Below, piece by piece: positions 1 to 64,000 of a stretch of 64,000 nt of DNA; the stretch's first letter is position 1; the number at the start of each line of letters is the position of its first letter. Source of the DNA: Longimicrobium sp. (GTDB lineage Bacteria; Gemmatimonadota; Gemmatimonadetes; Longimicrobiales; Longimicrobiaceae); the NCBI GenBank assembly GCA_036389795.1, contig DASVWD010000096.1:1-64000 (forward strand), read 5' to 3'. The position numbers and the translations under genes were made by a program. The notes below the pieces were generated by a model. It was not told the DNA's origin, ran no database searches, and was given only the letters and a program-made list of their open reading frames with translations.

Positions 1-37
1 CTGCCTCTCGCAACACCAAAGCTCGTCGAAGCGGGCC

Positions 38-112
38 GGGCATGTCGCCGCGTGATGGCCTTCGGCCATCCGGGCGAGGCATGCCTCGCCCCTACGGGAA
101 CTTCGATCGCGA
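38..112. repeat. Palindromic intergenic repeat (family R5)
   Basis: The stretch contains nested palindromes such as GGCCTTCGGCC and GAGGCATGCCTC followed by GCCCCTACGG. The same GAGGCATGCCTCG and GCCCCTACGG words recur near 51400-51510, so this is a dispersed REP-like element. No gene is supported upstream of 335. Confidence 0.6.
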
Positions 113-152
113 ATACCGAAGCAGATCGTCAATCAGCATAAATCGCCCGCTG

Positions 153-301
153 GAACGGCACAAAGTCCGCCTGCGCGGACTGGCGAGCTGCGCCCTCGCT
201 TCGTGCCCCCAGGTCAGCCCTCCCGCGCAGACCCGCGTCCGCGCCGAAGGAGCCCGCGAAGGCGGGCTTTGCGCAGTTGCTGCCGCGGCTTCAGCCGCCC
301 C
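153..301 (+). repeat. Dispersed intergenic repeat (family R1, long form)
   Basis: The element opens with GGCACAAAGTCCGCCTGCG, passes through GCGAAGGCGGGCTTT and ends in TGCCGCGGCTTCAGCCGCC. The same order of blocks is seen at 25635-25771, and the 3' block also occurs near 41810 and, inverted, near 62665. It lies directly upstream of the gene at 335. Frames through it encode only Ala/Arg-rich low-complexity sequence, so it is non-coding. Confidence 0.65.
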
Positions 302-334
302 GATCCCCCGTACCCCGCACCCGGAGAGGCCGCC

Positions 335-631
335 ATGTACCTGATCCGCGACGTGTTCCGCTGCAAGCCGGGGAAGGCGGGGGAGCTGGCCCGGCGCTTC
401 AAGGAGACGGTGCCGTCGATGGAGGCGGAGGACGGCTTCCGCAACTGCCGGGTGCTGGTCGACTACGTGGCCACCTATTGGACCGTGGTCCTCCAGGCGG
501 AGATCGACGACGTCGGGCAGTTCGACCGCCACATGCGGAGCTACTCCTCGCGCCCCGAGGTCCGCCGCGCGCTGGAGGGCTACATGGAGCTGGTGGAGGA
601 GGGCCACCGCGAGATCTGGCGCATCGTGTGA
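335..631 (+). CDS. Small ABM/Dabb-like dimeric alpha-beta barrel protein
   Basis: The product has 98 residues and is cytoplasmic, without a signal peptide. Its size, the opening MYLIRDVFRCKPGK, the GF-N-R-V-L-D segment near residue 35 and the strand YWTVVLQAE are typical of the dimeric ferredoxin-like (antibiotic biosynthesis monooxygenase / Dabb / NIPSNAP) fold. Members of this fold range from haem-degrading monooxygenases to plain ligand-binding proteins, so no substrate can be named. The ATG was chosen because GGAGAGG sits five bases upstream, while longer in-frame versions would translate the repeat. It appears monocistronic, facing the convergent gene at 872-1405 across a hairpin. Confidence 0.7.
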   Translation: MYLIRDVFRCKPGKAGELARRFKETVPSMEAEDGFRNCRVLVDYVATYWTVVLQAEIDDVGQFDRHMRSYSSRPEVRRALEGYMELVEEGHREIWRIV

Positions 632-823
632 TACGACACCGAGAGAGCCGTGCCCTGGAGTGCAACTCGCTGGGGCAGTGTGCCGAGGCGCCCCTGATTG
701 ACCTGCGCGGGCCAGGCTGCTAGATTTACAGCCATGTCACGGCTTGTCCGTGGCATCAGCCCGTGCTTTCGGACGGCGGGCCCGGCCTCGCCTCGTGAGC
801 CAAGTTTACAATCACGGGGCACA

Positions 824-860
824 ATGATGCCCCGTCGGCCTTGTGTCGGCGGGGCATCAT
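824..860. terminator. Hairpin between convergent genes
   Basis: A perfect 11-bp inverted repeat (ATGATGCCCCG / CGGGGCATCAT) has a 15-nt loop. It lies between the ends of the + gene at 335-631 and the - gene at 872-1405, and probably acts on both. There is no strong U-tract. Confidence 0.5.
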
Positions 861-871
861 CGTTTGTGCCT

Positions 872-1405
872 CTACGGTGACTCCTCACGTCGGCGTTCCC
901 AGATCAGCCGCTGACGCGCGATGTATCGCTCAATATCTCCGTGGCCGGTTACGTACGCCGTTTTGAACCGGAACCCCCCACGGCCTCGCGGCAGCAGCCA
1001 GATTACATACCTCTCGTCCCGTACCACATAGAGCCGCTTCTCCGGAGGCGGTTTCCGGAAGCTGCCCCACTCGCAGACGCGATAGCACTTCGTGCCCGGC
1101 ACCAGGCCCCCGACAATGGGCGCAATCCACCGTGCGCGGGCGATCCGCTCCGGATCAACCACGTCTTTGGCAATTCCGCGACGTGACCGTGTAGCCGCCG
1201 TGAAGAAGGCATGGTCGAAGTCGTCAGGATAGATGAAGACGGGCGCTCCATCGTGGGTCAGAACGGCGCCTGCCCGTGCGGGCCTCACGCAGTGACTCTC
1301 GTAAAGACGCCTGCCAAGCGCTATCAGTTCGATGTCCGTCATCCCTTCGACGGGCACCAGCAGACTCTGCAGCGACACCGGCGCCGGAACCAAGGGCGGG
1401 CTCAC
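872..1405 (-). CDS. Uncharacterised protein, possible BECR (barnase/EndoU/RelE-like) fold
   Basis: This is a 177-residue soluble protein that I do not recognise with certainty. The central part has a DHAFFTA segment, a helix reading ARARWIAPIV and then strands YVVRDERYVIWLLP and FRFKTAYV. That order resembles phage-borne PBECR nuclease domains, where the final F-x-T-A/x-Y strand is conserved. This is a fold-level guess and catalysis is unproven. The open frame begins at a GTG. An internal ATG at residue 22 (MTDIELIALG) is an equally possible start, since neither has a clear ribosome site. Base composition is visibly less G+C-rich than neighbouring recQ, which hints at transfer. The gene stands alone, with no obvious antitoxin beside it. 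Confidence 0.45.
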   Translation of the reverse strand: MSPPLVPAPVSLQSLLVPVEGMTDIELIALGRRLYESHCVRPARAGAVLTHDGAPVFIYPDDFDHAFFTAATRSRRGIAKDVVDPERIARARWIAPIVGGLVPGTKCYRVCEWGSFRKPPPEKRLYVVRDERYVIWLLPRGRGGFRFKTAYVTGHGDIERYIARQRLIWERRREESP

Positions 1406-1509
1406 GTGGCAGGCTCGGCGAACCCGCTAAGACACCTTCACGCCACGAACTCCCCCGCCGTTGCTCTGGGAGCGGGAGACCGACAGGAGCGGGCCCACAG
1501 GCACGCGCC

Positions 1510-3954
1510 TCACGCCCCCTCCCGCAGCGCGGCCAGGAACGCCTCGCCGTACTTCTCCAGCTTGGCGGCGCCCACGCCGCTCACCTGCCGCATCTCGGCG
1601 GGGCTCCGGGGGCGGCGCTTGGCCAGCTCCACCAGCGTCTTGTCGGCGAAGATGCAGTAGGCGGGAAGGCCGGCCTCGCGCGCCAGCTCGTTGCGCAGCG
1701 CCTTGAGCCGCCGGTACAGCGCCGACTGCTCCGGCGTGGGCCCGGCCGCCTCGTCCGCCGGCTCCGGCGCGCGGGCGGCGGGGCGGCGGCCCGGGTCCGC
1801 CGCGTGGAGGACGTCGACGCCGGGGACCGCGACGGGGCAGGACTCTCCCCCGCCCGCCTCCCTCTGGAGCAGCTCCAGCAGCGGTGAGCCGAAGCGCTCC
1901 AGCAGCTTCGGGTGCACGCCGGGGACGGCCAGCAGCGCCTCGGGCGTGGTGGGAGCGCGCTCCACGATCTCGCGCATCACCGCGTCGGAGAAGACGGCGA
2001 AGGGGGGGATCCCGTGCTTGCGCGCCAGGTCCATCCGGAGGCCCCGCAGCCGCTCGCGCAGGCCGTACGCGGGGGGCGCCGCGCCGTCCCAGCGCGCCGC
2101 CTCCTGGCGCCGCTCCGCCCGGCGCTCCCGCCGCTCCTCCAGCGGCATCCGCCCCTTCTTCTTCGGCTCGCCGCCCTCGCCCAGGCGGATGCCGAAGCGC
2201 GCGGCGATCCCCTCCTCCTCGCGCAGGCAGTTGTCGCACGCCCCGCAGTGCTTCATCGCCGCCGCGTCGCCGAAGTACTCCAGCACGAAGCCGCGCCGGC
2301 AGTCCTTCGTGTAGGCGTAGATCTGCATCTTGTCCAGCTTGCGCAGGTCGCGCTTCCTCTTCTCGTCCAGCGAGCGCCAGTCGACCGGCAGGCGCGGGAG
2401 GGGCGTCTCGCGGTCCAGCACCCACACGCCCTCGCCGCTGGAGGGGCGCCACTCCAGGAAGCCGCCGTCCTGCAGCCGGTCGAGCAGCTCCGCCGCCCGC
2501 CCCCGGTCGCCGCCGGCGGCGCGCGCCAGGAGCCGCCACTCCAGCTCGGCGCCCTTGTAGACGCCCTCGCCGCCGCCCGCCTTCCAGAGCGCGCGCAGGA
2601 AGAGGAGCTCCGCCTCGCGCCCGCCCAGCTCCTCGGAGATCCGCTTCGGCGTGGCGACCAGCCGCAGCCGCACGGCGGGGCTCCCCGGGCGCGACTGCTT
2701 CACCACCCCGAACTGCTCCAGCACCCGCACCGCCGAGGCCGCCTGCCGGTCGTTCTCCACGTGCTCCAGCGAGCGCCCCAGCGCGTCGACCGGGAGGGTG
2801 TAGACGCCGTCGGGGCCGCACCCGCGGCGCAGCGCCTGCAGCACCTCCTCCACCGCCTTCCGGGGCGGGTTGGCCGCGTTGATGAAGAACTCGTGGGTGA
2901 AGCGGTCGCTGTAGGAGTGCAGCAGCACGCAGTCCGAGGGCCCGCCGTCGCGCCCGGCGCGGCCGGCCTCCTGGTAGTACGCCTCCAGGTTGCCGGGCAT
3001 GTTGTAGTGGACCACGATCCGCACGTCGCTCTTGTCGATCCCCATCCCGAAGGCGTTGGTGGCCACCACCACGGGCGCCTCGCCGCTCATGAAGCGGTCC
3101 TGGATGCGCTTGCGGTCGCGGTCGGGGAGCCCCGCGTGGTAGCCCACCGCCGGGACGCCGGCGCCGGCCAGCAGCATGGTGAGCGCGTCCACGTTCTTGC
3201 GCGTCGACGCGTAGACCACGGCGCTCCCCTCGCGCCCCTTGAGCAGCTTGAGGAGGATGCGGTCCTTCTCCGAGTCGTTCTTGGCCCTGAGGACGTGCCA
3301 CACCAGGTTGCGCCGGTCGAACCCCGTCACCAGCACGCGCGGGGAGCGTAAGGACAGCTGGCGGACGATGTCGCGGCGCACCTCCTCGGTGGCGGTGGCG
3401 GTGAGCGCGGCCACCGGCGGGTCGCGCAGGAGCCTGCGCACCTGGCCCAGGCGCAGGTACGAGGGGCGGAAGTCGTGCCCCCACTCCGACACGCAGTGCG
3501 CCTCGTCCACCGCCAGGAGCGACACGTCGAGCGCGGCCAGGCGCCGCTGGAAGCCCTCGGAGTCGAAGCGCTCGGGGGCCACGTACACCAGCTTGAACGC
3601 CCCGCGCTCGGCCGCCTCCAGCCGCGCCGACATCTCGGACCCGGGGAGCGAGGAGTTGAGGAAGGTGGCCGGCAGCCCCACCGCCTCGAGCGTGTCGACC
3701 TGGTCCTTCATCAATGAAATGAGCGGGGAGACGACCAGCGTCACCCCGGGGAGCATCATCGCCGGCACCTGGTAGCAGAGGCTCTTCCCCCCGCCGGTGG
3801 GCATCACGGTGAGGCTGTCGCCGCCGGAGAGGACGTTGCGGATCGCCTGGTCCTGCCCGGGGCGGAAGTCGGGGTACCTCCACCAGCGGCGGAGTACCTC
3901 GCGGGCCTCTTCCAGGCGGTCGCTCGGGGGCGCGGGCGCGGCTTCGAGGGTCAC
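1510..3954 (-). CDS. recQ: ATP-dependent DNA helicase RecQ with two HRDC domains
   Basis: The 814-residue protein is a 3'-5' DNA helicase of recombination and fork repair. Walker A is TGGGKS at 53-58, DEAH is at 150-153, and TATATEEVRRD and the motif VI region QEAGRAGRD follow. A RecQ-type zinc site is present near residues 570-600 (CRRGFVLEYF, HCGACDNC), then a winged-helix region. The protein is about 200 residues longer than E. coli RecQ because it ends in two HRDC-like domains (about 640-710 and 735-812) separated by a charged linker. The start is a GTG (MTLEAAPAPP). It is transcribed alone and starts about 400 bases from the next gene. Confidence 0.95.
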   Translation of the reverse strand: MTLEAAPAPPSDRLEEAREVLRRWWRYPDFRPGQDQAIRNVLSGGDSLTVMPTGGGKSLCYQVPAMMLPGVTLVVSPLISLMKDQVDTLEAVGLPATFLNSSLPGSEMSARLEAAERGAFKLVYVAPERFDSEGFQRRLAALDVSLLAVDEAHCVSEWGHDFRPSYLRLGQVRRLLRDPPVAALTATATEEVRRDIVRQLSLRSPRVLVTGFDRRNLVWHVLRAKNDSEKDRILLKLLKGREGSAVVYASTRKNVDALTMLLAGAGVPAVGYHAGLPDRDRKRIQDRFMSGEAPVVVATNAFGMGIDKSDVRIVVHYNMPGNLEAYYQEAGRAGRDGGPSDCVLLHSYSDRFTHEFFINAANPPRKAVEEVLQALRRGCGPDGVYTLPVDALGRSLEHVENDRQAASAVRVLEQFGVVKQSRPGSPAVRLRLVATPKRISEELGGREAELLFLRALWKAGGGEGVYKGAELEWRLLARAAGGDRGRAAELLDRLQDGGFLEWRPSSGEGVWVLDRETPLPRLPVDWRSLDEKRKRDLRKLDKMQIYAYTKDCRRGFVLEYFGDAAAMKHCGACDNCLREEEGIAARFGIRLGEGGEPKKKGRMPLEERRERRAERRQEAARWDGAAPPAYGLRERLRGLRMDLARKHGIPPFAVFSDAVMREIVERAPTTPEALLAVPGVHPKLLERFGSPLLELLQREAGGGESCPVAVPGVDVLHAADPGRRPAARAPEPADEAAGPTPEQSALYRRLKALRNELAREAGLPAYCIFADKTLVELAKRRPRSPAEMRQVSGVGAAKLEKYGEAFLAALREGA

Positions 3955-4348
3955 GGCGTGAGCGGAAGGAGTTCGGGATGGACGGGCCCCTTACCCGCGG
4001 GGCGCGGCCTGGTTCACGGCGCGCACGAGGGCGCCGAGGGAGCGTGGCCCGGGGAAGATACGTCCACTCCGTGCGCTTTGCCAAGCCCCCCGTGTCGGGT
4101 CCGTGTGAAATCGAGTCGAACCCTGGACTCACACCGAGGGCACAGAGGACACGGAGGAACAGCGGACGAAGTTGTCCGTGCCCTCCGTGTCCTCTGTGTC
4201 TCTGTGTGATACCGGTCGGTTCCAGGTGCGCGACGACCGCCGCGCTTCGCACTTCGCACAAAAGAGCGGTGAACAAGCCTTTTTCCAGAGCCGGCGTCAG
4301 CCCCCTCTCCCGCGGGATCGGAGAGAGGGGGCCGGGGGCACGGGGGCC
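3955..4348. repeat. Gene-free interval holding a tandem-palindrome repeat (family R3)
   Basis: Around 4129-4210 the words CACCGAGGGCACAGAGGACACGGAGGA and their inverted partner TCCGTGTCCTCTGTGTCTCTGTGTGA face each other, forming a long imperfect hairpin. Immediately after, near 4240-4260, CTTCGCACTTCGCAC belongs to family R4. No convincing open frame with a ribosome site is seen. The promoter of recQ must lie in the left part. Confidence 0.6.
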
Positions 4349-6022
4349 CTACGCCGAGGTGCAGTCGTAGGGATCGGTGACGGTGGGCGGGTTGGGCGAG
4401 ACGCCGTCGCGGCGCGTGCCCGCCTTCGTCTGCAGCACGATCCCCGTGTAGTACTTCTGCAGGATCTGCTGATAGGTGTGGCCGGCGCGCGCCATCCCCA
4501 CCGCGCCCGTCTGCGCCATGCCGGCGCCGTGGCCGTTGCCGCCGCCGTACACCCGGTACCCCGTCAGCTGGCCGGAGCTGTTGGTCAGGCGGTCGATGAC
4601 GAAGAGCGTGCTGGGGAGCAGCGTCGGCACGCCCGACGCGTTGATGTACTGCATCGCCGAGCGGATCGCCGTGCCCGTCTCGGTGAAGGTGCCGGCGTCG
4701 GTGACGAACTCGATCTGCGTCACCCGCCCCGACGTCGCCGAGCGGGAGAGGATGTTGATCGCCGTCACGTTCCCCACCGGCTTGTTGGCGAAGTCGCCGA
4801 TCACGCAGCTCATCTGCGCCATCGTCCACGTGTAGTTCCACCGGTGGTACGTGTGCCACGACGCGTACGCGCCCGTCCAGGTGGGGTTGCGCAGGTCGTT
4901 CAGCAGCGCCGTGACGGAGGGCAGCTCCTGCCCGGCCGGCGCGTCCCACACGGTGCGCAGGTACGCGTCCGTGCCGGTGAAGACGTCCTCGACGTTGGAC
5001 GTCTTGCCGCCGCTGGTGGCGTAGAAGAGCGCGTTGATCAGGCTGCCGTTGTAGGTGGCCGCGATCCCCGCCGTGGCGTTCACGGCCGCCGTGGACACGG
5101 AGTGCTCGGCCGCCGCGCCGCCGTACACCTGGTCCTGCACGGTGGCCAGCAGGTCGTAGCCGTTGTTCCAGTGCTTGCCCAGGTTCGACAGCGCGTACGT
5201 CCGCGCCGCCACCGCCTGCGCCTTCTGCGCCTCGGCCTCCGGGTACTGCGACGGCCCCAGCTCGCGCGGCACCACGCCGTACAGGTACTCCTCCATCGGC
5301 ACCTCGTTGACGCCGGCCAGCGTCCCCGCCGCGTTGCGCGTCACCTCGGCGACGCCGCGGTACTGCGTGGTCCCGCCGATCAGCACGCGCGCCGTGGACG
5401 CCACCGTGACGCGCGGCGGGTTGCGCGAGCTGGCGGACGTGCCGGTGCTGGTCTTGGTGGTGACGTAGCGCGGCTCGTTGACCGTGGCGTTCACCGTCTT
5501 CCAGAGCGCCGCCGAGGTCGCCAGCCCGGCGGCGATCACGTTCTCCTTGTAGATGCGCTCGGCGGTGGTGTCGATGGGGAGCGGCCGCTCGCCGATGTAC
5601 ACACGCCAGCAGCTCGCCGTCGACACGTACTCCCACGCCGAGGGGAAGCCCGCGTTGGTCCCCGCCAGCACGCGCTGGTCGCGGTCGGCGGCGCTGGCGG
5701 TGCAGACCACCTGCAGGCGGCGGCTGTTGGTGGCCACGGCCACCGAGAGGTTCCAGGTGACGGTCACCTGCTCGTTCGCCACCCCGGAGACGAGGTACGC
5801 GTTCGACCCCTTCTCGCGGACGTCGTAGCCCACCGTGGCGCCGATCTTCACCGACGACGCGGCGGGCACGATGCCGATGCGGATCTTCCCCGCGTACGGC
5901 TCCACCGCGCGCCGGGGCGCGGCCGGCGGGGCGAGGGCGGGCGGGTCGGTGGGGATCTTCTCGCACCCCGCCGCGGCGGCGAGGAGCGCGAGCAGGGCGA
6001 GGCGGGACGTTCGTGGACGCAT
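4349..6022 (-). CDS. SpoIID/LytB-domain secreted lipoprotein
   Basis: The 557-residue protein has an N-terminal lipoprotein signal (LLALLAAAAGC, Cys20) followed by a Pro-rich linker. The C-terminal half carries SpoIID/LytB hallmarks: EVPMEEYLYGVVPREL near 275, QAVAARTYAL, FYATSGGKTSN, and the closing GHGAGMAQTGAVGMARAGHTY. SpoIID domains in Bacillus are peptidoglycan lytic transglycosylases, and homologues outside spore formers are thought to remodel the wall. The N-terminal 150 residues are unassigned. The ATG was chosen for the upstream GGAGG and because it yields a clean signal peptide. It is divergent from the RiPP-like cluster. Confidence 0.85.
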   Translation of the reverse strand: MRPRTSRLALLALLAAAAGCEKIPTDPPALAPPAAPRRAVEPYAGKIRIGIVPAASSVKIGATVGYDVREKGSNAYLVSGVANEQVTVTWNLSVAVATNSRRLQVVCTASAADRDQRVLAGTNAGFPSAWEYVSTASCWRVYIGERPLPIDTTAERIYKENVIAAGLATSAALWKTVNATVNEPRYVTTKTSTGTSASSRNPPRVTVASTARVLIGGTTQYRGVAEVTRNAAGTLAGVNEVPMEEYLYGVVPRELGPSQYPEAEAQKAQAVAARTYALSNLGKHWNNGYDLLATVQDQVYGGAAAEHSVSTAAVNATAGIAATYNGSLINALFYATSGGKTSNVEDVFTGTDAYLRTVWDAPAGQELPSVTALLNDLRNPTWTGAYASWHTYHRWNYTWTMAQMSCVIGDFANKPVGNVTAINILSRSATSGRVTQIEFVTDAGTFTETGTAIRSAMQYINASGVPTLLPSTLFVIDRLTNSSGQLTGYRVYGGGNGHGAGMAQTGAVGMARAGHTYQQILQKYYTGIVLQTKAGTRRDGVSPNPPTVTDPYDCTSA

Positions 6023-6522
6023 CGGCGCGACCTCCGCGCGGGGGGGAGACGGGCGACTCTCGGGATAGGCCATCATACGCGATACTTCGTCCACATGCAC
6101 CGAATCCGGCTGAAGACCGGACCAGCCTGGAAGCGGATCTCTTCCACGGGGTCGACGGAGCAACCTGTTTCTCCGTCTCCGCCGCTTCCGTCGACTCGTG
6201 TGATGAACCGACGAGGTTCGGGGATTCACGTGAAAACGGAAGGACGCCATCCCACCACCGCGCCGCGTGACCGCCCGCCACTCCTCCGCGAGCGCCCGCA
6301 CGGGATCGCCTGGGGTCCGAAGCCCTGATTTCGACGCATCGCGAGCTCGCGCGGAGGAGCAGAGGATCGTTCAGGTACAGGCCCTGAAAAGTCTCACCGG
6401 AGACACGGAGAACCCCTTTCGGTCCCCTGTGTCTCCGTGTGACTCCGATCCGTTCGGGACCAGGACGATGCTCCGCAATCGATCGTGCAGAAGGATTTCA
6501 TCCTCGCGAGCCGGTGTAGCGG
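6023..6522. repeat. Gene-free divergent interval with two R3-type inverted repeats
   Basis: Two family R3 elements lie here. One at 6148-6205 reads GGGGTCGACGGAG ... CTTCCGTCGACTCGTGTGA. The other at 6390-6455 reads TCTCACCGGAGACACGGAG ... CTCCGTGTGACTCC. The same motif is found near 4130 and 15676. No gene is supported between the SpoIID-domain gene and the first precursor promoter. Confidence 0.55.
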
Positions 6523-6551
6523 TTGTTTCTGAAGCTCGCCGTCGTTATCAT
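6523..6551 (+). promoter_or_regulatory. Candidate sigma-70 promoter of precursor gene 1
   Basis: TTGTTT and TATCAT are separated by exactly 17 bases. The arrangement and flanking sequence (GTAGC.GTTG ... GTCGTTATCATCCTCC) are repeated upstream of the second precursor gene with the same spacing, which supports function. It would give a leader of about 160 nt before the ATG at 6720. Confidence 0.55.
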
Positions 6552-6719
6552 CCTCCCGCCGACGTGAAAATCACGCCATTTCTCGCGCCCACGTCTCCCG
6601 GGAACCCTCGCCGGGACGTTTTCCGTGTCCGCGGCCCGCCCGAACCCAGCCGAAGAGACCCCAGGGGACGGTCGGCGCCCGCCGCAGCCGTCCCGACTCC
6701 CTATCCGGAGGAACCTGCA

Positions 6720-6896
6720 ATGGCCCTCGATCCATCCGCGTCCGTGCCCCGCGCCCCGCGCCCGAGCCGCCGCGCATGGGTGCGCCCCGTGGTGGCCGAC
6801 CTGCCGCGCCTGACCGAGCTCACGCTCGCGTCCCCCGACGGCGGCGTCTCCGGCGGCGGCGGCCCGGGCGGGGGCGGCAGCACCGTGATCTTCTGA
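6720..6896 (+). CDS. Putative RiPP precursor peptide 1 (Gly-rich core)
   Basis: The product is a 58-residue peptide. The first 36 residues are rich in Pro, Arg and Ala and end RPVVADLPRLTELTL, which resembles the P-x-L-x-x-L-T leaders of lasso and related RiPPs. Residues 37-58 are a short variable stretch followed by GGGGPGGGGSTVIF. The tail has no Cys, and its only reactive side chains are Asp, Ser and Thr. GGAGG lies eight bases before the ATG. A paralogue with 34 of 36 identical leader residues is encoded at 7375, and a radical SAM gene follows that. The precursor role is inferred from size, leader/core conservation pattern and neighbours. Confidence 0.75.
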   Translation: MALDPSASVPRAPRPSRRAWVRPVVADLPRLTELTLASPDGGVSGGGGPGGGGSTVIF

Positions 6897-6966
6897 ACGG
6901 TCCGCGCTCCCCACGGCGGCGCCGGTCCCGCCCGACCCGCATCCCGGCCGCCCGGACGCGCGGGTG

Positions 6967-7010
6967 GGGCCGCGGCTGTTTCCCAAAGGGGCGGCCCAGG
7001 CTCCTTTCGT
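6967..7010 (+). terminator. Weak hairpin after precursor gene 1
   Basis: GGGCCGC and GCGGCCC pair across a 17-nt loop, followed by a pyrimidine-rich stretch (CTCCTTTCG). It could limit read-through from precursor 1 into the duplicated copy. The support is weak. Confidence 0.3.
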
Positions 7011-7062
7011 AACAGTCCGGCGAGGCCGGCCGCAAGTGTTTCGCGCGAAGCCGATGTAGCAG

Positions 7063-7091
7063 TTGCGTCTAAGGCTTGCGGTCGTTATCAT
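7063..7091 (+). promoter_or_regulatory. Candidate promoter of precursor gene 2, duplicated from the first
   Basis: TTGCGT, a 17-base spacer and TATCAT match the arrangement at 6523-6551, including the downstream CCTCC. It would give a leader of about 275 nt before the ATG at 7375, roughly 115 nt longer than copy 1 because of an insertion or deletion between the copies. Confidence 0.55.
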
Positions 7092-7374
7092 CCTCCTTCG
7101 CGCAGAGGCGGGCGGTGCGGGGTTCCCCACCCGAGTACGCCCGGCGGACGAGCTGCGCATCCCCACGCCAACCGCAGTCCCGGCACGCCGCACACCGGCG
7201 TGAGGATGACGTTTTCCCCGCGCCCTGCGCGTTTCCCGGACCTCTCGCCGAGGCGTCCGCTTGGGCCTCGCCCGCGGCCCGCCCGAACCCAGCCGAAGAG
7301 ATCCCCCAGGACGGGGCCGCGTGGTCAGCGCCCGTCGCAAACCGTCCCGACTCCCCATCCGGAGGAACCCCGCA

Positions 7375-7548
7375 ATGGCCCTTGATCCATCCGCGTCCGC
7401 GCCCCGCGCTCCGCGCCCGAGCCGCCGCGCATGGGTGCGCCCCGAGGTGGCCGACCTGCCGCGCCTGACCGAGCTCACGCTCCAGACCGGCCCCGGCATC
7501 CCCGGCGGCGGCGGCCCCGGCGGGGGCGGCAGCACCGTGATCATCTGA
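7375..7548 (+). CDS. Putative RiPP precursor peptide 2 (Gly-rich core)
   Basis: This 57-residue peptide is paralogous to the one at 6720. The leader differs only at V9A and V24E and again ends in LPRLTELTL. The core begins QTGPGIP and then shares GGGGPGGGGSTVI with copy 1, ending in Ile instead of Phe. GGAGG lies upstream of the ATG. The radical SAM gene starts 15 bases after its stop, with no clear ribosome site of its own, suggesting coupled translation. The conserved leader and the changed core start are the pattern expected of a precursor pair made by one maturation system. Confidence 0.78.
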   Translation: MALDPSASAPRAPRPSRRAWVRPEVADLPRLTELTLQTGPGIPGGGGPGGGGSTVII

Positions 7549-7563
7549 CGCGCCGGGCGCCCC

Positions 7564-8601
7564 ATGCTCCTGGGTCTCGCCATCACCGAGCACTGCAACC
7601 TGCGTTGTCCCCACTGCATCCGGGACGACGTGACCACCGTGCGCAACCTGGACCCCGACCTGATCACCGCCACGGTCGACCAGGCGAAGGTGCTCTTCGG
7701 CGAGGTGGCGGTGAGCATGACCGGGGGCGAGCCCACCATCCACCCCCAGTGGGACCGCATCGTCGCCGCGCTGCACGAGCGCGGGGTGTCGTACCGCTTC
7801 GTGACCAACGGCTGGCACATGCGCCGGCTGATGCCGGGGCTCGACCGGCACCCCCCCGCCGCGGTGCGGGTGTCGCTCTCGGGCGCCGACGAGGCCGTGC
7901 ACGACGCCGAGCGCGGCCGGGGCAGCTTCCGCCGGGTGCTCCTGGCGGTGGCGCTGCTCACCAGCCGCCGGATCCCCACCTCGCTGGGCTTCGTGGTGGA
8001 CCGGCGCGACCGGCACCAGCTGCGCCAGGCGGCCGACCTGGCCGAGGCGCTGGGCGTCAGCCTGCACTTCGCGCTGGCCCAGCCGGTCCCCGGCAGCGCC
8101 GCGCGCGACAGCGACCTGGCGCCCCGGGAGTGGTACGCGGCCCGTGACGAGATCCTGGCGCTCGGCCGCGAGGGGCGGCGCGCGGGGGTGTTCCTGGACT
8201 ACGGGGCGCCCTTCGACGAGGCCGAGCCGCTCTGCGACACCTTCGCCGCGAAGCGCGTCTACGTCGACGCCCGGGGGCGGCTCTCGCTCTGCTGCCAGCT
8301 CTCGGAGTACGGCGACAACGAGCACGACGTGGTGGCGGACCTCAACGAGGTCCCCTTCCTGGAGGCGTGGCCGCGCTACGTGGCCCGCCTCGACGCCCAG
8401 CGGCTCGCCTCGGCCCCGCGGCCCGCGGCAGGCGAGCTGGAGGCGTTCCCCTGCATCCGCTGCGCGCGGGCGCTGGGGAAGATGCAGTGGATGGGGCAGT
8501 ACCCCGACAGCCCGTGGCACGCCGCCGCCGAGCCCCGTGGGCCGGAGGCGCCGCGAAGCCTCGTGACGCTCACGTACCGCAAGAGCGCGCAACCCGTTTG
8601 A
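7564..8601 (+). CDS. Radical SAM protein with SPASM-like C-terminal cysteines (RiPP maturase candidate)
   Basis: The 345-residue protein has the canonical C-x3-C-x2-C motif at Cys11, 15 and 18 (EHCNLRCPHC) and GGEP near 54-57, so it should bind a [4Fe-4S] cluster and cleave S-adenosylmethionine. The C-terminal third has further cysteines at 224, 243/244, 297 and 300 (LCD, LCCQ, PCIRC). This is the spacing style of SPASM/twitch auxiliary-cluster domains used by peptide-modifying enzymes. There is no fused PqqD/RRE domain; a separate PqqD-like protein is encoded at 12667. It lies immediately after precursor 2 and 14 bases before the lipoprotein gene. The modification (epimerisation, cross-link or other) cannot be predicted from sequence. 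Confidence 0.88.
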   Translation: MLLGLAITEHCNLRCPHCIRDDVTTVRNLDPDLITATVDQAKVLFGEVAVSMTGGEPTIHPQWDRIVAALHERGVSYRFVTNGWHMRRLMPGLDRHPPAAVRVSLSGADEAVHDAERGRGSFRRVLLAVALLTSRRIPTSLGFVVDRRDRHQLRQAADLAEALGVSLHFALAQPVPGSAARDSDLAPREWYAARDEILALGREGRRAGVFLDYGAPFDEAEPLCDTFAAKRVYVDARGRLSLCCQLSEYGDNEHDVVADLNEVPFLEAWPRYVARLDAQRLASAPRPAAGELEAFPCIRCARALGKMQWMGQYPDSPWHAAAEPRGPEAPRSLVTLTYRKSAQPV

Positions 8602-8615
8602 CCCGAGGTCTCACC

Positions 8616-10019
8616 ATGCAACTACTCAGGCGGTACCCCGTCCGTACCTCCGCCGCGGTCGCGGGGCTGGCGGGTCTCGCGATCCTGGCCGCGGCGTGCA
8701 CCGACCGGTCGGACCCGGTGGGGCCCACGCCCCCCGGAGGACCGGGCGGCCCGGTGGCCCCGCCCAAGGACCCCTCGCTGATCCAGGTGGTCCAGTGCAG
8801 GGCCGACGTGCGGGCGAAGACGGTCTCGTGCGACCCGGCCGCGCCGCAGGGCGACAAGGCGCCGAGGTACCTGATCGTGGGGGGGCAGGGCGTCTTCGTG
8901 AAGCTCACCTCGAGCAACGTCAACTACGACTCTCCCACCCAGGCGTTCACCTTCGACGTCACGGTGCAGAACCTGATCCCGCAGCCGCTGGGCACCGCCG
9001 ACACCACGGCGGCGCTGGCGCCCGACGCCAACGGGGTGCGGGTGTTCTTCCACCAGGGCCCCACGGTCACCAGCGGCACCGGGACCATCACGGTGGTGGG
9101 CGACGGCACCGACAACTTCACCGCCACCGGCCAGCCGTTCTACAAGTACAGCACGGTGCTGACGCAGGGCCAGATCTCCGCCCCCAAGACGTGGCAGTTC
9201 AACATGCCGCCCTCGGTGGGCAGCTTCAGCTTCCTGCTGTACGTGGCGGCCGCCGTCCCCTACGAGAACGGCTACGTCGAGATCCAGGGCAACTTCAACG
9301 TCCGCGCGGGGCTGGAGCGCCAGCTCACCCCGATCCTGCGCACGGTGGTGGGCACCGTCGACGACGACCCGGTGACCTACACCTGGCTCTCCACCGACTC
9401 CACCCGCGCCAAGGTGAACGGCACCGGCCTGGTGCACGGGCTGCGCTTCGGCACCACCGACATCGCCGTCTTCTCCAGCGACGGGCGCCGGGGGAAGAAG
9501 CCGATGAACGTCTCGCGCGTCCGGCGCTACTGGACGGGCGCGGCGGGGGTCGCCAACTGGGAGAACGGGGCCAACTGGCTCCCCGACAGCGTGAAGCCCG
9601 AGCCGCAGGACACCGCGGTGGTGACCGACACGCTTCCCGTGGCGGGCACGCCCTACCCGGCGCTCTTCCAGAACGAGTCGATCGGCGGGATCGAGGTCGA
9701 GGACCTCACGCCGGGCGGCACGATCCCCTCGATCAGCCTGGGCTCGTTCAACCTGACGGCCAGCGGCAGCGTGTGCACCAACTCCGGGCCGTGCGCGGGC
9801 CCCGTCGTCTTCGGCAGCGCGAGCATCACCAGCTCATCCGGGTCGCTGGTGCTGGTCGGGGTCGCCCAGACCATGAGGGGGGTGTTCCCGCGCACGAACG
9901 TCCTGGCCGCGCCCGGCGGCACCTACTCGATGAACGGGAACGTGACCGTCGACAAGCGCATCCAGGTGCAGGGCGGGCGGATCACCAACACCGGGTTCCG
10001 GCTGCAGCAGACTCCGTAG
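8616..10019 (+). CDS. Large secreted lipoprotein in the RiPP-like cluster
   Basis: The 467-residue protein has a lipoprotein signal ending LAAAC (Cys28), followed by a Pro/Gly linker. The middle contains beta-rich sequence with a bacterial Ig-like flavour (TWLSTDSTRAKVNGTGLVHG, then GTTDIAVFSSDG). The last 150 residues begin YWTGAAGVANWENGANWLP, a repeat type seen in extracellular beta-helix or autotransporter-like proteins. I do not recognise a catalytic domain. Its start is 14 bases after the radical SAM stop, so it is very probably co-transcribed with the precursors and maturase. An outer-membrane receptor, scaffold or immunity role is speculation. Confidence 0.8.
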   Translation: MQLLRRYPVRTSAAVAGLAGLAILAAACTDRSDPVGPTPPGGPGGPVAPPKDPSLIQVVQCRADVRAKTVSCDPAAPQGDKAPRYLIVGGQGVFVKLTSSNVNYDSPTQAFTFDVTVQNLIPQPLGTADTTAALAPDANGVRVFFHQGPTVTSGTGTITVVGDGTDNFTATGQPFYKYSTVLTQGQISAPKTWQFNMPPSVGSFSFLLYVAAAVPYENGYVEIQGNFNVRAGLERQLTPILRTVVGTVDDDPVTYTWLSTDSTRAKVNGTGLVHGLRFGTTDIAVFSSDGRRGKKPMNVSRVRRYWTGAAGVANWENGANWLPDSVKPEPQDTAVVTDTLPVAGTPYPALFQNESIGGIEVEDLTPGGTIPSISLGSFNLTASGSVCTNSGPCAGPVVFGSASITSSSGSLVLVGVAQTMRGVFPRTNVLAAPGGTYSMNGNVTVDKRIQVQGGRITNTGFRLQQTP

Positions 10020-10092
10020 GCCGGCCTGAAGCCACGCGCATCCACGGGGGCGCCGGGCGCCCTCCCAACCCGACGAGAGACGAGAGACGACC

Positions 10093-11241
10093 ATGAACCC
10101 CATGAAGAGGCAGCTCCTCCGCACGCTGGCCGTGGCGGCGCCGATGGCCGCCGCGCTGGCCCTCGCGCCCGCGGCCGCGTCCGCGCAGTCCGACATCCTG
10201 CTGCGCCTGCGCTCGGGCTCGCCGCCGGGCGACCGCTTCCGCGTGGACTCGGCCGGCGGCGTGGTGGCCGTCGGCGAGCTGGGGATCGGCATCATCCCCG
10301 CCTCGGGCGCCGGCTACCGGATGATGTGGTACCCGTTCAAGGCGGCCTTCCGGGCCGGCGGCACCGACGACGGCGGCGCGGGCAACTACTGGGACGACGC
10401 CAACGTGGGCTTCTACTCGTGGGCGGGCGGCAACCAGACCAAGGCCAGCGCCTTCGCCACCTTCGCCTTCGGCGACCAGGTGGAGGTGACGGGGGTGGAC
10501 GCCGCGGGGTTCGGCGGGAGCAACCTGGTGAGCGGCACGGCCGGCTTCAGCACCGGCGCCAGCAACCGCTGCACCGGCTTCGGCTGCGTGGCGATGGGCT
10601 TCACCAACACCGCGGGCGGGCAGGGGGCGGTGGCGATCGGCTACCGGGTGACGGCCGACGCCGACTACGCGGTGGCGCTGGGGCACCGCGCCAGCGCCAA
10701 CGGCCACCCCGGCACCTTCAACGCCGCCGACCAGTCGACCACCGACTCGCTGGAGGCGAGCGCCAACAACCAGTTCAACACCCGCTACGCGGGCGGGTAC
10801 CGGCTCTTCACCAACGCCACCACCACCACGGGCGTGTCGCTGAACGCCGGCGGCAGCTCCTGGAACGTGATCTCCGACCGCAACCGCAAGGAGAACTTCC
10901 TGGGGCTGGACGGCGAGGACATCCTGGCGCGCCTCAGGGGGGTGCCGGTGACGAGCTGGAACTACATCGCCGAGGGGCGGCAGGTGCGCCACATCGGGCC
11001 GATGGCGCAGGACTGGCACGCGGCGTTCGCGCTGAACGACGACCCGCTCACCATCAACTCGGGCGACTTCGACGGCGTGAACCTGGCGGCCATCAAGGCG
11101 CTGGAGGCCCGCACGGCCGAGCTGCGCGCCGCCCAGGAGGAGCTGCGGCGCGCCCAGGCCGAGCTGGCGGCGAAGACGCAGCGGATCGACGACCTGGAGG
11201 CCCGCATCGCGCGGCTGGAAGCGCTGATGCGGCAGCGCTAG
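10093..11241 (+). CDS. Secreted trimeric-type head protein with S74 intramolecular chaperone domain
   Basis: The 382-residue protein has a signal peptide ending in ASAQ. Residues about 150-210 carry YadA-head-like repeats (CVAMGFTNTAGGQGAVAIGY, YAVALGHRAS). Near residue 262 the S74 self-cleaving chaperone signature SDRNRKEN appears, with the Ser-x4-Lys dyad, followed by GPMAQDW. The C terminus (about 335-382) is a heptad-rich coiled coil. S74 domains in phage tail fibres and related proteins fold trimeric beta structures and then cut themselves off. It sits 73 bases after the lipoprotein gene and ends at a strong terminator, so it closes the first transcription unit of the cluster. Confidence 0.85.
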   Translation: MNPMKRQLLRTLAVAAPMAAALALAPAAASAQSDILLRLRSGSPPGDRFRVDSAGGVVAVGELGIGIIPASGAGYRMMWYPFKAAFRAGGTDDGGAGNYWDDANVGFYSWAGGNQTKASAFATFAFGDQVEVTGVDAAGFGGSNLVSGTAGFSTGASNRCTGFGCVAMGFTNTAGGQGAVAIGYRVTADADYAVALGHRASANGHPGTFNAADQSTTDSLEASANNQFNTRYAGGYRLFTNATTTTGVSLNAGGSSWNVISDRNRKENFLGLDGEDILARLRGVPVTSWNYIAEGRQVRHIGPMAQDWHAAFALNDDPLTINSGDFDGVNLAAIKALEARTAELRAAQEELRRAQAELAAKTQRIDDLEARIARLEALMRQR

Positions 11242-11265
11242 CGGTCCGCGGGGGCTGTATCCCCG

Positions 11266-11305
11266 GCGGCGGGGGGCGCACGGCGCCCCCCGCCGCTGTT
11301 TTAAC
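11266..11305 (+). terminator. Strong intrinsic terminator after the S74 protein gene
   Basis: A perfect 13-bp stem (GCGGCGGGGGGCG / CGCCCCCCGCCGC) with a 5-nt loop is followed by TGTTTTAAC. It separates the precursor/radical SAM unit from the maturation-gene unit starting at 11542. Confidence 0.85.
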
Positions 11306-11328
11306 TGCGGTGCGAAGCGCTGAGTGCC

Positions 11329-11395
11329 GGGTGCTGAAGGTGCGAGGCACGGAGCACGCCACTCACGCACTTTCGCACTTCGCACCTGTCCCACC
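11329..11395. repeat. Family R4 repeat (TGCGAA / TTCGCAC words)
   Basis: GGTGCGAGGCACGGAG and CACGCACTTTCGCACTTCGCAC face one another. The same words occur near 4245, 14390, 33425, 39451-39560 and 63885. The promoter for the unit starting at 11542 should lie between here and that start. Confidence 0.5.
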
Positions 11396-11541
11396 CCGCC
11401 GTCACGCCCCCGCCCCCGCGCGCGTTCTTCCGCACCGGGGGCTGGTGCAAAGTGCGGACAGGCCCCAACTTTCAACGCGGGGCGGACATCCGGACCGTCC
11501 GCCCCTCTCCGACCTCGAATCGCGCACCCCCGCAGGCCTCC

Positions 11542-12657
11542 ATGTCCATCCGCTTCCTCTCCCGCTCCCTCGCCGCCCCGGCGGCGGTCGCGCTCGCCCT
11601 CGCGCTCGGCGGCTGTGAAGGCGGCGGCCCCACCGACCTGGACCGGCCGCTCTCGCTGCAGGTGCAGGGCCGGCTGGAGCGCGGCTACGTGGTGACGGTG
11701 ACGGCGAGCGCCGAGGGCGCGCCGGTGCCCGACGCCGTGCTCACGCTCTCGCCCGCCGACGCCGGCGAGCTGCTGGGCGGCGGCCGGGTGCGGCTGCTGC
11801 GCGCGGGTCAGCTCACCGTCAACGCCAGCGCGCCCAACCGCGTGGGGACCACCACGGTCACGGTGGCCGCGCCGCCGGTGGTATTCTTCGACAAGCTGGA
11901 CGGGGGCAACCGCGACATCTGGCGCGTGGACCTGGACGGGCAGAACCTGACCCGGCTCACCACCGACCTGGGCGACGACCAGGACCCCACCGTGGCGCGC
12001 GACCGGGTGGTGTTCGTGAGCTACCGCGCCGGCAACGCGGAGCTGTACTCCATGCCGCTCACCGGGGGCGAGACGCGGCTCACCACCACCACGGCCAACG
12101 AGACCACCCCCTCGCTCTCGCCCGACGGGGCGCGCCTGGCCTACGCCTACGACGCCTCGGGGGTCACCAAGCTGTGGACGGCGGCCGGCAACGGCACCGG
12201 CGCCGAGCGCGCCACCGCGAGCTTCGGCTTCTCGGGGTCGATCGAGACCTCGCCGTCGTGGGCGGCCACGGGGAACCGGCTGGTGTTCGTGGCCACCAAC
12301 ACGGGCTCGGCCGACCTGTACGACTTCCCCATCCCGGGGACGCCGGCCCCGGTGGCGGGCTCCACCGCGGCCGAGGTGGAGCCGGCGTACAGCGCCGACG
12401 GGCGGATCGCCTTCGCCTCGAACCGCCCGGGGAGCAACGGCACCGACGTGTGGATGGTGCGCGTCTCCAGCGGCGAGGTGTCGCGCCTGACCACCGACGC
12501 GGGCTCCGAGGTGCAGCCGGCCTGGACGCCCGACGGCCGGCTGGTGTACGTGGCGGCCGGGCGCCTGCGCTGGCTGGACCCCGCCGACCCCGCGGCCGGC
12601 GGCGCCATCGAGACCGGGCCGGGCACCGCGCAGCGGCCCGCGGTCCTTCCCAACTGA
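11542..12657 (+). CDS. TolB-like beta-propeller lipoprotein
   Basis: The 371-residue protein has a lipoprotein signal (LALALGGC, Cys25). Residues about 30-110 form an Ig-like domain. The rest consists of PD40/TolB-type repeats with the words DIWRVDLDGQNLTRLT, SLSPDGARLAYAYD, YSADGRIAFASNRPG and WTPDGRLVYV. Such propellers are periplasmic or outer-membrane-anchored binding modules. It is the first gene of the unit carrying the PqqD-like, B2-like and kinase-like genes, with only nine bases to the next start, so a link to the RiPP-like pathway is suggested by operon position only. Confidence 0.82.
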   Translation: MSIRFLSRSLAAPAAVALALALGGCEGGGPTDLDRPLSLQVQGRLERGYVVTVTASAEGAPVPDAVLTLSPADAGELLGGGRVRLLRAGQLTVNASAPNRVGTTTVTVAAPPVVFFDKLDGGNRDIWRVDLDGQNLTRLTTDLGDDQDPTVARDRVVFVSYRAGNAELYSMPLTGGETRLTTTTANETTPSLSPDGARLAYAYDASGVTKLWTAAGNGTGAERATASFGFSGSIETSPSWAATGNRLVFVATNTGSADLYDFPIPGTPAPVAGSTAAEVEPAYSADGRIAFASNRPGSNGTDVWMVRVSSGEVSRLTTDAGSEVQPAWTPDGRLVYVAAGRLRWLDPADPAAGGAIETGPGTAQRPAVLPN

Positions 12658-12666
12658 CGGCGCCGG

Positions 12667-12960
12667 ATGAGCGAGAAGCGCTACGCGGTGCCCGACGAGG
12701 TGCTGGCCGCCCACCTGGACGGCGAGGCGGTGCTCCTGCACATGGACACCAAGGACTACTTCCGCCTGAACGCCACGGCGGCGGTGGTGTGGAAGGGGCT
12801 GGAGCGCGGGCTGGACCGCGAGGAGATCGTGTCGGAGATGTTGAAGTACGCCGAGGCGCACGACATGGACGTGGACGCGGCTACCGCCGGGGCCGACCTG
12901 GACGCGCTCCTGGGCGAGCTGGAGCAGCGCCGGCTGATCGTGGAGGCGGCCGCCGGATGA
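12667..12960 (+). CDS. PqqD-family RiPP recognition element protein (lasso B1-like)
   Basis: The 97-residue protein matches PqqD/RRE proteins in length and in the N-terminal pattern V-L-A-A-H-L-D-G-E-A-V-L-L-H-M-D-T-K-D-Y-F-x-L-N followed by A-V-V-W-K-G-L. It ends in a short helix (LLGELEQRRLIVEA). PqqD-like proteins bind precursor leaders and present them to maturation enzymes. The stop codon overlaps the start of the next gene (ATGA). Here it would be expected to bind the LPRLTELTL-type leaders encoded at 6720 and 7375, though it is in a separate transcription unit about 5 kb away. Confidence 0.88.
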   Translation: MSEKRYAVPDEVLAAHLDGEAVLLHMDTKDYFRLNATAAVVWKGLERGLDREEIVSEMLKYAEAHDMDVDAATAGADLDALLGELEQRRLIVEAAAG

Positions 12961-13352
12961 CGCGCCGGCACGCGGCGGCGCTGGTGGGGGCCTGGGCCGC
13001 GCTCCGGGTCCCCTTCTGGCTGCGGGGCCGGCGGCTGCAGGCGCTGCTCCGCCCGTCGGCGCCCGCGCGCGCGGACGCCGCGGTCCCGCGCGGGGCGCTG
13101 GGCGGGGCCATGCGGACGGTGGCGCTCCTGGCCCGCGTTCCCGGCTCGCCGTGGCGGAACACCTGCCTGTACCGCAGCGTGGCCGAGTGCCTGGTGCTGC
13201 GCCGCTACGGCGTGCCCGCGCAGCTCCGTATCGGGGTGAAGAGCGAGGGCGAGGGGGGCGAGATCGCCGCCCACGCCTGGGTGGCGCGCCCCGGCGACCC
13301 CGCCCTGGCGGCCTCGCCCGGCGGGCACGTCCCCCTGGTGCTGCGCGCTTGA
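12957..13352 (+). CDS. Lasso peptide B2-like transglutaminase-fold leader protease
   Basis: The 131-residue protein has the B2-type cysteine protease triad in order: Cys70 in WRNTCLYRS, His106 in IAAHAWVA and an Asp at 114. The flanking words LRRYGVPAQLRIGV are also typical. In lasso systems this enzyme removes the leader after recognition by the B1/PqqD partner, which here is encoded directly upstream with a 4-nt overlap. The expected third lasso gene, an asparagine-synthetase-like cyclase, is absent, so the enzyme may simply trim the leader. It overlaps the following kinase-like gene by 4 nt. Confidence 0.88.
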   Translation: MTRRHAAALVGAWAALRVPFWLRGRRLQALLRPSAPARADAAVPRGALGGAMRTVALLARVPGSPWRNTCLYRSVAECLVLRRYGVPAQLRIGVKSEGEGGEIAAHAWVARPGDPALAASPGGHVPLVLRA

Positions 13353-14320
13353 GCGGTCCGGCCGTCCTCTCCCTCCTGGCGGACCACGCCCTGCGGCTGG
13401 AGGCCGACCCCGCCCTCCTCCCCCTCCTCCGCCGCTGGCTCCCCCTCCTCCCCTACGACGAATCGCCGCCCGACCCCGCTCCGCCCGGCGCCGCGATCCG
13501 CGTGCGGCGCGGCGAGGCGTCCATCCCGCCCCGGCCCGAGGGTCCGCCCCTGCTGCGCCTGGGCCCGGTGGACGCATGGGTCGACGGAGGAGTCCTCGAG
13601 CTGCGCGGCGACGGCGGGTGCGCGGGGCGGGGCGAGCTGGAGGACGGCTCGGTGGTGCTGGTTGCGCCGCGGGAGACGGAAGGCGCGGCGGCCGCCGCCT
13701 GGGACCTCTACTCGATGGCCACGCTCTCCGCGGCGCTCCTGCTGGGGCGGATGGGGCGGGCGCTGGTGCACGCGGCGGCCGTGGTGGAGCCCGGCGGCGG
13801 GTGCCTGCTGCTGGCGGGCGACACGCACGCGGGGAAGTCGACCACGGCCGTGAACCTGATCGGCGCCGGGTGGGAGTTCGTCTCCGACGACCACGTGGTG
13901 CTGTATCGCGACCCCGGGTCGGGCGCGGTGCGGGTGGAGGGGTGGCCGCGCCGCTTCCACCTGGACGAAGGGTGGGAGGAGGGAGAGCCGGGACGCCGCC
14001 GCGGCGAGATCGACCCGCACGAGCGCTGGCCCGGCCGCTGGCGGCGCACCGCCCCGCTCGCCGGCCTCCTCTTCCCGCGCGTCGAGGCCGATCTTCCCAC
14101 CGCGCTCTCCCCGCTCCCGGCCTCGGAGGCGCTGGCCGGGCTGCTGCGCCAGTCTCCCTGGCTGCTGGCGGACCGCGGCGCGGCGGCCGGGGTGCTGGAG
14201 CTGCTCACCGCCGCCTGCCGGCGCCCCGCCTCCGCGCTGCGCCTGGGCCGCGACACCTACCGCGACGCCGGCCGCCTGGCCGGCGTACTGCGCCCCGCGC
14301 CCGCGCCGCCCGGGCGGTGA
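13349..14320 (+). CDS. HPr-kinase-like protein of RiPP clusters
   Basis: The protein has 323 residues if the TTG overlapping the upstream stop (TTGA) is the start, and that overlap is why I chose it. The kinase core shows the P-loop GDTHAGKST at 157-165, the following strand FVSDDHVVL with two acidic residues, and RFHLDEG. The N-terminal 120 residues are divergent. HPr-kinase homologues such as the paeninodin kinase phosphorylate a Ser at the C terminus of lasso precursors. Both cores here end in Ser-Thr-Val-Ile-Phe/Ile. A related tailoring role is therefore plausible but not shown. The gene ends the operon, before a terminator hairpin. Confidence 0.8.
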   Translation: MSGPAVLSLLADHALRLEADPALLPLLRRWLPLLPYDESPPDPAPPGAAIRVRRGEASIPPRPEGPPLLRLGPVDAWVDGGVLELRGDGGCAGRGELEDGSVVLVAPRETEGAAAAAWDLYSMATLSAALLLGRMGRALVHAAAVVEPGGGCLLLAGDTHAGKSTTAVNLIGAGWEFVSDDHVVLYRDPGSGAVRVEGWPRRFHLDEGWEEGEPGRRRGEIDPHERWPGRWRRTAPLAGLLFPRVEADLPTALSPLPASEALAGLLRQSPWLLADRGAAAGVLELLTAACRRPASALRLGRDTYRDAGRLAGVLRPAPAPPGR

Positions 14321-14337
14321 CCGCCGCACAGTCGAAG

Positions 14338-14370
14338 AAGGCCGCGCCCCCGGGGGAGCGCGGCCTTCCC
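14338..14370. terminator. Bidirectional terminator after the HPr-kinase-like gene
   Basis: AAGGCCGCGC and GCGCGGCCTT form a 10-bp stem around CCCCGGGGGA, itself self-complementary. The hairpin lies between convergent genes. A short R4 repeat (CACTTCGCACTTCGCACTA) fills the rest of the gap up to the stop codon at 14400. Confidence 0.7.
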
Positions 14371-14399
14371 GTCATCCTTCCAGCACTTCGCACTTCGCA

Positions 14400-15551
14400 C
14401 TACTGGTACTGGATGTACAGCGGCTCGGGCCAGAGCTGGAGCAGGTCCCGGGGCGTGGTCAGCGGGTCGCCCTTCTTGGTGTCGTTGTGGTAGAAGTTCT
14501 TCCACCCCGTGAACTGCTTGGGGTGCCGCACGATGTAGTCGCGGTACGAGTCGTACTTCAGCCACGGCGCGCCCCAGCCGTCCATGTGCATCACCAGCTG
14601 CACCTCGGGCCGCGTCCGCACGTTCTCCACGTCGGGCACCATGTTGCGCGTGAAGCGGTGGATGATCAGCAGCTTGGGCGGCAGGTTGTTCTCCCGCACG
14701 ATGCGCGTGAGCTGGTCCATCACCCAGTTGATGTCGGCCGCGTACATGGTCCCGATCCGCCGGCCGGGAGGCGTGCCGCCGCGCATGTAGAACTCGGGGT
14801 CCACCGCGAAGTGCACGTCCGGGCGCTTCAGGAAGTTCTCGAAGCGCGGCATGATGTTGCGGATGTCGTCGGTGCCCACCTGCACGTCGATGAACAGGAC
14901 GCCGTCGATCGACCGGGCCATCTGGTAGATGGAGTCGACCTGGGTGTCGCGCATCTGCGCGCGGTAGTGTCCCGACGGCCCCGGGGCGCCCTGCGCCACT
15001 ACGGCGATCAGGTGGAGGCCGTGGATCACCGGGGTGCCCGGATCGGCCTGCCGCCACTGGTCGGCCTGGCGGCGCAGGCGGGCCAGCATCTCGTCGCGCG
15101 GGTACTCGCCCAGCGCCCCCATCTGCTTGGAGTTGGGGTTCCCGTAGTACACCACCAGGCGGTTGCACGGGAGGATGGAGCCGTCCAGGAACTCCGACAT
15201 CTGCGGGTACCACCCCTGCTCCTTGGCGAAGACCGGGTTGCGCCCGGCCCCCGGCCGCTTCGCCGTGGAGTCGGCCTGGAGCGCCGCCGCGGCCGAGTCG
15301 AGCCGCGCCTGGCGCCGCTGCATGCACGCCCGCGCCTCGGCCGCGCTGTTGCCGAAGGCGAAGCGGCGGGGCGCCTGCTGCTGCCCGGCGGGCGCCGCCG
15401 CCTTCCCGTCGCCTTTCTCGGCGCCGGCCTTCCCCTTCTCCTCCGCGGCCGCCGCCTCGTTCCCCCCGTCGCCGCCGCAGGCGGCGAGCGCCAGCGAGAG
15501 CGCCGCCGCCAGGGCGGCCGACCGCGGCCAGAATCCAGTCGAACGCTTCAC
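14400..15551 (-). CDS. Lipoprotein of unknown function, possible TIM-barrel-like domain
   Basis: The 383-residue protein has a lipobox ALAAC (Cys25), then an Ala/Lys/Gln-rich linker to about residue 65. The globular part contains GNPNSKQMGALGEYP, PVIHGLHLIAVVAQG, VLFIDVQVG, FAVDPEFYM and KLLIIHRFTRNM. The order of strands ending in D-P-E and H-R/Q-F resembles uncharacterised actinobacterial lipoproteins with a glycosidase-like barrel. No activity can be assigned. The GTG start was preferred because GAGGAG lies five bases upstream and the signal peptide then starts MKRSTGFWPR. Its stop codon abuts an R4 repeat. It is transcribed toward the RiPP-like cluster but separated by a terminator. Confidence 0.7.
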   Translation of the reverse strand: MKRSTGFWPRSAALAAALSLALAACGGDGGNEAAAAEEKGKAGAEKGDGKAAAPAGQQQAPRRFAFGNSAAEARACMQRRQARLDSAAAALQADSTAKRPGAGRNPVFAKEQGWYPQMSEFLDGSILPCNRLVVYYGNPNSKQMGALGEYPRDEMLARLRRQADQWRQADPGTPVIHGLHLIAVVAQGAPGPSGHYRAQMRDTQVDSIYQMARSIDGVLFIDVQVGTDDIRNIMPRFENFLKRPDVHFAVDPEFYMRGGTPPGRRIGTMYAADINWVMDQLTRIVRENNLPPKLLIIHRFTRNMVPDVENVRTRPEVQLVMHMDGWGAPWLKYDSYRDYIVRHPKQFTGWKNFYHNDTKKGDPLTTPRDLLQLWPEPLYIQYQ

Positions 15552-15675
15552 GAACGCTCCTCGTCGAAAAACGGGTTCCCCTCTCAACCTGAGCCGGAAG
15601 GGCCACTTGCAGGGATCGGACCGCGGTGCTCCCAGCCTCCGGCGACGCGGCGGGAGCCGCGCCCCCGAACGGCAT

Positions 15676-15745
15676 GTCTCACCGGGTCGACGGAGAACCG
15701 CTGGAGCTCCCCGGCTGACTCCGTCGACTCCGTGCGAGGCCTTTC
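15676..15745. repeat. Family R3 inverted repeat
   Basis: CTCACCGGGTCGACGGAGAA and GACTCCGTCGACTCCGTGCGAG form a long imperfect hairpin like those at 6148, 6390 and 4129. It lies downstream of hisF and upstream of the lipoprotein gene. Confidence 0.5.
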
Positions 15746-15767
15746 CCGGCCGGCCTCGATCCGCGCC

Positions 15768-16547
15768 CTACCCGCGCACGGGGTGGCCGCGCTCGGCCAG
15801 GTAGCGGCGGGCCTGCGCCAGGGTGAACTCGCCGAAGTGGAAGATGGAGGCGGCCAGCACGGCGTGCGCCCCGGCGGCCAGCGCGGCGTCCAGGTGCTCC
15901 AGCGCCCCCGCGCCCCCGGAGGCGATCACCGGGATGCGCACCGCCGACGAGACCGCGCGGGTGAGCTCCAGGTCGTAGCCGTCGCGGGTGCCGTCGCGGT
16001 CCATCGAGGTGAGCAGGATCTCGCCCGCGCCCAGCGACTCCACGCGCCGCGCCCACTCCACCGCGTCGATCCCCGTCCCCCGCCGCCCGCCGTGGGTGAA
16101 CACCTCGAAGCCGGACGGCGTGCGCTCCGCCTGCTCCGGCGCGGCCCGCCGCGCGTCGACGGCGACCACGACGCACTGGCTGCCGAAGTGCTCCGCCGCG
16201 CGGGCGACGAGATCGGGGTCCTCGACGGCCGCCGTGTTGACGGAGACCTTGTCGGCGCCGGCGCCCAGGAGGGCCAGGAAGTCGCCCACCGAGCGCACGC
16301 CGCCGCCCACGGTGAAGGGGATGAACACCGAGTCGGCGGTGCGGCGGATCATCTCCAGGGTGGCCTGGCGCCCCTCGTGGCTGGCGGTGATGTCGAGGAA
16401 GCACAGCTCGTCGGCGCGCTCGGCGTCGTAGCGCACCGCCTGCTCCACCGGGTCGCCGGCGTCGCGCAGCCCCTCGAACTGGATCCCCTTCACCACCCGG
16501 CCGTCCTTGACGTCCAGGCAGGGGATGATGCGCTTGGCCAGGGTCAC
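15768..16547 (-). CDS. hisF: Imidazole glycerol phosphate synthase subunit HisF
   Basis: The 259-residue cyclase subunit has a (beta-alpha)8 barrel and works with HisH to make IGP and AICAR in histidine synthesis. The two catalytic Asp motifs are visible: [15 protein letters not shown] at the N terminus and [15 protein letters not shown] near residue 180. HVGG-type phosphate loops ([16 protein letters not shown]) are present. The GTG start overlaps the dapF stop (GTGA). It is the last gene of the operon hisC-hisB-hisH-orf67-dapF-hisF. Confidence 0.96.
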
Positions 16548-17434
16548 GGGAACGAGAGCCCCTTCAGCCGGTCCAGCATCCCCTCGGTGAGCTCGCCGCG
16601 GTACACGCCCTCGACGGGGCCGCGGAGCAGCAGGCTCCAGTCGTCGCGCACCTCCACGTGCAGGGTGCCGCCGGGCATGCGCACGCGCACGCGCCGCTCG
16701 CTCACCAGCCCGCGCCGCACGGCCGCGGCGGCCACGGCGCAGGCGCTGGAGCCCGAGGCGCTGGTCTCGCCCGCGCCGCGCTCCCACACCCAGGCGTCGA
16801 GCGCGTCGGGCTCGGCGGGGACGGCGAACTGCACGTTGGTGCCCCGCGCGAACGCCGGGTGCGCCGAGATCTGCGGGGCGCGCCGGCGCAGGTCTTCCGC
16901 GTCCAGCTCGTCCTGGAACACCACGCAGTGCGGGTTGCCCGTGGAGACGGTGTTGATGGCCACGGTGTCGCCGGCGGCCAGCTCCAGCGGCTCGTGGTCC
17001 ACCTCGCGGTCGGGGCCGGCGAGCCCCACGTCGACGCTGCGGAAGGAGGCGGTGCCCATCTCGGCCTCCACGTCCAGCACCCCGCGGTCCAGCTCCTCGC
17101 GGATGAGCAGCCCCACCACGCCGCCGGGCGTCTCGACGGTGAAGGGCCGGCCGATGCGCACGCGGTGCCGGTCCAGCAGGTACGCGGCGAAGATGCGCAG
17201 CCCGTTGCCGCTCTTCTCGGCCTCGCTCCCGTCGGGGTTGAAGATGCGCACCCCGAAGTCGGCGGCCTCCGACGCCACGGCCGCCAGGATGCCGTCGGAG
17301 CCCACCCCCGTGTGCCGGTCGCAGAGCAGCCGGACGGCGGGCGGGGTGAGATCGAAGGGGAGCCCCTCCGGCTCCAGCGCCAGGTAGTCGTTGCCGAGCC
17401 CGTGGCCCTTGAAGAATGTGACGCGGTCAGGCAT
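16544..17434 (-). CDS. dapF: Diaminopimelate epimerase
   Basis: The 296-residue enzyme interconverts LL- and meso-diaminopimelate for lysine and peptidoglycan synthesis. Family landmarks are [10 protein letters not shown] at the N terminus, [32 protein letters not shown] and [12 protein letters not shown]. The usual first catalytic Cys position of the N-G-N-G-x-R/C motif reads Ser-Gly-Asn-Gly-Leu-Arg here, so the first of the two expected cysteines appears to be replaced by Ser or Leu, while the second (SSACAVA) is kept. It overlaps the upstream small gene by 8 nt and hisF by 4 nt. Its position inside a his operon is unusual. Confidence 0.9.
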
Positions 17435-17630
17435 CCGAATCCACCGAGCCGAAGTCGATCTCGCGATCGGAGTCCCGCGAGCGCTCGAACCATTCCGGGT
17501 CCAGCTCACCCGCCGCGATCGCCTCGGCGAGCGGGGAGGACTGTAGGAACGTGAACAGATCCTGCGGCTGCTCGTCGTCCTGATCGCCGGGTTTCGTTGC
17601 TGCTTCGTTGATCTCTTGGTTCTGCTTCAT
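17427..17630 (-). CDS. Small acidic protein between hisH and dapF
   Basis: The 67-residue acidic protein is not recognised. The N-terminal 25 residues are Gln/Asp/Glu-rich and probably disordered. The second half reads FLQSSPLAEAIAAGELDPE and ends [12 protein letters not shown], a layout seen in many tiny bacterial proteins and in C-terminal tails of antitoxin-like proteins (S-P-L ... G-x-x-D-x-x-R ... R-x-I-D-x). GGGGAGG lies eight bases upstream of the ATG. Its stop overlaps the dapF start by 8 nt, so translation is coupled, which supports it being real. Function unknown. Confidence 0.65.
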   Translation of the reverse strand: MKQNQEINEAATKPGDQDDEQPQDLFTFLQSSPLAEAIAAGELDPEWFERSRDSDREIDFGSVDSDA

Positions 17631-17643
17631 CCGCAGCCTCCCC

Positions 17644-18273
17644 TCACATCCCCGCGAAGTTCCTGAGGATCCGGAGCCCGTCCTCCTGGCTCTTCTCGGG
17701 GTGGAACTGGATCCCCCACACGTTGTCGCGCCCCACGATGCTGGCGAAGGTGTCGTCGTAGGTGCAGCGGCCGAGGACGTGCTCCGCGTCAGCCTCCAGC
17801 GCGCCGAAGGAGTGCACGTGGTAGAACCAGCGCGGCTCGGGGCCGGCTACCCCATCCAGCAGCGGGTCGGCCTCGGCGCCGCGGATGAACTCCACCGAGT
17901 TCCACCCCACGTGCGGCAGCGGCAGGTCCGTCCTGAGCCGCCGGATCGTCCCCGGCAGCAGCCCCAGCCCGCGCACCCCCGGCGCCTCCTCGCTTCCCTC
18001 GTAGAGGAGCTGCATCCCCACGCAGATCCCCAGGAACGGGCGGCCGAAGGCCACGTGCCCGCGCACCGCGTCGCCCAGCCCCCGCTCCTCCAGCCGCGTC
18101 ATGCACTGCCCGAAGTGCCCCTGCCCGGGAAGCACCAGCCGCTCCGCGCCGGCCGCCACGGCCGGGTCGTCCGTCAGCACCGCGCCGGCGCCCTCGTGCT
18201 CGAAGGCCTTGGCGACGGAGCGCAGGTTCCCCGCGCCGTAGTCGAGGATCACGACCTTCGGCCTGGCCGTCAC
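17644..18273 (-). CDS. hisH: Imidazole glycerol phosphate synthase glutamine amidotransferase subunit HisH
   Basis: The 209-residue class I glutamine amidotransferase supplies ammonia to HisF. The start [14 protein letters not shown], the nucleophile motif [10 protein letters not shown] (Cys near 84) and the [13 protein letters not shown] motif (His and Glu near 190) complete the triad. The GTG start overlaps the hisB stop (GTGA). Length is normal for the family. Confidence 0.96.
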
Positions 18274-18866
18274 AGCGCGCCCTTGGTCGAGGGGACCACG
18301 CCCTCGCGGCGCGGGTCCGGGCGCGTGGCGGCGTCCAGCGCGCGGGCGGCGGCCTTGAAGGTGGCCTCCACCACGTGGTGCGCGTTGTCGCCGCGCAGGC
18401 CGTCCAGGTGCATGGTGACCCGCGCCTCGGTGGCGAAGGCGCGCCAGAACTCGGCCGAGAGGGCGGCGTCGAACTCGCCGATGCGCGCCTGGCCGGGCGG
18501 GAGCGGCACCGCGAAGTGCAGGAACGGCCGCCCCGAGACGTCCACCACCGCCCGCACCAGCGCCTCGTCCAGCGGCACCGTGGCGTCGGCGTAGCGCGCG
18601 ATCCCGGCCTTGTCGCCCAGCGCGTCCAGGAAGGCGCCGCCCAGGACGATCCCCACGTCCTCCACGGTGTGGTGCGCGTCCACGTGCAGGTCGCCCGCGC
18701 ACTCCACCTCCAGGTCGAACATCCCGTGGCGGGCCAGCGCGTCGAGCATGTGGTCGAAGAAGCCGATCCCGGTCGCCACCCGCGCCTCGCCCGCGCCGTC
18801 CAGGCCGATGCGCACCCGCACCCGGGTCTCCCGCGTCTGCCGCTCCCGCTCGCCCGTCCGGCTCAT
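18270..18866 (-). CDS. hisB: Imidazoleglycerol-phosphate dehydratase
   Basis: The 198-residue monofunctional enzyme dehydrates IGP to imidazole acetol phosphate. The manganese-binding repeats are clear: [30 protein letters not shown] and [19 protein letters not shown]. There is no N-terminal phosphatase domain. It overlaps hisC and hisH by 4 nt each. Confidence 0.96.
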
Positions 18867-19984
18867 GCCGCCTCGCTCATGATCGTCTTCAGCGCCTCGA
18901 GGAACGCGCCCGTCTCCTCCGGCGTCCCGGCGTTGACCCGCAGGCAGCGCTCCAGCATCGGGTACTTCGACACGTCGCGCACCAGGATCCCGTGCTCGCC
19001 CAGCAGCCGCTCGAAGAGCCGCGTGTGGGTGACGTGGGGCGAGTCGACGCGGAAGAGCACGAAGTTGGCCGCGCTGCCGTAGACGCGGATGCCGGGGACG
19101 CCCCGCATCTCCCGCAGCAGCCGGTCGCGCTCGCCGCGGATCGCCTGGACGCTGGCCGCCAGCAGGTCGCGGCCGCGCAGCACCTCGGCGGCGGCCACCT
19201 CGGTGAAGAAGTTGATGTTGTACGGCAGCTTGGCCTTGTGCACCTCCGCCGCCAGCGCCGGGTGCGCCAGCAGGTACCCCGCGCGCAGCCCCGCCAGCGC
19301 CATCGCCTTGCTGAAGGTGCGCAGCACCACCAGGCGGGGGCGCTCGTCCAGGAGCGGACGCCCGTCGTAGCCGCCGAACTCCACGTACGCCTGGTCCAGC
19401 AGCACCAGCGCGCCCGTCTCGGCGTGGATGCGCTCGATCTCCTCGCGGGAGAGCCAGCACCCCGTGGGGTTGTTCGGCGTGCAGAGGACGACCACCGCCG
19501 CGTCCGAGTCCCGCGCCGCGCGCACGATCCCCTCGACGTCGAAGCGCAGGTCGTCCGTGAGCGGGACGGAGGCGACGGTGCCGCCGTTCACCTCCGTCAT
19601 CAGCCGGTAGAGCGTGAAGGTCGGCTCGGGGATGACGACAGTGGTGCCGGGGCCGACGGTGACGGTCAGGATCGCCTGGATCAGCTCGTTGGAGCCGTTG
19701 GCCACCAGCACGCCCTCGGCCGGCCACCCCGCCGCCTCGGCGACGGCCGAGATGAAGTTGCTGGCGACGAACGGCGGGTAGCGGTTCCACGGCCGGTCCT
19801 TCAGCCGCTCGGCGATGCGCGCCTTCAGCGCGTCGGGGACGTCGTACGGGCTCTCGTTCTGGTTGAGCTTGATGCGCGGCTCGTACGGCCTGAGGGTGTA
19901 CGCCCCCAGCGCCCGCACCGCCGGCTTCACCCGCGCGAGCGCCGCCTCCAGCTCCGCGTCGACCGAGGTCGCACTCCCTGCCAT
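18863..19984 (-). CDS. hisC: Histidinol-phosphate aminotransferase
   Basis: The 373-residue class I/II PLP aminotransferase converts imidazole acetol phosphate to histidinol phosphate. [12 protein letters not shown] near 39, CTPNNPTG at 168-175 and [15 protein letters not shown] with the PLP lysine at 226 are diagnostic. It is the first gene of the his-dap operon, so the operon promoter should lie in the repeat-rich interval just upstream. Confidence 0.94.
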
Positions 19985-20307
19985 TCAGCTACCAGATGCC
20001 TTCAACCTGTTGCCTTCGACTATGGTTGTCATCCTGAGGGAGCCGCCGCACAGACCCAGCCCTCCACGACGATGCCGGGCGGCGACCGAAGGATCTACTC
20101 GCCCCGCCTGGTGGACGGCCTCCACGCGATGGACGAGCCTCGCGGCGGGGTGAGTAGATTCCTCGGTCGCCACAACCCTTCGCGCAGACGCGAGTCCTGC
20201 GCGGGCTCCCTCGGAATGACATCCTTAGGGATGTCCGCCATCCAAACGAGCGACGGGCGCAAGATATTGCGCCCGCCGTGCTTCCGCATCCTCCCACGAC
20301 GGACGCC
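19985..20307. repeat. Gene-free interval with a family R2 repeat
   Basis: From about 20030 to 20222 the interval carries a repeat opening GTCATCCTGAGGGAGCC, passing through CGAAGGATCTACTC and closing with an inverted partner GAGTAGATTCCTCGGTCG ... CCTCGGAATGACATCC. Related copies lie at 33283-33393, 35820-36003 and 40602-40690. No gene is seen. Confidence 0.65.
20255..20274 (-). terminator. Hairpin downstream of purA
   Basis: GGGCGCAA and TTGCGCCC form a perfect 8-bp stem with a 4-nt loop about 35 bases after the purA stop. On the minus strand it is followed by GTCGCTCGTTTGG. Termination is plausible. Confidence 0.5.
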
Positions 20308-21597
20308 CTATCGCTCCACGTGGATGATCTGGTCGCGGCGGGTGCCGACGGAGACGTACCAGATCGGCACGCCGGTCAGCTCCTCCAGGCGGCGCAGGTA
20401 GCGGTGCGCGGCCCCGGGAAGGTCTTCCCAGCGGCGCGCCTGCCGCGTGTCGGTCCGCCAGCCGGGGAGCGTCTCGTACTCCGGCTCGGCCTCCTCCAGC
20501 AGCCCCAGGTCGCCCGGGAAGTCGTCCAGCGTGTCCCCCGCCGCGCAGTAGCGGGTGGCGATCTTCACCTCGTCCAGGTGGTCCAGCACGTCCAGCTTGG
20601 TCACCGCCAGGCCGGTGAGCCCGTTCACCCGCGCCGCGTAGCGCACCACCACCGCGTCGAACCAGCCGCAGCGGCGCGGGCGCCCCGTCGTCGCCCCGTA
20701 CTCGCCGCCCCACTCGCGCACCTGCTCCTGCAGCCCCGGCGGCAGCTCGGTGGGCAGCGGCCCCTCGCCCACGCGCGTGGTGTAGGCCTTCACCACCCCC
20801 ACCACGTCGTCGATCATCGTGGGCCCGATCCCCACGCCCAGCGCCGCGCCGCCCGAGGTGGTGTTCGACGAGGTGACGTACGGGTAGGTGCCGTGGTCCA
20901 CGTCCAGCAGCGCCCCCTGCGCCCCCTCCAGCAGCACGCGGCTGCCCGCGTTCAGCGCGTCGTGGATCACCCGGCCGGTGTCGACCATCAGCGCCAGCAG
21001 CCGCTCGCGCATCCCCATCACGTCGCGCACCAGCAGGTCCGCGTCCACCTGCTCGGCCGAGTCGAAGAGCGAGAGCTTGCGGTTGATCCGCTCGGCGGCG
21101 CGGCGCAGCAGCTCCTCGGCGCGGGAGGGGTCGCGCAGGTCGGCCACGCGGATCCCCTGGCGGGCCACCTTGTCCTCGTACGCCGGCCCGATCCCGCGCC
21201 CCGTGGTGCCGATCTTCCCCGCCCCGCGGCTCTTCTCGGCGGCGCGGTCGAGCAGCTTGTGGTAGTAGAGGAGGAGGTGCGCGCGACCGCTGACCCCCAC
21301 GCGCCCCTCGGCGTCGATCCCGCGCGCCACCAGCGCGTCGTACTCCTCGAAGAACTGGAAGGGGTCGAACACCACCCCGTTGCCCAGCAGGCAGCGGCGG
21401 CGGGGGTGCAGGATGCCGGAGGGGATCTGGTGGAGGATGAACTCCTCCTGCCCCACGTGTACGGTGTGCCCCGCGTTGGCGCCGCCCTGGTAGCGGGCGA
21501 CGATGTCCACCTCTTCGGCGAGGACGTCGACGATCTTCCCCTTCCCCTCGTCGCCCCACTGCGAGCCGACGATCACCACGCAGCTTCCGCTCTTCAT
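20308..21597 (-). CDS. purA: Adenylosuccinate synthetase
   Basis: The 429-residue GTP-dependent enzyme joins IMP and aspartate in AMP synthesis. The P-loop-like GSQWGDEGKGK is at 11-21, and YQGGANAGHTV, GTTGRGIGPAYEDK, LLEGAQGALLDVDHGTYPYVTSSN and TKLDVLDHLDEV are all present. The protein is full length with no unusual feature. It is monocistronic, starting from an ATG. Confidence 0.97.
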   Translation of the reverse strand: MKSGSCVVIVGSQWGDEGKGKIVDVLAEEVDIVARYQGGANAGHTVHVGQEEFILHQIPSGILHPRRRCLLGNGVVFDPFQFFEEYDALVARGIDAEGRVGVSGRAHLLLYYHKLLDRAAEKSRGAGKIGTTGRGIGPAYEDKVARQGIRVADLRDPSRAEELLRRAAERINRKLSLFDSAEQVDADLLVRDVMGMRERLLALMVDTGRVIHDALNAGSRVLLEGAQGALLDVDHGTYPYVTSSNTTSGGAALGVGIGPTMIDDVVGVVKAYTTRVGEGPLPTELPPGLQEQVREWGGEYGATTGRPRRCGWFDAVVVRYAARVNGLTGLAVTKLDVLDHLDEVKIATRYCAAGDTLDDFPGDLGLLEEAEPEYETLPGWRTDTRQARRWEDLPGAAHRYLRRLEELTGVPIWYVSVGTRRDQIIHVER

Positions 21598-21735
21598 CTC
21601 TCCCGTCCCGAGAGCGCCCGGACGCCCGGCGCGACGACCGCGCCGGGCAAGGATTCGACGCGCGCGCGAAGACCAGCGGCACCAGGCCAGGCGCGTGGCC
21701 CGGTGCAGGGATCGCGCCGCGGGGGCGCGCGAAAA

Positions 21736-21767
21736 AGCGCGGTCCCGCCAGAAGGTGGGACCGCGCT
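21736..21767 (-). terminator. Intrinsic terminator after the 186-residue membrane protein gene
   Basis: On the minus strand an 11-bp stem AGCGCGGTCCC / GGGACCGCGCT with a 10-nt loop is followed by TTTTT. A near copy lies at 22444-22472. Confidence 0.85.
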
Positions 21768-21819
21768 CGACGCATCCTGAGTTGAATATATGCCGCCTCC
21801 GGGGGGTGTCAACCGGGCC

Positions 21820-22380
21820 TCACTCGAGGCGGAGGGAGTAGATCACGATGTACGAGACCGTGCAGCCGAGGAGCGCGAGGGTGGCGGCGACGTGGTAGCG
21901 CACGCTCCGGCTGCGGATCAGCGTCAGGAGCAGCGCGATGGCCACCAGGCGGATGGCCACGCCGGCGTCCATCCCGATGTTCCCCCGCAGCGTCTGGTCG
22001 AGCAGGGTGTGCCCCAGGTACAGCGCCAGCAGCGCGAAGAAGTAGTGGCGCTGCGCGAAGTACTGCTCCAGCAGGTCGGTGCCGTCGTCCACCTCGTCGG
22101 GGAGCGCCGCGGCGCCCACCAGGAACAGGAGGATCGGGCCGCAGAGATGGATCACGAACGCGAAGAAGTTGCCCCACACCGGCGCCCGGCCGGTCCGGAA
22201 GAAGACCCACCAGTACTGCAGCGTGAGAAGGAGCACGCCGGCGGCCCACAGGAGCGGCAGCCAGTGCCAGCGCACGCGGCGGCGGGCCCGGATCAGCCGG
22301 TGCAGGCTGCCGAGCAGGTCCGTCAGCCCCAGGCCGACGATGATGGAGACGAGCGCGAGGAGGTGCTCGTACCGTTCCAT
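21820..22380 (-). CDS. Integral membrane protein of unknown function
   Basis: The 186-residue protein has five likely membrane helices: residues about 7-25, 40-60, 72-92, 112-130 and 138-180 as two spans. No enzymatic motif is recognised. The first loop is Arg-rich (HRLIRARRRVRW), consistent with a cytoplasmic side. The gene is monocistronic and bracketed by two nearly identical terminators, one ending it and one ending the upstream TonB-like gene. Confidence 0.7.
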   Translation of the reverse strand: MERYEHLLALVSIIVGLGLTDLLGSLHRLIRARRRVRWHWLPLLWAAGVLLLTLQYWWVFFRTGRAPVWGNFFAFVIHLCGPILLFLVGAAALPDEVDDGTDLLEQYFAQRHYFFALLALYLGHTLLDQTLRGNIGMDAGVAIRLVAIALLLTLIRSRSVRYHVAATLALLGCTVSYIVIYSLRLE

Positions 22381-22443
22381 GGCGGGAGCGGGTGCGGGAT
22401 GGACGGGAGGGAGAGGATCGGGAGCTCGCGGGCGGCAAGCGAA

Positions 22444-22472
22444 AGCGCGGTCCGGGAGGGTGGGACCGCGCT
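22444..22472 (-). terminator. Intrinsic terminator after the TonB-like gene
   Basis: On the minus strand a 10-bp stem AGCGCGGTCC / GGACCGCGCT is followed by TTTCG. It is nearly identical in stem sequence to the hairpin at 21736-21767. Confidence 0.75.
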
Positions 22473-22580
22473 CGCCTCGTCCTGCGCGGAAGCTACGCCG
22501 CCGCCGCGGGAGGTGTCAACGGAATCCGCGTGGGAGCCCCGGGCCGCGGCTGGCCACGCCGCGGCGTCGGCCCACGGCCG

Positions 22581-23051
22581 TCACGGCCTGCTCCCGGGCT
22601 CGGGCGGAGGCCACGGCTCCTCCCTCTTCGCCGGCGGCAGGGAGGTGTGGAAGGTGATCGGCAGCGTCACCCAGGCGCGGACGGGTTTGCCGCCCACCCG
22701 CGCCGGACGGAACCGGAGCGTCTGCGCCACCTGGGTGGCCGCCGGCACCAGGTCGGGGTTCGTGGCGACCTCGAGCGCGATGGAGGTGGTGTCGACGGAG
22801 CCGTCCGCCTGCACGCGCATCCGCAGGGTCACGGTCCCGCCGATTCCCTGCGCGCGCAGATGCGGCGGGTATCTGCGCGAGATCTCGCGCGCGACCTGCC
22901 GGCGGTTCAGCAGCTCGGGCAGCTCTTCGACGGCGGAGAGCTGATACGTCCCCAGGGCCGGGGGTTCCGCGGGCGCGCCCTGTCCCCGCGCGGCGCCCGG
23001 GAGCCAGAGCAGGGCCGCCGCGAGGGCGATGAAGGGGTGAACTCTCGTCAT
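22581..23051 (-). CDS. Secreted TonB C-terminal domain protein
   Basis: The 156-residue protein has a cleavable signal peptide (ALLWLPGAARG). Residues about 55-135 carry the TonB C-terminal fold: PPHLRAQGIGGTVTLRMRVQADGSVDTTSI ... AATQVAQTLRFRPARVGGKPVRAWVTLPITF, shown here only in part. Unlike true TonB it lacks an N-terminal membrane anchor with a Pro-rich arm. It therefore belongs to the free or periplasmic TonB-domain proteins common in Gemmatimonadota and Bacteroidota. The gene is divergent from the deacetylase gene and ends at its own terminator. Confidence 0.85.
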   Translation of the reverse strand: MTRVHPFIALAAALLWLPGAARGQGAPAEPPALGTYQLSAVEELPELLNRRQVAREISRRYPPHLRAQGIGGTVTLRMRVQADGSVDTTSIALEVATNPDLVPAATQVAQTLRFRPARVGGKPVRAWVTLPITFHTSLPPAKREEPWPPPEPGSRP

Positions 23052-23278
23052 CGTCGCTCGGAGTCGGATCGGAGTCGGATCGGAAAAGAGAAGGTGCACG
23101 TACGCGAAGAATGGCACGCGAGGGCCCTGCGCCAATACTGCTGGATCGGAGCCCCGCGCCGCCGCGGCGGGTGTCGACCGCCGGACGCACGGTGGCGGGG
23201 TCGCGGGGTCGCCAGGTAGACTCAGGGCCGGGCCCGACCCGCTCACCGGCACGCCACCGACCGCATCCACCATCGCCG

Positions 23279-24418
23279 ATGCACGCAGCCACCCGCATCC
23301 CACGCCCCCGCGCGGCACGCCGCCTCCTGGTCCTGGCCGCGCTCTGCTCGGCCGCCTGCGCCGCGCCCCCGCGGAGCTTGCCGGCGGACCCGGCCGGAGC
23401 GCAGGGCGGCATCCCCGTGCTCGCCTGGCACTACTTCCAGGACGAGCCCACCGCGCGGGACGGCTCGCTGACCGAGTCGTACTCCGCGTTCGAGGAGACG
23501 CTCGTGTTCCTCGAGGAGCAGGGGTTCCGGTCGGTGTTCCCGGAGGAGGCCCGGCCCCCCGGCAGGGGCGGCGGCCGCCAGGTGATCCTCACCTTCGACG
23601 ACGGGCCCAGGGCGCAGCTGCGCGCGGCCGAGCTCCTGGAGCGCCACGGCTTCCGCGGGATCTTCTTCGTGATCCCCAGCCGCACCCGCCCGGGGAGCGA
23701 CCGCTTCCTCACCCCTGACGAGGTGGAGCGGCTCGCCCGCGCCGGGCACCGGGTGGCCGCCCACGGCTACGACCACCGCAGCCTCCCCGGCTCCGGGGCC
23801 GAAGTGGCGGCCTCGCTCGTCCGCTCTCCCCGCCTGTTGGGCGAGCAGACGCGGTCGGCGCCGGCCACACGGGACTTCGCCTTCCCCTTCGGCCACTACA
23901 CCCCGGAGATCGCGGAGGCGCTCGCGGGGAGCTACCGCTGGCTGCACACCGTCAACCCCGGCTACTGGGACGGCAGGTCTGCCCTGCTGCCGCGGATGCT
24001 GGTGATGCGCGGCGTGGACCCGGCCCTCTACCGCGAGTACGTGCTGGGCGGGGCGCGCTACCGGCCCGTGCTGGAGCCGCTGGCGGACGACGGCGCCGTC
24101 GCGGAGCGCGTCGCCTTCCGGGCGCGCGGACCCGTCCCCGGCGGCGTCGAGCTCTTCTCCGTCTCGGCCGACGCCACGGGGCGCAGCTACGTCAGCCATC
24201 CGCTCGGCGAGAGCCTGCAGGTCCGCGGCGACACCGTGTGGGTGGACCTCGCCGCCCACATGCGCCGCCACTACGCGCCCGAGCGCAGCGCGCTGAGCTA
24301 CGCCCTGGTCACCCGCGAGGGAGGGGAGCTGCGCTGGCTCACCCCCGGGCTCCTGCACTGGATCCGCGAGCCCACCGCGCGGCCGGAGGCTACGAGCGGC
24401 GCGGCGGCGCGCCGGTAG
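23279..24418 (+). CDS. Polysaccharide deacetylase-family exported protein
   Basis: The 379-residue protein has a secretion signal with cysteines at 23 and 27 that may be lipidated. NodB-type motifs are visible: TFDDG at 106-110 (catalytic base and metal Asp), AHGYDHRSL with metal His163 and His167, and AFPFGHYTPEI. It probably removes acyl groups from N-acetylated cell-wall or exopolysaccharide sugars. A C-terminal extension of about 120 residues (FSVSADATGRSYVSHPL onward) is unassigned. Its 3' end overlaps the convergent gene by 29 bases. Confidence 0.85.
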   Translation: MHAATRIPRPRAARRLLVLAALCSAACAAPPRSLPADPAGAQGGIPVLAWHYFQDEPTARDGSLTESYSAFEETLVFLEEQGFRSVFPEEARPPGRGGGRQVILTFDDGPRAQLRAAELLERHGFRGIFFVIPSRTRPGSDRFLTPDEVERLARAGHRVAAHGYDHRSLPGSGAEVAASLVRSPRLLGEQTRSAPATRDFAFPFGHYTPEIAEALAGSYRWLHTVNPGYWDGRSALLPRMLVMRGVDPALYREYVLGGARYRPVLEPLADDGAVAERVAFRARGPVPGGVELFSVSADATGRSYVSHPLGESLQVRGDTVWVDLAAHMRRHYAPERSALSYALVTREGGELRWLTPGLLHWIREPTARPEATSGAAARR

Positions 24419-24950
24419 GGGAGGGCGGCGCGGCGCGCGGGGCGACGGCGGTGCCCTGGGCGGCCACCAGCCACCACCTGTCGCTCCGGCGCACGTAGAC
24501 GTGCAGGTAGCGCTGCTCGGTCAGCGTATGCCCTTCGGGCGTCATGGAGCGCAGCCGGCCGGCCACGGTGGCGGCGGCGGGGGCGAGCTCGCGCACCTCC
24601 AGCTCGTCGATCACGAAGCGCTGGTCGGGCGTGTCCTGGCCGAAGACGCGGAAGAGCGCGGGCCGGTCCACCCGCGCGCCGCTCCCCACCACGCCGCGGA
24701 AGTCCGGCGCGTAGAGCGCCGCCAGCCACGCGGTGTCGCGCCGCGCGATGGCCACGCTGCGCTCGCGCTCCATCGCCAGGATGCGGCGCTGGACCGGCGA
24801 GTACCCGGAGGTGTCGGGGAGGAAGATCGTCGTCTGCCCGGCCAGCACCCGGCCGGGCTCCTGCGCCTGGGAGGCTCCGGGTGCCGGGGCGAGCGCCAGG
24901 ACGGCGGCGGCGAAGACGCTGGCGGCGCGGACGGCGGGCGGCGAGGACAC
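24390..24950 (-). CDS. Secreted SnoaL/DUF4440-like protein
   Basis: The 186-residue protein has an N-terminal signal peptide ending near GASQAQ. It then has an NTF2-like domain: AMERERSVAIARRDTAWLAALYAPDFRGV, RVDRPALFRVF, and the final strands YLHVYVRRSDRWWLVAAQGT. Proteins of this fold bind small ligands or act as isomerases, so no substrate is predictable. The GTG start has GGGAGG five bases upstream. The last 29 bases overlap the convergent deacetylase gene. Confidence 0.78.
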   Translation of the reverse strand: MSSPPAVRAASVFAAAVLALAPAPGASQAQEPGRVLAGQTTIFLPDTSGYSPVQRRILAMERERSVAIARRDTAWLAALYAPDFRGVVGSGARVDRPALFRVFGQDTPDQRFVIDELEVRELAPAAATVAGRLRSMTPEGHTLTEQRYLHVYVRRSDRWWLVAAQGTAVAPRAAPPSPTGAPPRRS

Positions 24951-25063
24951 GAAGGCCTCCCATCAAGGGCGGGACATGTGAGTGTCGGGGGATGACTCAA
25001 GTATGCCGCTTCGCCGCGGGAAGAACAAGCGGCGGACGTGGCGGCGTCCGGCCGGCGCCCTGG

Positions 25064-25567
25064 TCAGGCGGCCGGGCGCTCCGGCTCCCGGTACGGACGC
25101 AGCCGGGGGAGCCAGCGCGGCACCGCCGCCCGGTAGGCTTCGTAATCGGCGCCGAAGCGGCGGCCGAGCGTGCGCTCCTCGTAGAGCACGACGAACGCGT
25201 GGACGGCCAGGACGAAGACCAGGCCGTAGAGCAGGAGCACCGGCGCCCGCAGCAGCGCCGCCTCGCCCAGCAGGATCGCCCCCGCCCCCAGGTACATCGG
25301 GTTGCGCACGTAGCGGTACGGCCCGCTGACCACCAGCGCGCGGGGCGGGTCGAACGGCGCCGGGGTGCCGCGCCCGCGCACGGTGAAGTCCCACCAGCAC
25401 CACGCCGCCAGCGCCAGCCCGCCGGCCGTCAGGAGCGCGCCCGCGATCGCGAGCGGCCCGGCGCCGATCCCGCGGACGGCGCCCGGGCCGGCCAGCTGGA
25501 GCGGCAGCAGGACGAACATGGTGGCGACGAAGGCCAGGGCGAAGAAGAGCGTCCGGAGCCAGACCAT
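25064..25567 (-). CDS. Isoprenylcysteine methyltransferase-like membrane protein
   Basis: The 167-residue protein has four or more membrane helices. Its C-terminal part carries the ICMT/PEMT-type signature GPYRYVRNPMYLG, then EERTLGRRFGADYEAYRAAVPRW, where the conserved Glu-Glu and Tyr bind S-adenosylmethionine in this family. Bacterial members methylate unknown lipids or small molecules. ATG start. No operon partner is evident. Confidence 0.82.
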   Translation of the reverse strand: MVWLRTLFFALAFVATMFVLLPLQLAGPGAVRGIGAGPLAIAGALLTAGGLALAAWCWWDFTVRGRGTPAPFDPPRALVVSGPYRYVRNPMYLGAGAILLGEAALLRAPVLLLYGLVFVLAVHAFVVLYEERTLGRRFGADYEAYRAAVPRWLPRLRPYREPERPAA

Positions 25568-25634
25568 CCTTCACCTCCCAGGCGGATTTCCGATCCCGGA
25601 TCCCATCATCATGATCCCGCAGGCGGTTGGAACC

Positions 25635-25771
25635 GCGGCCACGACGGCACGAAGTCCGCCTTCGGGGAGCAGCGGGAACCACGCTTTCCGCACCGAAGCC
25701 GGCTTCCGCGCCGAACCAGCCTGCGAAGGCAGGCTTCTCGCCGTTGCAGCCGCGGCTTCAGCCGCCCGGCT
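25635..25771 (+). repeat. Dispersed intergenic repeat (family R1, long form)
   Basis: GGCACGAAGTCCGCCTTCG, then GCGAAGGCAGGCTTCTCG and TTGCAGCCGCGGCTTCAGCC follow the same block order as the copy at 153-301. It is non-coding and fills the gap between two minus-strand genes. Confidence 0.65.
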
Positions 25772-25831
25772 CGGGAGCCCGCCCCCGCAGCGCGCTTCGG
25801 CGCACGTCCGCGGCGGCCCGTCCGCCGCCGC

Positions 25832-26488
25832 TCAGAACACCCGGCGCTTGAGGTGGCTGACGGTGAACTTGGCCGTCTTCGCGATCGCCATCACGGTCAT
25901 CACCCCCGCCTGCACCGGGTCGGTCACCACCAGGTCGGCCGCGTCGGGGACGCTCCCGGCCATGTTCAGGCTCACCACCAGGAGCCCCTGCGCGCGCACC
26001 TCGCGCACCGCCCGCTCGATGTCGCCGCCCATCAGCGAGCCCGCCAGCACCAGGGCCGAGGCGCGCGGCAGGCGGGCCACGGCGCGCACGGCGTCGGCCA
26101 GGGGCTGCTCGCCCACCAGCGGGATGGTGTCGACCGAGATGCGCTCGCCGCGGATGTTGTGGCGGTCGGCCTCGGAGATGGCGCCGATCGCCACCTGCCC
26201 CACCTGCGCGCCGCCGCCCATGATGATGATCCGCTTCCCGTAGATCATCTGCAGCGTCTTGACGAACTCCACCTCGTGCACCACGGGGAGCGCGCGGAGC
26301 TCCTCGGCCAGCGGCTGCGGGTCCTGCGGCATCTCGATCTCGAAGTAGATGCGGGCCTGGCCGGCTTCCTGGTCGATGATGTCGACCGAGGAGATGTCGC
26401 CGCCGTGCCCGGCGATCACCCCGGTCAGCCGGTGGAGCACGCCGGGACCCGAATCGGTCCGCACCATCAGTCCGAACTTCTCCACCAT
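25832..26488 (-). CDS. ACT-domain protein with a second conserved domain
   Basis: The 218-residue protein begins with an ACT fold (MVEKFGLMVRTDSGPGVLHRLTGVIAGHGGDI, quoted in part), a ligand-binding regulatory domain usually sensing amino acids. From about residue 85 a Rossmann-like second domain follows (RIIIMGGGAQVGQVAIGAI, ASALVLAGSLMGGDIERAVREV, VVSLNMAGSVPDAADLVVTD). The pair resembles archaeal and bacterial proteins annotated only as ACT/DUF5612. Ligand and target are unknown. The start ATG has a purine-rich region upstream. Confidence 0.75.
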   Translation of the reverse strand: MVEKFGLMVRTDSGPGVLHRLTGVIAGHGGDISSVDIIDQEAGQARIYFEIEMPQDPQPLAEELRALPVVHEVEFVKTLQMIYGKRIIIMGGGAQVGQVAIGAISEADRHNIRGERISVDTIPLVGEQPLADAVRAVARLPRASALVLAGSLMGGDIERAVREVRAQGLLVVSLNMAGSVPDAADLVVTDPVQAGVMTVMAIAKTAKFTVSHLKRRVF

Positions 26489-26552
26489 CTCCTTCCCTTT
26501 CTTTCTTCCGGCCGCGCCACGTCTCTCCAGGGCGCGGGCGCCGGGCGCCGGC

Positions 26553-26966
26553 TCACGATGCCAGGTGCGGCCAGAACGCGAGCGCGGCCGCGGCCGCGCA
26601 CGGGACCAGGACCATCACCGTCCACCGCGTCCACGCCGGCCGGCGCCGCAGCGGCCCCCAGGCGACGGCGTACGCCAGGACGAGCGAAGAGGGCCAGACG
26701 AGGGTGGTGACGATCGCCGCCGCCCAGGCGCCGGCGCCCAGCTCCGCGTAGCCCCTCCCGAGCACCGCGCGCACCAGGGGGTCGAAGAGCTCGTAGACCA
26801 CCGCGCCTGGGATGCCGAGGAGCACCACGCCGAGCGCGGCGAGCGCCGCGGCGACGCCGGCCGTGATCAGCAGCCCGCGCCGGCGCGGCCGGGCCTTCTC
26901 GGAGCGCAGGAAGACGACGGTCGCGATGACGGCGGCGCCGACGATGGCCAGGGGGATGGCGGTCAA
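26553..26966 (-). CDS. Small multi-pass membrane protein
   Basis: The 137-residue protein has about four hydrophobic spans and no recognised motif. The open frame starts at a TTG 12 bases after the stop of the upstream gene, and no ATG or GTG suits better. Coupling to that gene (26979-27635) is likely from spacing. Confidence 0.55.
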   Translation of the reverse strand: MTAIPLAIVGAAVIATVVFLRSEKARPRRRGLLITAGVAAALAALGVVLLGIPGAVVYELFDPLVRAVLGRGYAELGAGAWAAAIVTTLVWPSSLVLAYAVAWGPLRRRPAWTRWTVMVLVPCAAAAALAFWPHLAS

Positions 26967-26978
26967 CGTCGCGTCCGC

Positions 26979-27635
26979 TCAGGACGACCCGTCCCGGCGG
27001 CGGCGGAGCCGCTCCACGCGCCGGAAGGAATCCTCTCCCCGGCTGAAGACCACGGCCCGGGTGGGCCGGCCGGCGGCCTCCGCCTCCTCCACCCGGCGCA
27101 GTAGCCTGCGGATCCCGTACGTCCCCCGCTCGCAGCAGACGCACGCGCACGGCGGGGAGCCGTTGGCGCGCGGCCGGTAGCGCCAGCCGACCACCTGCGG
27201 GAGCGCCTTCACCCGCAGGATCTCGGAGGGGAGGACCGCCCGGGGGACGAGCACCTCGTACCCTTCCGGCGAGTCGGGGAGCTTCCGGCCGCGCTGCACG
27301 GCCCTGGACTCCTGGTCCTGTTCGCGGGCGCGGGCGGGGTCGCGCCCCTCCGCCGCCATCATGAGCGCGACGGCCTCCGCCGCGGTCATCTCCACGTGCC
27401 CGCGGTTGTAGTGGCCGACGTGCACCGGCTCGTCACCGGGGAGGCGGAAGTAGACGCCCAGGATGGTGCCCCCGCCCAGCCTCCTCAGCTCCCGCAGCCA
27501 CTGGTGCGAGACGTAGAAGCTGCGGGTCACCGGCAGCGCGTAGACGCCGCCCGGCCAGGTCCGGGGAGGCACGATCCCGCGGCGGCGGATGGAGCGCAGG
27601 TTCCGGTGCGAGGTCAGGTGGACGAAGACGGGCAT
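26979..27635 (-). CDS. Conserved protein of unknown function, possible ADP-ribosyltransferase-like fold
   Basis: The 218-residue soluble protein belongs to a widespread unnamed family: VFVHLTSHRNLRSIRRRGI at the start, GVYALPVTRSFYVSHQWLREL, GVYFRLPGDEPVHVGHYN and PQVVGWRYRPRANGSPPC followed by CVCCERG. The early H-L-T-S-x-x-N-L-x-x-I-x-x-x-G-I pattern is like the first strand and helix of ADP-ribosyltransferase-like proteins, but I cannot identify the full catalytic triad. The C-x-C-x2-C-C cluster near 180 may bind zinc. Followed closely by a small membrane protein gene. Confidence 0.6.
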   Translation of the reverse strand: MPVFVHLTSHRNLRSIRRRGIVPPRTWPGGVYALPVTRSFYVSHQWLRELRRLGGGTILGVYFRLPGDEPVHVGHYNRGHVEMTAAEAVALMMAAEGRDPARAREQDQESRAVQRGRKLPDSPEGYEVLVPRAVLPSEILRVKALPQVVGWRYRPRANGSPPCACVCCERGTYGIRRLLRRVEEAEAAGRPTRAVVFSRGEDSFRRVERLRRRRDGSS

Positions 27636-27759
27636 GCCGGCTCGGGGACGTGTTGGGGAAGAGCGTTCGGCGGCCGGCCTGCCACGCGGGGGGCCGGCCG
27701 CCGGCAGCCGCGGGCGGCTCGACGATAGGGACGGGCTCGCGGCGCCGGGAGCGGCCTGC

Positions 27760-28371
27760 CTACGGGCCGGGCCCGGACGCCCGGGCCAGCCGCTGCGTGT
27801 ACGACGCCCAGGTGCCGCGCCGCCCGGTGGCGCGGAGCCCCGCGGCCGCCGCCTCGCGAACCAGGACGCGCGGCCGCACGTAGTCGGGGTCCGGCAGCGA
27901 CTCGGTGACGGCCGCCCAGCCGTCCGGCGCCAGGACGCGCGCGCACTCCCCGAGCGCCCCCGCCCGGTCGGGCACCTCGCCGAGCACGTTGACCAGGAGG
28001 ATGCGCGCGAACCGCCCGTCGCGGAAGGGGAGCGCCGACGCCGTGGCGCACACCAGCGCGGGCGAGCGGCCCTCCGTGCGCCGCCGCACCTGGCGCAGCA
28101 TGGCCGGCTGCACGTCCAGGCACACCAGCCGGACCCGCGGCTCCTCCCGCAGCAGCACCTCGGTGAACAGCCCCCCGCCCGGCCCGATCTCCAGCACCGG
28201 CATCCCGGGCGCCAGCTCCAGCTCCCGGGCCAGCCTCGCGGGCGCCAGGACGCGCCGGCGCAGCGGGTTGTCCAGGAGCCGGGTGAGCGCGGGCGGGAAC
28301 GGCGCCGGCGCGCGGCGCCGCCAGAGCAGGCCGCCCGCGAGCAGCGCCACCGCCAGGAGCACGAATCGCAT
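27760..28371 (-). CDS. Class I SAM-dependent methyltransferase with N-terminal membrane anchor
   Basis: The 203-residue protein starts with one hydrophobic helix (FVLLAVALLAGGLLW). The methyltransferase core has motif I VLEIGPGGGLFTEVL near residue 60, motif II VCLDVQP and the post-motif strand FARILLVNVLGEV. It is related to UbiE/Methyltransf_11 proteins. The substrate is unknown, and membrane attachment suggests a lipid or membrane protein. Confidence 0.8.
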   Translation of the reverse strand: MRFVLLAVALLAGGLLWRRRAPAPFPPALTRLLDNPLRRRVLAPARLARELELAPGMPVLEIGPGGGLFTEVLLREEPRVRLVCLDVQPAMLRQVRRRTEGRSPALVCATASALPFRDGRFARILLVNVLGEVPDRAGALGECARVLAPDGWAAVTESLPDPDYVRPRVLVREAAAAGLRATGRRGTWASYTQRLARASGPGP

Positions 28372-28419
28372 GGCGGACCGGGGTCTCGGGAGACGCCTCG
28401 CCGCAGCCCTCCGCGGCGG

Positions 28420-28944
28420 TCAGGGGGCCGTGCGGCTCACGGCCTCCCACGGCGGGCAGCCCTGCCCCCCGATCGGGTCGGCCAGGGCCATCAGCTCCAC
28501 GTCGAAGATCAGGTCCGACCGGGCCGGGATCACCGGCGGGCGGCCGGATTCGCCGTACGCGAGCTGGTAGGGGATGAACAGGCGCCGGCGCCCGCCGACC
28601 CGCATCCCCACGAACCCCTCGTCCCACCCGGCGATGACGTGCCGCGCGCCCTGCGGGAACCCGATCGGGGGGCGCGGCGTGCCGTCCGGCGCCGGGTCGC
28701 GCGAGGAGTCGAACTTGGTGCCGTCGGTCAGCCAGCCGGTGTAGTGCGCGTAGACGCACTTGTGCGGCTCCACGGCCGCCCCGGTGCCTTCGCTCGCGTC
28801 GATGTAGCGCAGCGCGAACGCGGTGCGCTGCTCCCCGCTCAGCGGCGGGATGGCGGCCGGGAGCGCGGGCGCGGGGGTGCCGGGAGGGGCGCAGCCCGGC
28901 GCGCCCAGGAGCGCCGCGGCGGCGATCAGATGCAGCCGTTTCAT
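28420..28944 (-). CDS. FKBP-type peptidyl-prolyl isomerase lipoprotein
   Basis: The 174-residue protein has a lipobox ending GAPGC (Cys18). The FKBP domain spans about 55-155: VYAHYTGWLTDGTKFDSSRD, IGFPQGARHVIAGWDEG, RRRLFIPYQLAYG and FDVELMAL. It would catalyse proline cis-trans isomerisation at the inner or outer membrane periplasmic face. ATG start. It may be co-transcribed with the methyltransferase 48 bases downstream. Confidence 0.88.
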   Translation of the reverse strand: MKRLHLIAAAALLGAPGCAPPGTPAPALPAAIPPLSGEQRTAFALRYIDASEGTGAAVEPHKCVYAHYTGWLTDGTKFDSSRDPAPDGTPRPPIGFPQGARHVIAGWDEGFVGMRVGGRRRLFIPYQLAYGESGRPPVIPARSDLIFDVELMALADPIGGQGCPPWEAVSRTAP

Positions 28945-29080
28945 CTACTTCTCTCCGACGCGAAGGAATTTCGAGTGGACTCGCCACCCAAACTCACTCC
29001 CGCCGGGCCGGCGCGCCAGGGGCCGCGGCGCCGATCATCCCCTTCGGGCCAACGGACGGCGGGCGCCGCGACGGACGCGG

Positions 29081-29689
29081 CTACGCGCCGAAGTCGAAGT
29101 AGGCGCGGATCTTCTCCTTCAGGCCGGGAGAGCGCGCGATGGAGAGCGTGCCGCACGCGGGCACCGCGGCCGACAGGGTCCAGGCGTGGGCCAGCTCGAC
29201 CTGGGAGCTCCGGTCGTTCCCGGGGAAGCTCATCGACGCCTGCGGCACCTCGGGGGAATACCACTTCGGGTTGGTGGCCCGGTTGAGGGGGACGGCGACC
29301 GGGCCGCCGTCCGGGGTCTCGCCGATCACCAGCCAGGGCCGCTCGCCGTGGTAGACGGTCGAGAGCGGCCGGTCGTCGCGCGAGAGCGGGCCGGGGCGGG
29401 CGATCTCCCACAGCCGGGGGCCGGCGAGGATGCAGCCGCGCACCGCCCGGCGGACCGCGGCGTCGGCCGGGCCGCCGTCCGCGAGCAGGAGGTCCTCGCC
29501 CAGCGCGCCCAGCCAGACCACCGCTCCGTCCACCAGCCCCGCGACCTGGGTGTGCCGGTTCTGCCGGGCGTTGAGCGCGGCCGGGTGCACGCTCACCCTG
29601 AGCTCCGCCTCCCGCGGCGGCAGGTGCGCGAGGGAGCGCACGGCCAGCTCCACGAGCCGCACGCGGGTGCCGACGGCGAGCGTGGCCAC
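29081..29689 (-). CDS. Uncharacterised soluble protein
   Basis: The 202-residue protein is not recognised. It has the beta-rich segments LVDGAVVWLGALGEDLLLAD and RPWLVIGETPDGGPVAVPLN, then NPKWYSPEV and VELAHAWTL. The GTG start lies six bases after the stop of the SnoaL-like gene, so the two are probably one unit. There is no signal peptide or membrane span. Some words recall PemK/MazF-type beta barrels, but this is too weak for a call. Confidence 0.55.
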   Translation of the reverse strand: MATLAVGTRVRLVELAVRSLAHLPPREAELRVSVHPAALNARQNRHTQVAGLVDGAVVWLGALGEDLLLADGGPADAAVRRAVRGCILAGPRLWEIARPGPLSRDDRPLSTVYHGERPWLVIGETPDGGPVAVPLNRATNPKWYSPEVPQASMSFPGNDRSSQVELAHAWTLSAAVPACGTLSIARSPGLKEKIRAYFDFGA

Positions 29690-29695
29690 AAACGC

Positions 29696-30109
29696 TCAGG
29701 CCCCTCCCCCGCCCGGCTGCGGCGTCACGAGCGTGTTGTGGAAGGCGGCGATCCTCCACTCGCTCCCGTCCCGCACCAGGACCAGGCTCTGCGTCGCCCG
29801 GTGCCGCCCCGCCATCGGCCCCGACGACGCCTCGAGCTCGCCCGTCGAGTGCGCGAGGATCACCCCGTCGGCCAGCTCCCGCGCGTGGGTCACCTCGTAG
29901 CGGATGCGGCTGCCGCGGTAGATCGACGCGAAGATGCCGCGGTGCCCCTCCGCGATCACCTCCCGGCCGCGGTGGTGGTCCCCGCGGATGTCCACGAAGT
30001 CGGCGTCGTCCGCGAACGGGCGGGCGAAGGCGGGGCTGTCGCCGGCGTTCCAGGCCTCCTCCAGCCGGCCGACGATCTCCCGGGCGATGCTGTGCGGATC
30101 GGTTGCCAT
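29696..30109 (-). CDS. SgcJ/EcaC-type SnoaL-like protein
   Basis: The 137-residue protein is a single NTF2-like domain: EEAWNAGDSPAFARPFADDADFVDIRG, quoted in part, HHRGREVIAEGHRGIFASIY, and a final strand SLVLVRDGSEWRIAAFHNTL. This matches the SgcJ/EcaC subfamily, which binds small hydrophobic ligands and has no proven general activity. ATG start with a clean N terminus. First gene of a pair with 29081-29689, divergent from mazEF. Confidence 0.8.
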   Translation of the reverse strand: MATDPHSIAREIVGRLEEAWNAGDSPAFARPFADDADFVDIRGDHHRGREVIAEGHRGIFASIYRGSRIRYEVTHARELADGVILAHSTGELEASSGPMAGRHRATQSLVLVRDGSEWRIAAFHNTLVTPQPGGGGA

Positions 30110-30192
30110 GGTCGTCTCGTCAGTGGGTGATGGCGGCTCACGCCTCGGGCTGCATCGTGGAACGGCGCTCGTGAGACGCTCTGGCGGATTTG

Positions 30193-30220
30193 GGTATAAC
30201 CATGGTATACTGATGGTATG
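30193..30220 (+). promoter_or_regulatory. mazEF promoter/operator with three GGTAT repeats
   Basis: GGTATA, GGTATA and GGTATG begin at 30193, 30204 and 30215, exactly 11 bases apart, overlapping a -10-like TATACT at 30206-30211. The mazE ATG is at 30218, so a transcript from this -10 would be leaderless or nearly so. Phased direct repeats at the promoter fit autoregulation by the antitoxin. Confidence 0.55.
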
Positions 30221-30454
30221 AAGACTGCCATTTCGCTCCCCGACGACCTCTTCGCCGCCGCCGACGCCCTCGCCGGTCGCCTGGGCGTGAGTCGCAGCGA
30301 GCTCTACGCCACGGCCGTGGCCGAATTCCTCGCGAAGCACACCGCGAGCGAGGTGACGGCGCGCCTCGACCGGCTCTACGCCGCCGAGCCCAGCCAGCTC
30401 GATCCCGGCATCCGGCGCGCGCAGCGCGGTTCGCTGGGCCGAGAGACCTGGTAG
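30218..30454 (+). CDS. MazE/ChpI-like ribbon-helix-helix antitoxin
   Basis: The 78-residue protein opens KTAISLPDDLFAAADALA, the ribbon strand and first helix of RHH regulators, followed by LGVSRSELYATAVAEFLAKH. The acidic and charged C-terminal tail would bind and neutralise the toxin encoded 14 bases downstream. It probably represses its own promoter through the repeats at the start codon. Confidence 0.88.
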   Translation: MKTAISLPDDLFAAADALAGRLGVSRSELYATAVAEFLAKHTASEVTARLDRLYAAEPSQLDPGIRRAQRGSLGRETW

Positions 30455-30468
30455 GTGGGGCCCCGCGC

Positions 30469-30816
30469 GTGGAGATCCGTCGCGGTGAGATCTGGTGGGC
30501 CGACCTCGACGAGCCTCGCGGCTCGGAGCCGGGCTACCGCCGGCCCCTGCTCATCGTTCAGTCCGACGCCTTCAACCGGAGCCGGATCGCCACGGTGCTG
30601 GCCGTGGTGCTCACCAGCAACCTGCGTCTCGTGGAGGCGCCGGGCAACGTCCTGGTCCCCGCCAGGGCGGCAGGTCTGCCCAAAGACTCCGTCGCCAACG
30701 TGTCTCAGCTCGTCACGCTCGACCGCGAATTTCTCGAGGAGCGCGTGGGGCGCGTACCGGCACGCCTCATGGCCGCCGTCGATGCCGGTCTCAAGCTGGT
30801 GCTCGCGCTACCCTGA
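30469..30816 (+). CDS. MazF/PemK-family mRNA interferase toxin
   Basis: The 115-residue protein has the MazF hallmarks: IRRGEIWWADLDEPRGSEPGYRRPLLIVQS at the N terminus (quoted in part), VLAVVLTSN in the middle and NVSQLVTLDRE. MazF enzymes cut single-stranded mRNA at short motifs and act as growth-arrest toxins. The GTG start follows the antitoxin stop by 14 bases. The gene is intact. Confidence 0.9.
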   Translation: MEIRRGEIWWADLDEPRGSEPGYRRPLLIVQSDAFNRSRIATVLAVVLTSNLRLVEAPGNVLVPARAAGLPKDSVANVSQLVTLDREFLEERVGRVPARLMAAVDAGLKLVLALP

Positions 30817-30862
30817 CGCTGCAGATCCGCCACCCACCCGGAACGTCGCCCCTCGTATCAGG

Positions 30863-31930
30863 TCAGCGTCCCGTCCTCCGGCCAGGCGGCGTGGAGACGA
30901 AGCGCGCCACGTCGCGCGCGAAGCGGTCGGGCTCGTCCAGGTACACGAAGTGGCCGCTGTTCTCGTACTCCACGAAGCGGGCGTTCGGCAGCCGGCGGGC
31001 GAGCTCGCGCTGCCCCGCCGGGCCCGCGGCGCCGTCGTGCCCGCCCGCGATCACCAGCACCGGCATGGCGAGCCGGTCGAACGCCGTGAAGCGGTAGCGG
31101 AGCAGACCGGCCGCGAAGAGCGCCCGGCTCATCTCGCCCGTGTTGCGGACCCCGCGCGCCGCGTTCACGCTGTCCATCCGCGCCGGCACGGACGGGTCGG
31201 GGAACATCAGCTCGGTGTTGAACGCCTCGCGCTCCTCTCCGCTCTCGAACGCCCGGAACTCCAGCTCGCAGTCGCTGCGCCGCGCGCCGTCGCGCTCGAG
31301 GGTGTCGGCGCGCACACGGGCGTAAGCCGCGGGGCGCATCTCCGCCAGCCGCTGCAGCCGCAGGCGGCACTGGAACGGGGTGTCCCACAGCCCGGCGGCG
31401 AAGACCAGGTGCGAGACGCGCTCGGGATATTTCGCCGCGTACTCGAGCGCCAGCAGCCCGCCGAAGGAGTGCCCGACGAGCGCGATGCGCGGCACCCCCA
31501 GCGCCCGGCGAAGCGCCTCGACGTCCTCCACCAGCGTGGCGATCGCGTAGTCGCCGCTCGCCGGGCGGTCCGAGTGGCCGCTCCCGCGCTGGTCGAAGTA
31601 CACCATGCGCAGCGAGCGCTCCATCCGCGGGCCCACCAGCGCGTCGAAGTGGGCGCTCCCCTGCCCGGGCCCGCCGTGCAGGAAGACGACGGGAGGCATC
31701 CCCGCCGGCGCCTCGCCCGCCACGCGGTACCACAGCCGCACCCCGTCGCGCACCACCTCGTGAGGCCCCGGGCGCAGGCCGGGCGGCAGGCCTGCGGGGT
31801 CGGCGGGGTCGGCGGGGGCCGGCCGCGCCCCCGGCGAGACGGCGGCGGGCTGGCACCCGATCGCCACGACCACGGCACCCGTCGCGGTCAGCACGAGCGC
31901 ACGCCTGATCGGGGTTGTGCGGTGGATCAT
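30863..31930 (-). CDS. Alpha/beta-hydrolase lipoprotein (proline iminopeptidase-like)
   Basis: The 355-residue protein has a lipobox VVAIGC near residue 24. The alpha/beta-hydrolase core shows the oxyanion HGGPGQG, FDQRGSGHSDRP, the nucleophile elbow GHSFGG, an acidic residue in IAGGHDGAAG and the base in ENSGHFVYLDEP. The HGGPG and DQRGxGxS words are typical of peptidase family S33 (proline iminopeptidase and relatives). The ATG was chosen because AGGAG lies seven bases upstream. Convergent with mazF. Confidence 0.86.
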   Translation of the reverse strand: MIHRTTPIRRALVLTATGAVVVAIGCQPAAVSPGARPAPADPADPAGLPPGLRPGPHEVVRDGVRLWYRVAGEAPAGMPPVVFLHGGPGQGSAHFDALVGPRMERSLRMVYFDQRGSGHSDRPASGDYAIATLVEDVEALRRALGVPRIALVGHSFGGLLALEYAAKYPERVSHLVFAAGLWDTPFQCRLRLQRLAEMRPAAYARVRADTLERDGARRSDCELEFRAFESGEEREAFNTELMFPDPSVPARMDSVNAARGVRNTGEMSRALFAAGLLRYRFTAFDRLAMPVLVIAGGHDGAAGPAGQRELARRLPNARFVEYENSGHFVYLDEPDRFARDVARFVSTPPGRRTGR

Positions 31931-32011
31931 GCGGATCTCCTGCCGGACCGCGCTCACGGCATTCGTGCCCACGGGCTCTTCAGACGAGGGAAGCGCGCGG
32001 GATGACGCCGC

Positions 32012-32587
32012 TCACCGCAGACCCTTCGGCCAGTAAAGGTAGTGGATCGCCGTCTTCGGCCGGCGCTCGAAAGCCGCGATCAGGAGCACCTCGCTGCCAC
32101 GCTCCAGCCACAGGACCCCCTGGCTCTTTTCCGGGTCGACCCTCCAGCCGGAGCGAGGAGCGGCGTTCGCGTAGAACCTGTGGACCACGGACGCGGAGTC
32201 CCGGGTCTCCGCCATCCAGGCCCGCATGCGCGAGGAATCCGCGGCGGCCGCTTTCGCATTCCGCAGATACGAATTCGCCTGGGCGGAATCTCCCCGGGTC
32301 GCCGCCAGGCCCGCCAGGAGCACCCCGGCCTCCCCCTCGGTGGGCACCCAGCTCTGCCTGCCGCCGGGATAGGGCTCGATCAGCGAGGCGAGTCCCTCCG
32401 CACCCGACCGCTCTCCGCGAAGGGCGAGCAGCGTCAGCGGGAGAAAGCAGAGGCACCACACGACCAGGACCGCCCTCCCGTCCCGGCGCGGGGAGGTGAA
32501 GGGGGTCCAGATGGAGCCCTGCCGGGAGAAGATCAGGACCAGGGAGTAGGCGAGGAGTGCCGCATCGAGCAGCAGCAGGAACGCCAC
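32012..32587 (-). CDS. Small membrane-anchored protein of unknown function
   Basis: The 191-residue protein starts at a GTG and has two N-terminal hydrophobic helices (about 3-20 and 38-58). They are followed by a soluble domain of about 130 residues with HRFYANAAPRSGWRVDPEKSQG and VLLIAAFERRPKTAIHYLYW. No family is recognised. Confidence 0.6.
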   Translation of the reverse strand: MAFLLLLDAALLAYSLVLIFSRQGSIWTPFTSPRRDGRAVLVVWCLCFLPLTLLALRGERSGAEGLASLIEPYPGGRQSWVPTEGEAGVLLAGLAATRGDSAQANSYLRNAKAAAADSSRMRAWMAETRDSASVVHRFYANAAPRSGWRVDPEKSQGVLWLERGSEVLLIAAFERRPKTAIHYLYWPKGLR

Positions 32588-32648
32588 GATGTGCTTTCCG
32601 TCGAGGGAGGATCGAGGTGAGGCTGCCGGTGCACCGGAGACGCGTCCC

Positions 32649-33140
32649 TCACACCGCCGCCGAGAGCAGCGCGATGGCCGCGATGGCCACGCCGATGCCG
32701 GACTTCAGGGCGACGGCGGCCAGGCGGCCCAGGAAGGCGCCCCACCCCACGCGCATCGCCGGGCGCCACTCGGGGTTCTTGGTCATCTCCAGCACCGCCG
32801 CGCCGGCGAAGGCGCCCAGGAAGGCGCCGACCACGCTGCCGAGGATCGGGATCGGCAGGCCCACGAAGGCGCCGATCAGCCCGCCGAAGATGGCGCCCCA
32901 CCCGGCGCGCCGGCTCCCGCCGTACTTCTGCGCGAAGCGGCCGCCCAGCATGAACTCCAGCACCTCGGCCACCGTCGCCAGCACGGCCACCACCGCGATG
33001 GAGGGCCAGCCCACGGTGGCGAAGTCCGTCGCCCAGCCGTAGGCCACCAGGGCCACCACCTGCAGCCAGGTCCCCGGCAGCCCCAAGGGGATCAGCAGCA
33101 GGCCGGCCACCTGCGCCAGCACGAGAACCGCGTACTCCAT
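32649..33140 (-). CDS. DUF456 family membrane protein
   Basis: The 163-residue protein has about four membrane helices and the Gly-rich pattern of DUF456: LVLAQVAGLLLIPLGLPGTWL at the start (quoted within limits), EFMLGGRFAQKYGGSRRAGWGAIFGGLIG and GLPIPILGSVVGAFLGAFAGA in the middle. Function of the family is unknown. The ATG at MEYAVLVLAQ gives the usual family start. Confidence 0.82.
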   Translation of the reverse strand: MEYAVLVLAQVAGLLLIPLGLPGTWLQVVALVAYGWATDFATVGWPSIAVVAVLATVAEVLEFMLGGRFAQKYGGSRRAGWGAIFGGLIGAFVGLPIPILGSVVGAFLGAFAGAAVLEMTKNPEWRPAMRVGWGAFLGRLAAVALKSGIGVAIAAIALLSAAV

Positions 33141-33444
33141 CCGCCGCGCCTTTCGACGAGTCCCGGAACGCCGTAGACCGCTCGACCGCCAGCACGTAAG
33201 CACGTACCGCCGGACGAAGCAAGACCCGCTCCCGCGCTTTTTGTCGCGGGAGCGAGCCGCATCTCGCACTTCGTACGGGGATCGGATGAACCGCGAGTGG
33301 ATCGAAGCCGGCGGGCATCCGTCCGACTCGCCACCCTCCGGGACCGTCGAGTAGATCCCTCGGGTCGCTACCGCGCCCCTCGGGATGACATCGCCGCGGG
33401 ACGACAGGCTCGGCCCGCACTAACGCACTAACGCACTTCGCACT
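33141..33444. repeat. Gene-free interval with R2 and R4 repeats
   Basis: A family R2 copy spans about 33283-33393 (ends GATCCCTCGGGTCGCTACC ... CTCGGGATGACATC). A family R4 array at 33418-33442 (ACTAACGCACTAACGCACTT) runs almost to the pilT stop codon. No coding region is supported. Confidence 0.55.
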
Positions 33445-34605
33445 CTAGAAGTACGACTGCGTCATGCTCTCGCCCGCCGCGCGCCCGGAGAGCATGTTCA
33501 TCTTCAGCTCGAAGTCGCCCGGGTTGGTGGCGGCGGCCTTGGCCACCGAGTAGTCCACCACCTCCTGGTTCACCAGCTCCATCAGGCACTGGTCGAACGT
33601 CTGCATCCCGTAGGTGGTGCGCCCCTCGGCGATCAGCTCGCGGATCTCCTCCAGGCGCTCCGGGTCGGCGATGCAGTCGCGGATGGTGCCCGTCACCACC
33701 ATCACCTCCGATGCCAGCGCGCGCCCCTTGCCGTCCTTGCGCGGGAGCAGCCGCTGGCTGACCACCGCCTGCAGCTGCTCGGCCAGGCGCATCCGCACCA
33801 CCTGCTGCTCCTCGGGCGGGAAGACGGCCACCAGGCGCGAGATGGTCGACGCCGCGTCGCGCGTGTGCACGGTGCTGATCACCAGGTGCCCCGTCTCGGC
33901 GCTCTTGAGCGCGATGTCGATCGACTCGGTGTCGCGCATCTCGCCGATCAGGATCACGTCGGGGTCCTGCCGGAGCGCCGCGCGCAGCCCGTGCCGGAAG
34001 TCGTCGGTGTCGACGCCGATCTCGCGCTGGGTGATGGAGCAGTTGACGTCGCGGTGCAGGAACTCGATCGGGTTCTCCAGCGTCACCACGTGGCGGCGCA
34101 TGTTCTGGTTCATGTAGCCGATCATGGCCGCCTGCGTGGAGCTCTTCCCCGACCCCGTCACCCCCGTCACCAGGATCAGCCCGCGCTCCTGCGCCGCGAT
34201 GTCGCGCAGCACCGGCGGCAGCCCCAGCTGCTCGAAGGTGGGGATGTCGATGGGGATCACCCGCATCACGATCATGAAGCTGCCGCGCTGGCGCAGGATG
34301 TTCACGCGGAAGCGCCCCACCCCCGCCAGCCCCCACGAGCAGTCGTAGTCGGTGATCTCGTCCAGGCGCCGCCGGTCGCGCTCGTGCGGGATCAGGAACT
34401 CGGCGATCCCGCGCGTCTGCTCGGGAGTGAGCCGCTGCTTGGTGAAGGGGATGAGCTGCCCGTTGATGCGGGCGCGGAACACGTCGCCGCTCTTGATGTG
34501 CAGGTCGCTGGCGCCGCGCTGCACGGCCGCCTTGATGATGTTCTCGACCGACTCCCGGAGGTCCGGCGCGCGCGCCGGGGGCGTTTCCTGAAGGGCTGTG
34601 CTCAC
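33445..34605 (-). CDS. pilT: Type IV pilus retraction ATPase PilT
   Basis: The 386-residue protein is a hexameric secretion-type ATPase powering pilus retraction. It starts with VENIIKAAVQRGASDLHI, then has Walker A GVTGSGKSS at 148-156, the Asp box, DPDVILIGEMRDTESI and the His box GHLVISTVHTRDAASTI. The AIRNLI-type C-terminal retraction signature of classical PilT is represented by IRDCIADPERLEEI. No other pilus gene is nearby. GTG start, three bases after the upstream dehydrogenase stop, so the two may be co-transcribed. Confidence 0.92.
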   Translation of the reverse strand: MSTALQETPPARAPDLRESVENIIKAAVQRGASDLHIKSGDVFRARINGQLIPFTKQRLTPEQTRGIAEFLIPHERDRRRLDEITDYDCSWGLAGVGRFRVNILRQRGSFMIVMRVIPIDIPTFEQLGLPPVLRDIAAQERGLILVTGVTGSGKSSTQAAMIGYMNQNMRRHVVTLENPIEFLHRDVNCSITQREIGVDTDDFRHGLRAALRQDPDVILIGEMRDTESIDIALKSAETGHLVISTVHTRDAASTISRLVAVFPPEEQQVVRMRLAEQLQAVVSQRLLPRKDGKGRALASEVMVVTGTIRDCIADPERLEEIRELIAEGRTTYGMQTFDQCLMELVNQEVVDYSVAKAAATNPGDFELKMNMLSGRAAGESMTQSYF

Positions 34606-34608
34606 GGT

Positions 34609-35664
34609 CTAGTATCCCGCTTTTTTGTCGACGGTGTTCAGGAGGGGGGCGCCGGCCAAGTAGCGCCGGAGGTTCTCGACCACGAGGTCCGTCTCGCGCC
34701 GCCAGAAGCCGTGGGAGGTGCCCGAAACATGGGGCGTCACCAGGCAGTTGGGAAGGCCCCACAGGGGCGAGCCGGCCGGGAGCGGCTCGCGCGCGAACAC
34801 GTCGAGCCCCGCCCCCCGCAGCCGCCCGTCCCCGAGCGCCGCGGCCAGCGCCTCTTCGTCCACGACACCGCCGCGGCCCACGTTGATCACCACCGCGTGC
34901 CGCGGCAGCCGCGCCAGCTCGCGCTCGCCCAGCATCCCGCGCGTCCGCTCCGTCATCGGCGCGGCGAGCACCAGGTAGTCGCAGACCGGGAGGAGGCGCT
35001 CCAGCGCGTCGTCGCCCGTCCACACCTCCACGCCTTGCGGCCCCTCGGCGGAGCGGCGCCGCGTGCCGACCACGCGCATCCCCAGCGCCGCGCCCCGCCG
35101 CGCCACCGCCCGGCCGATCCCGCCCAGGCCCACGATCCCCAGCGTGGACCGGCCCAGCTCGCGGATCGGCGCGTCGGCGGCCAGGAAGGGCGACGGGTCC
35201 CACTCCCCGCGCGCCTGCGCGCGCACGGCCCAGTCCAGCCCGCGCGCGAAGTGCAGCACCATCGCCAGCACAGTGTCGGCGATCGGCTCGGCGTGCACGC
35301 CGGCGGAGTTGGTGAGCGCCACGGGGGAGGCGCGCATGAGGTCGTGCAGCGATCCGCCGACGCCCGCCGCGCCGGAGTGCGCCCAGCGCAGGCGGCCGTC
35401 GGGCGGCGCCGTGGCGGACTCGAACAGCTCGCGCGGGATGCCGTAGCCCAGGTAGACCTCCGCGCCGCGCACGGCCCGGAGCACGTCGGGCGCGACGCCG
35501 CCCCCGTCGCCACGCGAGTCGGCCGGCTCGGGGATGGCGACGAACTCCCAGTCGGGCGGCACGGCGGCGCGGATCTCCTCCAGCGCCCACTCCGGCATGT
35601 CCCAGATCGGCCGGCGCTCGCGCAGGTTGATGACGATGCGGCGCCGCAAGCCGGCGTTCTCCAT
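34609..35664 (-). CDS. D-2-hydroxyacid dehydrogenase family protein
   Basis: The 351-residue NAD(P)-dependent oxidoreductase has the dinucleotide fingerprint LGIVGLGGIGRAVARRGAALG, the catalytic Arg in VINVGRGGVVDEEAL, the Glu/Asp region LDVFAREPLP and the active-site His in TPHVSGTSHGFW. Substrate is not predictable. The N terminus is short of the long upstream frame, because ATG at MENAGLRRRI gives the usual beta-strand start. Confidence 0.88.
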   Translation of the reverse strand: MENAGLRRRIVINLRERRPIWDMPEWALEEIRAAVPPDWEFVAIPEPADSRGDGGGVAPDVLRAVRGAEVYLGYGIPRELFESATAPPDGRLRWAHSGAAGVGGSLHDLMRASPVALTNSAGVHAEPIADTVLAMVLHFARGLDWAVRAQARGEWDPSPFLAADAPIRELGRSTLGIVGLGGIGRAVARRGAALGMRVVGTRRRSAEGPQGVEVWTGDDALERLLPVCDYLVLAAPMTERTRGMLGERELARLPRHAVVINVGRGGVVDEEALAAALGDGRLRGAGLDVFAREPLPAGSPLWGLPNCLVTPHVSGTSHGFWRRETDLVVENLRRYLAGAPLLNTVDKKAGY

Positions 35665-36036
35665 GCGAATCGCGTTCCGGGTGCGAAAATCCGGTACGAG
35701 CGCGCAAAATCGCGCCTCCGCGGAGCGCCCACAACCCCGCAAAAAGCGCGACCCGCCGCGGAACGCGCGGCGGGCCGGATCATCGTTCAAAGAGATTGGA
35801 CCTCGCCATCCGACAAACGGTGTCACCCTGAGGGCGCCTGCGCCGAAACCGCGTCCGCACGACCGTCCGGGCGCCCGGAGGATCTGCGGATGGGGCCGCA
35901 CGTCACCCGACCTCACGCTCGGACGCAACCCGCAGATCCTTTGTCGCGGCCCGGGTTGTCGCCACTCCGACAGTTCCGCGAGGCGGCTCCTCAGGATGAC
36001 AGCGTTGAGGGTCTTGCAGAAACACCCTCTTCGGCG
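35665..36036. repeat. Gene-free interval with a family R2 repeat
   Basis: From about 35820 to 36003 a long inverted repeat reads GTCACCCTGAGGGCGCC ... GGAGGATCTGCGGATGGGG and its partner CCCGCAGATCCTTTGTCGC ... CCTCAGGATGACAGCG. This is the largest R2 copy in the window. No gene is seen. Confidence 0.6.
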
Positions 36037-36741
36037 TCACCCCCGCCGGACGCGGCGGACGCCGGGCTCCTTCGCCAGGCGGCGGAGCAGGTCGTCGTGC
36101 TCGTGGCGGGGGCCGGCGGCGCGCAGCGTCACCTCCAGCGCGTCGCCGTCGCGCTCCACGCTCTCGATCCGGATGTCGAGCTTCCCGCCGCGGATCGCCT
36201 CCTCGAGCTGCTCGAATTCGGAGCCGTGCCTCCCCACCGCCGCCACGTAGCGCCGGTGCAGGCGGTGCCGGGAGAGCCACCGCTCGAACCTCGCCAGCAG
36301 GAGCAGCGTGCCCAGCACGAGCAGCGTGGTCCCGATCGCCTCCACGTAGGCGCCGGCGCCCACCGCGATGCCGATGGCCGTGGCCACCCACAGCGTGGCC
36401 GCCGTGGTGAGCCCCGTCACCCGCCCGCGCCCGTGCAGGATCGCCCCGGCGCCGATGAAGCCGATCCCGGGGACGATCTGCGCCGCGAGCCGCGCCGGGT
36501 CCGACCGGAAGCCGCCCTCCATCCCGAGCCCCGCGATCTGGAGCGACAGCTCCGTGAGCAGCGTCGCGCCCACGCAGATCAGCACCGTGGTCCTGAGCCC
36601 CGCCGGCTTCCCCGACAGCTCGCGCTCCATCCCGATCATCCCGCCCAGGATGGACGCCAGCAGCAGCCGCCCCAGCGTCGCGAGCCGGAGCGCCGCCACC
36701 ACCGACGCGGGGATGCCGAGGCCGATGAGGAATTCGGTCAC
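36037..36741 (-). CDS. MgtC/SapB family membrane protein
   Basis: The 234-residue protein has four to five N-terminal membrane helices with MgtC motifs GGMIGMERELSGKPAGLRTTVLICVGATL (quoted in part), QIVPGIGFIGAGAIL and GLTTAATLWVATAIG. A C-terminal ACT-like cytoplasmic domain (LDIRIESVERDGDALEVTLRA) follows. MgtC proteins modulate magnesium homeostasis and the F-ATPase in intracellular pathogens. The GTG start is chosen by family length; no strong ribosome site is visible and a start 37 residues upstream is possible. Confidence 0.85.
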   Translation of the reverse strand: MTEFLIGLGIPASVVAALRLATLGRLLLASILGGMIGMERELSGKPAGLRTTVLICVGATLLTELSLQIAGLGMEGGFRSDPARLAAQIVPGIGFIGAGAILHGRGRVTGLTTAATLWVATAIGIAVGAGAYVEAIGTTLLVLGTLLLLARFERWLSRHRLHRRYVAAVGRHGSEFEQLEEAIRGGKLDIRIESVERDGDALEVTLRAAGPRHEHDDLLRRLAKEPGVRRVRRG

Positions 36742-36876
36742 TGGAGAGGCGGATCGGAGAAGGTCACGGAACCGCGTCGAATCTGCGACGCCCGACCGGT
36801 CCCGTGCAAGAACCGCCCGGACCGCGAACGCGAAGAGGACGCCACCAGGCACCCTCTCATCGAACCCGGGCAGCGG

Positions 36877-37197
36877 TCAGGCCCGATCCGGCACGTCGGA
36901 AGGCCCGGCGTCCACTTCTGCCCGGAACGCCAGCCATTCCGCCCAGCAGTTTTCCGGGTCGATGTCGCGGAAGCCGCGCTTCTCCTCGAGGCCGCGCTGG
37001 TCCGACACGCGCATCATCATGCACACGCAGTTGTCCCTCGCGTCCAGCACCTCGGCCTCGGTGAGCGGCGATCCTTTCTGCTTCTCCAGCTCCAGCAGCA
37101 GGACGCCGAGCGGCGGAATGGGCACTGGGACCAGCTCCTCGTCGGGCTCCGCCGGTGGCGCCTCGCGTCGCCCGAACAGCCTCGAGATGAAGCTCAC
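36877..37197 (-). CDS. Small conserved protein of unknown function
   Basis: The 106-residue protein starts MSFISRLFGRREAPP, has a Pro/Glu-rich segment, then LGVLLLELEKQKGSPLTEAEVLDARDNCVCMMM and ends with a Trp-rich patch (NCWAEWLAFRAEV). It is soluble and acidic. No family is recognised. GTG start with AAGG just upstream. Confidence 0.55.
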   Translation of the reverse strand: MSFISRLFGRREAPPAEPDEELVPVPIPPLGVLLLELEKQKGSPLTEAEVLDARDNCVCMMMRVSDQRGLEEKRGFRDIDPENCWAEWLAFRAEVDAGPSDVPDRA

Positions 37198-37298
37198 CTT
37201 GCGCTCCCATCGAATTGTGCCCGGCAGGTCCAGCGGATCGGAAGGAATGGCTGGGCGGCAGGAGTCCGGATGTCACGGCTTTGATCGATCTCGCCTCC

Positions 37299-38090
37299 TC
37301 ACAGCCCCAGCACGTCGCGCATGGTGTACGTCCCCGCGGGCTTCCCGGCGATCCACTTCGCCGCGCGCAACGCGCCCTCGGCGAAGAGCGCGCGGTCCTG
37401 CGCCAGGTGGGCCAGCTCGATGCGCTCGCGGTCGCCGATCAGCATCACGCGGTGCTCGCCCACGATGTCGCCGCCGCGCACCGCGTGGAAGCCCACCTGC
37501 CCGCGCGGGCGCTCGCCGGGGCGGCCGCTGCGCCCGTCGATCCGCACCGAGTCGAGGTCCACGCCCCGCCCGCGCGCCGCCGCCTGTCCGAGCGCCAGCG
37601 CCGTCCCGCTCGGCGCGTCGGCCTTGCGGCGGTGGTGCGCCTCCACGATCTCCACGTCGTAGTCGTCGCCCAGCACCGCGGCGGCGCGCTCGGCCAGGTC
37701 GAGCAGCAGGTTCACGCCCACGCTGAAGTTGGCCGCCTGCAGCACCGGCGCGCGCTCCGCCGCCCGCTTCAGCAGCGTCGTCTCCTCCGGCATCAGCCCC
37801 GTGGTCCCCACCACGACGGCCGTGCCGTCCAGCGAGCCGCCGTGCATCTCCAGGATGCGGCGGATCAGCGCGGGGGCGGAGAAGTCGACCAGCACGTCCG
37901 CTTCGCGGAGCCAGGCGCCCGCCGTCTCGGGCGTCTCCACCACCGGGCAGCCGACGTCGCAGGCGGGCTCGGGCATCTTCCCGATCCCGCCCAGCAGCTC
38001 CAGGCCGGCGTCTTCGTGGATCATCCGCGCCAGCGTCTGCCCCATCCGCCCGGTGGCGCCGCTCAGGACGATGCGGACCGGCTCCGCCAT
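37299..38090 (-). CDS. dapB: 4-hydroxy-tetrahydrodipicolinate reductase
   Basis: The 263-residue enzyme reduces the product of DapA in the lysine/diaminopimelate pathway using NAD(P)H. IVLSGATGRMGQ is the nucleotide-binding loop, VVGTTGL and ANFSVGVN follow, and EAHHRRKADAPSGTAL contains the catalytic His and Lys. The start ATG is one base after the dapA stop, so the pair is translationally coupled. Confidence 0.96.
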   Translation of the reverse strand: MAEPVRIVLSGATGRMGQTLARMIHEDAGLELLGGIGKMPEPACDVGCPVVETPETAGAWLREADVLVDFSAPALIRRILEMHGGSLDGTAVVVGTTGLMPEETTLLKRAAERAPVLQAANFSVGVNLLLDLAERAAAVLGDDYDVEIVEAHHRRKADAPSGTALALGQAAARGRGVDLDSVRIDGRSGRPGERPRGQVGFHAVRGGDIVGEHRVMLIGDRERIELAHLAQDRALFAEGALRAAKWIAGKPAGTYTMRDVLGL

Positions 38091-38091
38091 C

Positions 38092-39006
38092 TCACGACTC
38101 CCCCAGGTCGATCCCCACCGCGCGCATCGCCTCGCGCAGCTCCTTCTTCACCGCGTCGGAGGCTTCGACCAGCGGCAGCCGCAGCGGCCCCGTGCGGAAG
38201 CCCAGCATCGCCACGGCGGCCTTCACGGGGATCGGGTTCGGCTCGCGGAAGAGCGCGGCGACCAGCGGCAGGTACCGGAGCTGGAGCCGGCGCGACTCGG
38301 CCACGTCGCCCTCCAGGAACGCGTGCACCATCCGCGAGGTCGGCGCCGGCGCCACGTTGGCGAGCACGGAGATGACGCCCAGCCCGCCCAGCGCCAGCAG
38401 CGGCACCACCTGGTCGTCGTTGCCGCTGTAGACGGCCACGCGGTCGGCCACCCTCCGGCAGAGCTCGGCCACCTGCGAGATGTCGCCGCTGGCCTCCTTG
38501 ACGCCCACCACGCGCGGGTCCTGGTCCGCCAGCGCCTCGATCGTCTCGGGAAGGACGTTGCAGGCGGTGCGGCCGGGGACGTTGTAGACGATGCACGGCA
38601 GGTCCGCCGCGTCGATCACCCGCCGGTAGTGCTCGACGATCCCGCGCTGCGGCGGCTTGTTGTAGGGAGGGGGCGAGACGAGGATCGCGTCGGCTCCGGC
38701 CGCGCGCGCGCCCTCGGCCAGGCGGACGACCGCGGCCGTGTCGCTCCCGCCGCAGCCCACGATCACCGGCACCTGCTTCGCGCACTCGTCGACGACGACT
38801 TCCGCCGCGCGGCGCTGCTCCTCGGGCGACATGGTGGTGGCCTCGCCGGTGCTGCCGTTGGCCACCAGCGCGTCGCTGCCCTCGCGCAGGTGGAAGCGCA
38901 CCAGATCGCGCAGCGCGTCCTCGTCCACCCCGCCCCCGCCGAAGGGCGTCACCAGCGCCACCCCCGAGCCGGTGAAGAGCGCCCGGCCGCCCTGTCCGTC
39001 CGCCAT
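38092..39006 (-). CDS. dapA: 4-hydroxy-tetrahydrodipicolinate synthase
   Basis: The 304-residue aldolase condenses pyruvate with aspartate semialdehyde. GSTGEATTM, YNVPGRTACN with Tyr141 and GVKEASGD with the Schiff-base Lys170 are diagnostic. It is the middle gene of zinc-ribbon gene - dapA - dapB; the first spacing is five bases. Confidence 0.96.
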   Translation of the reverse strand: MADGQGGRALFTGSGVALVTPFGGGGVDEDALRDLVRFHLREGSDALVANGSTGEATTMSPEEQRRAAEVVVDECAKQVPVIVGCGGSDTAAVVRLAEGARAAGADAILVSPPPYNKPPQRGIVEHYRRVIDAADLPCIVYNVPGRTACNVLPETIEALADQDPRVVGVKEASGDISQVAELCRRVADRVAVYSGNDDQVVPLLALGGLGVISVLANVAPAPTSRMVHAFLEGDVAESRRLQLRYLPLVAALFREPNPIPVKAAVAMLGFRTGPLRLPLVEASDAVKKELREAMRAVGIDLGES

Positions 39007-39011
39007 CCGCG

Positions 39012-39389
39012 CTAGAGCCGGTTGAGGTCCATGATGTCGCCCGGCATCACGTCGCCCTCCGGGTCGTCGGGGTCCAGATCGCGCTCGGTGGAGTCGCGGA
39101 AGTCGTCGGTGACCTCGTCGCCCACGGTATCGTAGAACGAGCGGAAGACGGTGCCGCCGCACTTCTCGCACTTCATCCCGGGCGGCGGCGGCTCGTCGTC
39201 GAAGAAGTAGTCCTTGCCGCAGTTCTCGCAGACCAGCGTGAGCAGCGAGTCCACCGGTCCGCGGCCGCGCTCCGCCTCGCCCGCGGGGTTGCGGCGGAGC
39301 TGGTCGGTGGCCGTCTTGAACTGGGCGGGCCCGGCGTCGCTGCCGGAGTCGTGGGCCTCGTCGGGCTTGGGCACGCGTTCCTCGGGCAT
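39012..39389 (-). CDS. Acidic zinc-ribbon protein upstream of dapA
   Basis: The 125-residue protein has a hydrophilic N terminus, then a zinc ribbon with the cysteine pairs CENCGKDYFFDD and CEKCGG, and a very acidic C terminus (DLDPDDPEGDVMPGD). It could be a rubredoxin-like or nucleic-acid-binding ribbon; the partner is unknown. GGAAGGGGAG immediately before the ATG is a strong ribosome site. Five bases separate its stop from dapA. Confidence 0.75.
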   Translation of the reverse strand: MPEERVPKPDEAHDSGSDAGPAQFKTATDQLRRNPAGEAERGRGPVDSLLTLVCENCGKDYFFDDEPPPPGMKCEKCGGTVFRSFYDTVGDEVTDDFRDSTERDLDPDDPEGDVMPGDIMDLNRL

Positions 39390-39446
39390 CTCCCCTTCCC
39401 TTCCTCTCGGGTTCGCTCCGCCGGACAGCAGATAGCATACCGGACC

Positions 39447-39560
39447 GCAAGTGCGAGAGTGCGAAAGTGCGAGAGTGCGAAAGTGATCGGCCTCCGTGCA
39501 CGGCAGCCTCGTCCCTCGCGGAGTTCTACTTTCGCACTTTCGCACTCAGCACTTTCGCAC
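39447..39560. repeat. Facing arrays of an 8-bp repeat (family R4)
   Basis: Four tandem 8-bp units alternate GTGCGAGA and GTGCGAAA at 39451-39482. A facing set TTTCGCACTTTCGCACT ... CACTTTCGCACTTTTT lies at 39529-39562, so the transcript can fold into a long hairpin. The arrays occupy the gap between the trpS stop and the zinc-ribbon gene start. Confidence 0.7.
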
Positions 39561-39566
39561 TTTTTC

Positions 39567-40538
39567 TCACATCAACCCCACCGCCCGCTTCACCCGCTCC
39601 ATCGTCGGGCCGGCGATCTCGCGGGCTCGGGCGGCGCCGTCGGCCAGCACCTCGTCCACGTAGCCGGGCCGCGCCAGGATCTCCTCGCGGCGGGCGCGCA
39701 TCGGGGCGAAGTAGTCCCACAGCGCCTCGAACAGCCGCTTCTTGAACTCGCCGTAGCCCACGCCGCCCGCGCGGTGCTCGTCCTCCATCCGCCGCACCTC
39801 CTCCGGCGAGGCCACCAGCTTGTAGAGGGCGATGATGTTGGAGCCCTCGGGGTCCTTCGGCGCCTCCAGCGGCGTCGAGTCGGTGACGATCGACATGATG
39901 CGCTTCCGCGTCGTCTTCTCGTCGCCGAAGATCTCGATGGCGTTGCCGTAGCTCTTGCTCATCTTGCGCCCGTCGAGCCCGGGAACCACCGCCACCTCCT
40001 CGGCGATCTCCGGCTCCGGCAGCTTGAGCAGCTCCTGGCCGCCGCCGTACGCCTCGTTCATCTTCACGGCGATGTCGCGGGCGATCTCCAGGTGCTGCTT
40101 CTGGTCCTTCCCCACGGGCACCACGTCCGCGTCGTAGAGGAGGATGTCGGCCGCCTGCAGGACGGGGTAGGTGAAGAGGCCGGCGCTGGCCGAGAGCCCC
40201 TGCGCCACCTTGTCCTTGTAGGCGTGCGCGCGCTCCAGCAGCCCCGTCGGGGTGACGGTGGTCAGGATCCACATCAGCTCGGTGTGCTCCGGCAGGTCGC
40301 TCTGCCGGAAGAACACGCTGCGCTCGGGGTCGAGCCCGCACGCCAGCCAGTCCACCGCCCCGTTGCGGATGTTGGCGCGCAGCGCGTCCGCGTCCTGCAG
40401 CGTGGTGAGCGCGTGCAGGTCCACGATGATCGCGAACACCTGCCCGCGCTCCTGCAGCTGCACCAGCGGCCGAATCGCCCCGAAGTAGTTGCCGATGTGG
40501 AACGCGCCCGAAGGCTGGATCCCCGTCAGAATCCGCAT
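39567..40538 (-). CDS. trpS: Tryptophanyl-tRNA synthetase
   Basis: The 323-residue class I synthetase charges tRNA-Trp. GIQPSGAFHIGNYFGAI contains the HIGH-like HIGN at 14-17, and the KMSKS signature appears intact near residue 195 (GRKMSKSYGNAI). Full length, ATG start. It ends at the R4 array. Confidence 0.97.
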   Translation of the reverse strand: MRILTGIQPSGAFHIGNYFGAIRPLVQLQERGQVFAIIVDLHALTTLQDADALRANIRNGAVDWLACGLDPERSVFFRQSDLPEHTELMWILTTVTPTGLLERAHAYKDKVAQGLSASAGLFTYPVLQAADILLYDADVVPVGKDQKQHLEIARDIAVKMNEAYGGGQELLKLPEPEIAEEVAVVPGLDGRKMSKSYGNAIEIFGDEKTTRKRIMSIVTDSTPLEAPKDPEGSNIIALYKLVASPEEVRRMEDEHRAGGVGYGEFKKRLFEALWDYFAPMRARREEILARPGYVDEVLADGAARAREIAGPTMERVKRAVGLM

Positions 40539-40601
40539 CTACCTGTCTCTGGTCTCTCGAACGAATGCCTTGGGGGCGACGGAGCCATTCACCCCACGCG
40601 C

Positions 40602-40690
40602 TGTCATTCCGAGGGAGGCCCCGCACCGAGCCTTCCTCCACACCACCGCCCGGGGCCGACCGAGGAATCTACTCCGCCAGCGAGCCGGGC
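40602..40690. repeat. Family R2 repeat (short form)
   Basis: TGTCATTCCGAGGGAGGCC ... GACCGAGGAATCTACTCC matches the left half of the R2 element at 20030-20222. It lies between divergent trpS and the arginase-family gene. Confidence 0.55.
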
Positions 40691-40802
40691 CCGCCCGCCC
40701 GCGCCGAATCCCGCCCCCGCACTGGCCCCTCCGCCCGCGGACCGCGTAACTTAGCGCCGCCCCGGTCCCGTGCAACCCGGAAAACCCGTCCGCCGACCCG
40801 CC

Positions 40803-41729
40803 GTGTCCGACCCGCTCGCCGGCCTCCGCCCCGCGTTCGACCCGCGCGATCCGCGCGCCCCCGCGCTGCTGCGCCCGTACGCGGACGGCGAGCCGCTGGA
40901 GGGCCGCGCCGTGGTCGTGGGCCTCCCATACGACGGCGGCGCCCCGCGCCCGGGCGCCCGCTTCGGCCCGCGCGCCGTCCGCGAGGCGCTGGCCGCGTTC
41001 GGCACGTACGATGGGGAGCGGGAGATCGAGCCCGTGGCCGACCTGGGCGACGTGGCGCTGCCGGCGATGAACGGCGCCACCGCGCACCGGCTCATGGAGA
41101 AAGCCGCCCGCGCGGTCTTCGCCGCCGGCGCCAGGCCGGTCTTCCTGGGCGGCGACCACGGCTGCACCGGCTCGGTGATCCGCGGGCTGGCGGCCGCGCG
41201 GCCGGAGCTGAAGCTCGGCCTGGTCACCATCGACGCGCACCTGGACGTCCGCGAGTACGACGACGATGCCTCGCTCTCCAGCGGCACCCCCTTCCGCCGC
41301 GCGCTGGAGACGAGCGTGCTCGCTGGCGGCCGCGTGGCGATGATCGGCCTGCGCCGCTTCGCCAACTCGCGCCACTACCTGGAGTGGGCCGAGGCGCAGG
41401 GCGTCAAGCTGATCCCCCTCGACGAGGTTGCCAAGCAGGGCGCGGTGGCGAGCGCGAAGGCCGCCCTCTACGCCGCCGCCCGCGACGCCGACGCGCTCTA
41501 CCTGAGCATCGACCTCGACGCCGTGGACGCCGCGTTCGCCCCGGGCGTGAGCGCCTCCGGCATCGGCGGCCTCACCGCGCGCGAAGTGGTCGAGCTGGTG
41601 CAGACCATCGCCACCCACCCCAAGCTCGTCGCCGCCGACCTGATGGAGCTCTCCCCGCCCCACGACCACGACGCGCGCACGGCGAAGCTCGCCGCGAGGC
41701 TGCTGCTGGAGCTGCTGGCGGCGCGCTAG
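40803..41729 (+). CDS. Arginase/agmatinase/formiminoglutamase family hydrolase
   Basis: The 308-residue metalloenzyme has the binuclear manganese site of the ureohydrolase family: LGGDHG with His119, TIDAHLDVREY with Asp144, His146 and Asp148, and SIDLDAVDAAFAPG. The family hydrolyses C-N bonds of guanidino compounds; subfamily and substrate (agmatine, arginine, formiminoglutamate) cannot be settled here. GTG start at SDPLAGLRP was preferred to one 33 bases upstream because it gives the usual N terminus. Confidence 0.88.
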   Translation: MSDPLAGLRPAFDPRDPRAPALLRPYADGEPLEGRAVVVGLPYDGGAPRPGARFGPRAVREALAAFGTYDGEREIEPVADLGDVALPAMNGATAHRLMEKAARAVFAAGARPVFLGGDHGCTGSVIRGLAAARPELKLGLVTIDAHLDVREYDDDASLSSGTPFRRALETSVLAGGRVAMIGLRRFANSRHYLEWAEAQGVKLIPLDEVAKQGAVASAKAALYAAARDADALYLSIDLDAVDAAFAPGVSASGIGGLTAREVVELVQTIATHPKLVAADLMELSPPHDHDARTAKLAARLLLELLAAR

Positions 41730-41767
41730 ATCCTCCCGAAACCCGTCAGAACGGCGGCGGTGTCGTC

Positions 41768-41836
41768 CGGAGCAGTTGGAGCCTCGCGGGGTTTGCGAGG
41801 CTTTCTGCGGTTGTTGCCGCGGCTTCAGCCGCCCCT
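41768..41836 (+). repeat. Dispersed intergenic repeat (family R1, short form)
   Basis: GAGCCTCGCGGGGTTTGCGAGGC followed by TTCTGCGGTTGTTGCCGCGG and CTTCAGCCGCC. The same form lies inverted at 62656-62735. Confidence 0.65.
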
Positions 41837-41937
41837 GTTCGAAGCCTTCCCGACCCCACCTCCCATCCCCTCGCACTTTCCCCCTCCCCGCCCTATCTTC
41901 CGCCCCCTGCTCCCCCTGATCCCGAACCGGAAGACCG

Positions 41938-43113
41938 ATGCTGCCCGACCATAGAAGCGACCTGCAGTCCGCCGGCTTCGGCACCCGCGCCATCCACGCG
42001 GGGCAGCGGCCCGACCCCACCACCGGCGCCATCATGACGCCGATCTACCAGACCTCCACCTACGTGCAGGCCGAGCTGGGCAGGCCCCAGGGCGGCTACG
42101 AGTACGCCCGCACGCAGAACCCCACGCGCGAGGCGCTGGAGGGGAACGTGGCGTCGCTGGAGGGGGGGAAGCACGGGCTGGCGTTCGCGTCGGGGCTGGC
42201 CGCCACCGACACCATGATCAAGCTGCTCTCGGCCGGCGACCACGTGGTGTGCGGCGAGAATGTCTACGGCGGCACCTACCGGCTCTTCGACCGGGTGATC
42301 TCGCGCCTGGGCATCGAGTTCACCTTCGTCGACAGCTCCAGCCTGGACGAGATCCGCGCGGCGCTCCGCCCGACCACGAAGCTCGTCCATGTAGAGACGC
42401 CCACCAACCCGATGATGCGCCTCACCGACATCGCGGCGGCCGCCGAGATCGCGCACGCGGCTGGGGCGTGGCTCTCCGTCGACAACACCTTCGCGTCGCC
42501 GTACAACCAGCAGCCGCTGGGGCTCGGCGCCGACCTGGTGATGCACTCCACCACCAAGTACCTGAACGGCCACTCCGACATGGTGGGCGGGCTGCTGATC
42601 ACGTCGGATGACGAGCTGCACGAGCGGCTGCGCTTCCTGCAGAACGCCGCCGGCGCCGTCCCGGGGCCGTTCGACTGCTGGCTGGCGCTGCGCGGCACCA
42701 AGACGCTGCACGTGCGCATGGCCATGCACAACGCCAACGGCGCGCTCATCGCCGCGTGGCTCTCCGAGCACCCGAAGATCCAGCGCGTCTACTACCCCGG
42801 CCTCCACTCGCACCCGCAGCACGAGCTGGCCGCGCGGCAGATGAAGGGCTTCACGGGGATGATCACCATCGAGACCGGCTCGCTGGAGAACGCGAAGAAG
42901 GTGGTGAACGCCACGCGCATCTTCTCGCTGGCCGAGTCGCTGGGCGGGGTGGAGAGCCTGATCGGCCACCCGGTGATGATGACGCACGCCTCCGTCCCCG
43001 TCGACCGCCGCCAGGCGATGGGCCTCTCCGACGGCATCGTGCGCCTCTCCTGCGGCATCGAGGACGCCGACGACCTCATCGCCGACCTGGAGCAGGCGCT
43101 GGCGCAGGTTTGA
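41938..43113 (+). CDS. Cys/Met-metabolism PLP enzyme (cystathionine synthase/lyase family)
   Basis: The 391-residue enzyme belongs to the trans-sulfuration PLP family. FGTRAIHAGQRPDPTTGAIM at the start, YARTQNPTREALE near 57, ETPTNPMM and HSTTKYLNGHSDMVGG with the PLP lysine at 207 are all present. Family members include cystathionine gamma-synthase, beta- and gamma-lyase, and sequence words alone do not separate them. It is followed five bases later by a lipoprotein gene. Confidence 0.92.
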   Translation: MLPDHRSDLQSAGFGTRAIHAGQRPDPTTGAIMTPIYQTSTYVQAELGRPQGGYEYARTQNPTREALEGNVASLEGGKHGLAFASGLAATDTMIKLLSAGDHVVCGENVYGGTYRLFDRVISRLGIEFTFVDSSSLDEIRAALRPTTKLVHVETPTNPMMRLTDIAAAAEIAHAAGAWLSVDNTFASPYNQQPLGLGADLVMHSTTKYLNGHSDMVGGLLITSDDELHERLRFLQNAAGAVPGPFDCWLALRGTKTLHVRMAMHNANGALIAAWLSEHPKIQRVYYPGLHSHPQHELAARQMKGFTGMITIETGSLENAKKVVNATRIFSLAESLGGVESLIGHPVMMTHASVPVDRRQAMGLSDGIVRLSCGIEDADDLIADLEQALAQV

Positions 43114-43118
43114 GACGC

Positions 43119-43631
43119 ATGGGCGGCCCGCCGCTCGGGCGCCTCGCCTGCCTCCTGCTCCTCCCGGCGCTCGCCTGCTCGCGGGAAGCGCCGAGACCCG
43201 CCGATCCGGCCGGACGCGAGCAGGCGCGGCTCCGCGACTCGCGATGCGAGGAGGTGGACGCGCAGGACCGGTGCACCCTGTACGGCGTCTCGCTCATCGA
43301 GCTGATCGCGCGCCCCGAGGAGTTCGACGGCAGGCGGGTGCGGGTGATCGGCTTCGTGAGGCTCGAGTTCGAAGGCAACGGCATCTACGTCTCCCGCGAG
43401 GACTGGGAGCACTCGATCTCTCGCAACGGATTGTGGATTGAGCCGCCGGAGAACGTGCTGCGACAGGACTTCCAGCCGCGGTACATGCTGGTGGAGGGCC
43501 GGTTCGACGCGGCGAACCACGGGCACCTGGGGATGTGGAGCGGCGCCATCGTGGAGGTCACCCGCTTCGAGCCGTGGGCGCGCTTCCCGCCGAAGCCCGC
43601 CGCCACGAACGAACCGGCCGGCTCACGCTGA
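43119..43631 (+). CDS. Small lipoprotein with OB-like domain
   Basis: The 170-residue protein has a lipobox ending PALAC near residue 20. The rest has LYGVSLIELIARPEEFDGRR, VRVIGFVRLEFEGNGIYVS and YMLVEGRFDAANHGHLGMW, a beta-rich layout like small OB-fold nucleic-acid- or ligand-binding domains. Function unknown. Its start follows the PLP enzyme stop by five bases, and its transcript ends at the hairpin at 43767. Confidence 0.72.
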   Translation: MGGPPLGRLACLLLLPALACSREAPRPADPAGREQARLRDSRCEEVDAQDRCTLYGVSLIELIARPEEFDGRRVRVIGFVRLEFEGNGIYVSREDWEHSISRNGLWIEPPENVLRQDFQPRYMLVEGRFDAANHGHLGMWSGAIVEVTRFEPWARFPPKPAATNEPAGSR

Positions 43632-43675
43632 CGGCGCTCCCCGACGACCTCGAACGACCTCTGATCGTGAAGCGG

Positions 43676-43740
43676 TGAAGATCCTCATCGTAGGCAACGG
43701 CGGGTCGCGCTCCTGTGGAAGCTCCGGCGCGACGCCGGGA
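43676..43740 (+). pseudogene. Broken duplicate of the purD 5' end
   Basis: This stretch matches the first 76 bases of purD at 45004: GTGAAGATCCT, GGCAACGGCGGG, then CGCGCTCCTGTGGAAGCTCC and GGCGCGACG, in the same order. Two substitutions and two short deletions (about 7 and 2 bases) break the frame. Similarity stops just after the second deletion. It is a remnant left when the unit at 43836-44713 was inserted in front of purD, or a by-product of local recombination. Confidence 0.8.
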
Positions 43741-43766
43741 GACGTAAACCTGGGACCAGCAAACAT

Positions 43767-43800
43767 GGCCCCGTGGCTCCCCTGAGCCACGGGGCCTTCC
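43767..43800. terminator. Bidirectional intrinsic terminator
   Basis: A perfect 12-bp stem GGCCCCGTGGCT / AGCCACGGGGCC with a 6-nt loop is followed by TTCCCTCC. It lies between convergent genes 43119-43631 and 43836-44222. Confidence 0.8.
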
Positions 43801-43835
43801 CTCCGTCGGGGACGCCGTGCTGATGAACAGGCGCG

Positions 43836-44222
43836 TCAGGCGACCTTGCGAGAGTATCCGCCGTAGTCCCTCCGCATCTCTTCGAGCGTCGCCTCCGCGC
43901 GCCTGATCTGTTCCGGGGTGGCGGGCTCGGTCCGCTCGTTCACGATCTCGTTCATCCTGACGATGTACTTCCCCGCCTCCTCGTCCGAGAGCTCCGCGAG
44001 GGGCTTCGCTTCCGCCCGCTGGATCTCACCCAGCAGGCCGGTCACCACCTCTTCGACCGAAGCCGTCTCCAGGTCGATCGCCTTCGGGTTGGCGGCCGCC
44101 TCGGCGATCTCTTCAGCCTCGCCCGTCAGGGGAAAGCGGGCCCGGACGTACAGGCGGAGGCCGACCTGGTAGACCACCTCCACGAGGATCGATCTGGGCA
44201 CGGAGTAGAGAGTCTCCAGCAT
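43836..44222 (-). CDS. Second gene of an unknown two-gene module
   Basis: The 128-residue acidic protein starts MLETLYSVPRSILVEVVYQV and is otherwise helical and Glu-rich (EEIAEAAANPKAIDLETASVEE in part, LAELSDEEAGKYIVRMNEIV, RRAEATLEEMRRDYGG). There is no signal peptide or membrane helix. I do not recognise it. The ATG lies two bases after the stop of the upstream gene, so the two act together. G+C is lower than in flanking housekeeping genes. Confidence 0.65.
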   Translation of the reverse strand: MLETLYSVPRSILVEVVYQVGLRLYVRARFPLTGEAEEIAEAAANPKAIDLETASVEEVVTGLLGEIQRAEAKPLAELSDEEAGKYIVRMNEIVNERTEPATPEQIRRAEATLEEMRRDYGGYSRKVA

Positions 44223-44224
44223 CG

Positions 44225-44713
44225 TCAGCTCCTCAGCTCGATCATGTCGAAACAGTCGCGCGGCAGCGCCTCGATCCGGTATTCGATCGAAAACGGATGC
44301 GCACGCTCTCGCACCGGCACCTCCATGGCGATCTCTCGCACCTTCTGGAACGGGATGATGAACAGCACGGGCCTGGAATCAGCGATGCCCGATTTCTCGA
44401 TCATCTCGTAGATCTCCTCTTCCACCGCTTCGGTGATGATCCCGCGCTCGCGCTTCTCTTCCGCGCCACGCTTGATCCCCGCCCGGTTCCGCTCGGTTAT
44501 CGTGCTGTGCTGCTCGCCACGCCGTGACTCCTCCAGCAGAATCCGATAGATCTCCGCCGGGCTCGCCGTGGGCGGGATGTTCACGTGCGCCGCGGCCCGC
44601 ACTCCGTCGTAGACCGGACTGCACCACGCATAGTGGATGCCCCCGTAAAACCGCTCCGCGACCGCGTACGCAATCCAGGTGTTCGTCGAGTACAGCAGGA
44701 GCGGAGCCGTCAT
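44225..44713 (-). CDS. First gene of an unknown two-gene module
   Basis: The 162-residue protein begins LLLYSTNTWIAYAVAERFYGG and continues IHYAWCSPVYD, PPTASPAEIYRILLEESRRG, HSTITERNRAGIKRGAEEKR and RPVLFIIPFQKVREI, ending in RAHPFSIEYRIEALPRDCFDMIEL. The central Arg/Lys/Glu-rich helix and strand-like ends suggest a compact soluble alpha/beta domain. The family has no function that I know. No ribosome site is visible upstream. Both genes lie between the broken and the intact purD 5' ends, a sign of insertion. Confidence 0.65.
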   Translation of the reverse strand: MTAPLLLYSTNTWIAYAVAERFYGGIHYAWCSPVYDGVRAAAHVNIPPTASPAEIYRILLEESRRGEQHSTITERNRAGIKRGAEEKRERGIITEAVEEEIYEMIEKSGIADSRPVLFIIPFQKVREIAMEVPVRERAHPFSIEYRIEALPRDCFDMIELRS

Positions 44714-45003
44714 GTGGAATGGACAAGGGGAGGGGTGGACATTTCAGACACAACAGGAACCGCAACTGATTTCGTGAGAAACTGGACGATCACTCGAGAC
44801 TGCGCAAGAGGCAAGTCCCCGACCGCGCGAAAGCCGCCACCGGAGACACGCCCACTTCGCATGTGACAGGCCCAGACGGCTCGAAGACGCCGCATCCGGA
44901 TTGGGTGGTCGAGTCCTCCTGGGTGCACCCTTGCGCCAGCCCACCCGAGCGAGGAAGTTCCCGCCGGACGGTCAATCCCCCGAACGACGGCCACGGCTGG
45001 CAA
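44714..45003. other. Interval between the two-gene module and purD
   Basis: About 290 bases with no supported gene. Just before the purD start the words CCCGAACGAC resemble CTCGAACGAC before the broken copy at 43676, suggesting that the duplicated segment begins slightly upstream of the coding region. The promoter of the two-gene module and that of purD should lie here. Confidence 0.4.
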
Positions 45004-46308
45004 GTGAAGATCCTGATCGTTGGCAACGGCGGGCGCGAGCACGCGCTCCTGTGGAAGCTCCGGCGCGACGCGCCGGAGGCGGAGTTCTTCGTCACGAAGG
45101 CGAACGGGGGGATGCGGGGCGCCACCTCCGTCCCCCTCGCCCCGGACGAGATCCAGGCGCTCGCCGGCTGGGTCGACCAGAACGACATCGATCTCACCGT
45201 CGTCGGCCCCGAAGTTCCGCTGGCGGAGGGGATCGTCGACCACTTCTCCGCGCACGGGCTCTGCGCCTTCGGGCCCACCCGCGCCGCCGCCGAGATCGAG
45301 AGCTCCAAGGCGTTCGCCAAGGGGCTCATGCAGCGCCACGGCATCCCCACCGCCGCCTTCGGGGCCTTCTCCGAGCTGCCCGCCGCCGAGGCGTACGTCC
45401 TTGGCGCCGCCGGCCCGGTGGTGGTGAAGGCGTCGGGGCTGGCCGCCGGCAAGGGCGTCGTCGTCGCCGACTCCACGGAGGAGGCGCTCGCGGCCGTGCG
45501 CGAGATGCTGGCCGGCACCGCGTTCGGCGGCGCCGGGCGCGAGGTGGTGGTCGAGGAGCGGATGACGGGCGAGGAGCTCTCCGTCTTCGCGCTCACCGAC
45601 GGGAAGCACGTGGTGCCGATGCTCGCGGCCCAGGACCACAAGCGCGTCGGCGAGGGCGAGACCGGGCCCAACACCGGCGGGATGGGCGCCTACGCCCCCG
45701 TCTCCATCGCCACCCCCGAGCTGATGGCGCGCGTGCAGGGCGAGATCCTGGAGCCCACCGTCGCCGCGCTGGCGAAGGAGCACCGCCCCTTCCGCGGCCT
45801 CCTCTACGCCGGGCTCATGCTCACCGGGACGGGCCCGCGCGTGGTGGAGTTCAACTGCCGCTTCGGCGACCCCGAGACGCAGGTGGTGCTCCCCCTGCTG
45901 CGCTCCTCGCTCCTGGAGCCGCTCGACGCGATCGCCCGCGGCGGGAGCATCGAGGGGCTCACGCTCGACTGGGAGGGCGGCGCGGCCGCCACCACCGTCC
46001 TGGCCTCCGCCGGCTACCCCGGCGGCTACGAGAGCGGCCACCCGGTCCGCATCCCCCCCGACCTGGAGTCGCAGGGCGACGTGATCGTCTTCCACGCCGG
46101 CACCACCGAGGGCACCCGCGAGGGCGAGGGCGGCCGGCTGGTGACCTCCGGCGGCCGCGTGCTCGCCGTCACCGCCCTGGCGCCCACCGTCGCCGAAGCG
46201 GCCGAGAAGAGCCGCCGCGCCGCCGGGCGCATCGAGTTCGCGGGGCGCCATTTCCGCCGCGACATCGGCTGGCGCGAGCTCGAGCGCGCGGAGGCCGCGC
46301 GTGCCTGA
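45004..46308 (+). CDS. purD: Phosphoribosylamine-glycine ligase
   Basis: The 434-residue ATP-grasp enzyme makes GAR in purine synthesis. KILIVGNGGREHALLWKL at the N terminus, VVGPEVPLAEGIVD, VVKASGLAAGKGVVV, the PurD signature RFGDPETQVVLPLL and a normal C-terminal domain are present. The start is GTG; its first 76 bases have a decayed copy 1.33 kb upstream. It overlaps mutM by 8 nt. Confidence 0.96.
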   Translation: MKILIVGNGGREHALLWKLRRDAPEAEFFVTKANGGMRGATSVPLAPDEIQALAGWVDQNDIDLTVVGPEVPLAEGIVDHFSAHGLCAFGPTRAAAEIESSKAFAKGLMQRHGIPTAAFGAFSELPAAEAYVLGAAGPVVVKASGLAAGKGVVVADSTEEALAAVREMLAGTAFGGAGREVVVEERMTGEELSVFALTDGKHVVPMLAAQDHKRVGEGETGPNTGGMGAYAPVSIATPELMARVQGEILEPTVAALAKEHRPFRGLLYAGLMLTGTGPRVVEFNCRFGDPETQVVLPLLRSSLLEPLDAIARGGSIEGLTLDWEGGAAATTVLASAGYPGGYESGHPVRIPPDLESQGDVIVFHAGTTEGTREGEGGRLVTSGGRVLAVTALAPTVAEAAEKSRRAAGRIEFAGRHFRRDIGWRELERAEAARA

Positions 46309-47116
46309 GCTCCCCGAGGTCGAGACCATCGTCCGCGGCCTGGCGAAGGCGCTCCCGGGCGCCAGGATCCGCCGCGTCGAGGTGCTGCGCCCCGACCTGG
46401 TCGAGGGCGAGTCTCCCGAGCAGTTCGCGAAGGCGCTGGAGGGGAAGCGGATCCGGAGCGTCGCCCGGCGCGCCAAGAACACCGTGATCGACGTGGGCGA
46501 CGGCTACCTGCTGGTGAACCTGGGGATGACCGGCCGCCTCCTCGTCACCCGCGCGGACGACGAGGCGCCCCCGCACCTGGGCGTGCGGATCGAGCTGGAC
46601 AGAAAGCGCGAGCTGCGCTACCACGACGTGCGCCGCTTCGGCCGGCTCTGGCGGATGACGGAAGCGGAGTGGCGCGCCTGGGAGGCCGCCCTCGGCGTCG
46701 AGCCGCTCTCGGACCAGTTCACCGCCCAGTGGCTGTGCGAGGCCGCCGGCCGCTCGCGCGTGGCGATCAAGACCTGGCTGATGGACCAGGCCCGCGTGGT
46801 GGGCGTCGGCAACATCTACGCGAGCGAGGCGCTCTTCCGCGCGAAGGTCGACCCGCGTCGCCCGGCGAACACGCTCGCTCCGGACGAGTGCGCACGCATC
46901 CGGGGCGCCGTGCGCGACGTACTTACGGAGTCGATCGAGTTCCGCGGCACCACCCTGCTGGACTACCGCGACTCGAGCGGCGAGCCGGGCGGCTTCGTGG
47001 CGCGGCTGCGCGTCTACGACCGCGAGGGCGAGCCGTGCACGCAGTGCGGACGGCCCGTCGGCCGCATCGTGCAGGGCGGCCGCTCCACCTTCTTCTGCGA
47101 AGGCTGCCAGCACTGA
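46301..47116 (+). CDS. mutM: Formamidopyrimidine-DNA glycosylase
   Basis: The 271-residue base-excision repair enzyme removes 8-oxoguanine and ring-opened purines. The catalytic N-terminal Pro-Glu (PELPEVETIVRGL), the helix-two-turn-helix GVGNIYASEALF and the C-terminal zinc finger with CTQC and CEGC are present. The GTG start lies inside the end of purD in another frame, so it is co-transcribed. Confidence 0.96.
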   Translation: MPELPEVETIVRGLAKALPGARIRRVEVLRPDLVEGESPEQFAKALEGKRIRSVARRAKNTVIDVGDGYLLVNLGMTGRLLVTRADDEAPPHLGVRIELDRKRELRYHDVRRFGRLWRMTEAEWRAWEAALGVEPLSDQFTAQWLCEAAGRSRVAIKTWLMDQARVVGVGNIYASEALFRAKVDPRRPANTLAPDECARIRGAVRDVLTESIEFRGTTLLDYRDSSGEPGGFVARLRVYDREGEPCTQCGRPVGRIVQGGRSTFFCEGCQH

Positions 47117-47245
47117 GGCGGCCATCTCCGGCTTGCATTTCGTCTAAAATCTGGCGCTTTCGCGAACACGCGTTATCTTGAGCCTCCGAGGTCATGGTTT
47201 CCGGAACGTTCTAACTCCCCCGCCACGCTCCTTCCCAGCCGAACC

Positions 47246-48538
47246 ATGAGACAACGCAAGTTCAAGGCGCCACCCCGCAAGACGCAACGGAGGTGGCGGG
47301 TGCCCCCCGCGCTCACGCACGGCGACGACGTGTTCGAGGGCCTGGGCGTGCTCGACGAGATCCCGGGCGAGCAGGGGCTGGTCCTCTGGCAGACGCTGCG
47401 CGACGCCCTCCTCTGGGGGCAGGCCGCGCCGGACGCCCGGGGCGCTCTCTTCGCGCCGGGCGCGGAGCGGGCGCGGCTGGCCGCCCTGCTGGCCGCCGGG
47501 ATCCCGCCCGAGGTGGAGGAGCCGCTCAAGGCGGTGGCCCACATGGTGGGCAGCCCCGACGCGGCGCGCGAGGAGAACGTGGCGCTCGCCTGCCGCCAGG
47601 TGGCCGCGTGGGCCGACGAGCGCGCGATGCTGGCCACGGCGCTGGCCTTCGCGCAGGCCGCGGCGATCGTGACCCCGGCCGACCCCGCGGCGGCGTTCGC
47701 CGTGGGCCGCCTGGCCCGCCGCCGCGCCGAGCACGCGCGCGCCGAGAGCTGGTACCGGCGCACCATCGCGCTGGCCCGCCAGGTGGGCGACTGGCCCACC
47801 TACGCCCGCGCCTTCCTGGGGCTGGGCACCCTGTACATGGAGCGCGGCAACTACCCGGCGGCCAGGCGCTTCCACGAGCGCGCGCTCAAGGTGGCCAGCC
47901 GCAACACGCTGCACCACCTGGAGGGGAGCGCGCAGCACAACCTGTTCAGCATCGCCGTCGAGACGGGGAAGACGTCGGAAGCCCACGAGCGGGCGCGCGC
48001 CGCCCTGGAGGCGTACGGCCCCACCGACCCGCACCTGCCGCGCCTGGCACAAGACGTCGCCGATCTCTGGAACACGCTGGGCCGGTTCGACCGCGCCCTG
48101 CCGGTGCTGGAGCGCCTCGTCTCCATCTTCCAGACCCCCGCCGAGCGCCTGGCGGTCGTCGGAGGCCTCGCCCGGGCGGCGGGCGGGCTGGGGCGCAGGG
48201 ACCGCTTCCAGCAGGCGTGGGACGACGTCTGGGACCTCCACCAGGGCGGTGCGGCGGAGGAGATGGCGTCTGGCGCGTTCCTGGACCTGGCGCACGGGGC
48301 CGCCAGCCTCGGCCTGTGGGACCGGGCGGAGCGCGCGGCGCAGACCGCGCTGGACCTCGCCACCCGGCGCAACCAGGGGAAGGTGCGGCTCACGGCCGAG
48401 GCGGTGCTCGACTCCGCCCGCCACCACCGCCTCGCCGAGAGCCGGACGGCCGCGGCGTCGGCCGCGGAGGACGCCGCCGCCGAGTCGCTGCCGGGCGAGT
48501 TCGTCCGCTCGCTTCAGGTGTTCGAGGGCGTGGGCTGA
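47246..48538 (+). CDS. Tetratricopeptide-repeat protein
   Basis: The 430-residue cytoplasmic protein has a basic N terminus (MRQRKFKAPPRKTQRRWRVP) and a domain of about 100 residues that I cannot name. From about 140 to 400 TPR-like helices follow: AESWYRRTIALARQVGDWPTYARAFLGLG (quoted in part), NYPAARRFHERALKVA, GRFDRALPVLERLV and LWDRAERAAQTALDLA. It may be a sensor or adaptor. The AT-richer stretch upstream probably carries its promoter. It is convergent with the 44-residue lipoprotein gene. Confidence 0.8.
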   Translation: MRQRKFKAPPRKTQRRWRVPPALTHGDDVFEGLGVLDEIPGEQGLVLWQTLRDALLWGQAAPDARGALFAPGAERARLAALLAAGIPPEVEEPLKAVAHMVGSPDAAREENVALACRQVAAWADERAMLATALAFAQAAAIVTPADPAAAFAVGRLARRRAEHARAESWYRRTIALARQVGDWPTYARAFLGLGTLYMERGNYPAARRFHERALKVASRNTLHHLEGSAQHNLFSIAVETGKTSEAHERARAALEAYGPTDPHLPRLAQDVADLWNTLGRFDRALPVLERLVSIFQTPAERLAVVGGLARAAGGLGRRDRFQQAWDDVWDLHQGGAAEEMASGAFLDLAHGAASLGLWDRAERAAQTALDLATRRNQGKVRLTAEAVLDSARHHRLAESRTAAASAAEDAAAESLPGEFVRSLQVFEGVG

Positions 48539-48562
48539 CGCCACGCCCTCGTTCCCCGACGG

Positions 48563-48697
48563 TCAGCCGTCGCCCGCGCCCATCTGCTGTTCGTGGCGCG
48601 CTGTGGGCTGGTCGGGGCCGGTGATGGAGCTGGAGCCACACGCAGCGACGGCGGTGCCGAGGGCCAGGACGGCCAGGATCACGCGGAGCAGTCTCAT
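48563..48697 (-). CDS. Very small lipoprotein (44 residues)
   Basis: The ORF encodes MRLLRVILAVLALGTAVAAC followed by GSSSITGPDQPTARHEQQ and ends in MGAGDG. The signal sequence and lipobox VAAC (Cys20) are clear, leaving a mature lipopeptide of only 25 residues. GAGG lies eight bases upstream of the ATG. The reading frame stops cleanly 25 bases from the TPR gene end. Tiny SSSITGP-type lipoproteins of this kind are easily missed. Function unknown. Confidence 0.65.
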   Translation of the reverse strand: MRLLRVILAVLALGTAVAACGSSSITGPDQPTARHEQQMGAGDG

Positions 48698-48783
48698 CGG
48701 GGCCTCGCAGGTTGGGAGAGTGGTGAAAGCCATTGCTCCAACTTGCGCGGCCCCGCCTCTTTCAACGAACGCGCTGCCCGACT

Positions 48784-48960
48784 CTAAACGTCCTTTTTGC
48801 GACCTAACAGATTTAACGAGTTTAATTCATCTCCTCCACATTCGTTGGCAAACAGGGCGGCATTACTGGACATTTCCTGCATCAGGCATTTGAGGCGCGA
48901 TTCAGGATGCACCCCAGGTATCACCTTTTGCAGACTTTTTGTATCTGAGACGTGCTGCAT
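48784..48960 (-). CDS. Possible 58-residue small protein in an AT-rich pocket
   Basis: The frame begins MQHVSDTKSLQKVIPGVHPE and continues with MQEMSSNAALFANECGGDEL and LLGRKKDV. Its composition is that of a normal globular protein, unlike the Arg/Ala-rich shadow frames elsewhere, and it has no signal peptide. The surrounding 180 bases are clearly AT-richer than the rest of the window. No good ribosome site is visible, so it may be a fragment of a transferred gene or a chance frame. It lies upstream of the small lipoprotein gene on the same strand. Confidence 0.35.
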   Translation of the reverse strand: MQHVSDTKSLQKVIPGVHPESRLKCLMQEMSSNAALFANECGGDELNSLNLLGRKKDV

Positions 48961-49068
48961 AACCCGGACCAGCGGACGGGGCGCCGCAGAACTCCCTTTC
49001 GCGACGGCCGGGCCCGCGCTACTTTGCCCTCCTGTTCGGTTTTTCTTCATTCCGCGCCTGTCCCCAAC

Positions 49069-50151
49069 GTGCCGCCGCGCTCCTCCCCGCACCCGCTCCG
49101 CGCGTCCATCGGCGACGCGAAGAACCTCCCCGGCGTCTACCGCATGCTGGGGCCGGACGGGATCGTGGTGTACGTGGGGAAGTCGAAGTCGCTGCGCACG
49201 CGGCTGCTCTCGTACTTCCGGGCCAGGCGGGGCGACAAGGGGCACCGCATCCTGAGCGAGGCGCGCGGGCTGGAGTGGGAGTACCAGCCCAGCGAGTTCG
49301 CGGCGCTGCTGCGCGAGCTGGAGCTGATCAAGCGCTTCCGCCCGCGGCTGAACGTGCAGCACAAGCGCGACGGCCGCTGGTCGTTCCTGAAGTTCACCGG
49401 CGGGGCGGCGCCGCGCCTCTTCGTGGTGCACGCCGTCTCCGACGACGCGGCCAGCTACTACGGCCCCTTCCGCGGCGGGCGGCGGGTGGTGGACGCCGTG
49501 CGCGAGCTGAACGACCTGCTGGGGCTGCGCGACTGCTCGCTCTCCACCCCGATGCGCTTCGCCGACCAGGCCGACCTCTTCTCGGTGGAGCACACGCCGC
49601 GCTGCCACCGCTTCGAGCTCCGGCTGTGCCTGGGCCCGTGCGCGGCGCGCTGCAGCCAGGACCAGTACCGCCGCCGGGTGGAGCTGGCGCGCGCCTTCCT
49701 GGAGGGCGGCGCCGACGAGCCGCTGCGCTGGCTGGCGGAGCGGATGCAGGCGGCCGCCGAGCGCTGGGAGTTCGAGTACGCGGCCTCGCTGCGCGACCGG
49801 CTGGCCCGCCTGGAGCGGCTGCGTGACGAGTTCAGCCAGCTGCGCGAGGCGCTGGACGGCCTCACCTTCCTCTACCACGTCCCCGGCGCGGCGGGCGACG
49901 ACCGCGTGTACCTGGTGCGCCGCGGCACCGTGCGCGCGGCGGTCCCCGCCCCGCAGACCCACGCCGAGCGGCGGCGGCTCTCGCGGCTGTGCGAGGAGCA
50001 CTTCGGCCGCCCGGAGCCCAAGGGCGCGCTGGTGGCCCGCCACCAGGTGGACGAGATCCTCCTGCTCGCCCGCTGGTTCCGTCTGCGCCCCGGCGAGCTG
50101 CGGAGCACCTGCCCTCCCGAGCGCGTGGACGCGCTCCCCCTCTCGGCGTAA
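49069..50151 (+). CDS. Cho-like GIY-YIG endonuclease (UvrC N-terminal half)
   Basis: The 360-residue protein starts with a GIY-YIG nuclease: LPGVYRMLGPDGIVVYVGKSKSLRTRLLSYF, quoted in part, and the catalytic Glu region LLRELELIKRFRPRLNVQ. A Cys-rich segment LRLCLGPCAARC near 190 and a UVR (UvrB-contact) motif WEFEYAASLRDRLARLERL near 245 follow. The RNase H-like 5' nuclease and HhH domains of full UvrC are missing. That is the layout of E. coli Cho, an alternative 3' incision nuclease of nucleotide excision repair. GTG start. Confidence 0.87.
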   Translation: MPPRSSPHPLRASIGDAKNLPGVYRMLGPDGIVVYVGKSKSLRTRLLSYFRARRGDKGHRILSEARGLEWEYQPSEFAALLRELELIKRFRPRLNVQHKRDGRWSFLKFTGGAAPRLFVVHAVSDDAASYYGPFRGGRRVVDAVRELNDLLGLRDCSLSTPMRFADQADLFSVEHTPRCHRFELRLCLGPCAARCSQDQYRRRVELARAFLEGGADEPLRWLAERMQAAAERWEFEYAASLRDRLARLERLRDEFSQLREALDGLTFLYHVPGAAGDDRVYLVRRGTVRAAVPAPQTHAERRRLSRLCEEHFGRPEPKGALVARHQVDEILLLARWFRLRPGELRSTCPPERVDALPLSA

Positions 50152-50235
50152 GATCAGGGCCCGGCACACGGGTTGCGCGTGCGGACGCCGTCCCGCGTGG
50201 AACCCCGACCTCTGGACCCCGAGCCCACGACCCCG

Positions 50236-51279
50236 ATGCGGAGCACCCGGCGCTCCCCGCTCCTCTTCCTGCTGCTCGCCCTCACCGCCGCGTGCGGAGG
50301 CCGTGACGCGTCTTCGAACAGGAGCGCGGCGGCGGACAGCGCGCGCCAGAAGGAGGACCCGCGCGAGCTCTATGGCGTGGCCGCGCCCGAGAACGTGCGC
50401 GTGACCCCGGTGGAGATCGAGGTGGTGGACCTGCCGCCCGGGTGGAGCGGGATGCGCATCGCCGCGCTCTCGGACTTCAACCTGGGGATGTGGGCCGACA
50501 ACGAGCGGGTGGCGGCGGCGGCCGTGCGCCGGGCGCTGGAGTCGCGCCCCGACCTGATCGTGCTGCTGGGCGACTACGTGGGGCGCGGGGGCGACTTCGG
50601 CGCGCTGGGGCGGGTGCTGGCGCCGCTGAAGGGGCGGCGGACGATCGCGGTGCTGGGCGACCGGGACATGCTGGACCAGCCCGAGGAGCCCGACAGCAAC
50701 ATGATCCGCACGGTGGCGGAGCTGGAGCGCGCGGGGGTGCAGGTGCTGCGCAACAGCCGCACGCCGGTGATCCGCGGCGGCGACACGGCGTACGTGGGCG
50801 GGGTGGAGCCGTACGTGGTGCGCCGCCCCGAGTGGCGCCAGGCGGAGATCTACGGCGGCATCCCGGCGCTGGTGCTGCTGTCGCACATGCCGGTGGCGGC
50901 CATCGGCGTCCCGCGCGACCGCTACGCGGCGCTGCTGGCGGGCCACACCTTCTGCGGGCAGGTGGAGGTGCCGGGGACGCCGCGGCTCACCTGGTTCAAC
51001 ACCACCATCCTCCCCGGCACGCCCGACCCCGGCCGCACGCGCATCTGGCGGCTGCGCGGCAGCACCGTCTTCGCCACCTGCGGGGTGGGGTACAGCTTCG
51101 TCCCCGTGCGCTTCGGCCACCCGCCCGAGGTGGCGCTGGTGACGCTGCGCGCGGTGGGCGGCGCCCCGCAGACCGACAGCGCCCGCGCCGCGCAGCCGAA
51201 CGTCGACTCGCTGATCCAGTCGTTCCAGCAGCGCGACACCGCCGGCGGCGGAGCCGCGGGCGACACGACGGGCCGGTGA
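50236..51279 (+). CDS. Metallophosphoesterase-fold lipoprotein with lost metal ligands
   Basis: The 347-residue protein has a lipobox LTAAC (Cys20). It follows YkuE-type metallophosphoesterases block by block, but the ligands are changed. SDFNLG (80-84) replaces S-D-x-H-x-G. GDYVGRG (112-118) keeps its Asp. GDRDM (141-145) replaces G-N-H-D/E. SHMP keeps His217. GHTFCGQ (236-242) replaces G-H-T-H-G-G-Q. Three expected ligand residues are therefore absent, which predicts loss or change of the dinuclear metal centre. The C-terminal 60 residues are low-complexity. The intact homologue at 54253-54735 gives a direct contrast. Confidence 0.8.
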   Translation: MRSTRRSPLLFLLLALTAACGGRDASSNRSAAADSARQKEDPRELYGVAAPENVRVTPVEIEVVDLPPGWSGMRIAALSDFNLGMWADNERVAAAAVRRALESRPDLIVLLGDYVGRGGDFGALGRVLAPLKGRRTIAVLGDRDMLDQPEEPDSNMIRTVAELERAGVQVLRNSRTPVIRGGDTAYVGGVEPYVVRRPEWRQAEIYGGIPALVLLSHMPVAAIGVPRDRYAALLAGHTFCGQVEVPGTPRLTWFNTTILPGTPDPGRTRIWRLRGSTVFATCGVGYSFVPVRFGHPPEVALVTLRAVGGAPQTDSARAAQPNVDSLIQSFQQRDTAGGGAAGDTTGR

Positions 51280-51713
51280 GGGGGCGATTCGCCGGCACTC
51301 GCGCGGCCGCCGGCAGCCCCCTCCCCCCGCCCTCCCCCGCTGCGCGGTGGAGGGAGCTTTTTCTGCGCGTCCAGGCAGGCTCACGCGGCTGCACGCACGT
51401 GCCGTAGGGTCGAGGCATGCCTCGACCGGAGGATGCCAGCGGGTGCGCGAGCGGCGGAGTCAGGCGCCGATAAGGAACCGCACGGACTCGCATGCTCGCC
51501 CCTACGGAACTGTATCCCGCGACAACGACTTGCGTGAGGGATGCGCGCCCGGAGGGCCAGACGCCGCCGCCACGGGGGTTATGTGGCGGCGGTGGCCCGG
51601 CGCGGTTAGGCAGCGTTGTTTGCTGCCCTACCGCGCGCGCAGCCCGGCCCGGAGCGCAGCGGAGGGACACGCCCAAACACCGCAGTTGCTGTTTGCGGTC
51701 GATGACGAACAGC
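51280..51713. repeat. Gene-free interval rich in REP-like repeats (family R5 and others)
   Basis: GGTCGAGGCATGCCTCGACC, ACTCGCATGCTCGCCCCTACGG and GGTTAGGCAGCGTTGTTTGC with its partner GCAGCAAACA-like words form overlapping hairpins. The R5 words match those at 38-112. No coding region is supported across about 430 bases. Confidence 0.55.
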
Positions 51714-51746
51714 GAGCCCCTCGCCGGATCGCTTGGCGAGGGGCTC
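51714..51746 (-). terminator. Terminator after the M28 peptidase gene
   Basis: GAGCCCCTCGCC and GGCGAGGGGCTC form a perfect 12-bp stem with a 9-nt loop, 23 bases beyond the stop of the minus-strand peptidase gene. Confidence 0.7.
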
Positions 51747-51768
51747 GACGTCTTTGCTCCAGCGATTC

Positions 51769-53376
51769 CTAGCGCGTGCTCTGCGCGGCGGAGCGGGCGG
51801 GCTCCTGGCAGGTGGGCCACTGTCGCGGCTGGCCCGTCTGCGGGTTGGGCGGCAGCTCGGCCAGGCGGTCGCGCGGCAGCCGCTCGGGCTCTTCGCTGGC
51901 CAGGTACGCCAGCATGGCCACCATCACCGCGTTCCGCCGCACGTCGTCGAAGGAGATCTTGTCGTAGGTGTCGCGGTTGGTATGCCAGGTGTAGGTGCCG
52001 TAGTCCCACGACAGCGACCCCAGCCCGAACGCCGGCACCCCCGCGCACACGAACGAGGCGTTGTCGGTGCCGCCCGCGCTCGGCGCGCCGGGGTCGGCGA
52101 TCTGCAGGCTGTCGGTGAGCTCGGGCGGGAGCTTCGCCAGCCAGCCGCGCACCGTCGGGCCCAGGCGCGTGAAGCCCTGGAACGAGAAGTTGGCGATGCG
52201 CCCGGTGCCGTTGTCCTGGTTGAAGAGCGCTTGCAGGCCCTGCACCACCTGCGGGTGGTCGGCCACGAAGCCGCGCGAGCCGTTCAGCCCCTGCTCCTCG
52301 CCGCTCCAGTGCCCGGCCAGGATGGTGCGCCGGGGGTTGGGATAGACCTGCCGGAGGATGCGCATGGCCTCCATCATCACGATGGTGCCGGTGCCGTTGT
52401 CGGTGGCCCCCGAGGCGGCGTCCCACGAGTCGAAGTGCGCGGAGAGCACCACGTACTCGCCCGGGAGCCGCCGCCCGCGCACCTCCGCGATGGTGTTCAC
52501 GGCGGGGACGTCTCCCAGCGCCTGCGACTCGGCGTCGACCCGGAGCACGGGGTCCTGGCCGTTCTGCGCCAGGCGGAAGACCAGGCCGTAGTCCTCGCAG
52601 CTCAGGTCCAGGCTGGGCACCCGCTCGGTGCGCGCCTGGAACACCTTGTCGACGCCCCACCCCTGCGACCACAGGTGGGTGAGCACGCCCGCGGCGCCGG
52701 CCCGCTCCAGCGCGGCGGGCAGGTCGCGCGCGGCGAGGCCGGTCTTCTGGACGCGCTGGTTCCACGCGGCGAGGGCGGCCTGCCGCGCGGCCTTCATCCG
52801 CTCGAACGAGGCGGGGGTGGCCCACTTCGCCCAGTTGTCGTCGGGGCGGCAGGTGGGCTGGGGGAAGGAGACGAGCACGAACTTGCCGGCCACGCCCGGG
52901 AGCCAGGCGCGGAAGGCGGCGGAGTCGGCCAGGTCGGGGAGGATCACGACGCCCGCCGTGACGGGCCGCCCGCCGGTCCCCGGGCTCCAGGCCAGCATGG
53001 TGGCCTCCAGCGTGCGCACGCGCGGCTGCACCAGGTCCACGTGCGTGTGGCCGCGCCGCCAGCCGCGCCAGGTGCCGTACTGCTCGGTGCGCGCGGGAAT
53101 CCCCCAGCCCTGGTACCGGGCGACCGCCCACCGGTGCGCGTCGTCCTGCCCGGGCGAGCCCGTGAGCCGCGGCCCCACGCTGTCCAGCAGCGCCTGCGCC
53201 AGCGGCTCGAGCTGCGACTGGCTCATCCCGATCTCCCAGATCCGCCGCAGCACCGGGTCGGGCGAGGTCCAGGGCCGCGGGGGCGCGGGAGCCGCGCGCG
53301 CGGTGTCCTGCGCCGCCGCGGGCAGTGCACTACCCACAAGCACTGCGGAGAACAGTGCTAACCTCTGTAGAATCAT
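51769..53376 (-). CDS. Secreted M28-family metallopeptidase
   Basis: The 535-residue protein has a cleavable signal peptide (ALFSAVLVGSALPAAAQ). The catalytic domain has the M28 zinc ligands: VVLSAHFDSWDAASGATDNGTG (His and bridging Asp), HWSGEEQGLNGS (Glu pair) and TYTWHTNRDTYDKI (final His). A PA-like insert (AAGVLTHLW) lies at about 220. It is probably a periplasmic or secreted aminopeptidase or carboxypeptidase. The ATG overlaps the stop of the upstream low-G+C gene (ATGA), and the first 20 codons are AT-richer than the rest. Confidence 0.9.
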   Translation of the reverse strand: MILQRLALFSAVLVGSALPAAAQDTARAAPAPPRPWTSPDPVLRRIWEIGMSQSQLEPLAQALLDSVGPRLTGSPGQDDAHRWAVARYQGWGIPARTEQYGTWRGWRRGHTHVDLVQPRVRTLEATMLAWSPGTGGRPVTAGVVILPDLADSAAFRAWLPGVAGKFVLVSFPQPTCRPDDNWAKWATPASFERMKAARQAALAAWNQRVQKTGLAARDLPAALERAGAAGVLTHLWSQGWGVDKVFQARTERVPSLDLSCEDYGLVFRLAQNGQDPVLRVDAESQALGDVPAVNTIAEVRGRRLPGEYVVLSAHFDSWDAASGATDNGTGTIVMMEAMRILRQVYPNPRRTILAGHWSGEEQGLNGSRGFVADHPQVVQGLQALFNQDNGTGRIANFSFQGFTRLGPTVRGWLAKLPPELTDSLQIADPGAPSAGGTDNASFVCAGVPAFGLGSLSWDYGTYTWHTNRDTYDKISFDDVRRNAVMVAMLAYLASEEPERLPRDRLAELPPNPQTGQPRQWPTCQEPARSAAQSTR

Positions 53377-54221
53377 GCGCTTGACTCTGTGTTTAGGATT
53401 GCTTGAGAAAGAGCCGCGGGTTTGCTCTGACCGGGCTTGGGTTCAACACCGTGTAACACAACTATCGACGTGCTGACGACAACACCAGAGTTCCGCAGTA
53501 GGTTTTCCCACTCGGTCGGAGATTTGACCCGAACGGTTTCATAAATCACATAGAAAAAGGTGTCCCACTCAGCGGAAATATATCCACGTGTGTCGGCCAG
53601 GATCTCCTCAGCAACTCGTTTTGCGCTAGCTTCGTCTGATACGAACTTATATTCGATAAGCGTTCGGATACTCGGGAGTCCCGTATCAGGCTCAAAGCTC
53701 TTGATCGGCTTGTTAATACGTGGTTTTCTCTGTAGGTCGGGGAAGATTACACGGAGAATACCCTCTATTCTGGTATGGACATCATCTTCGCTCATCGGCC
53801 GGGTGGCGAACAGGCTTTCATCTGTGATAGGGAACAGCATTGCTTTCAGAATGGACGAAAGATCCTTCTGAACGGCGGGTGGTGAATTTTCGTTGCCCGA
53901 ACTCGGTATAGAGTCGATGAACGTCCGTAAGACTGGCATCCAAAATAGATACGGCTCGTCTTCTGGGTCCCGCTTGATCTCTGCAAAACCTATTTGCTTC
54001 GCCTCTTGATACCTTTGAAGCAACAGATCGTAAGTTCGACTCAGGCCAAGGAGCTCCAAAAGGGTAAGGAGCTGAATGAAAGCTTTTTCGACAAAAAACT
54101 CCATTTCCTCTTTGCTATAAGTGAGTCGTCCATAGATCCAATAGTTAAAGTTCTCATACGCGCTATCCACCGAACCCTGGATAGCACGCAGTGCTGCATC
54201 GATTTGTATTTGGCTCAACAT
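53373..54221 (-). CDS. Low-G+C protein with possible PD-(D/E)XK nuclease core
   Basis: The 282-residue soluble protein has an all-helical N-terminal half (IQGSVDSAYENFNYWIYGRL, LLELLGLSRTYDLLLQRYQEA). The second half reads IFPDLQRKPRINKPIKSF, then RTLIEYKFV with a Glu-x-Lys, a helix SAKRVAEEILADTRGY and a strand DTFFYVIYET. That order (Asp ... strand Glu-x-Lys, helix, strand) fits restriction-endonuclease-like folds such as DpnII/MboI-type REase domains. No catalytic test is possible here. Base composition is close to half G+C, far below its neighbours, so it was acquired recently. No methylase or other partner gene adjoins it. Confidence 0.6.
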   Translation of the reverse strand: MLSQIQIDAALRAIQGSVDSAYENFNYWIYGRLTYSKEEMEFFVEKAFIQLLTLLELLGLSRTYDLLLQRYQEAKQIGFAEIKRDPEDEPYLFWMPVLRTFIDSIPSSGNENSPPAVQKDLSSILKAMLFPITDESLFATRPMSEDDVHTRIEGILRVIFPDLQRKPRINKPIKSFEPDTGLPSIRTLIEYKFVSDEASAKRVAEEILADTRGYISAEWDTFFYVIYETVRVKSPTEWENLLRNSGVVVSTSIVVLHGVEPKPGQSKPAALSQAILNTESSA

Positions 54222-54252
54222 ATGGCAGCCACGGAGCGAATCTCGTGCGAGT

Positions 54253-54735
54253 TTATTTCCGCGCTGGATCGAGCTCGATAAGCCGCGCGGCGACCCTGCC
54301 GCCCTCGATCTCCGCGACGGCGCAGGTGACGGGGTCGCGGAAGCGCTGGCGTCCGGCGCTCCCCGGGTTCACGGCGAGCGTGGCGCCGACCTGCCGGATG
54401 ACCGGCCTGTGCGAGTGGCCGAAGACGACCAGCCCCGCGTGCGGGTAGGCCGCAGCCGCCTTCTCCGGCGTCGGCGAGCCGAGCTGCATCCCGTGCACGA
54501 CCACGCAGCGCACGCCCCCGAGCTCCACCTCGGCCACCTCCTGCACCCGCCGGCGCACGTCCCACCCGTCAGTGTTCCCCCACACGGCGGTCACCGGCGC
54601 GATCGCCGCCAGCTCGTCCAGCAGCTCCGCGGGGCCCACGTCGCCCGCGTGCAGGATGTGCTCGACGCCCGCGAGCGCCTCGAACACCTGCGCGCGCAGC
54701 AGCCCGTGCGTGTCGGAGATCAGTCCGATCTTCAT
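54253..54735 (-). CDS. YfcE/MJ0936-type metallophosphodiesterase
   Basis: The 160-residue protein has an intact calcineurin-like site: ISDTHG (Asp8, His10), HAGDVG, VWGNTDG, VVHG and FGHSHRPV. Family members hydrolyse phosphodiesters such as bis-pNPP or cyclic nucleotides in vitro, with unclear natural substrates. The ATG overlaps the ubiX stop (ATGA), so it is the last gene of the quinone operon. Confidence 0.9.
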   Translation of the reverse strand: MKIGLISDTHGLLRAQVFEALAGVEHILHAGDVGPAELLDELAAIAPVTAVWGNTDGWDVRRRVQEVAEVELGGVRCVVVHGMQLGSPTPEKAAAAYPHAGLVVFGHSHRPVIRQVGATLAVNPGSAGRQRFRDPVTCAVAEIEGGRVAARLIELDPARK

Positions 54736-55343
54736 CCGCCCGCCTGCTGCTCCCCGCTCTTCCACCGCGTCCCGACGGAATGCTCCACCCCCAGGTGGTC
54801 GAGGATGCGCGCGACCACGAAGTCCACCAGGTCGTCGACCGAGCGCGGGCGGTGGTAGAAGCCGGGCGCGGCGGGGAGGATCGTCGCCCCCGCACGCGTC
54901 AGGCGGGTCATGTTCTCCAGGTGGACCAGCGACAGCGGCGTCTCGCGGGGGACCAGGACCAGAGGACGGCGCTCCTTGAGGGCGACGTCCGCCGCGCGCT
55001 CCACCAGGTTGCGCGACGTCCCCGCGGCGATCGAGGCCAGGGTGCCCATCGAGCACGGGCAGACCACCATCCCGCGCGACGGCGCGGAGCCCGAGGCCGG
55101 CGTGGCGCCGCGGTCCAGCGCGTCGTACAGCTCCACGCGGCCCCAGTCGCCCGTGGCTGCCCGGAGCGCCTCCAGCCCGTCGATCCCGCTCTCCTCCGCC
55201 AGCAGCCGCCAGCCGTACGTGGAGACGATCAGCCGGAGCGGCGTGCCGGTCTCGCAGAAGGCGCGCAGCAGCCGCACCGCGTACGGAGCCCCCGACGCCC
55301 CCGTGATCCCGAGGGTGATCGGCGCGCCGGGCGACGTCCTCAC
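54732..55343 (-). CDS. ubiX: Flavin prenyltransferase UbiX
   Basis: The 203-residue enzyme prenylates FMN to make the prFMN cofactor of UbiD decarboxylases. LGITGASGAPYAVRLL, CPCSMGTLASIAAGTSRNLVERAADVALKERR (quoted in part) and PRETPLSLVHLENM are family signatures. The GTG start overlaps the ubiA stop (GTGA), and the decarboxylase ubiD lies in the same operon. Confidence 0.95.
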   Translation of the reverse strand: MRTSPGAPITLGITGASGAPYAVRLLRAFCETGTPLRLIVSTYGWRLLAEESGIDGLEALRAATGDWGRVELYDALDRGATPASGSAPSRGMVVCPCSMGTLASIAAGTSRNLVERAADVALKERRPLVLVPRETPLSLVHLENMTRLTRAGATILPAAPGFYHRPRSVDDLVDFVVARILDHLGVEHSVGTRWKSGEQQAGG

Positions 55344-56260
55344 GCGAAGAGCCTCTCCACCAGGACGATCAGGAAGAAGAGCACGGAGATGATGCCGTTC
55401 ACGGTGAAGAACGCCGCGTCCACGCGCGAGAAGTCGTCCGCGCGCACCAGGCTCTGCTCGTAGAAGAGCATCACCGCGATGACGGCCACGCCGAACAGGT
55501 ACAGCGTCCCCAGCTCCGGCAGCAGGAAGCCGAGCGCCGCGAACGCCGCCGCCGAGAGCAGGTGCAGCACCCGCGAGACGGCCAGCGCCCGCCTCCCGCC
55601 CAGCGCCGCGGGGACCGAGTGCAGCCCCTCGGCGCGGTCGAATTCCATGTCCTGCAGCGAGTAGAGGATGTCGAACCCGGCCACCCAGCAGAGCACCGCC
55701 CCGGCCAGCGCCAGCAGCGCCCCCGGCGGCTCGCTCCAGCGCCCGGCCACGGCCAGGTACGCCCCCACCGGCGCGATCGCCAGCGAGAAGCCCAGCACCA
55801 GGTGCGCCCAGCGGGTGAAGCGCTTGGTGTACGAGTAGAAGAACACCCACCCGAGCGCCAGCGGCGCCAGCACCAGGCAGATGCGGTTGAGCAGCGCCGC
55901 CGACACCAGGAACACCGCGCTGGAGAGGACGACCGAGACGACCGCCTGCCGCACCGACAGCCGCCCGGCGGGGATCTCGCGCATTTGCGTGCGCGGGTTG
56001 CGGGCGTCGATCCCGCGGTCGGCGATGCGGTTGAACGCCATCGCCGCGAACCGCGCCGAGGTGAACGCGGTGAGGATCAGCAGGATCTGCCGCAGCGAGA
56101 TCGGGTGGTGGTACGAGGCGATGGTCGCCCCCACCAGCGCGAACGGCATGGCGAAGATCGTGTGCGGCAGCTTCACCAGGTTGGAGTAGTCCACCAGGCG
56201 CCCCCGCCCGTGGATGTGCTGCCCTTCGTGTAGGCGCTCCAGCTTCGCGTCAATCGACAA
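55340..56260 (-). CDS. ubiA: UbiA-family aromatic prenyltransferase
   Basis: The 306-residue membrane protein has eight to nine helices. The first Asp-rich motif is AFNRIADRGIDARNPRT and the second is YSLQDMEFDRAEG; both bind the Mg-prenyl diphosphate. The start is a TTG upstream of DYSNLVKLPHTIFAMPF, the normal family N terminus. With ubiE, ubiX and ubiD it should act in menaquinone or ubiquinone synthesis; the futalosine-pathway prenyltransferase MqnP is in the same family. Confidence 0.92.
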   Translation of the reverse strand: MSIDAKLERLHEGQHIHGRGRLVDYSNLVKLPHTIFAMPFALVGATIASYHHPISLRQILLILTAFTSARFAAMAFNRIADRGIDARNPRTQMREIPAGRLSVRQAVVSVVLSSAVFLVSAALLNRICLVLAPLALGWVFFYSYTKRFTRWAHLVLGFSLAIAPVGAYLAVAGRWSEPPGALLALAGAVLCWVAGFDILYSLQDMEFDRAEGLHSVPAALGGRRALAVSRVLHLLSAAAFAALGFLLPELGTLYLFGVAVIAVMLFYEQSLVRADDFSRVDAAFFTVNGIISVLFFLIVLVERLFA

Positions 56261-56295
56261 CGTTCTCTACCTCGGTTCAGAGCAAGGGGACTTCA

Positions 56296-56595
56296 TCAAG
56301 CCCGGCCAGGATGAACTCGGCACCCGCCACGAACGCGAATGTCGATCTCCCGCCCGTTCACCAGGCGGCCGAAGTTCACCTGGACGTACCTGCCATCGAC
56401 CTTGTTCAGCACGCGGATGATGTTGCGACGGTCCTTCCGCGGCCGGTCGGGATCGAAACCCCATCTCGCGGCGGAGAAGGCACACATCCCGGCGAAGATC
56501 TGGGCGTTGGCCGCCCCCGGCGGCGGGAAGAGGCGCCTGCCGTCGCGCGGCCAGGTGCGCCAGTCGTACGGATCGGCCGTCGGCGCGTGCTCCAT
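56296..56595 (-). CDS. Small protein between ubiD and ubiA
   Basis: The 99-residue basic protein begins MEHAPTADPYDWRTWPRDGR and includes ANAQIFAGMCAFSAARWGFD, RRNIIRVLNKVDGRYVQVNF and EIDIRVRGGCRVHPGR. I do not recognise it. Its ATG lies two bases after the ubiD stop and it is followed by ubiA, so it is an operon member. An accessory role in quinone synthesis is possible but unsupported by any motif. Confidence 0.6.
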   Translation of the reverse strand: MEHAPTADPYDWRTWPRDGRRLFPPPGAANAQIFAGMCAFSAARWGFDPDRPRKDRRNIIRVLNKVDGRYVQVNFGRLVNGREIDIRVRGGCRVHPGRA

Positions 56596-56597
56596 CG

Positions 56598-58085
56598 TCA
56601 ATCCACCGGTCCGATGCCCAGGCGCGGCCAGAGGCGGTCGATCTTTCGCTTCACCTCGCCCGACATCTCGATCAGGTCGGGCCACGGGCGCGTGAAGCCC
56701 TCCTCGGGCCACTTGCGCGTGGCGTCGATCCCCATCTTGCTCCCGAACGCCGGGAGCTGCGCCGCGTGGTCCAGGTCGTCCACGGGGCCGCGGGTGAAGC
56801 GCACGTCGCGCTCGGGGTCGATGTTGCCCAGCGTGTACCACCACGCCTGGAAGGTGTCGCGCACGTCCACCACGTCGTCGACCACCACGATGACCTTGGC
56901 CAGCGACATCAGCCCCATCCCCCACAGGCCGTTCATCACCTTCCACGCCTGCCCCGGGTACTCCTTGCGGATGGAGACGAACACCAGGTTGTGGAACACC
57001 CCCTCCGGCGGCATGTGGTAGTCCACGATCTCGGGGATGGTGAGCTTCGCCAGCGGCAGGAAGATGCGCTCCGTGGCGCCCCCCAGGTAGACGTCCTCCA
57101 CCGGCGGCCGGCCCACCAGCGTCGCGGGGTAGATCGGGTCCGCCCGCATGGTGACGGTGGTCACGTGGAACGTCGGGTAGTAGTCCTCCAGCGTGTAGAA
57201 GCCCGTGTGGTCGCCGAACGGCCCCTCCACCGCCAGCTCCTCGTCGGTGTCGACGTAGCCCTCCAGGACGATCTCGGCCTCGGCGGGGATGGTGAGCTCC
57301 GCCGTCAGCGCCTTCGCCGTCCGCACCGGCTCGCGGCGCAGGAACCCGCCGAAGAGGTACTCGTCGATCCCCGGCGGCAGCGGCGCGGTGGGCGTGTACA
57401 TCGTCGTCGGGTCGCCGCCGACGGCCACGACCACGGGCATCCTCCCCCCGCGCTTGCGCTTCCAGGCGCGGTAGTGCGCCGCTCCGCCCTTGTGCCGCTG
57501 CCAGTGCATCCCCGTGGAGTCGGGCCCGAACACCTGCATGCGGTACATGCCGATGTTCTGCCCCCCCGTCTCGGGGTCGCAGGTGACCACCATCGGCAGG
57601 GTGATGAAGGGCCCGCCGTCCTGGGGCCAGGTCTTCAGGATCGGCAGCCGCGTCAGGTCGAACTCCCCCTCTCGCAGCACGATCTCCTGGCAGGGCGGAT
57701 GGCCCTTGTACGGCCGCGGCGGCACCTTCGCCAGCTCGGCGAGCTTCGGCAGGAGCTGCACCTTCGCCCAGAACCCCTTGGGCACCTCGGGCTTGATGAG
57801 CTCCGCGATCCGCCGGGCGTGCTCCTCCACGTCGTCCACCCCCAGCGCCGCGGCGATGCGGCGCCACGAGCCGAAGATGTTGATGGCGACGGGGATGTCG
57901 CTCTCGGTGCCGTCCATCAGCACCGGCCGCTCGAAGAAGAGCGCGGGCCCGCCCCCCGGCAGCTTCATCGCCCGGTCGGCGATCTCCGCCATCTCCAGGT
58001 CCACCGACACCGGCTCGGCCACGCGCACGAGCTGCCCGGTGCGGTCCAGGTGGCGCAGGAACTCCCGCAGGTTCTCGAAGATCAT
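56598..58085 (-). CDS. ubiD: UbiD-family decarboxylase
   Basis: The 495-residue prFMN-dependent decarboxylase of aromatic or unsaturated acids has conserved segments NIGMYRMQVFGPDSTGMHWQ, VVAVGGDPTTMYTPTAPLP, GPFGDHTGFYTLEDYYP and HNLVFVSIRKEYPGQA. The arrangement with UbiX (cofactor supply) and UbiA suggests action on a prenylated hydroxybenzoate or naphthoate. The ATG was preferred over an immediately preceding TTG. Confidence 0.93.
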   Translation of the reverse strand: MIFENLREFLRHLDRTGQLVRVAEPVSVDLEMAEIADRAMKLPGGGPALFFERPVLMDGTESDIPVAINIFGSWRRIAAALGVDDVEEHARRIAELIKPEVPKGFWAKVQLLPKLAELAKVPPRPYKGHPPCQEIVLREGEFDLTRLPILKTWPQDGGPFITLPMVVTCDPETGGQNIGMYRMQVFGPDSTGMHWQRHKGGAAHYRAWKRKRGGRMPVVVAVGGDPTTMYTPTAPLPPGIDEYLFGGFLRREPVRTAKALTAELTIPAEAEIVLEGYVDTDEELAVEGPFGDHTGFYTLEDYYPTFHVTTVTMRADPIYPATLVGRPPVEDVYLGGATERIFLPLAKLTIPEIVDYHMPPEGVFHNLVFVSIRKEYPGQAWKVMNGLWGMGLMSLAKVIVVVDDVVDVRDTFQAWWYTLGNIDPERDVRFTRGPVDDLDHAAQLPAFGSKMGIDATRKWPEEGFTRPWPDLIEMSGEVKRKIDRLWPRLGIGPVD

Positions 58086-58137
58086 CAAGTCGTCAGAAGG
58101 TAGTCCCCGCCACTCGTCCGGCCCGGCCCTGATCGCC

Positions 58138-58416
58138 TCACCCCTTCCGCATCAGCACCCCGGCCAGCAGCATCATCACCCCGTACGACAGGTACATCAC
58201 GCCGCCGATCAGGAGCGCGCGCTTGGCGAGCCGCATCTGGAAGAGGCCCACGTCGTCGAAGTGGCCCTCCGGCTTCCAGAGCGCACCGGGGTTGACCGGC
58301 GCCCCCTCCTTCTTGTGCCGCGTCCACGCGATCACCTGCAGCAGCGCCGACGCCACGCAGCAGGCGACGAACGAGAAGAAGAGCAGTGTTCCGAAGAGCG
58401 CGAAGAAGCGTTGCAT
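58138..58416 (-). CDS. Small two-helix membrane protein in the quinone operon
   Basis: The 92-residue protein has two membrane helices (FFALFGTLLFFSFVACCVAS and LIGGVMYLSYGVMMLLAGVL) around a short soluble loop. There is no recognised motif. Its ATG shares a base with the ubiE stop (TGATG), so it is translationally coupled with ubiE, and ubiD follows 52 bases later. Confidence 0.65.
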   Translation of the reverse strand: MQRFFALFGTLLFFSFVACCVASALLQVIAWTRHKKEGAPVNPGALWKPEGHFDDVGLFQMRLAKRALLIGGVMYLSYGVMMLLAGVLMRKG

Positions 58417-59153
58417 CAGCGGCGCTCCCCCCAGTGCAGCGCCGCGATCCCGCCCGAGAGCGTCCGCCAGCCGACCCCGCCGAAGCCCGCCTGCTCCAGC
58501 TTCGCCGCGAGCGCCGGCGGCTCGGGGAAGTGCCGCACAGACTCGGGGAGGTACGTGTACGCCGAGTCGTGCTTCGACACCAGCCGCCCGACCGCCGGGA
58601 GCACCTTCAGGAAGTAGAAGAGGTAGAGCGCGCGGAACGGCTGCCAGGCGGGCGTGGTGAACTCCAGCACCACCAGCCGCGCCCCGGGCCTGAGCACGCG
58701 CGCCATCTCGGCGAGCCCCGCGTCCAGGTCCGCCAGGTTGCGCACCCCGAAGCCCACCGTGGCCCCGTCGAAGACGGCGTCGGGAAAGGGGAGCAGGAGC
58801 GCGTCGGCGCAGGCGGGCTCCACGGGGAGCCGCGCCACCTTCCCCGTCCCCCGCTCCAGCATGGCGAAGGTGAAGTCGCTCCCCACCACCCGGCCGCGGA
58901 ACCCCTCGCGCCGCGCCAGCTCCACCGCCAGGTCCAGCGTCCCCGCGCAGTTGTCGAGATAGAGGCCCTCGGGCGAGCGCTCCCACCCCAGCGCGTCCAC
59001 CGCGCGCCGGCGCCAGAGCCGGTCCACGTTGGCCGAGAGGAGGTGGTTCAGCAGGTCGTAGCGCGGCGCGATGGCGCCGAACATCCGGCGCACCGCGGCG
59101 GCCTTCTCCCCGGGCGCCGGCAGCGCCGCCGGCCGGGTGGACGTGGTTGGCAT
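58416..59153 (-). CDS. ubiE: Demethylmenaquinone/ubiquinone methyltransferase UbiE
   Basis: The 245-residue C-methyltransferase has the UbiE signatures FGAIAPRYDLLNHLLS near 25, VVGSDFTFAMLERG, GFGVRNLADLDAGL and VVLEFTTPAWQPFRALYLFYF. It methylates the quinone ring. It is the first gene of the operon, divergent from the sigma-factor operon. Confidence 0.94.
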   Translation of the reverse strand: MPTTSTRPAALPAPGEKAAAVRRMFGAIAPRYDLLNHLLSANVDRLWRRRAVDALGWERSPEGLYLDNCAGTLDLAVELARREGFRGRVVGSDFTFAMLERGTGKVARLPVEPACADALLLPFPDAVFDGATVGFGVRNLADLDAGLAEMARVLRPGARLVVLEFTTPAWQPFRALYLFYFLKVLPAVGRLVSKHDSAYTYLPESVRHFPEPPALAAKLEQAGFGGVGWRTLSGGIAALHWGERR

Positions 59154-59235
59154 TACGTAAATCCGCTCCCCGGTGTAGAATAGAGGCCAGCAAACTACCC
59201 GCCCCTACCCCGACGGGCAAGGCTGGAGCCCAGGC

Positions 59236-59265
59236 TGAAACTTCGGCCCGGGCCCGCCCGTACAC
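59236..59265 (+). promoter_or_regulatory. Candidate ECF-type autoregulatory promoter
   Basis: TGAAACTT and GTACAC are separated by 16 bases, the usual geometry of ECF (RpoE-like) promoters. It lies about 40 bases before the sigma-factor start. Autoregulation is inferred only from this match. Confidence 0.4.
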
Positions 59266-59301
59266 CGCCGCCGGGTAGGAAATTTCACCCGAAGCCTAGA
59301 A

Positions 59302-59892
59302 TTGATCGCCACCGCCGTCTCGGACCACGACCTCGTCGTCCGCGCCCAGAAAGGGAGCGAGAAGGCGTATCGCGAGCTGCTCGGCCGCTACCAGCGGCCG
59401 GTGTTCTCCCTCATTTACCGGATGGTGCGCGACCGCGAGCAGGCCGAGGACCTGTCGCAGGAGACCTTCGTGCGGGTGTTCAACCACATCGACCGCTACG
59501 ACCCGGCGTACAAGTTCTCGAGTTGGATCTTCAAGATCGCCACCAACCTGACCATCGACTGGATGCGGCGGAAGGAAGTGCCCACCGTCTCCATCGACGG
59601 CTCGCGCTACGCCACCACGGCCGACGAGATCGAGGCCTCCTCCATCACCGTGGAGTCGAAGGACGAGAACCCGGAGGAGCTCCTGGAGGCGCGCGAGCTG
59701 GGCAGCGAGATCGAGCAGGCGATCGGGCGGCTGCGCCCCGAGTACCGGCAGGCGATCCTGCTCAGGCACATCGAGGACCGCCCGTACGAGGAGATCGCCC
59801 AGATCATGTCGCTGCCGCTGGGCACCGTGAAGACGTACATCCACCGCGGTCGCAAGGAGTTGCAGGAGATGCTCGCCCACACGCGGGTCTGA
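59302..59892 (+). CDS. ECF sigma factor (RpoE-like)
   Basis: The 196-residue sigma factor has region 2 RYQRPVFSLIYRMVRDREQAEDLSQETFVRVF, quoted in part, and FSSWIFKIATNLTIDWMRR. Region 4 is PEYRQAILLRHIEDRPYEEIAQIMSLPLGTVKTYIHRGR, quoted in part. There is no C-terminal extension. The likely start is a TTG, since no other start fits region 2. It heads an operon with an anti-sigma factor, so it probably responds to envelope stress. Confidence 0.93.
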   Translation: MIATAVSDHDLVVRAQKGSEKAYRELLGRYQRPVFSLIYRMVRDREQAEDLSQETFVRVFNHIDRYDPAYKFSSWIFKIATNLTIDWMRRKEVPTVSIDGSRYATTADEIEASSITVESKDENPEELLEARELGSEIEQAIGRLRPEYRQAILLRHIEDRPYEEIAQIMSLPLGTVKTYIHRGRKELQEMLAHTRV

Positions 59893-59969
59893 GGGGAGCC
59901 GATGAAACCAGCCGGCCGGAGCCGACGTATGCTGCACCATGAACGCGTGACGACCCAGCCGAGGTGCCC

Positions 59970-60596
59970 GTGACGTACCTGACCGACCACCTGCCGCCCT
60001 GGACGCTCGAGGAGCTCGCCGAAGGCACCCTCTCCCCCGCGGAGACGGTGGGCGCCCTGCAGCACGTCCGGGCCTGCGAGCGGTGCACCGCCGAGCTGGA
60101 CGCCTCGCGCGCCGTGCTGGCGGCGCTGGCCGCGCTCCCCTCCTTCGACCCCTCGCCCGGCTTCGCCGACCGCGTGATGGCGCAGGTGGTCGTCCACCCC
60201 GCCGTGGCGCCGGCCCCCGCGGGGCTGCGCCGCTGGCTGCCGAAGACGCGCAAGGGGTGGACGTTCCTGCTGGGCGGCATCCTGGCCCCGGTGGCCCCGG
60301 TCGTCGCCCTGCTCACCTGGATCCTGGGCTACCCGGGGGTGAGCATCGGCTCGCTGTGGGGGGTGGGGAAGGAGTGGCTCACCGAGGCCGCGTGGGGCGC
60401 CGTGGTGCGCGCCACCGAGGCCGTGGTGCAGAGCCCCGTGTTCGAGTGGATGGTGACCACGGGGAACGAGGCGGTGGGGGGCACGCAGGGCCTCTCGCTC
60501 GCCCTGATCCTGTTCGCGATCGCGATACCGGTCTCCGGTTGGGCGATGCTTCGTCTCCTTCGGACCCCGATGGGGGGTGTGACACATGCGTATTGA
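59970..60596 (+). CDS. Membrane anti-sigma factor with zinc-finger motif
   Basis: The 208-residue protein has the N-terminal zinc-binding anti-sigma motif ALQHVRACERCTAEL (His-x3-Cys-x2-Cys) near 30, which should hold the sigma factor from the preceding gene. Two or three membrane helices follow (TFLLGGILAPVAPVVALLTW and LSLALILFAIAIPVSGWAML). A GTG six bases upstream is an alternative start; this one has GAGG at good spacing. It overlaps the next gene by 11 nt. Confidence 0.85.
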   Translation: MTYLTDHLPPWTLEELAEGTLSPAETVGALQHVRACERCTAELDASRAVLAALAALPSFDPSPGFADRVMAQVVVHPAVAPAPAGLRRWLPKTRKGWTFLLGGILAPVAPVVALLTWILGYPGVSIGSLWGVGKEWLTEAAWGAVVRATEAVVQSPVFEWMVTTGNEAVGGTQGLSLALILFAIAIPVSGWAMLRLLRTPMGGVTHAY

Positions 60597-61692
60597 CATC
60601 GGCAAGCTTTCGGCGCTGGCGCTCCTGGGCGCCCTGGCCGCGGCCCCGGCCGCGGCGCAGGACACCCTGGCCGCGCCCGAAGCCGCCCCCGCCGCGGTCC
60701 AGCCCGAGCCGGCGCAGGGCCGGATCGGCTTCGGCGGCCTGACGGTGCCGAAGGGGCAGGTGGTGGAGGGCGACGTGGTGGCTCCCTTCGGCGACGTGCG
60801 GGTCGAGGGCGAGGTGCTGGGCGACGTGACCGTGGGGAAGGGGAACCTGACCCTGGCGCCCGGCGCGGTGATCCACGGTGACGCGGTGGTCACCGGCGGC
60901 GGCAAGCTCTTCAACGAGGGCGGCCGCGTCCACGGCGAGATGCGCGTCAACAGCGACGAAGACGACGCGGCGGCGCCGGCCGGGGACGGCCGGCCCGTGG
61001 GAGGCCAGAACCTCGGCCTCCGGCACGGGCCGTGGTGGCTGGGCTCCTTCGGCGAGGGGGCGCAGGGGCTCGTCTCCACCCTCACCTTCGCGCTGATCCT
61101 GGCCGGGCTCGGCGCGGCGCTCATCTTCTACGCGCTCCCGCAGCTCGAGCGGGTGAGCCACGTGGTGCGCACCGACACGCTCCGCGCCGGGGGCGTGGGG
61201 CTCGCGGCCAACTTCCTCTCCATCCCGGCCTTCATCGTGGGGATGGTGGCGCTGGCGGTCACCATCATCGGCATCCCGCTGCTGATCCTGTACGTGCCGC
61301 TCTTCTGGGTGGCGCTGATGGCCGCCTGCGCCTACGGGGTGGTGGCGGTGGCGCACGCCCTGGGCGAGCGCACGGCCGAGCGCAGCGGCTCGTACGCGGT
61401 CGGCCGGCGCAACGCCTACACCTACACCTTCACCGGCATCGCCATCCTGCTGGCGCCGCTCTTCGTGGCGCACCTGCTGGAGCTCACGGTGTTCCTGGGG
61501 TGGCTGGGCGACCTGCTGGAGCTGCTGGGGAACCTGCTGCTCTGGGTGGCGGCCACGGTGGGCTTCGGGGCGGTGTTCCTGACCCGCGCCGGCACCCGCC
61601 CGGGGTGGCCGTGGAAGCCGCGCTCGGCGTACGACCCCCTCTTCGACCGCGACCCGTTCGCGGGCCCCGAGCCGGGAGGCGTCCATGCCTGA
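60586..61692 (+). CDS. Bactofilin-like domain fused to a multi-pass membrane domain
   Basis: The 368-residue protein has a signal peptide (ALLGALAAAPAAAQ), then a polymer-forming bactofilin-like beta-helix at about 55-125 (VEGDVVAPFGDVRVEGEVLGDVTVGKGNLTL, quoted in part). A C-terminal domain of about 200 residues with five to six membrane helices and the motif TIIGIPLLILY follows. Placing a bactofilin-type domain outside the membrane is notable. It may sense or brace the envelope under control of the ECF factor. Confidence 0.8.
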   Translation: MRIDIGKLSALALLGALAAAPAAAQDTLAAPEAAPAAVQPEPAQGRIGFGGLTVPKGQVVEGDVVAPFGDVRVEGEVLGDVTVGKGNLTLAPGAVIHGDAVVTGGGKLFNEGGRVHGEMRVNSDEDDAAAPAGDGRPVGGQNLGLRHGPWWLGSFGEGAQGLVSTLTFALILAGLGAALIFYALPQLERVSHVVRTDTLRAGGVGLAANFLSIPAFIVGMVALAVTIIGIPLLILYVPLFWVALMAACAYGVVAVAHALGERTAERSGSYAVGRRNAYTYTFTGIAILLAPLFVAHLLELTVFLGWLGDLLELLGNLLLWVAATVGFGAVFLTRAGTRPGWPWKPRSAYDPLFDRDPFAGPEPGGVHA

Positions 61693-62554
61693 GCGCCGCC
61701 GCACGACGCTGCGCCTGGCGACGGTGGCGGGGCTCATGGCGGCGGTGGTGGCGTGCCAGCCCGCCGCCGGGCAGAAGATGCGCAGCGTGACCTCGGCGCG
61801 GCAGCTGGCGGGCGAGCGCAGGCTGGACGTGGAGCTCAGGTACGCGGCGGGGCGGCTCACCGTGGAGCCCGCGCGCTCCAACCTGCTGTACCGCCTGGAC
61901 ATGCGCTACAACGAGGAGCGCTGGCGGCCGCTCACCGAGTACGACCGCGAGAGCGGGCGCCTGCGGCTGGGGCTGGAGAACGTGCGCCGCCGCGGCCGCG
62001 ACGACATGCGCTCGGGGCGCGAGGACCGCGCGACCATCGCGCTCTCGCCCCAGGTGCCGATGGCGCTGGAGCTGGAGTTCGGGGCGGGCGAGGCCGAGGT
62101 GGAGCTGGGCGGGCTGGCGCTGGAGGCGGTGGACATCTCCACCGGCGCCAGCGAGTCGCGCATCTCCTTCAGCCAGCCGAACCGGGTGGCGGCCCGCACG
62201 GTGAAGATCTCGGCCGGGGCGGCCGAGATCGAGGTTGAGAAGCTGGGCAACGCGCGCGCCGAGCGCTTCGAGTTCAAAGGCGGCCTGGGCGAGGCCACGC
62301 TCGACTTCACCGGCGCCTGGAGCAGGAGCGCCCGGGCCAGCATCGAGATGGGCGTGGGCGAGGTGACGCTGCGCCTGCCGCGGAGCCTGGGAGTCCGGAT
62401 CGAGAAGGACTCGTTCCTCACCAGCTTCGACGCGCCGGGGATGACCCGGCGCGGCGACGCCTGGTACTCGCGCGGCTACGACCAGGCGCGCTACCGCCTC
62501 GACATCTCCATCGACGCGGCGATCGGCTCCATCGAGATCGACTGGGTGGACTGA
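61685..62554 (+). CDS. LiaF/toast-rack-like lipoprotein
   Basis: The 289-residue protein has a lipobox AAVVAC (Cys24). The mature part is a beta-helical repeat protein: LEFGAGEAEVELGGLALEAV, ISTGASESRISFSQPN, VKISAGAAEIEVEKLG and EMGVGEVTLRLPRSLGVRI. These regularly spaced G-A/V-G-E-x-x-L repeats are typical of LiaF-like cell-wall-stress and DUF4097/toast_rack domains. It ends the ECF operon and overlaps the preceding gene by 8 nt. Confidence 0.82.
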   Translation: MPERRRTTLRLATVAGLMAAVVACQPAAGQKMRSVTSARQLAGERRLDVELRYAAGRLTVEPARSNLLYRLDMRYNEERWRPLTEYDRESGRLRLGLENVRRRGRDDMRSGREDRATIALSPQVPMALELEFGAGEAEVELGGLALEAVDISTGASESRISFSQPNRVAARTVKISAGAAEIEVEKLGNARAERFEFKGGLGEATLDFTGAWSRSARASIEMGVGEVTLRLPRSLGVRIEKDSFLTSFDAPGMTRRGDAWYSRGYDQARYRLDISIDAAIGSIEIDWVD

Positions 62555-62585
62555 CGGGCAGACGGCGGAGGAACGGCGACGGGAG

Positions 62586-62620
62586 GGGCGGCGGCCGATG
62601 CGGGCCGCCGCCCTTCTCGT
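62586..62620 (+). terminator. Terminator of the ECF operon
   Basis: GGGCGGCGGCC and GGCCGCCGCCC form a perfect 11-bp stem with a 6-nt loop, followed by TTCTCGTTG. Confidence 0.8.
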
Positions 62621-62655
62621 TGCGGTGGGATTCGCCCGGGGGGTGCCGGGGATTG

Positions 62656-62735
62656 CCGGGCGGCTGAAGCCGCGGCAACGACGGCGGAAAGCCTCGCAAA
62701 CCGCGCGAGGCTTCAACCGAAACGGCGACTACGCG
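62656..62735 (-). repeat. Dispersed intergenic repeat (family R1, short form, inverted)
   Basis: GGCGGCTGAAGCCGCGGCAA, then GGAAAGCCTCGCAAACCGCG and CGAGGCTTCAACC read as the reverse complement of the copy at 41768-41836. Confidence 0.65.
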
Positions 62736-62767
62736 GCGATCCGGAGTCCGGCGCAGGAAAACAGTCC

Positions 62768-63883
62768 TTACCGTGCCGCGCCTGCGGGGGCCTCGACCAC
62801 TTGGGCGACGCGCTGGGCGATGCGCCGGAAGGCCTCGGCGCTGGGGGCGTGGGGCTGGCCGACGACGATGGGGACGCCGGCGTCGCCGCCCTCGCGGACG
62901 GGGATCTCCAGGGGGACCTCGCCCAGGAACTCCACCCCGGTCTGCATGGCCAGGCGCTGCCCGCCGGCGCGGCCGAAGATCTCGTAGCGCTCGCCGCAGC
63001 AGGGGCAGACGAAGCCGCTCATGTTCTCCACCACGCCCAGCACGCGCGTGCTCACCCGCTCGAACATCTTGATGGCGCGCAGCACGTCGCCGGTGGAGAC
63101 GTCCTGCGGCGTGGTGACCATCACCACGCCGTCCAGGCGGATGGTCTGCACCAGCGAGAGCTGGGCGTCGCCGGTGCCGGGGGGCATGTCCACGATCATC
63201 CAGTCCAGCTCGCCCCACTCCACCTGCTCCAGGAACTGCTTGAGGATGCCGGAGATGAGCGGCCCGCGCATGATGGCCGGCTGCTCTTCCTCCAGCAGGA
63301 AGCCCAGGCTCATCAGCCGCACGCCGTGCGACTCGAGCGTCTCGATCTTCTCGGCGCCGCGCTCGCCCAGGACGCCCGGGCGGCGCCGCTCGCCGAACAT
63401 GGTGGGGATGTTGGGGCCGTAGATGTCGGCATCGAGCACGCCCACGCGGTGGCCCGCCTGCGCGAGCGCCACGGCCAGGTTCACCGCGACGGTGCTCTTC
63501 CCCACCCCGCCCTTGCCGGAGCTGACCGCGACGATGTGGCGGACGCCGGGAAGGAGGTTCGGGTTGGGGGTGGGCGCGGGAACGGAGCCGGGTGCGCGCG
63601 CGGGGCGCTTGAGCGTCTGCGCGCCCGCGGCGGGGAGCGCGATGTCGATCTTCACCTTCTGCACGCCCTCGACCTTTTCGGCGGCGTAGCGCGACTGGCG
63701 CACCAGGTTGCCGGGGTCGTTGGGCTGCAGGGCGAAGCGGAAGCGGACCACGCCGTCCTCGCTCACGTCCAGCTCGCGGACGCGGCCGGAGGAGACGACG
63801 TCTTCGCCCGAGTCGGGGTGCACCACCTGCGTGAGGGCCGCGGCCACGCGCCGCAGGACCTGGTCACGCTCTGCTGGGTTCAT
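62768..63883 (-). CDS. Mrp/NBP35-family iron-sulfur cluster carrier ATPase
   Basis: The 371-residue protein has an N-terminal DUF59/MIP18 domain (residues about 5-85), a linker, and a P-loop ATPase with the deviant Walker A GKGGVGKST at 123-131, DADIYGPNIPTMF, DMPPGTGDAQL and the cluster-binding pair in GFVCPCCGERY. It carries Fe-S clusters to client proteins. The ATG is preceded directly by an R4 repeat array with no purine-rich ribosome site, which is odd for a housekeeping gene. Confidence 0.92.
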   Translation of the reverse strand: MNPAERDQVLRRVAAALTQVVHPDSGEDVVSSGRVRELDVSEDGVVRFRFALQPNDPGNLVRQSRYAAEKVEGVQKVKIDIALPAAGAQTLKRPARAPGSVPAPTPNPNLLPGVRHIVAVSSGKGGVGKSTVAVNLAVALAQAGHRVGVLDADIYGPNIPTMFGERRRPGVLGERGAEKIETLESHGVRLMSLGFLLEEEQPAIMRGPLISGILKQFLEQVEWGELDWMIVDMPPGTGDAQLSLVQTIRLDGVVMVTTPQDVSTGDVLRAIKMFERVSTRVLGVVENMSGFVCPCCGERYEIFGRAGGQRLAMQTGVEFLGEVPLEIPVREGGDAGVPIVVGQPHAPSAEAFRRIAQRVAQVVEAPAGAAR

Positions 63884-63932
63884 AGTGCGAAAGTGCGAGA
63901 GTGCGAAAGTACGAAAGTACGGTCTCGTGCCT
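63884..63932. repeat. 8-bp repeat array (family R4) abutting the mrp start
   Basis: GTGCGAAA, GTGCGAGA and GTGCGAAA are followed by two decayed units GTACGAAA and GTACGGTC. The array begins three bases from the mrp start codon and occupies its ribosome-binding region. Confidence 0.65.
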
Positions 63933-64000
63933 CGGAAGCTTGCGCGCCGGAGGCGACGATGCGGCTTCGGTAGGATACTACAAACGCGGCGCGGGGGCGA

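Follow-up and report, generated by a model that had tools for sequence, protein, structure and literature searches.

Among the closest described relatives of the system reported here are lasso peptide clusters of the paeninodin type, which comprise the genes A, B1 (PqqD), B2, C and K. HPr kinase homologues of lasso clusters phosphorylate the C-terminal serine of the linear precursor (PMC8498205), and the threonine at position -2 of lasso leaders is described in PMC10368454 as the recognition residue for the B protein. Two further systems are similar in part, i.e., SynChlorMet, which combines an HPr-kinase-like protein (ScmC), a PqqD-like protein (ScmD) and two radical SAM proteins (ScmE and ScmF), and mycofactocin (MftA/B/C), which has a PqqD-like partner, a SPASM-type radical SAM enzyme and hydrophobic-aromatic residues at the C-terminus of the precursor. 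In addition, the RRE-Finder survey (PMC7470986) reported about 300 discrete lasso-type RREs that co-occur with radical SAM proteins; they were listed as 'false positives', and it was suggested that they possibly represent uncharacterised RiPP classes. Precursors, B2, HPr kinase or a class were not described in that survey, which was the only consulted work that touches on the subject. A literature search found no paper on the combination of lasso peptides, radical SAM, HPr kinase and PqqD, on Gemmatimonadetes together with radical SAM and lasso peptides, or on SynChlorMet, and the accessible parts of a 2025 RRE paper and of an Antarctic-soil paper mention neither HPr kinase nor the gene set.

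The window, i.e., the whole stretch of 64,000 nucleotides of Longimicrobium sp. DNA that was analyzed, contains the following features. The initial annotation had located two precursors, a radical SAM protein, PqqD, B2 and an HPr kinase here, and gene calls and profile searches bore this out.

6509-6556, + strand: 48-nt element upstream of P1, found by repeat search, within the duplicated upstream region
6720-6896, + strand: precursor P1, 58 aa; leader ...AWVRPVVADLPRLTELTL, core ASPDGGVSGGGGPGGGGSTVIF; Shine-Dalgarno sequence at 6707-6712
7049-7096, + strand: second copy of the 48-nt element, before P2, 83% identity to the copy at 6509-6556
7375-7548, + strand: precursor P2, 57 aa; leader ...AWVRPEVADLPRLTELTL, core QTGPGIPGGGGPGGGGSTVII; Shine-Dalgarno sequence at 7361-7366
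7564-8601, + strand: radical SAM maturase, 345 aa; PF04055, 2.6e-20
8616-10019, + strand: secreted lipoprotein with an all-beta domain without known class ('lipoN', 8775-9272) and a Big_2 domain; recurs beside precursors
10093-11241, + strand: secreted protein with a Peptidase_S74 (endosialidase chaperone) domain (Pfam); a frequent, not a constant neighbour
11542-12657, + strand: lipoprotein with a PD40 beta-propeller (TolB/DPP-IV-N-like; Pfam and NCBIfam profiles)
12667-12960, + strand: PqqD-like discrete RRE of the lasso B1 type; PF05402, 1.7e-13; NF033530, 5e-13 (49 bits, below the cut-off of 70)
12957-13352, + strand: predicted B2-type leader protease with transglutaminase fold; NF033537 lasso_biosyn_B2, 54.9 bits (cut-off 33)
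13349-14320, + strand: HPr-kinase-like protein, candidate peptide kinase; Walker A GDTHAGKS, SDD

Both precursor genes have a GGAGGA Shine-Dalgarno sequence 7-8 nt 5' of the ATG, and the two stem from a ca. 650-bp tandem duplication (a 166-nt repeat with 84% identity plus three upstream repeats). The 48-nt element is possibly a promoter; its sharing with upstream regions of other precursors was not clearly above the control. No Pfam or NCBIfam model matched P1 or P2. The aligned precursors share the leader motif WxxPxV...LPRL, which ends with LTL and thus has Thr at -2, and precursor alignments and profile searches revealed the RiPP hallmark of a short encoded precursor with a conserved leader and a separately evolving core. 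The window cores begin with ASPDGGVSG and QTGPGIPGG, respectively, and neither has an acceptor Asp or Glu at positions 7-9. They also lack Cys, and the only aromatic residue is the terminal Phe of P1. The earlier statement that Cys and cross-link partners are missing is therefore correct for the window peptides, but not for the family: of its 37 cores, 4 carry two Cys (e.g., QTGGGIPCGSSTVCP), 17 end with Val-Phe, and 26 contain an aromatic residue or His. A triceptide (three-residue cyclophane) was rejected, because an aromatic residue with an X-X partner is absent from both window cores. A radical SAM maturase with an RRE is also typical for sactipeptides and ranthipeptides, but their core Cys are missing in P1 and P2, and the enzyme is of the twitch-like type, not of the seven-Cys SPASM type.

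In addition to the CxxxCxxC motif, this radical SAM protein contains C224-x13-G238-x4-C243C244 ... C297xxC300, and an alignment showed both motifs to be invariant in 11 relatives. C224, C243, C244, C297 and C300 are the only further invariant Cys, so that the full SPASM motif is not present; the five residues are predicted to be the ligands of a twitch-like auxiliary cluster. An AlphaFold2 model (pLDDT 83.7) matched DesII, BlsE, SuiB, SkfB and PqqE in the PDB, i.e., generic radical SAM folds only. The best NCBIfam match was ScmF with 69 bits (cut-off 400), and MftC yielded 67 bits (equivalog cut-off 265). Because the scores were far below the cut-offs and the fold was generic, the chemistry cannot be read from the sequence. 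The SynChlorMet assignment was rejected, because ScmC (22 of 125 bits), ScmD (18 of 100 bits), ScmE and ScmF all remained below their cut-offs, and SynChlorMet differs in having two radical SAM proteins instead of one and in the absence of B2.

The PqqD-like protein would be a leader-binding chaperone, judged from known families. For B2 the initial annotation had named Cys70, His106 and Asp114: the former two are invariant in 24 of 24 aligned relatives, while the Asp114 column is not conserved. The candidate kinase matches Hpr_kinase_C weakly, but its Walker A motif is conserved among relatives. The locus thus shares with paeninodin-type clusters the discrete PqqD (B1), B2, an HPr kinase homologue and a YxxP-like leader motif with a -2 Thr, the cleavage site being deduced. 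In contrast to them, it has a radical SAM enzyme instead of the macrolactam cyclase, and no constant exporter. Neither the cyclase (PF00733) nor, in the window cores, the lasso core pattern (Gly/Ala/Ser/Cys at position 1 and Asp/Glu at 7-9) was found, and membership in the lasso peptides was rejected. As had been noted before, tblastn and profile searches detected no cyclase at the locus, and annotation of the genes called there identified none as an ABC exporter.

The distribution of the genes was analyzed in 395 Gemmatimonadota genomes. The radical SAM protein was found in 18, the precursor in 21, and both in 15; that the precursor profile matched so few genomes, and largely those with the enzyme, shows that the signal is not due to chance. 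Precursor, radical SAM protein, PqqD, B2 and HPr kinase, i.e., the cassette, are linked in genomes from different Gemmatimonadota families. Related cassettes were also found in Acidobacteriota, Myxococcota, Nitrospirota, Planctomycetota and KSB1, and thus in at least six phyla. At 17 related radical SAM loci of other phyla, PqqD was present at 15, HPr kinase at 15 and B2 at 10, compared with 12, 6 and 0, respectively, at 58 control radical SAM loci in the same scan; a cyclase was found at one control locus and at none of the 17. Precursor ORFs with an FxxPxL...T leader adjoin most of these related enzymes; the cores in Brocadia and Nitrospira are shorter (e.g., ...ITAGFFGPFSP). The proposed co-occurrence is supported, with a cyclase in 0 of 38 cassette loci (0/21 in Gemmatimonadota and 0/17 in other phyla). 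The profiles built for this analysis had been refined over several rounds with some of the loci later tallied, which inflates their E-values; independent NCBIfam calls agree with them for the window and three tested loci. The cassette is not always complete: some loci have no B2, and G001 and G015 have precursors and PqqD-B2-HPr kinase, but no radical SAM gene was found. Both loci are at contig ends, so that it may have been lost through assembly. In G004, with the order precursor-PqqD-B2-HPr kinase-ABC, it is absent from the contiguous 12 kb.

In the window genome, another contig carries two more such precursors, and there is a fifth leader of this kind that precedes a different core. The P2 core is also encoded on contig C231, with only synonymous codon changes. 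Among dispersed paralogous precursors within a genome the cores are identical and 11 of 11 codon changes are synonymous (p ~3e-6 if unconstrained), which indicates that the core peptide is under selection; the whole core is conserved, not the C-terminus alone. One maturation locus per genome would serve several scattered precursors. Peptides without adjacent maturation genes, as on C231, occur where the same genome has the maturation machinery at another site, and hence the earlier reading is not refuted by them.

Could the locus be a lasso pathway with a cyclase supplied in trans? Ordinary lasso clusters, in which a cyclase gene is next to B2, are present on three other contigs of the window genome (C136, C86 and C71), and the lasso-type PqqD and B2 as well as the -2 Thr would fit. 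However, in Brocadia pituitae, whose record is titled complete genome, the cassette is present and a genome-wide search gave no PF00733 (Asn_synthase) match, so that a cyclase cannot act in trans there, and the sole match in G072 (99% complete, 5 contigs) is weak and covers 63 residues. On a tree, the cassette B2s form a clade separate from lasso B2s (support 98/91), and Asp or Glu at positions 7-9 occurs in only 10 of the 37 family cores and in neither window core. Together with the missing cyclase at all cassette loci, this makes a trans-acting cyclase very improbable. A chance neighbourhood of a precursor/radical SAM pair and a PqqD-B2-HPr kinase unit with another substrate is hardly more attractive. 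In the window the two groups are 4 kb apart with three secreted-protein genes in between, they are on opposite strands in G045, and in G371 HPr kinase and B2 are opposite to the radical SAM gene. Nevertheless, distances between the genes in other phyla mostly do not exceed 1-3 kb, precursor, PqqD, B2 and HPr kinase are immediate neighbours in both G001 and G004 (in G001 the precursor abuts PqqD), and HPr kinase abuts leader-bearing ORFs at satellite loci.

A similarly small chance is given to a mycofactocin-like route (precursor-cofactor or C-terminal decarboxylation), in which the radical SAM enzyme would act on the C-terminal Val-Phe and later steps would free a small redox molecule instead of a peptide. 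It is suggested by the discrete PqqD partner, by the strongly conserved ...TVF terminus, and by MftC as first or second NCBIfam match for three of four tested enzymes (67-89 bits) and fifth for the fourth, yet none of these scores comes near the equivalog cut-off. The C-terminal residues of the window and sister cores are VII, VIF, VIA, VVP, VIP or VCP, the conservation is not confined to the terminus, and inspection of genes by hand revealed none that resembles MftD/E/F. In contrast to mycofactocin, the core is a Gly-rich peptide of 15-25 residues, B2 and HPr kinase are present, further Mft genes were not recognised, and the precursors match no NCBIfam model.

The best explanation is a cyclase-independent RiPP pathway that uses precursor, radical SAM enzyme, PqqD, B2 and HPr kinase, with a probability of roughly 0.7. 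It is based on the gene set and its conservation, the leader/core architecture, the absence of the cyclase and the selection on the core. By analogy to known families, from which RRE binding, cleavage site and kinase role are taken, the discrete RRE would bind the leader via the W/Y/F-x-x-P-x-V/L motif and present the core to the radical SAM enzyme. The latter would modify this short, Gly-rich peptide; the most plausible site is the conserved C-terminal Ser/Thr-Thr-Val-(Phe/Ile) segment or its vicinity. The HPr kinase homologue may phosphorylate a Ser or Thr of this segment; such a residue is present within the last seven positions of all 37 Gemmatimonadota cores. B2 would cut one residue past the -2 Thr (...L-T-L|core) and free a peptide of 15-25 residues. 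Within this pathway, a rather speculative option is that the radical SAM enzyme epimerises the conserved Val or converts it into cyclopropylglycine: TvgB turns Val into cyclopropylglycine within TVGG repeats (PMC9062424), and Val is among the last four residues of 33 of the 37 cores, but it is absent there in four.

The PD40 lipoprotein gene is the usual gene upstream of PqqD in Gemmatimonadota. For the lipoN domain, a fold search yielded a single weak match and low TM-scores, which allowed no assignment. The suggested display of the peptides at the envelope was not supported in that form, but is hinted at by the recurrence of secreted lipoproteins beside precursors.

Taken together, the proposal of a distinct RiPP class holds insofar as a recurring, cyclase-less gene set with a separate B2 clade was found, but its restriction to one lineage does not, with cassettes in at least five further phyla. 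An even chance is given to the full picture of a new class that spans six phyla or more, with anammox planctomycetes and Nitrospira among its hosts. In this picture, the radical SAM enzyme and the kinase share one short core, and a lasso-type B2 removes the leader without a cyclase; in Gemmatimonadota, several scattered precursors would be processed by one maturation locus to the same phosphopeptide, which would be Gly-rich, free of Cys and linked to surface lipoproteins. PqqD, B2 and HPr kinase genes are routinely annotated as lasso peptide genes; as they recur here together with a radical SAM gene while the lasso-defining cyclase is missing, such annotations are wrong for the cassette. With only four enzymes and short substrates that mostly lack Cys, it is a compact system in which new radical chemistry can be sought, and it predicts phosphorylated RiPPs in anammox bacteria, Nitrospira and Gemmatimonadota, environmental bacteria with little-studied peptide products.

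The initial annotation had noted, between positions 6523 and 14370, paired precursors together with a radical SAM enzyme (rSAM), a PqqD-like protein (PqqD, a discrete RRE), a B2-like protease (B2) and an HPr-kinase-like protein (HPrK), and all of these genes were located. The genome comprises 7.5 Mb on 285 contigs with a G+C content of about 72%, and the window lies on contig C96; its relatives suggest a Longimicrobium-like member of Gemmatimonadota. The features are:

6720-6896: precursor-like ORF P1 (58 aa), GGAGGA ribosome-binding site
7375-7548: precursor-like ORF P2 (57 aa), GGAGGA ribosome-binding site
7564-8601: radical SAM gene, after both precursors
8616-10019: Big_2 lipoprotein
10093-11241: Peptidase_S74 protein
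11542-12657: PD40-propeller lipoprotein
12667-12960: PqqD
12957-13352: B2
13349-14320: HPrK-like gene

The PqqD, B2 and HPrK-like genes overlap, and P1 and P2 (predicted cores ASPDGGVSGGGGPGGGGSTVIF and QTGPGIPGGGGPGGGGSTVII) originated by tandem duplication of a unit of about 650 bp. Contig C231 encodes two more precursors, one of them with exactly the P2 core, with no maturation gene nearby, and in a fifth ORF, on contig C105 (L010, about 9142-9369), the shared leader (RRPWSRPALVLLPRLTELTL) is followed by a core of unrelated sequence, QTAPFVGSLSSTGKFVLPDDGSRLA.

The proposal of a distinct, cyclase-independent RiPP-type system received good support from the comparative evidence. The neighbours of precursors and rSAMs of the same type were analyzed, and the gene order recurred across Gemmatimonadota: precursor, rSAM, (lipoproteins with the all-beta domain lipoN, S74 protein), propeller, PqqD, B2 and HPrK, sometimes with strand changes. 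In the stretches examined around these cassettes the lasso cyclase (Asn_synthase, PF00733) was never seen. Of the 395 Gemmatimonadota genomes searched, 18 have the rSAM, representing 12 of 138 genera, and 21 match the precursor profile, with 15 genomes belonging to both sets; the profiles had been iterated on the same loci that were then counted. The three rSAM-only genomes (G016, G102, G386) have divergent leader-bearing ORFs close by, and among the precursor-only genomes G001 and G015 contain PqqD-B2-HPrK at contig ends. Many loci are contig fragments, and, thus, the counts of PqqD, B2 and HPrK are lower bounds and their absences upper bounds. One locus (G004, L233:3073-6996) has a precursor (core QNGSTGPIECDPDFPETCGV), PqqD, B2, HPrK and an ABC transporter, without rSAM or cyclase.

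Several further arrangements were observed. Four satellite loci have an HPrK gene. At L202 and L203, where rSAM, PqqD and B2 are all absent, it adjoins an ORF that carries the leader (e.g., RQPFVAPRVENAGRLTEITLQLSGGGGL) and is accompanied by S74 proteins and a lipoprotein of 550 aa, and at L035 (about 15.4-16.4 kb) and L036 (about 14.1-15.1 kb) it is preceded by a formyltransferase-like gene. Small Cys-rich ORFs with K(L/I)xL..(L)xVxSF leaders (L009 3307-3528, minus strand, and 11119-11364, plus strand; L203 3-242, minus strand) possibly represent another RiPP precursor family in these genomes. Tandem small secreted Cys-rich proteins (..YDYYYYPCAYRCPGGQGYCSYSGQCRCGYIP) are encoded near the cassette in G005 and G006 (L038 3661-4103, L039 1129-1621).

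A GTDB scan with the rSAM yielded 17 loci ranking below the Gemmatimonadota orthologues, which align with most of the enzyme at 28-36% identity, in KSB1, Acidobacteriota, Myxococcota, Nitrospirota, anammox Planctomycetota, Deltaproteobacteria and unclassified bins. HPrK was found at 15 of the 17, PqqD at 15 and B2 at 10, mostly within 1-3 kb, and the cyclase at none within the stretches covered. Among the 58 rSAM loci that ranked next, which served as controls, HPrK occurred in 6 cases, PqqD in 12, B2 in none and the cyclase in one. Independently, B2 genes of Brocadia and Nitrospira scored above the NCBIfam cut-off. The precursors share the leader logic (F/Y-x-x-P-x-L ... T-x, then the core), but the cores differ, e.g., ITAGFFGPFSP and VTAAFFGTFRPK.

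A lasso pathway was rejected: the window cores have no macrolactam acceptor, and genome-wide searches, made in two genomes, revealed zero Asn_synthase matches in the cassette-bearing Brocadia pituitae (record titled complete genome) and only a weak 63-residue match in G072 (99% complete). In the B2 tree a branch of support 98/91 divides 25 cyclase-free B2s from 17 lasso B2s, the latter all from Gemmatimonadota, with the bootstrap not fully settled; one of five unclassified B2s fell on the cyclase-free side. Three of the four B2 genes in the window's genome adjoin cyclases, on contigs C136, C86 and C71 (L052, L053, L054), which are ordinary lasso clusters, and the window B2 alone does not. Paired precursors also occur in two of these three clusters (e.g., MTEKKPYVAPTVTAHGSAVVQTQGRGGRNLELIGFRGGRPLG). 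Elsewhere, L056 (4181-6167) has PqqD followed by an Asn_synthase-type cyclase, with no B2 up to the contig end. In the open-licence literature searched, RRE-Finder (PMC7470986) comes closest, remarking that rSAM enzymes accompany about 300 RREs of the lasso type.

The Gemmatimonadota cores follow the pattern [QA]-T-G-x-x-I/V-x-G-G...G-G-S-T-V-F/I, with 15-25 residues and 36% Gly. Ser or Thr is present among the last seven residues in 37 of 37 cores, Val among the last four in 33, and two Cys in only four. In three genomes a dispersed precursor pair shares an identical 21-residue core, while the remaining peptide has diverged. All 11 codon differences inside the identical cores are synonymous (p ~3e-6 if unconstrained), which suggests that the core peptide is under selection; gene conversion may have contributed, but alone it would not favour synonymous changes. 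For the leader segment, pN/pS is 0.44.

In established families, discrete RREs of the PqqD type bind YxxP-type leaders (PMC12710340), Thr at -2 is the residue recognised by B proteins (PMC10368454), and the C-terminal Ser of a linear lasso precursor is the phosphorylation site of HPr-kinase homologues (PMC8498205). By analogy, PqqD would present the leader, the rSAM would modify the core, HPrK would phosphorylate the conserved core Ser/Thr, and B2 would release the peptide. The rSAM has a CxxxCxxC motif and the invariant set C224-x13-G-x4-C243C244...C297xxC300, which fits better with a twitch-type single auxiliary cluster than with a seven-Cys SPASM domain. Its AF2 model (pLDDT 83.7) resembles DesII, BlsE, SuiB, SkfB and PqqE, with no clear nearest, and possible chemistries include conversion of Val to cyclopropylglycine as in TvgB, epimerisation, or mycofactocin-like C-terminal chemistry.

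The secreted lipoN domain (about 165 residues, window 8775-9272) has no Pfam match and a confident model (pLDDT 89.2). It recurs (L069, L071, L186, L188, L195, L197) beside precursors, including orphan ones, and is fused to propellers in some species. In genomes of family f4, 3/3, 2/3 and 1/2 of its copies have a precursor or rSAM in the vicinity, and in Longimicrobiaceae it is expanded to 6-23 copies. The lipoN proteins might plausibly be surface partners or surface targets of the peptide.
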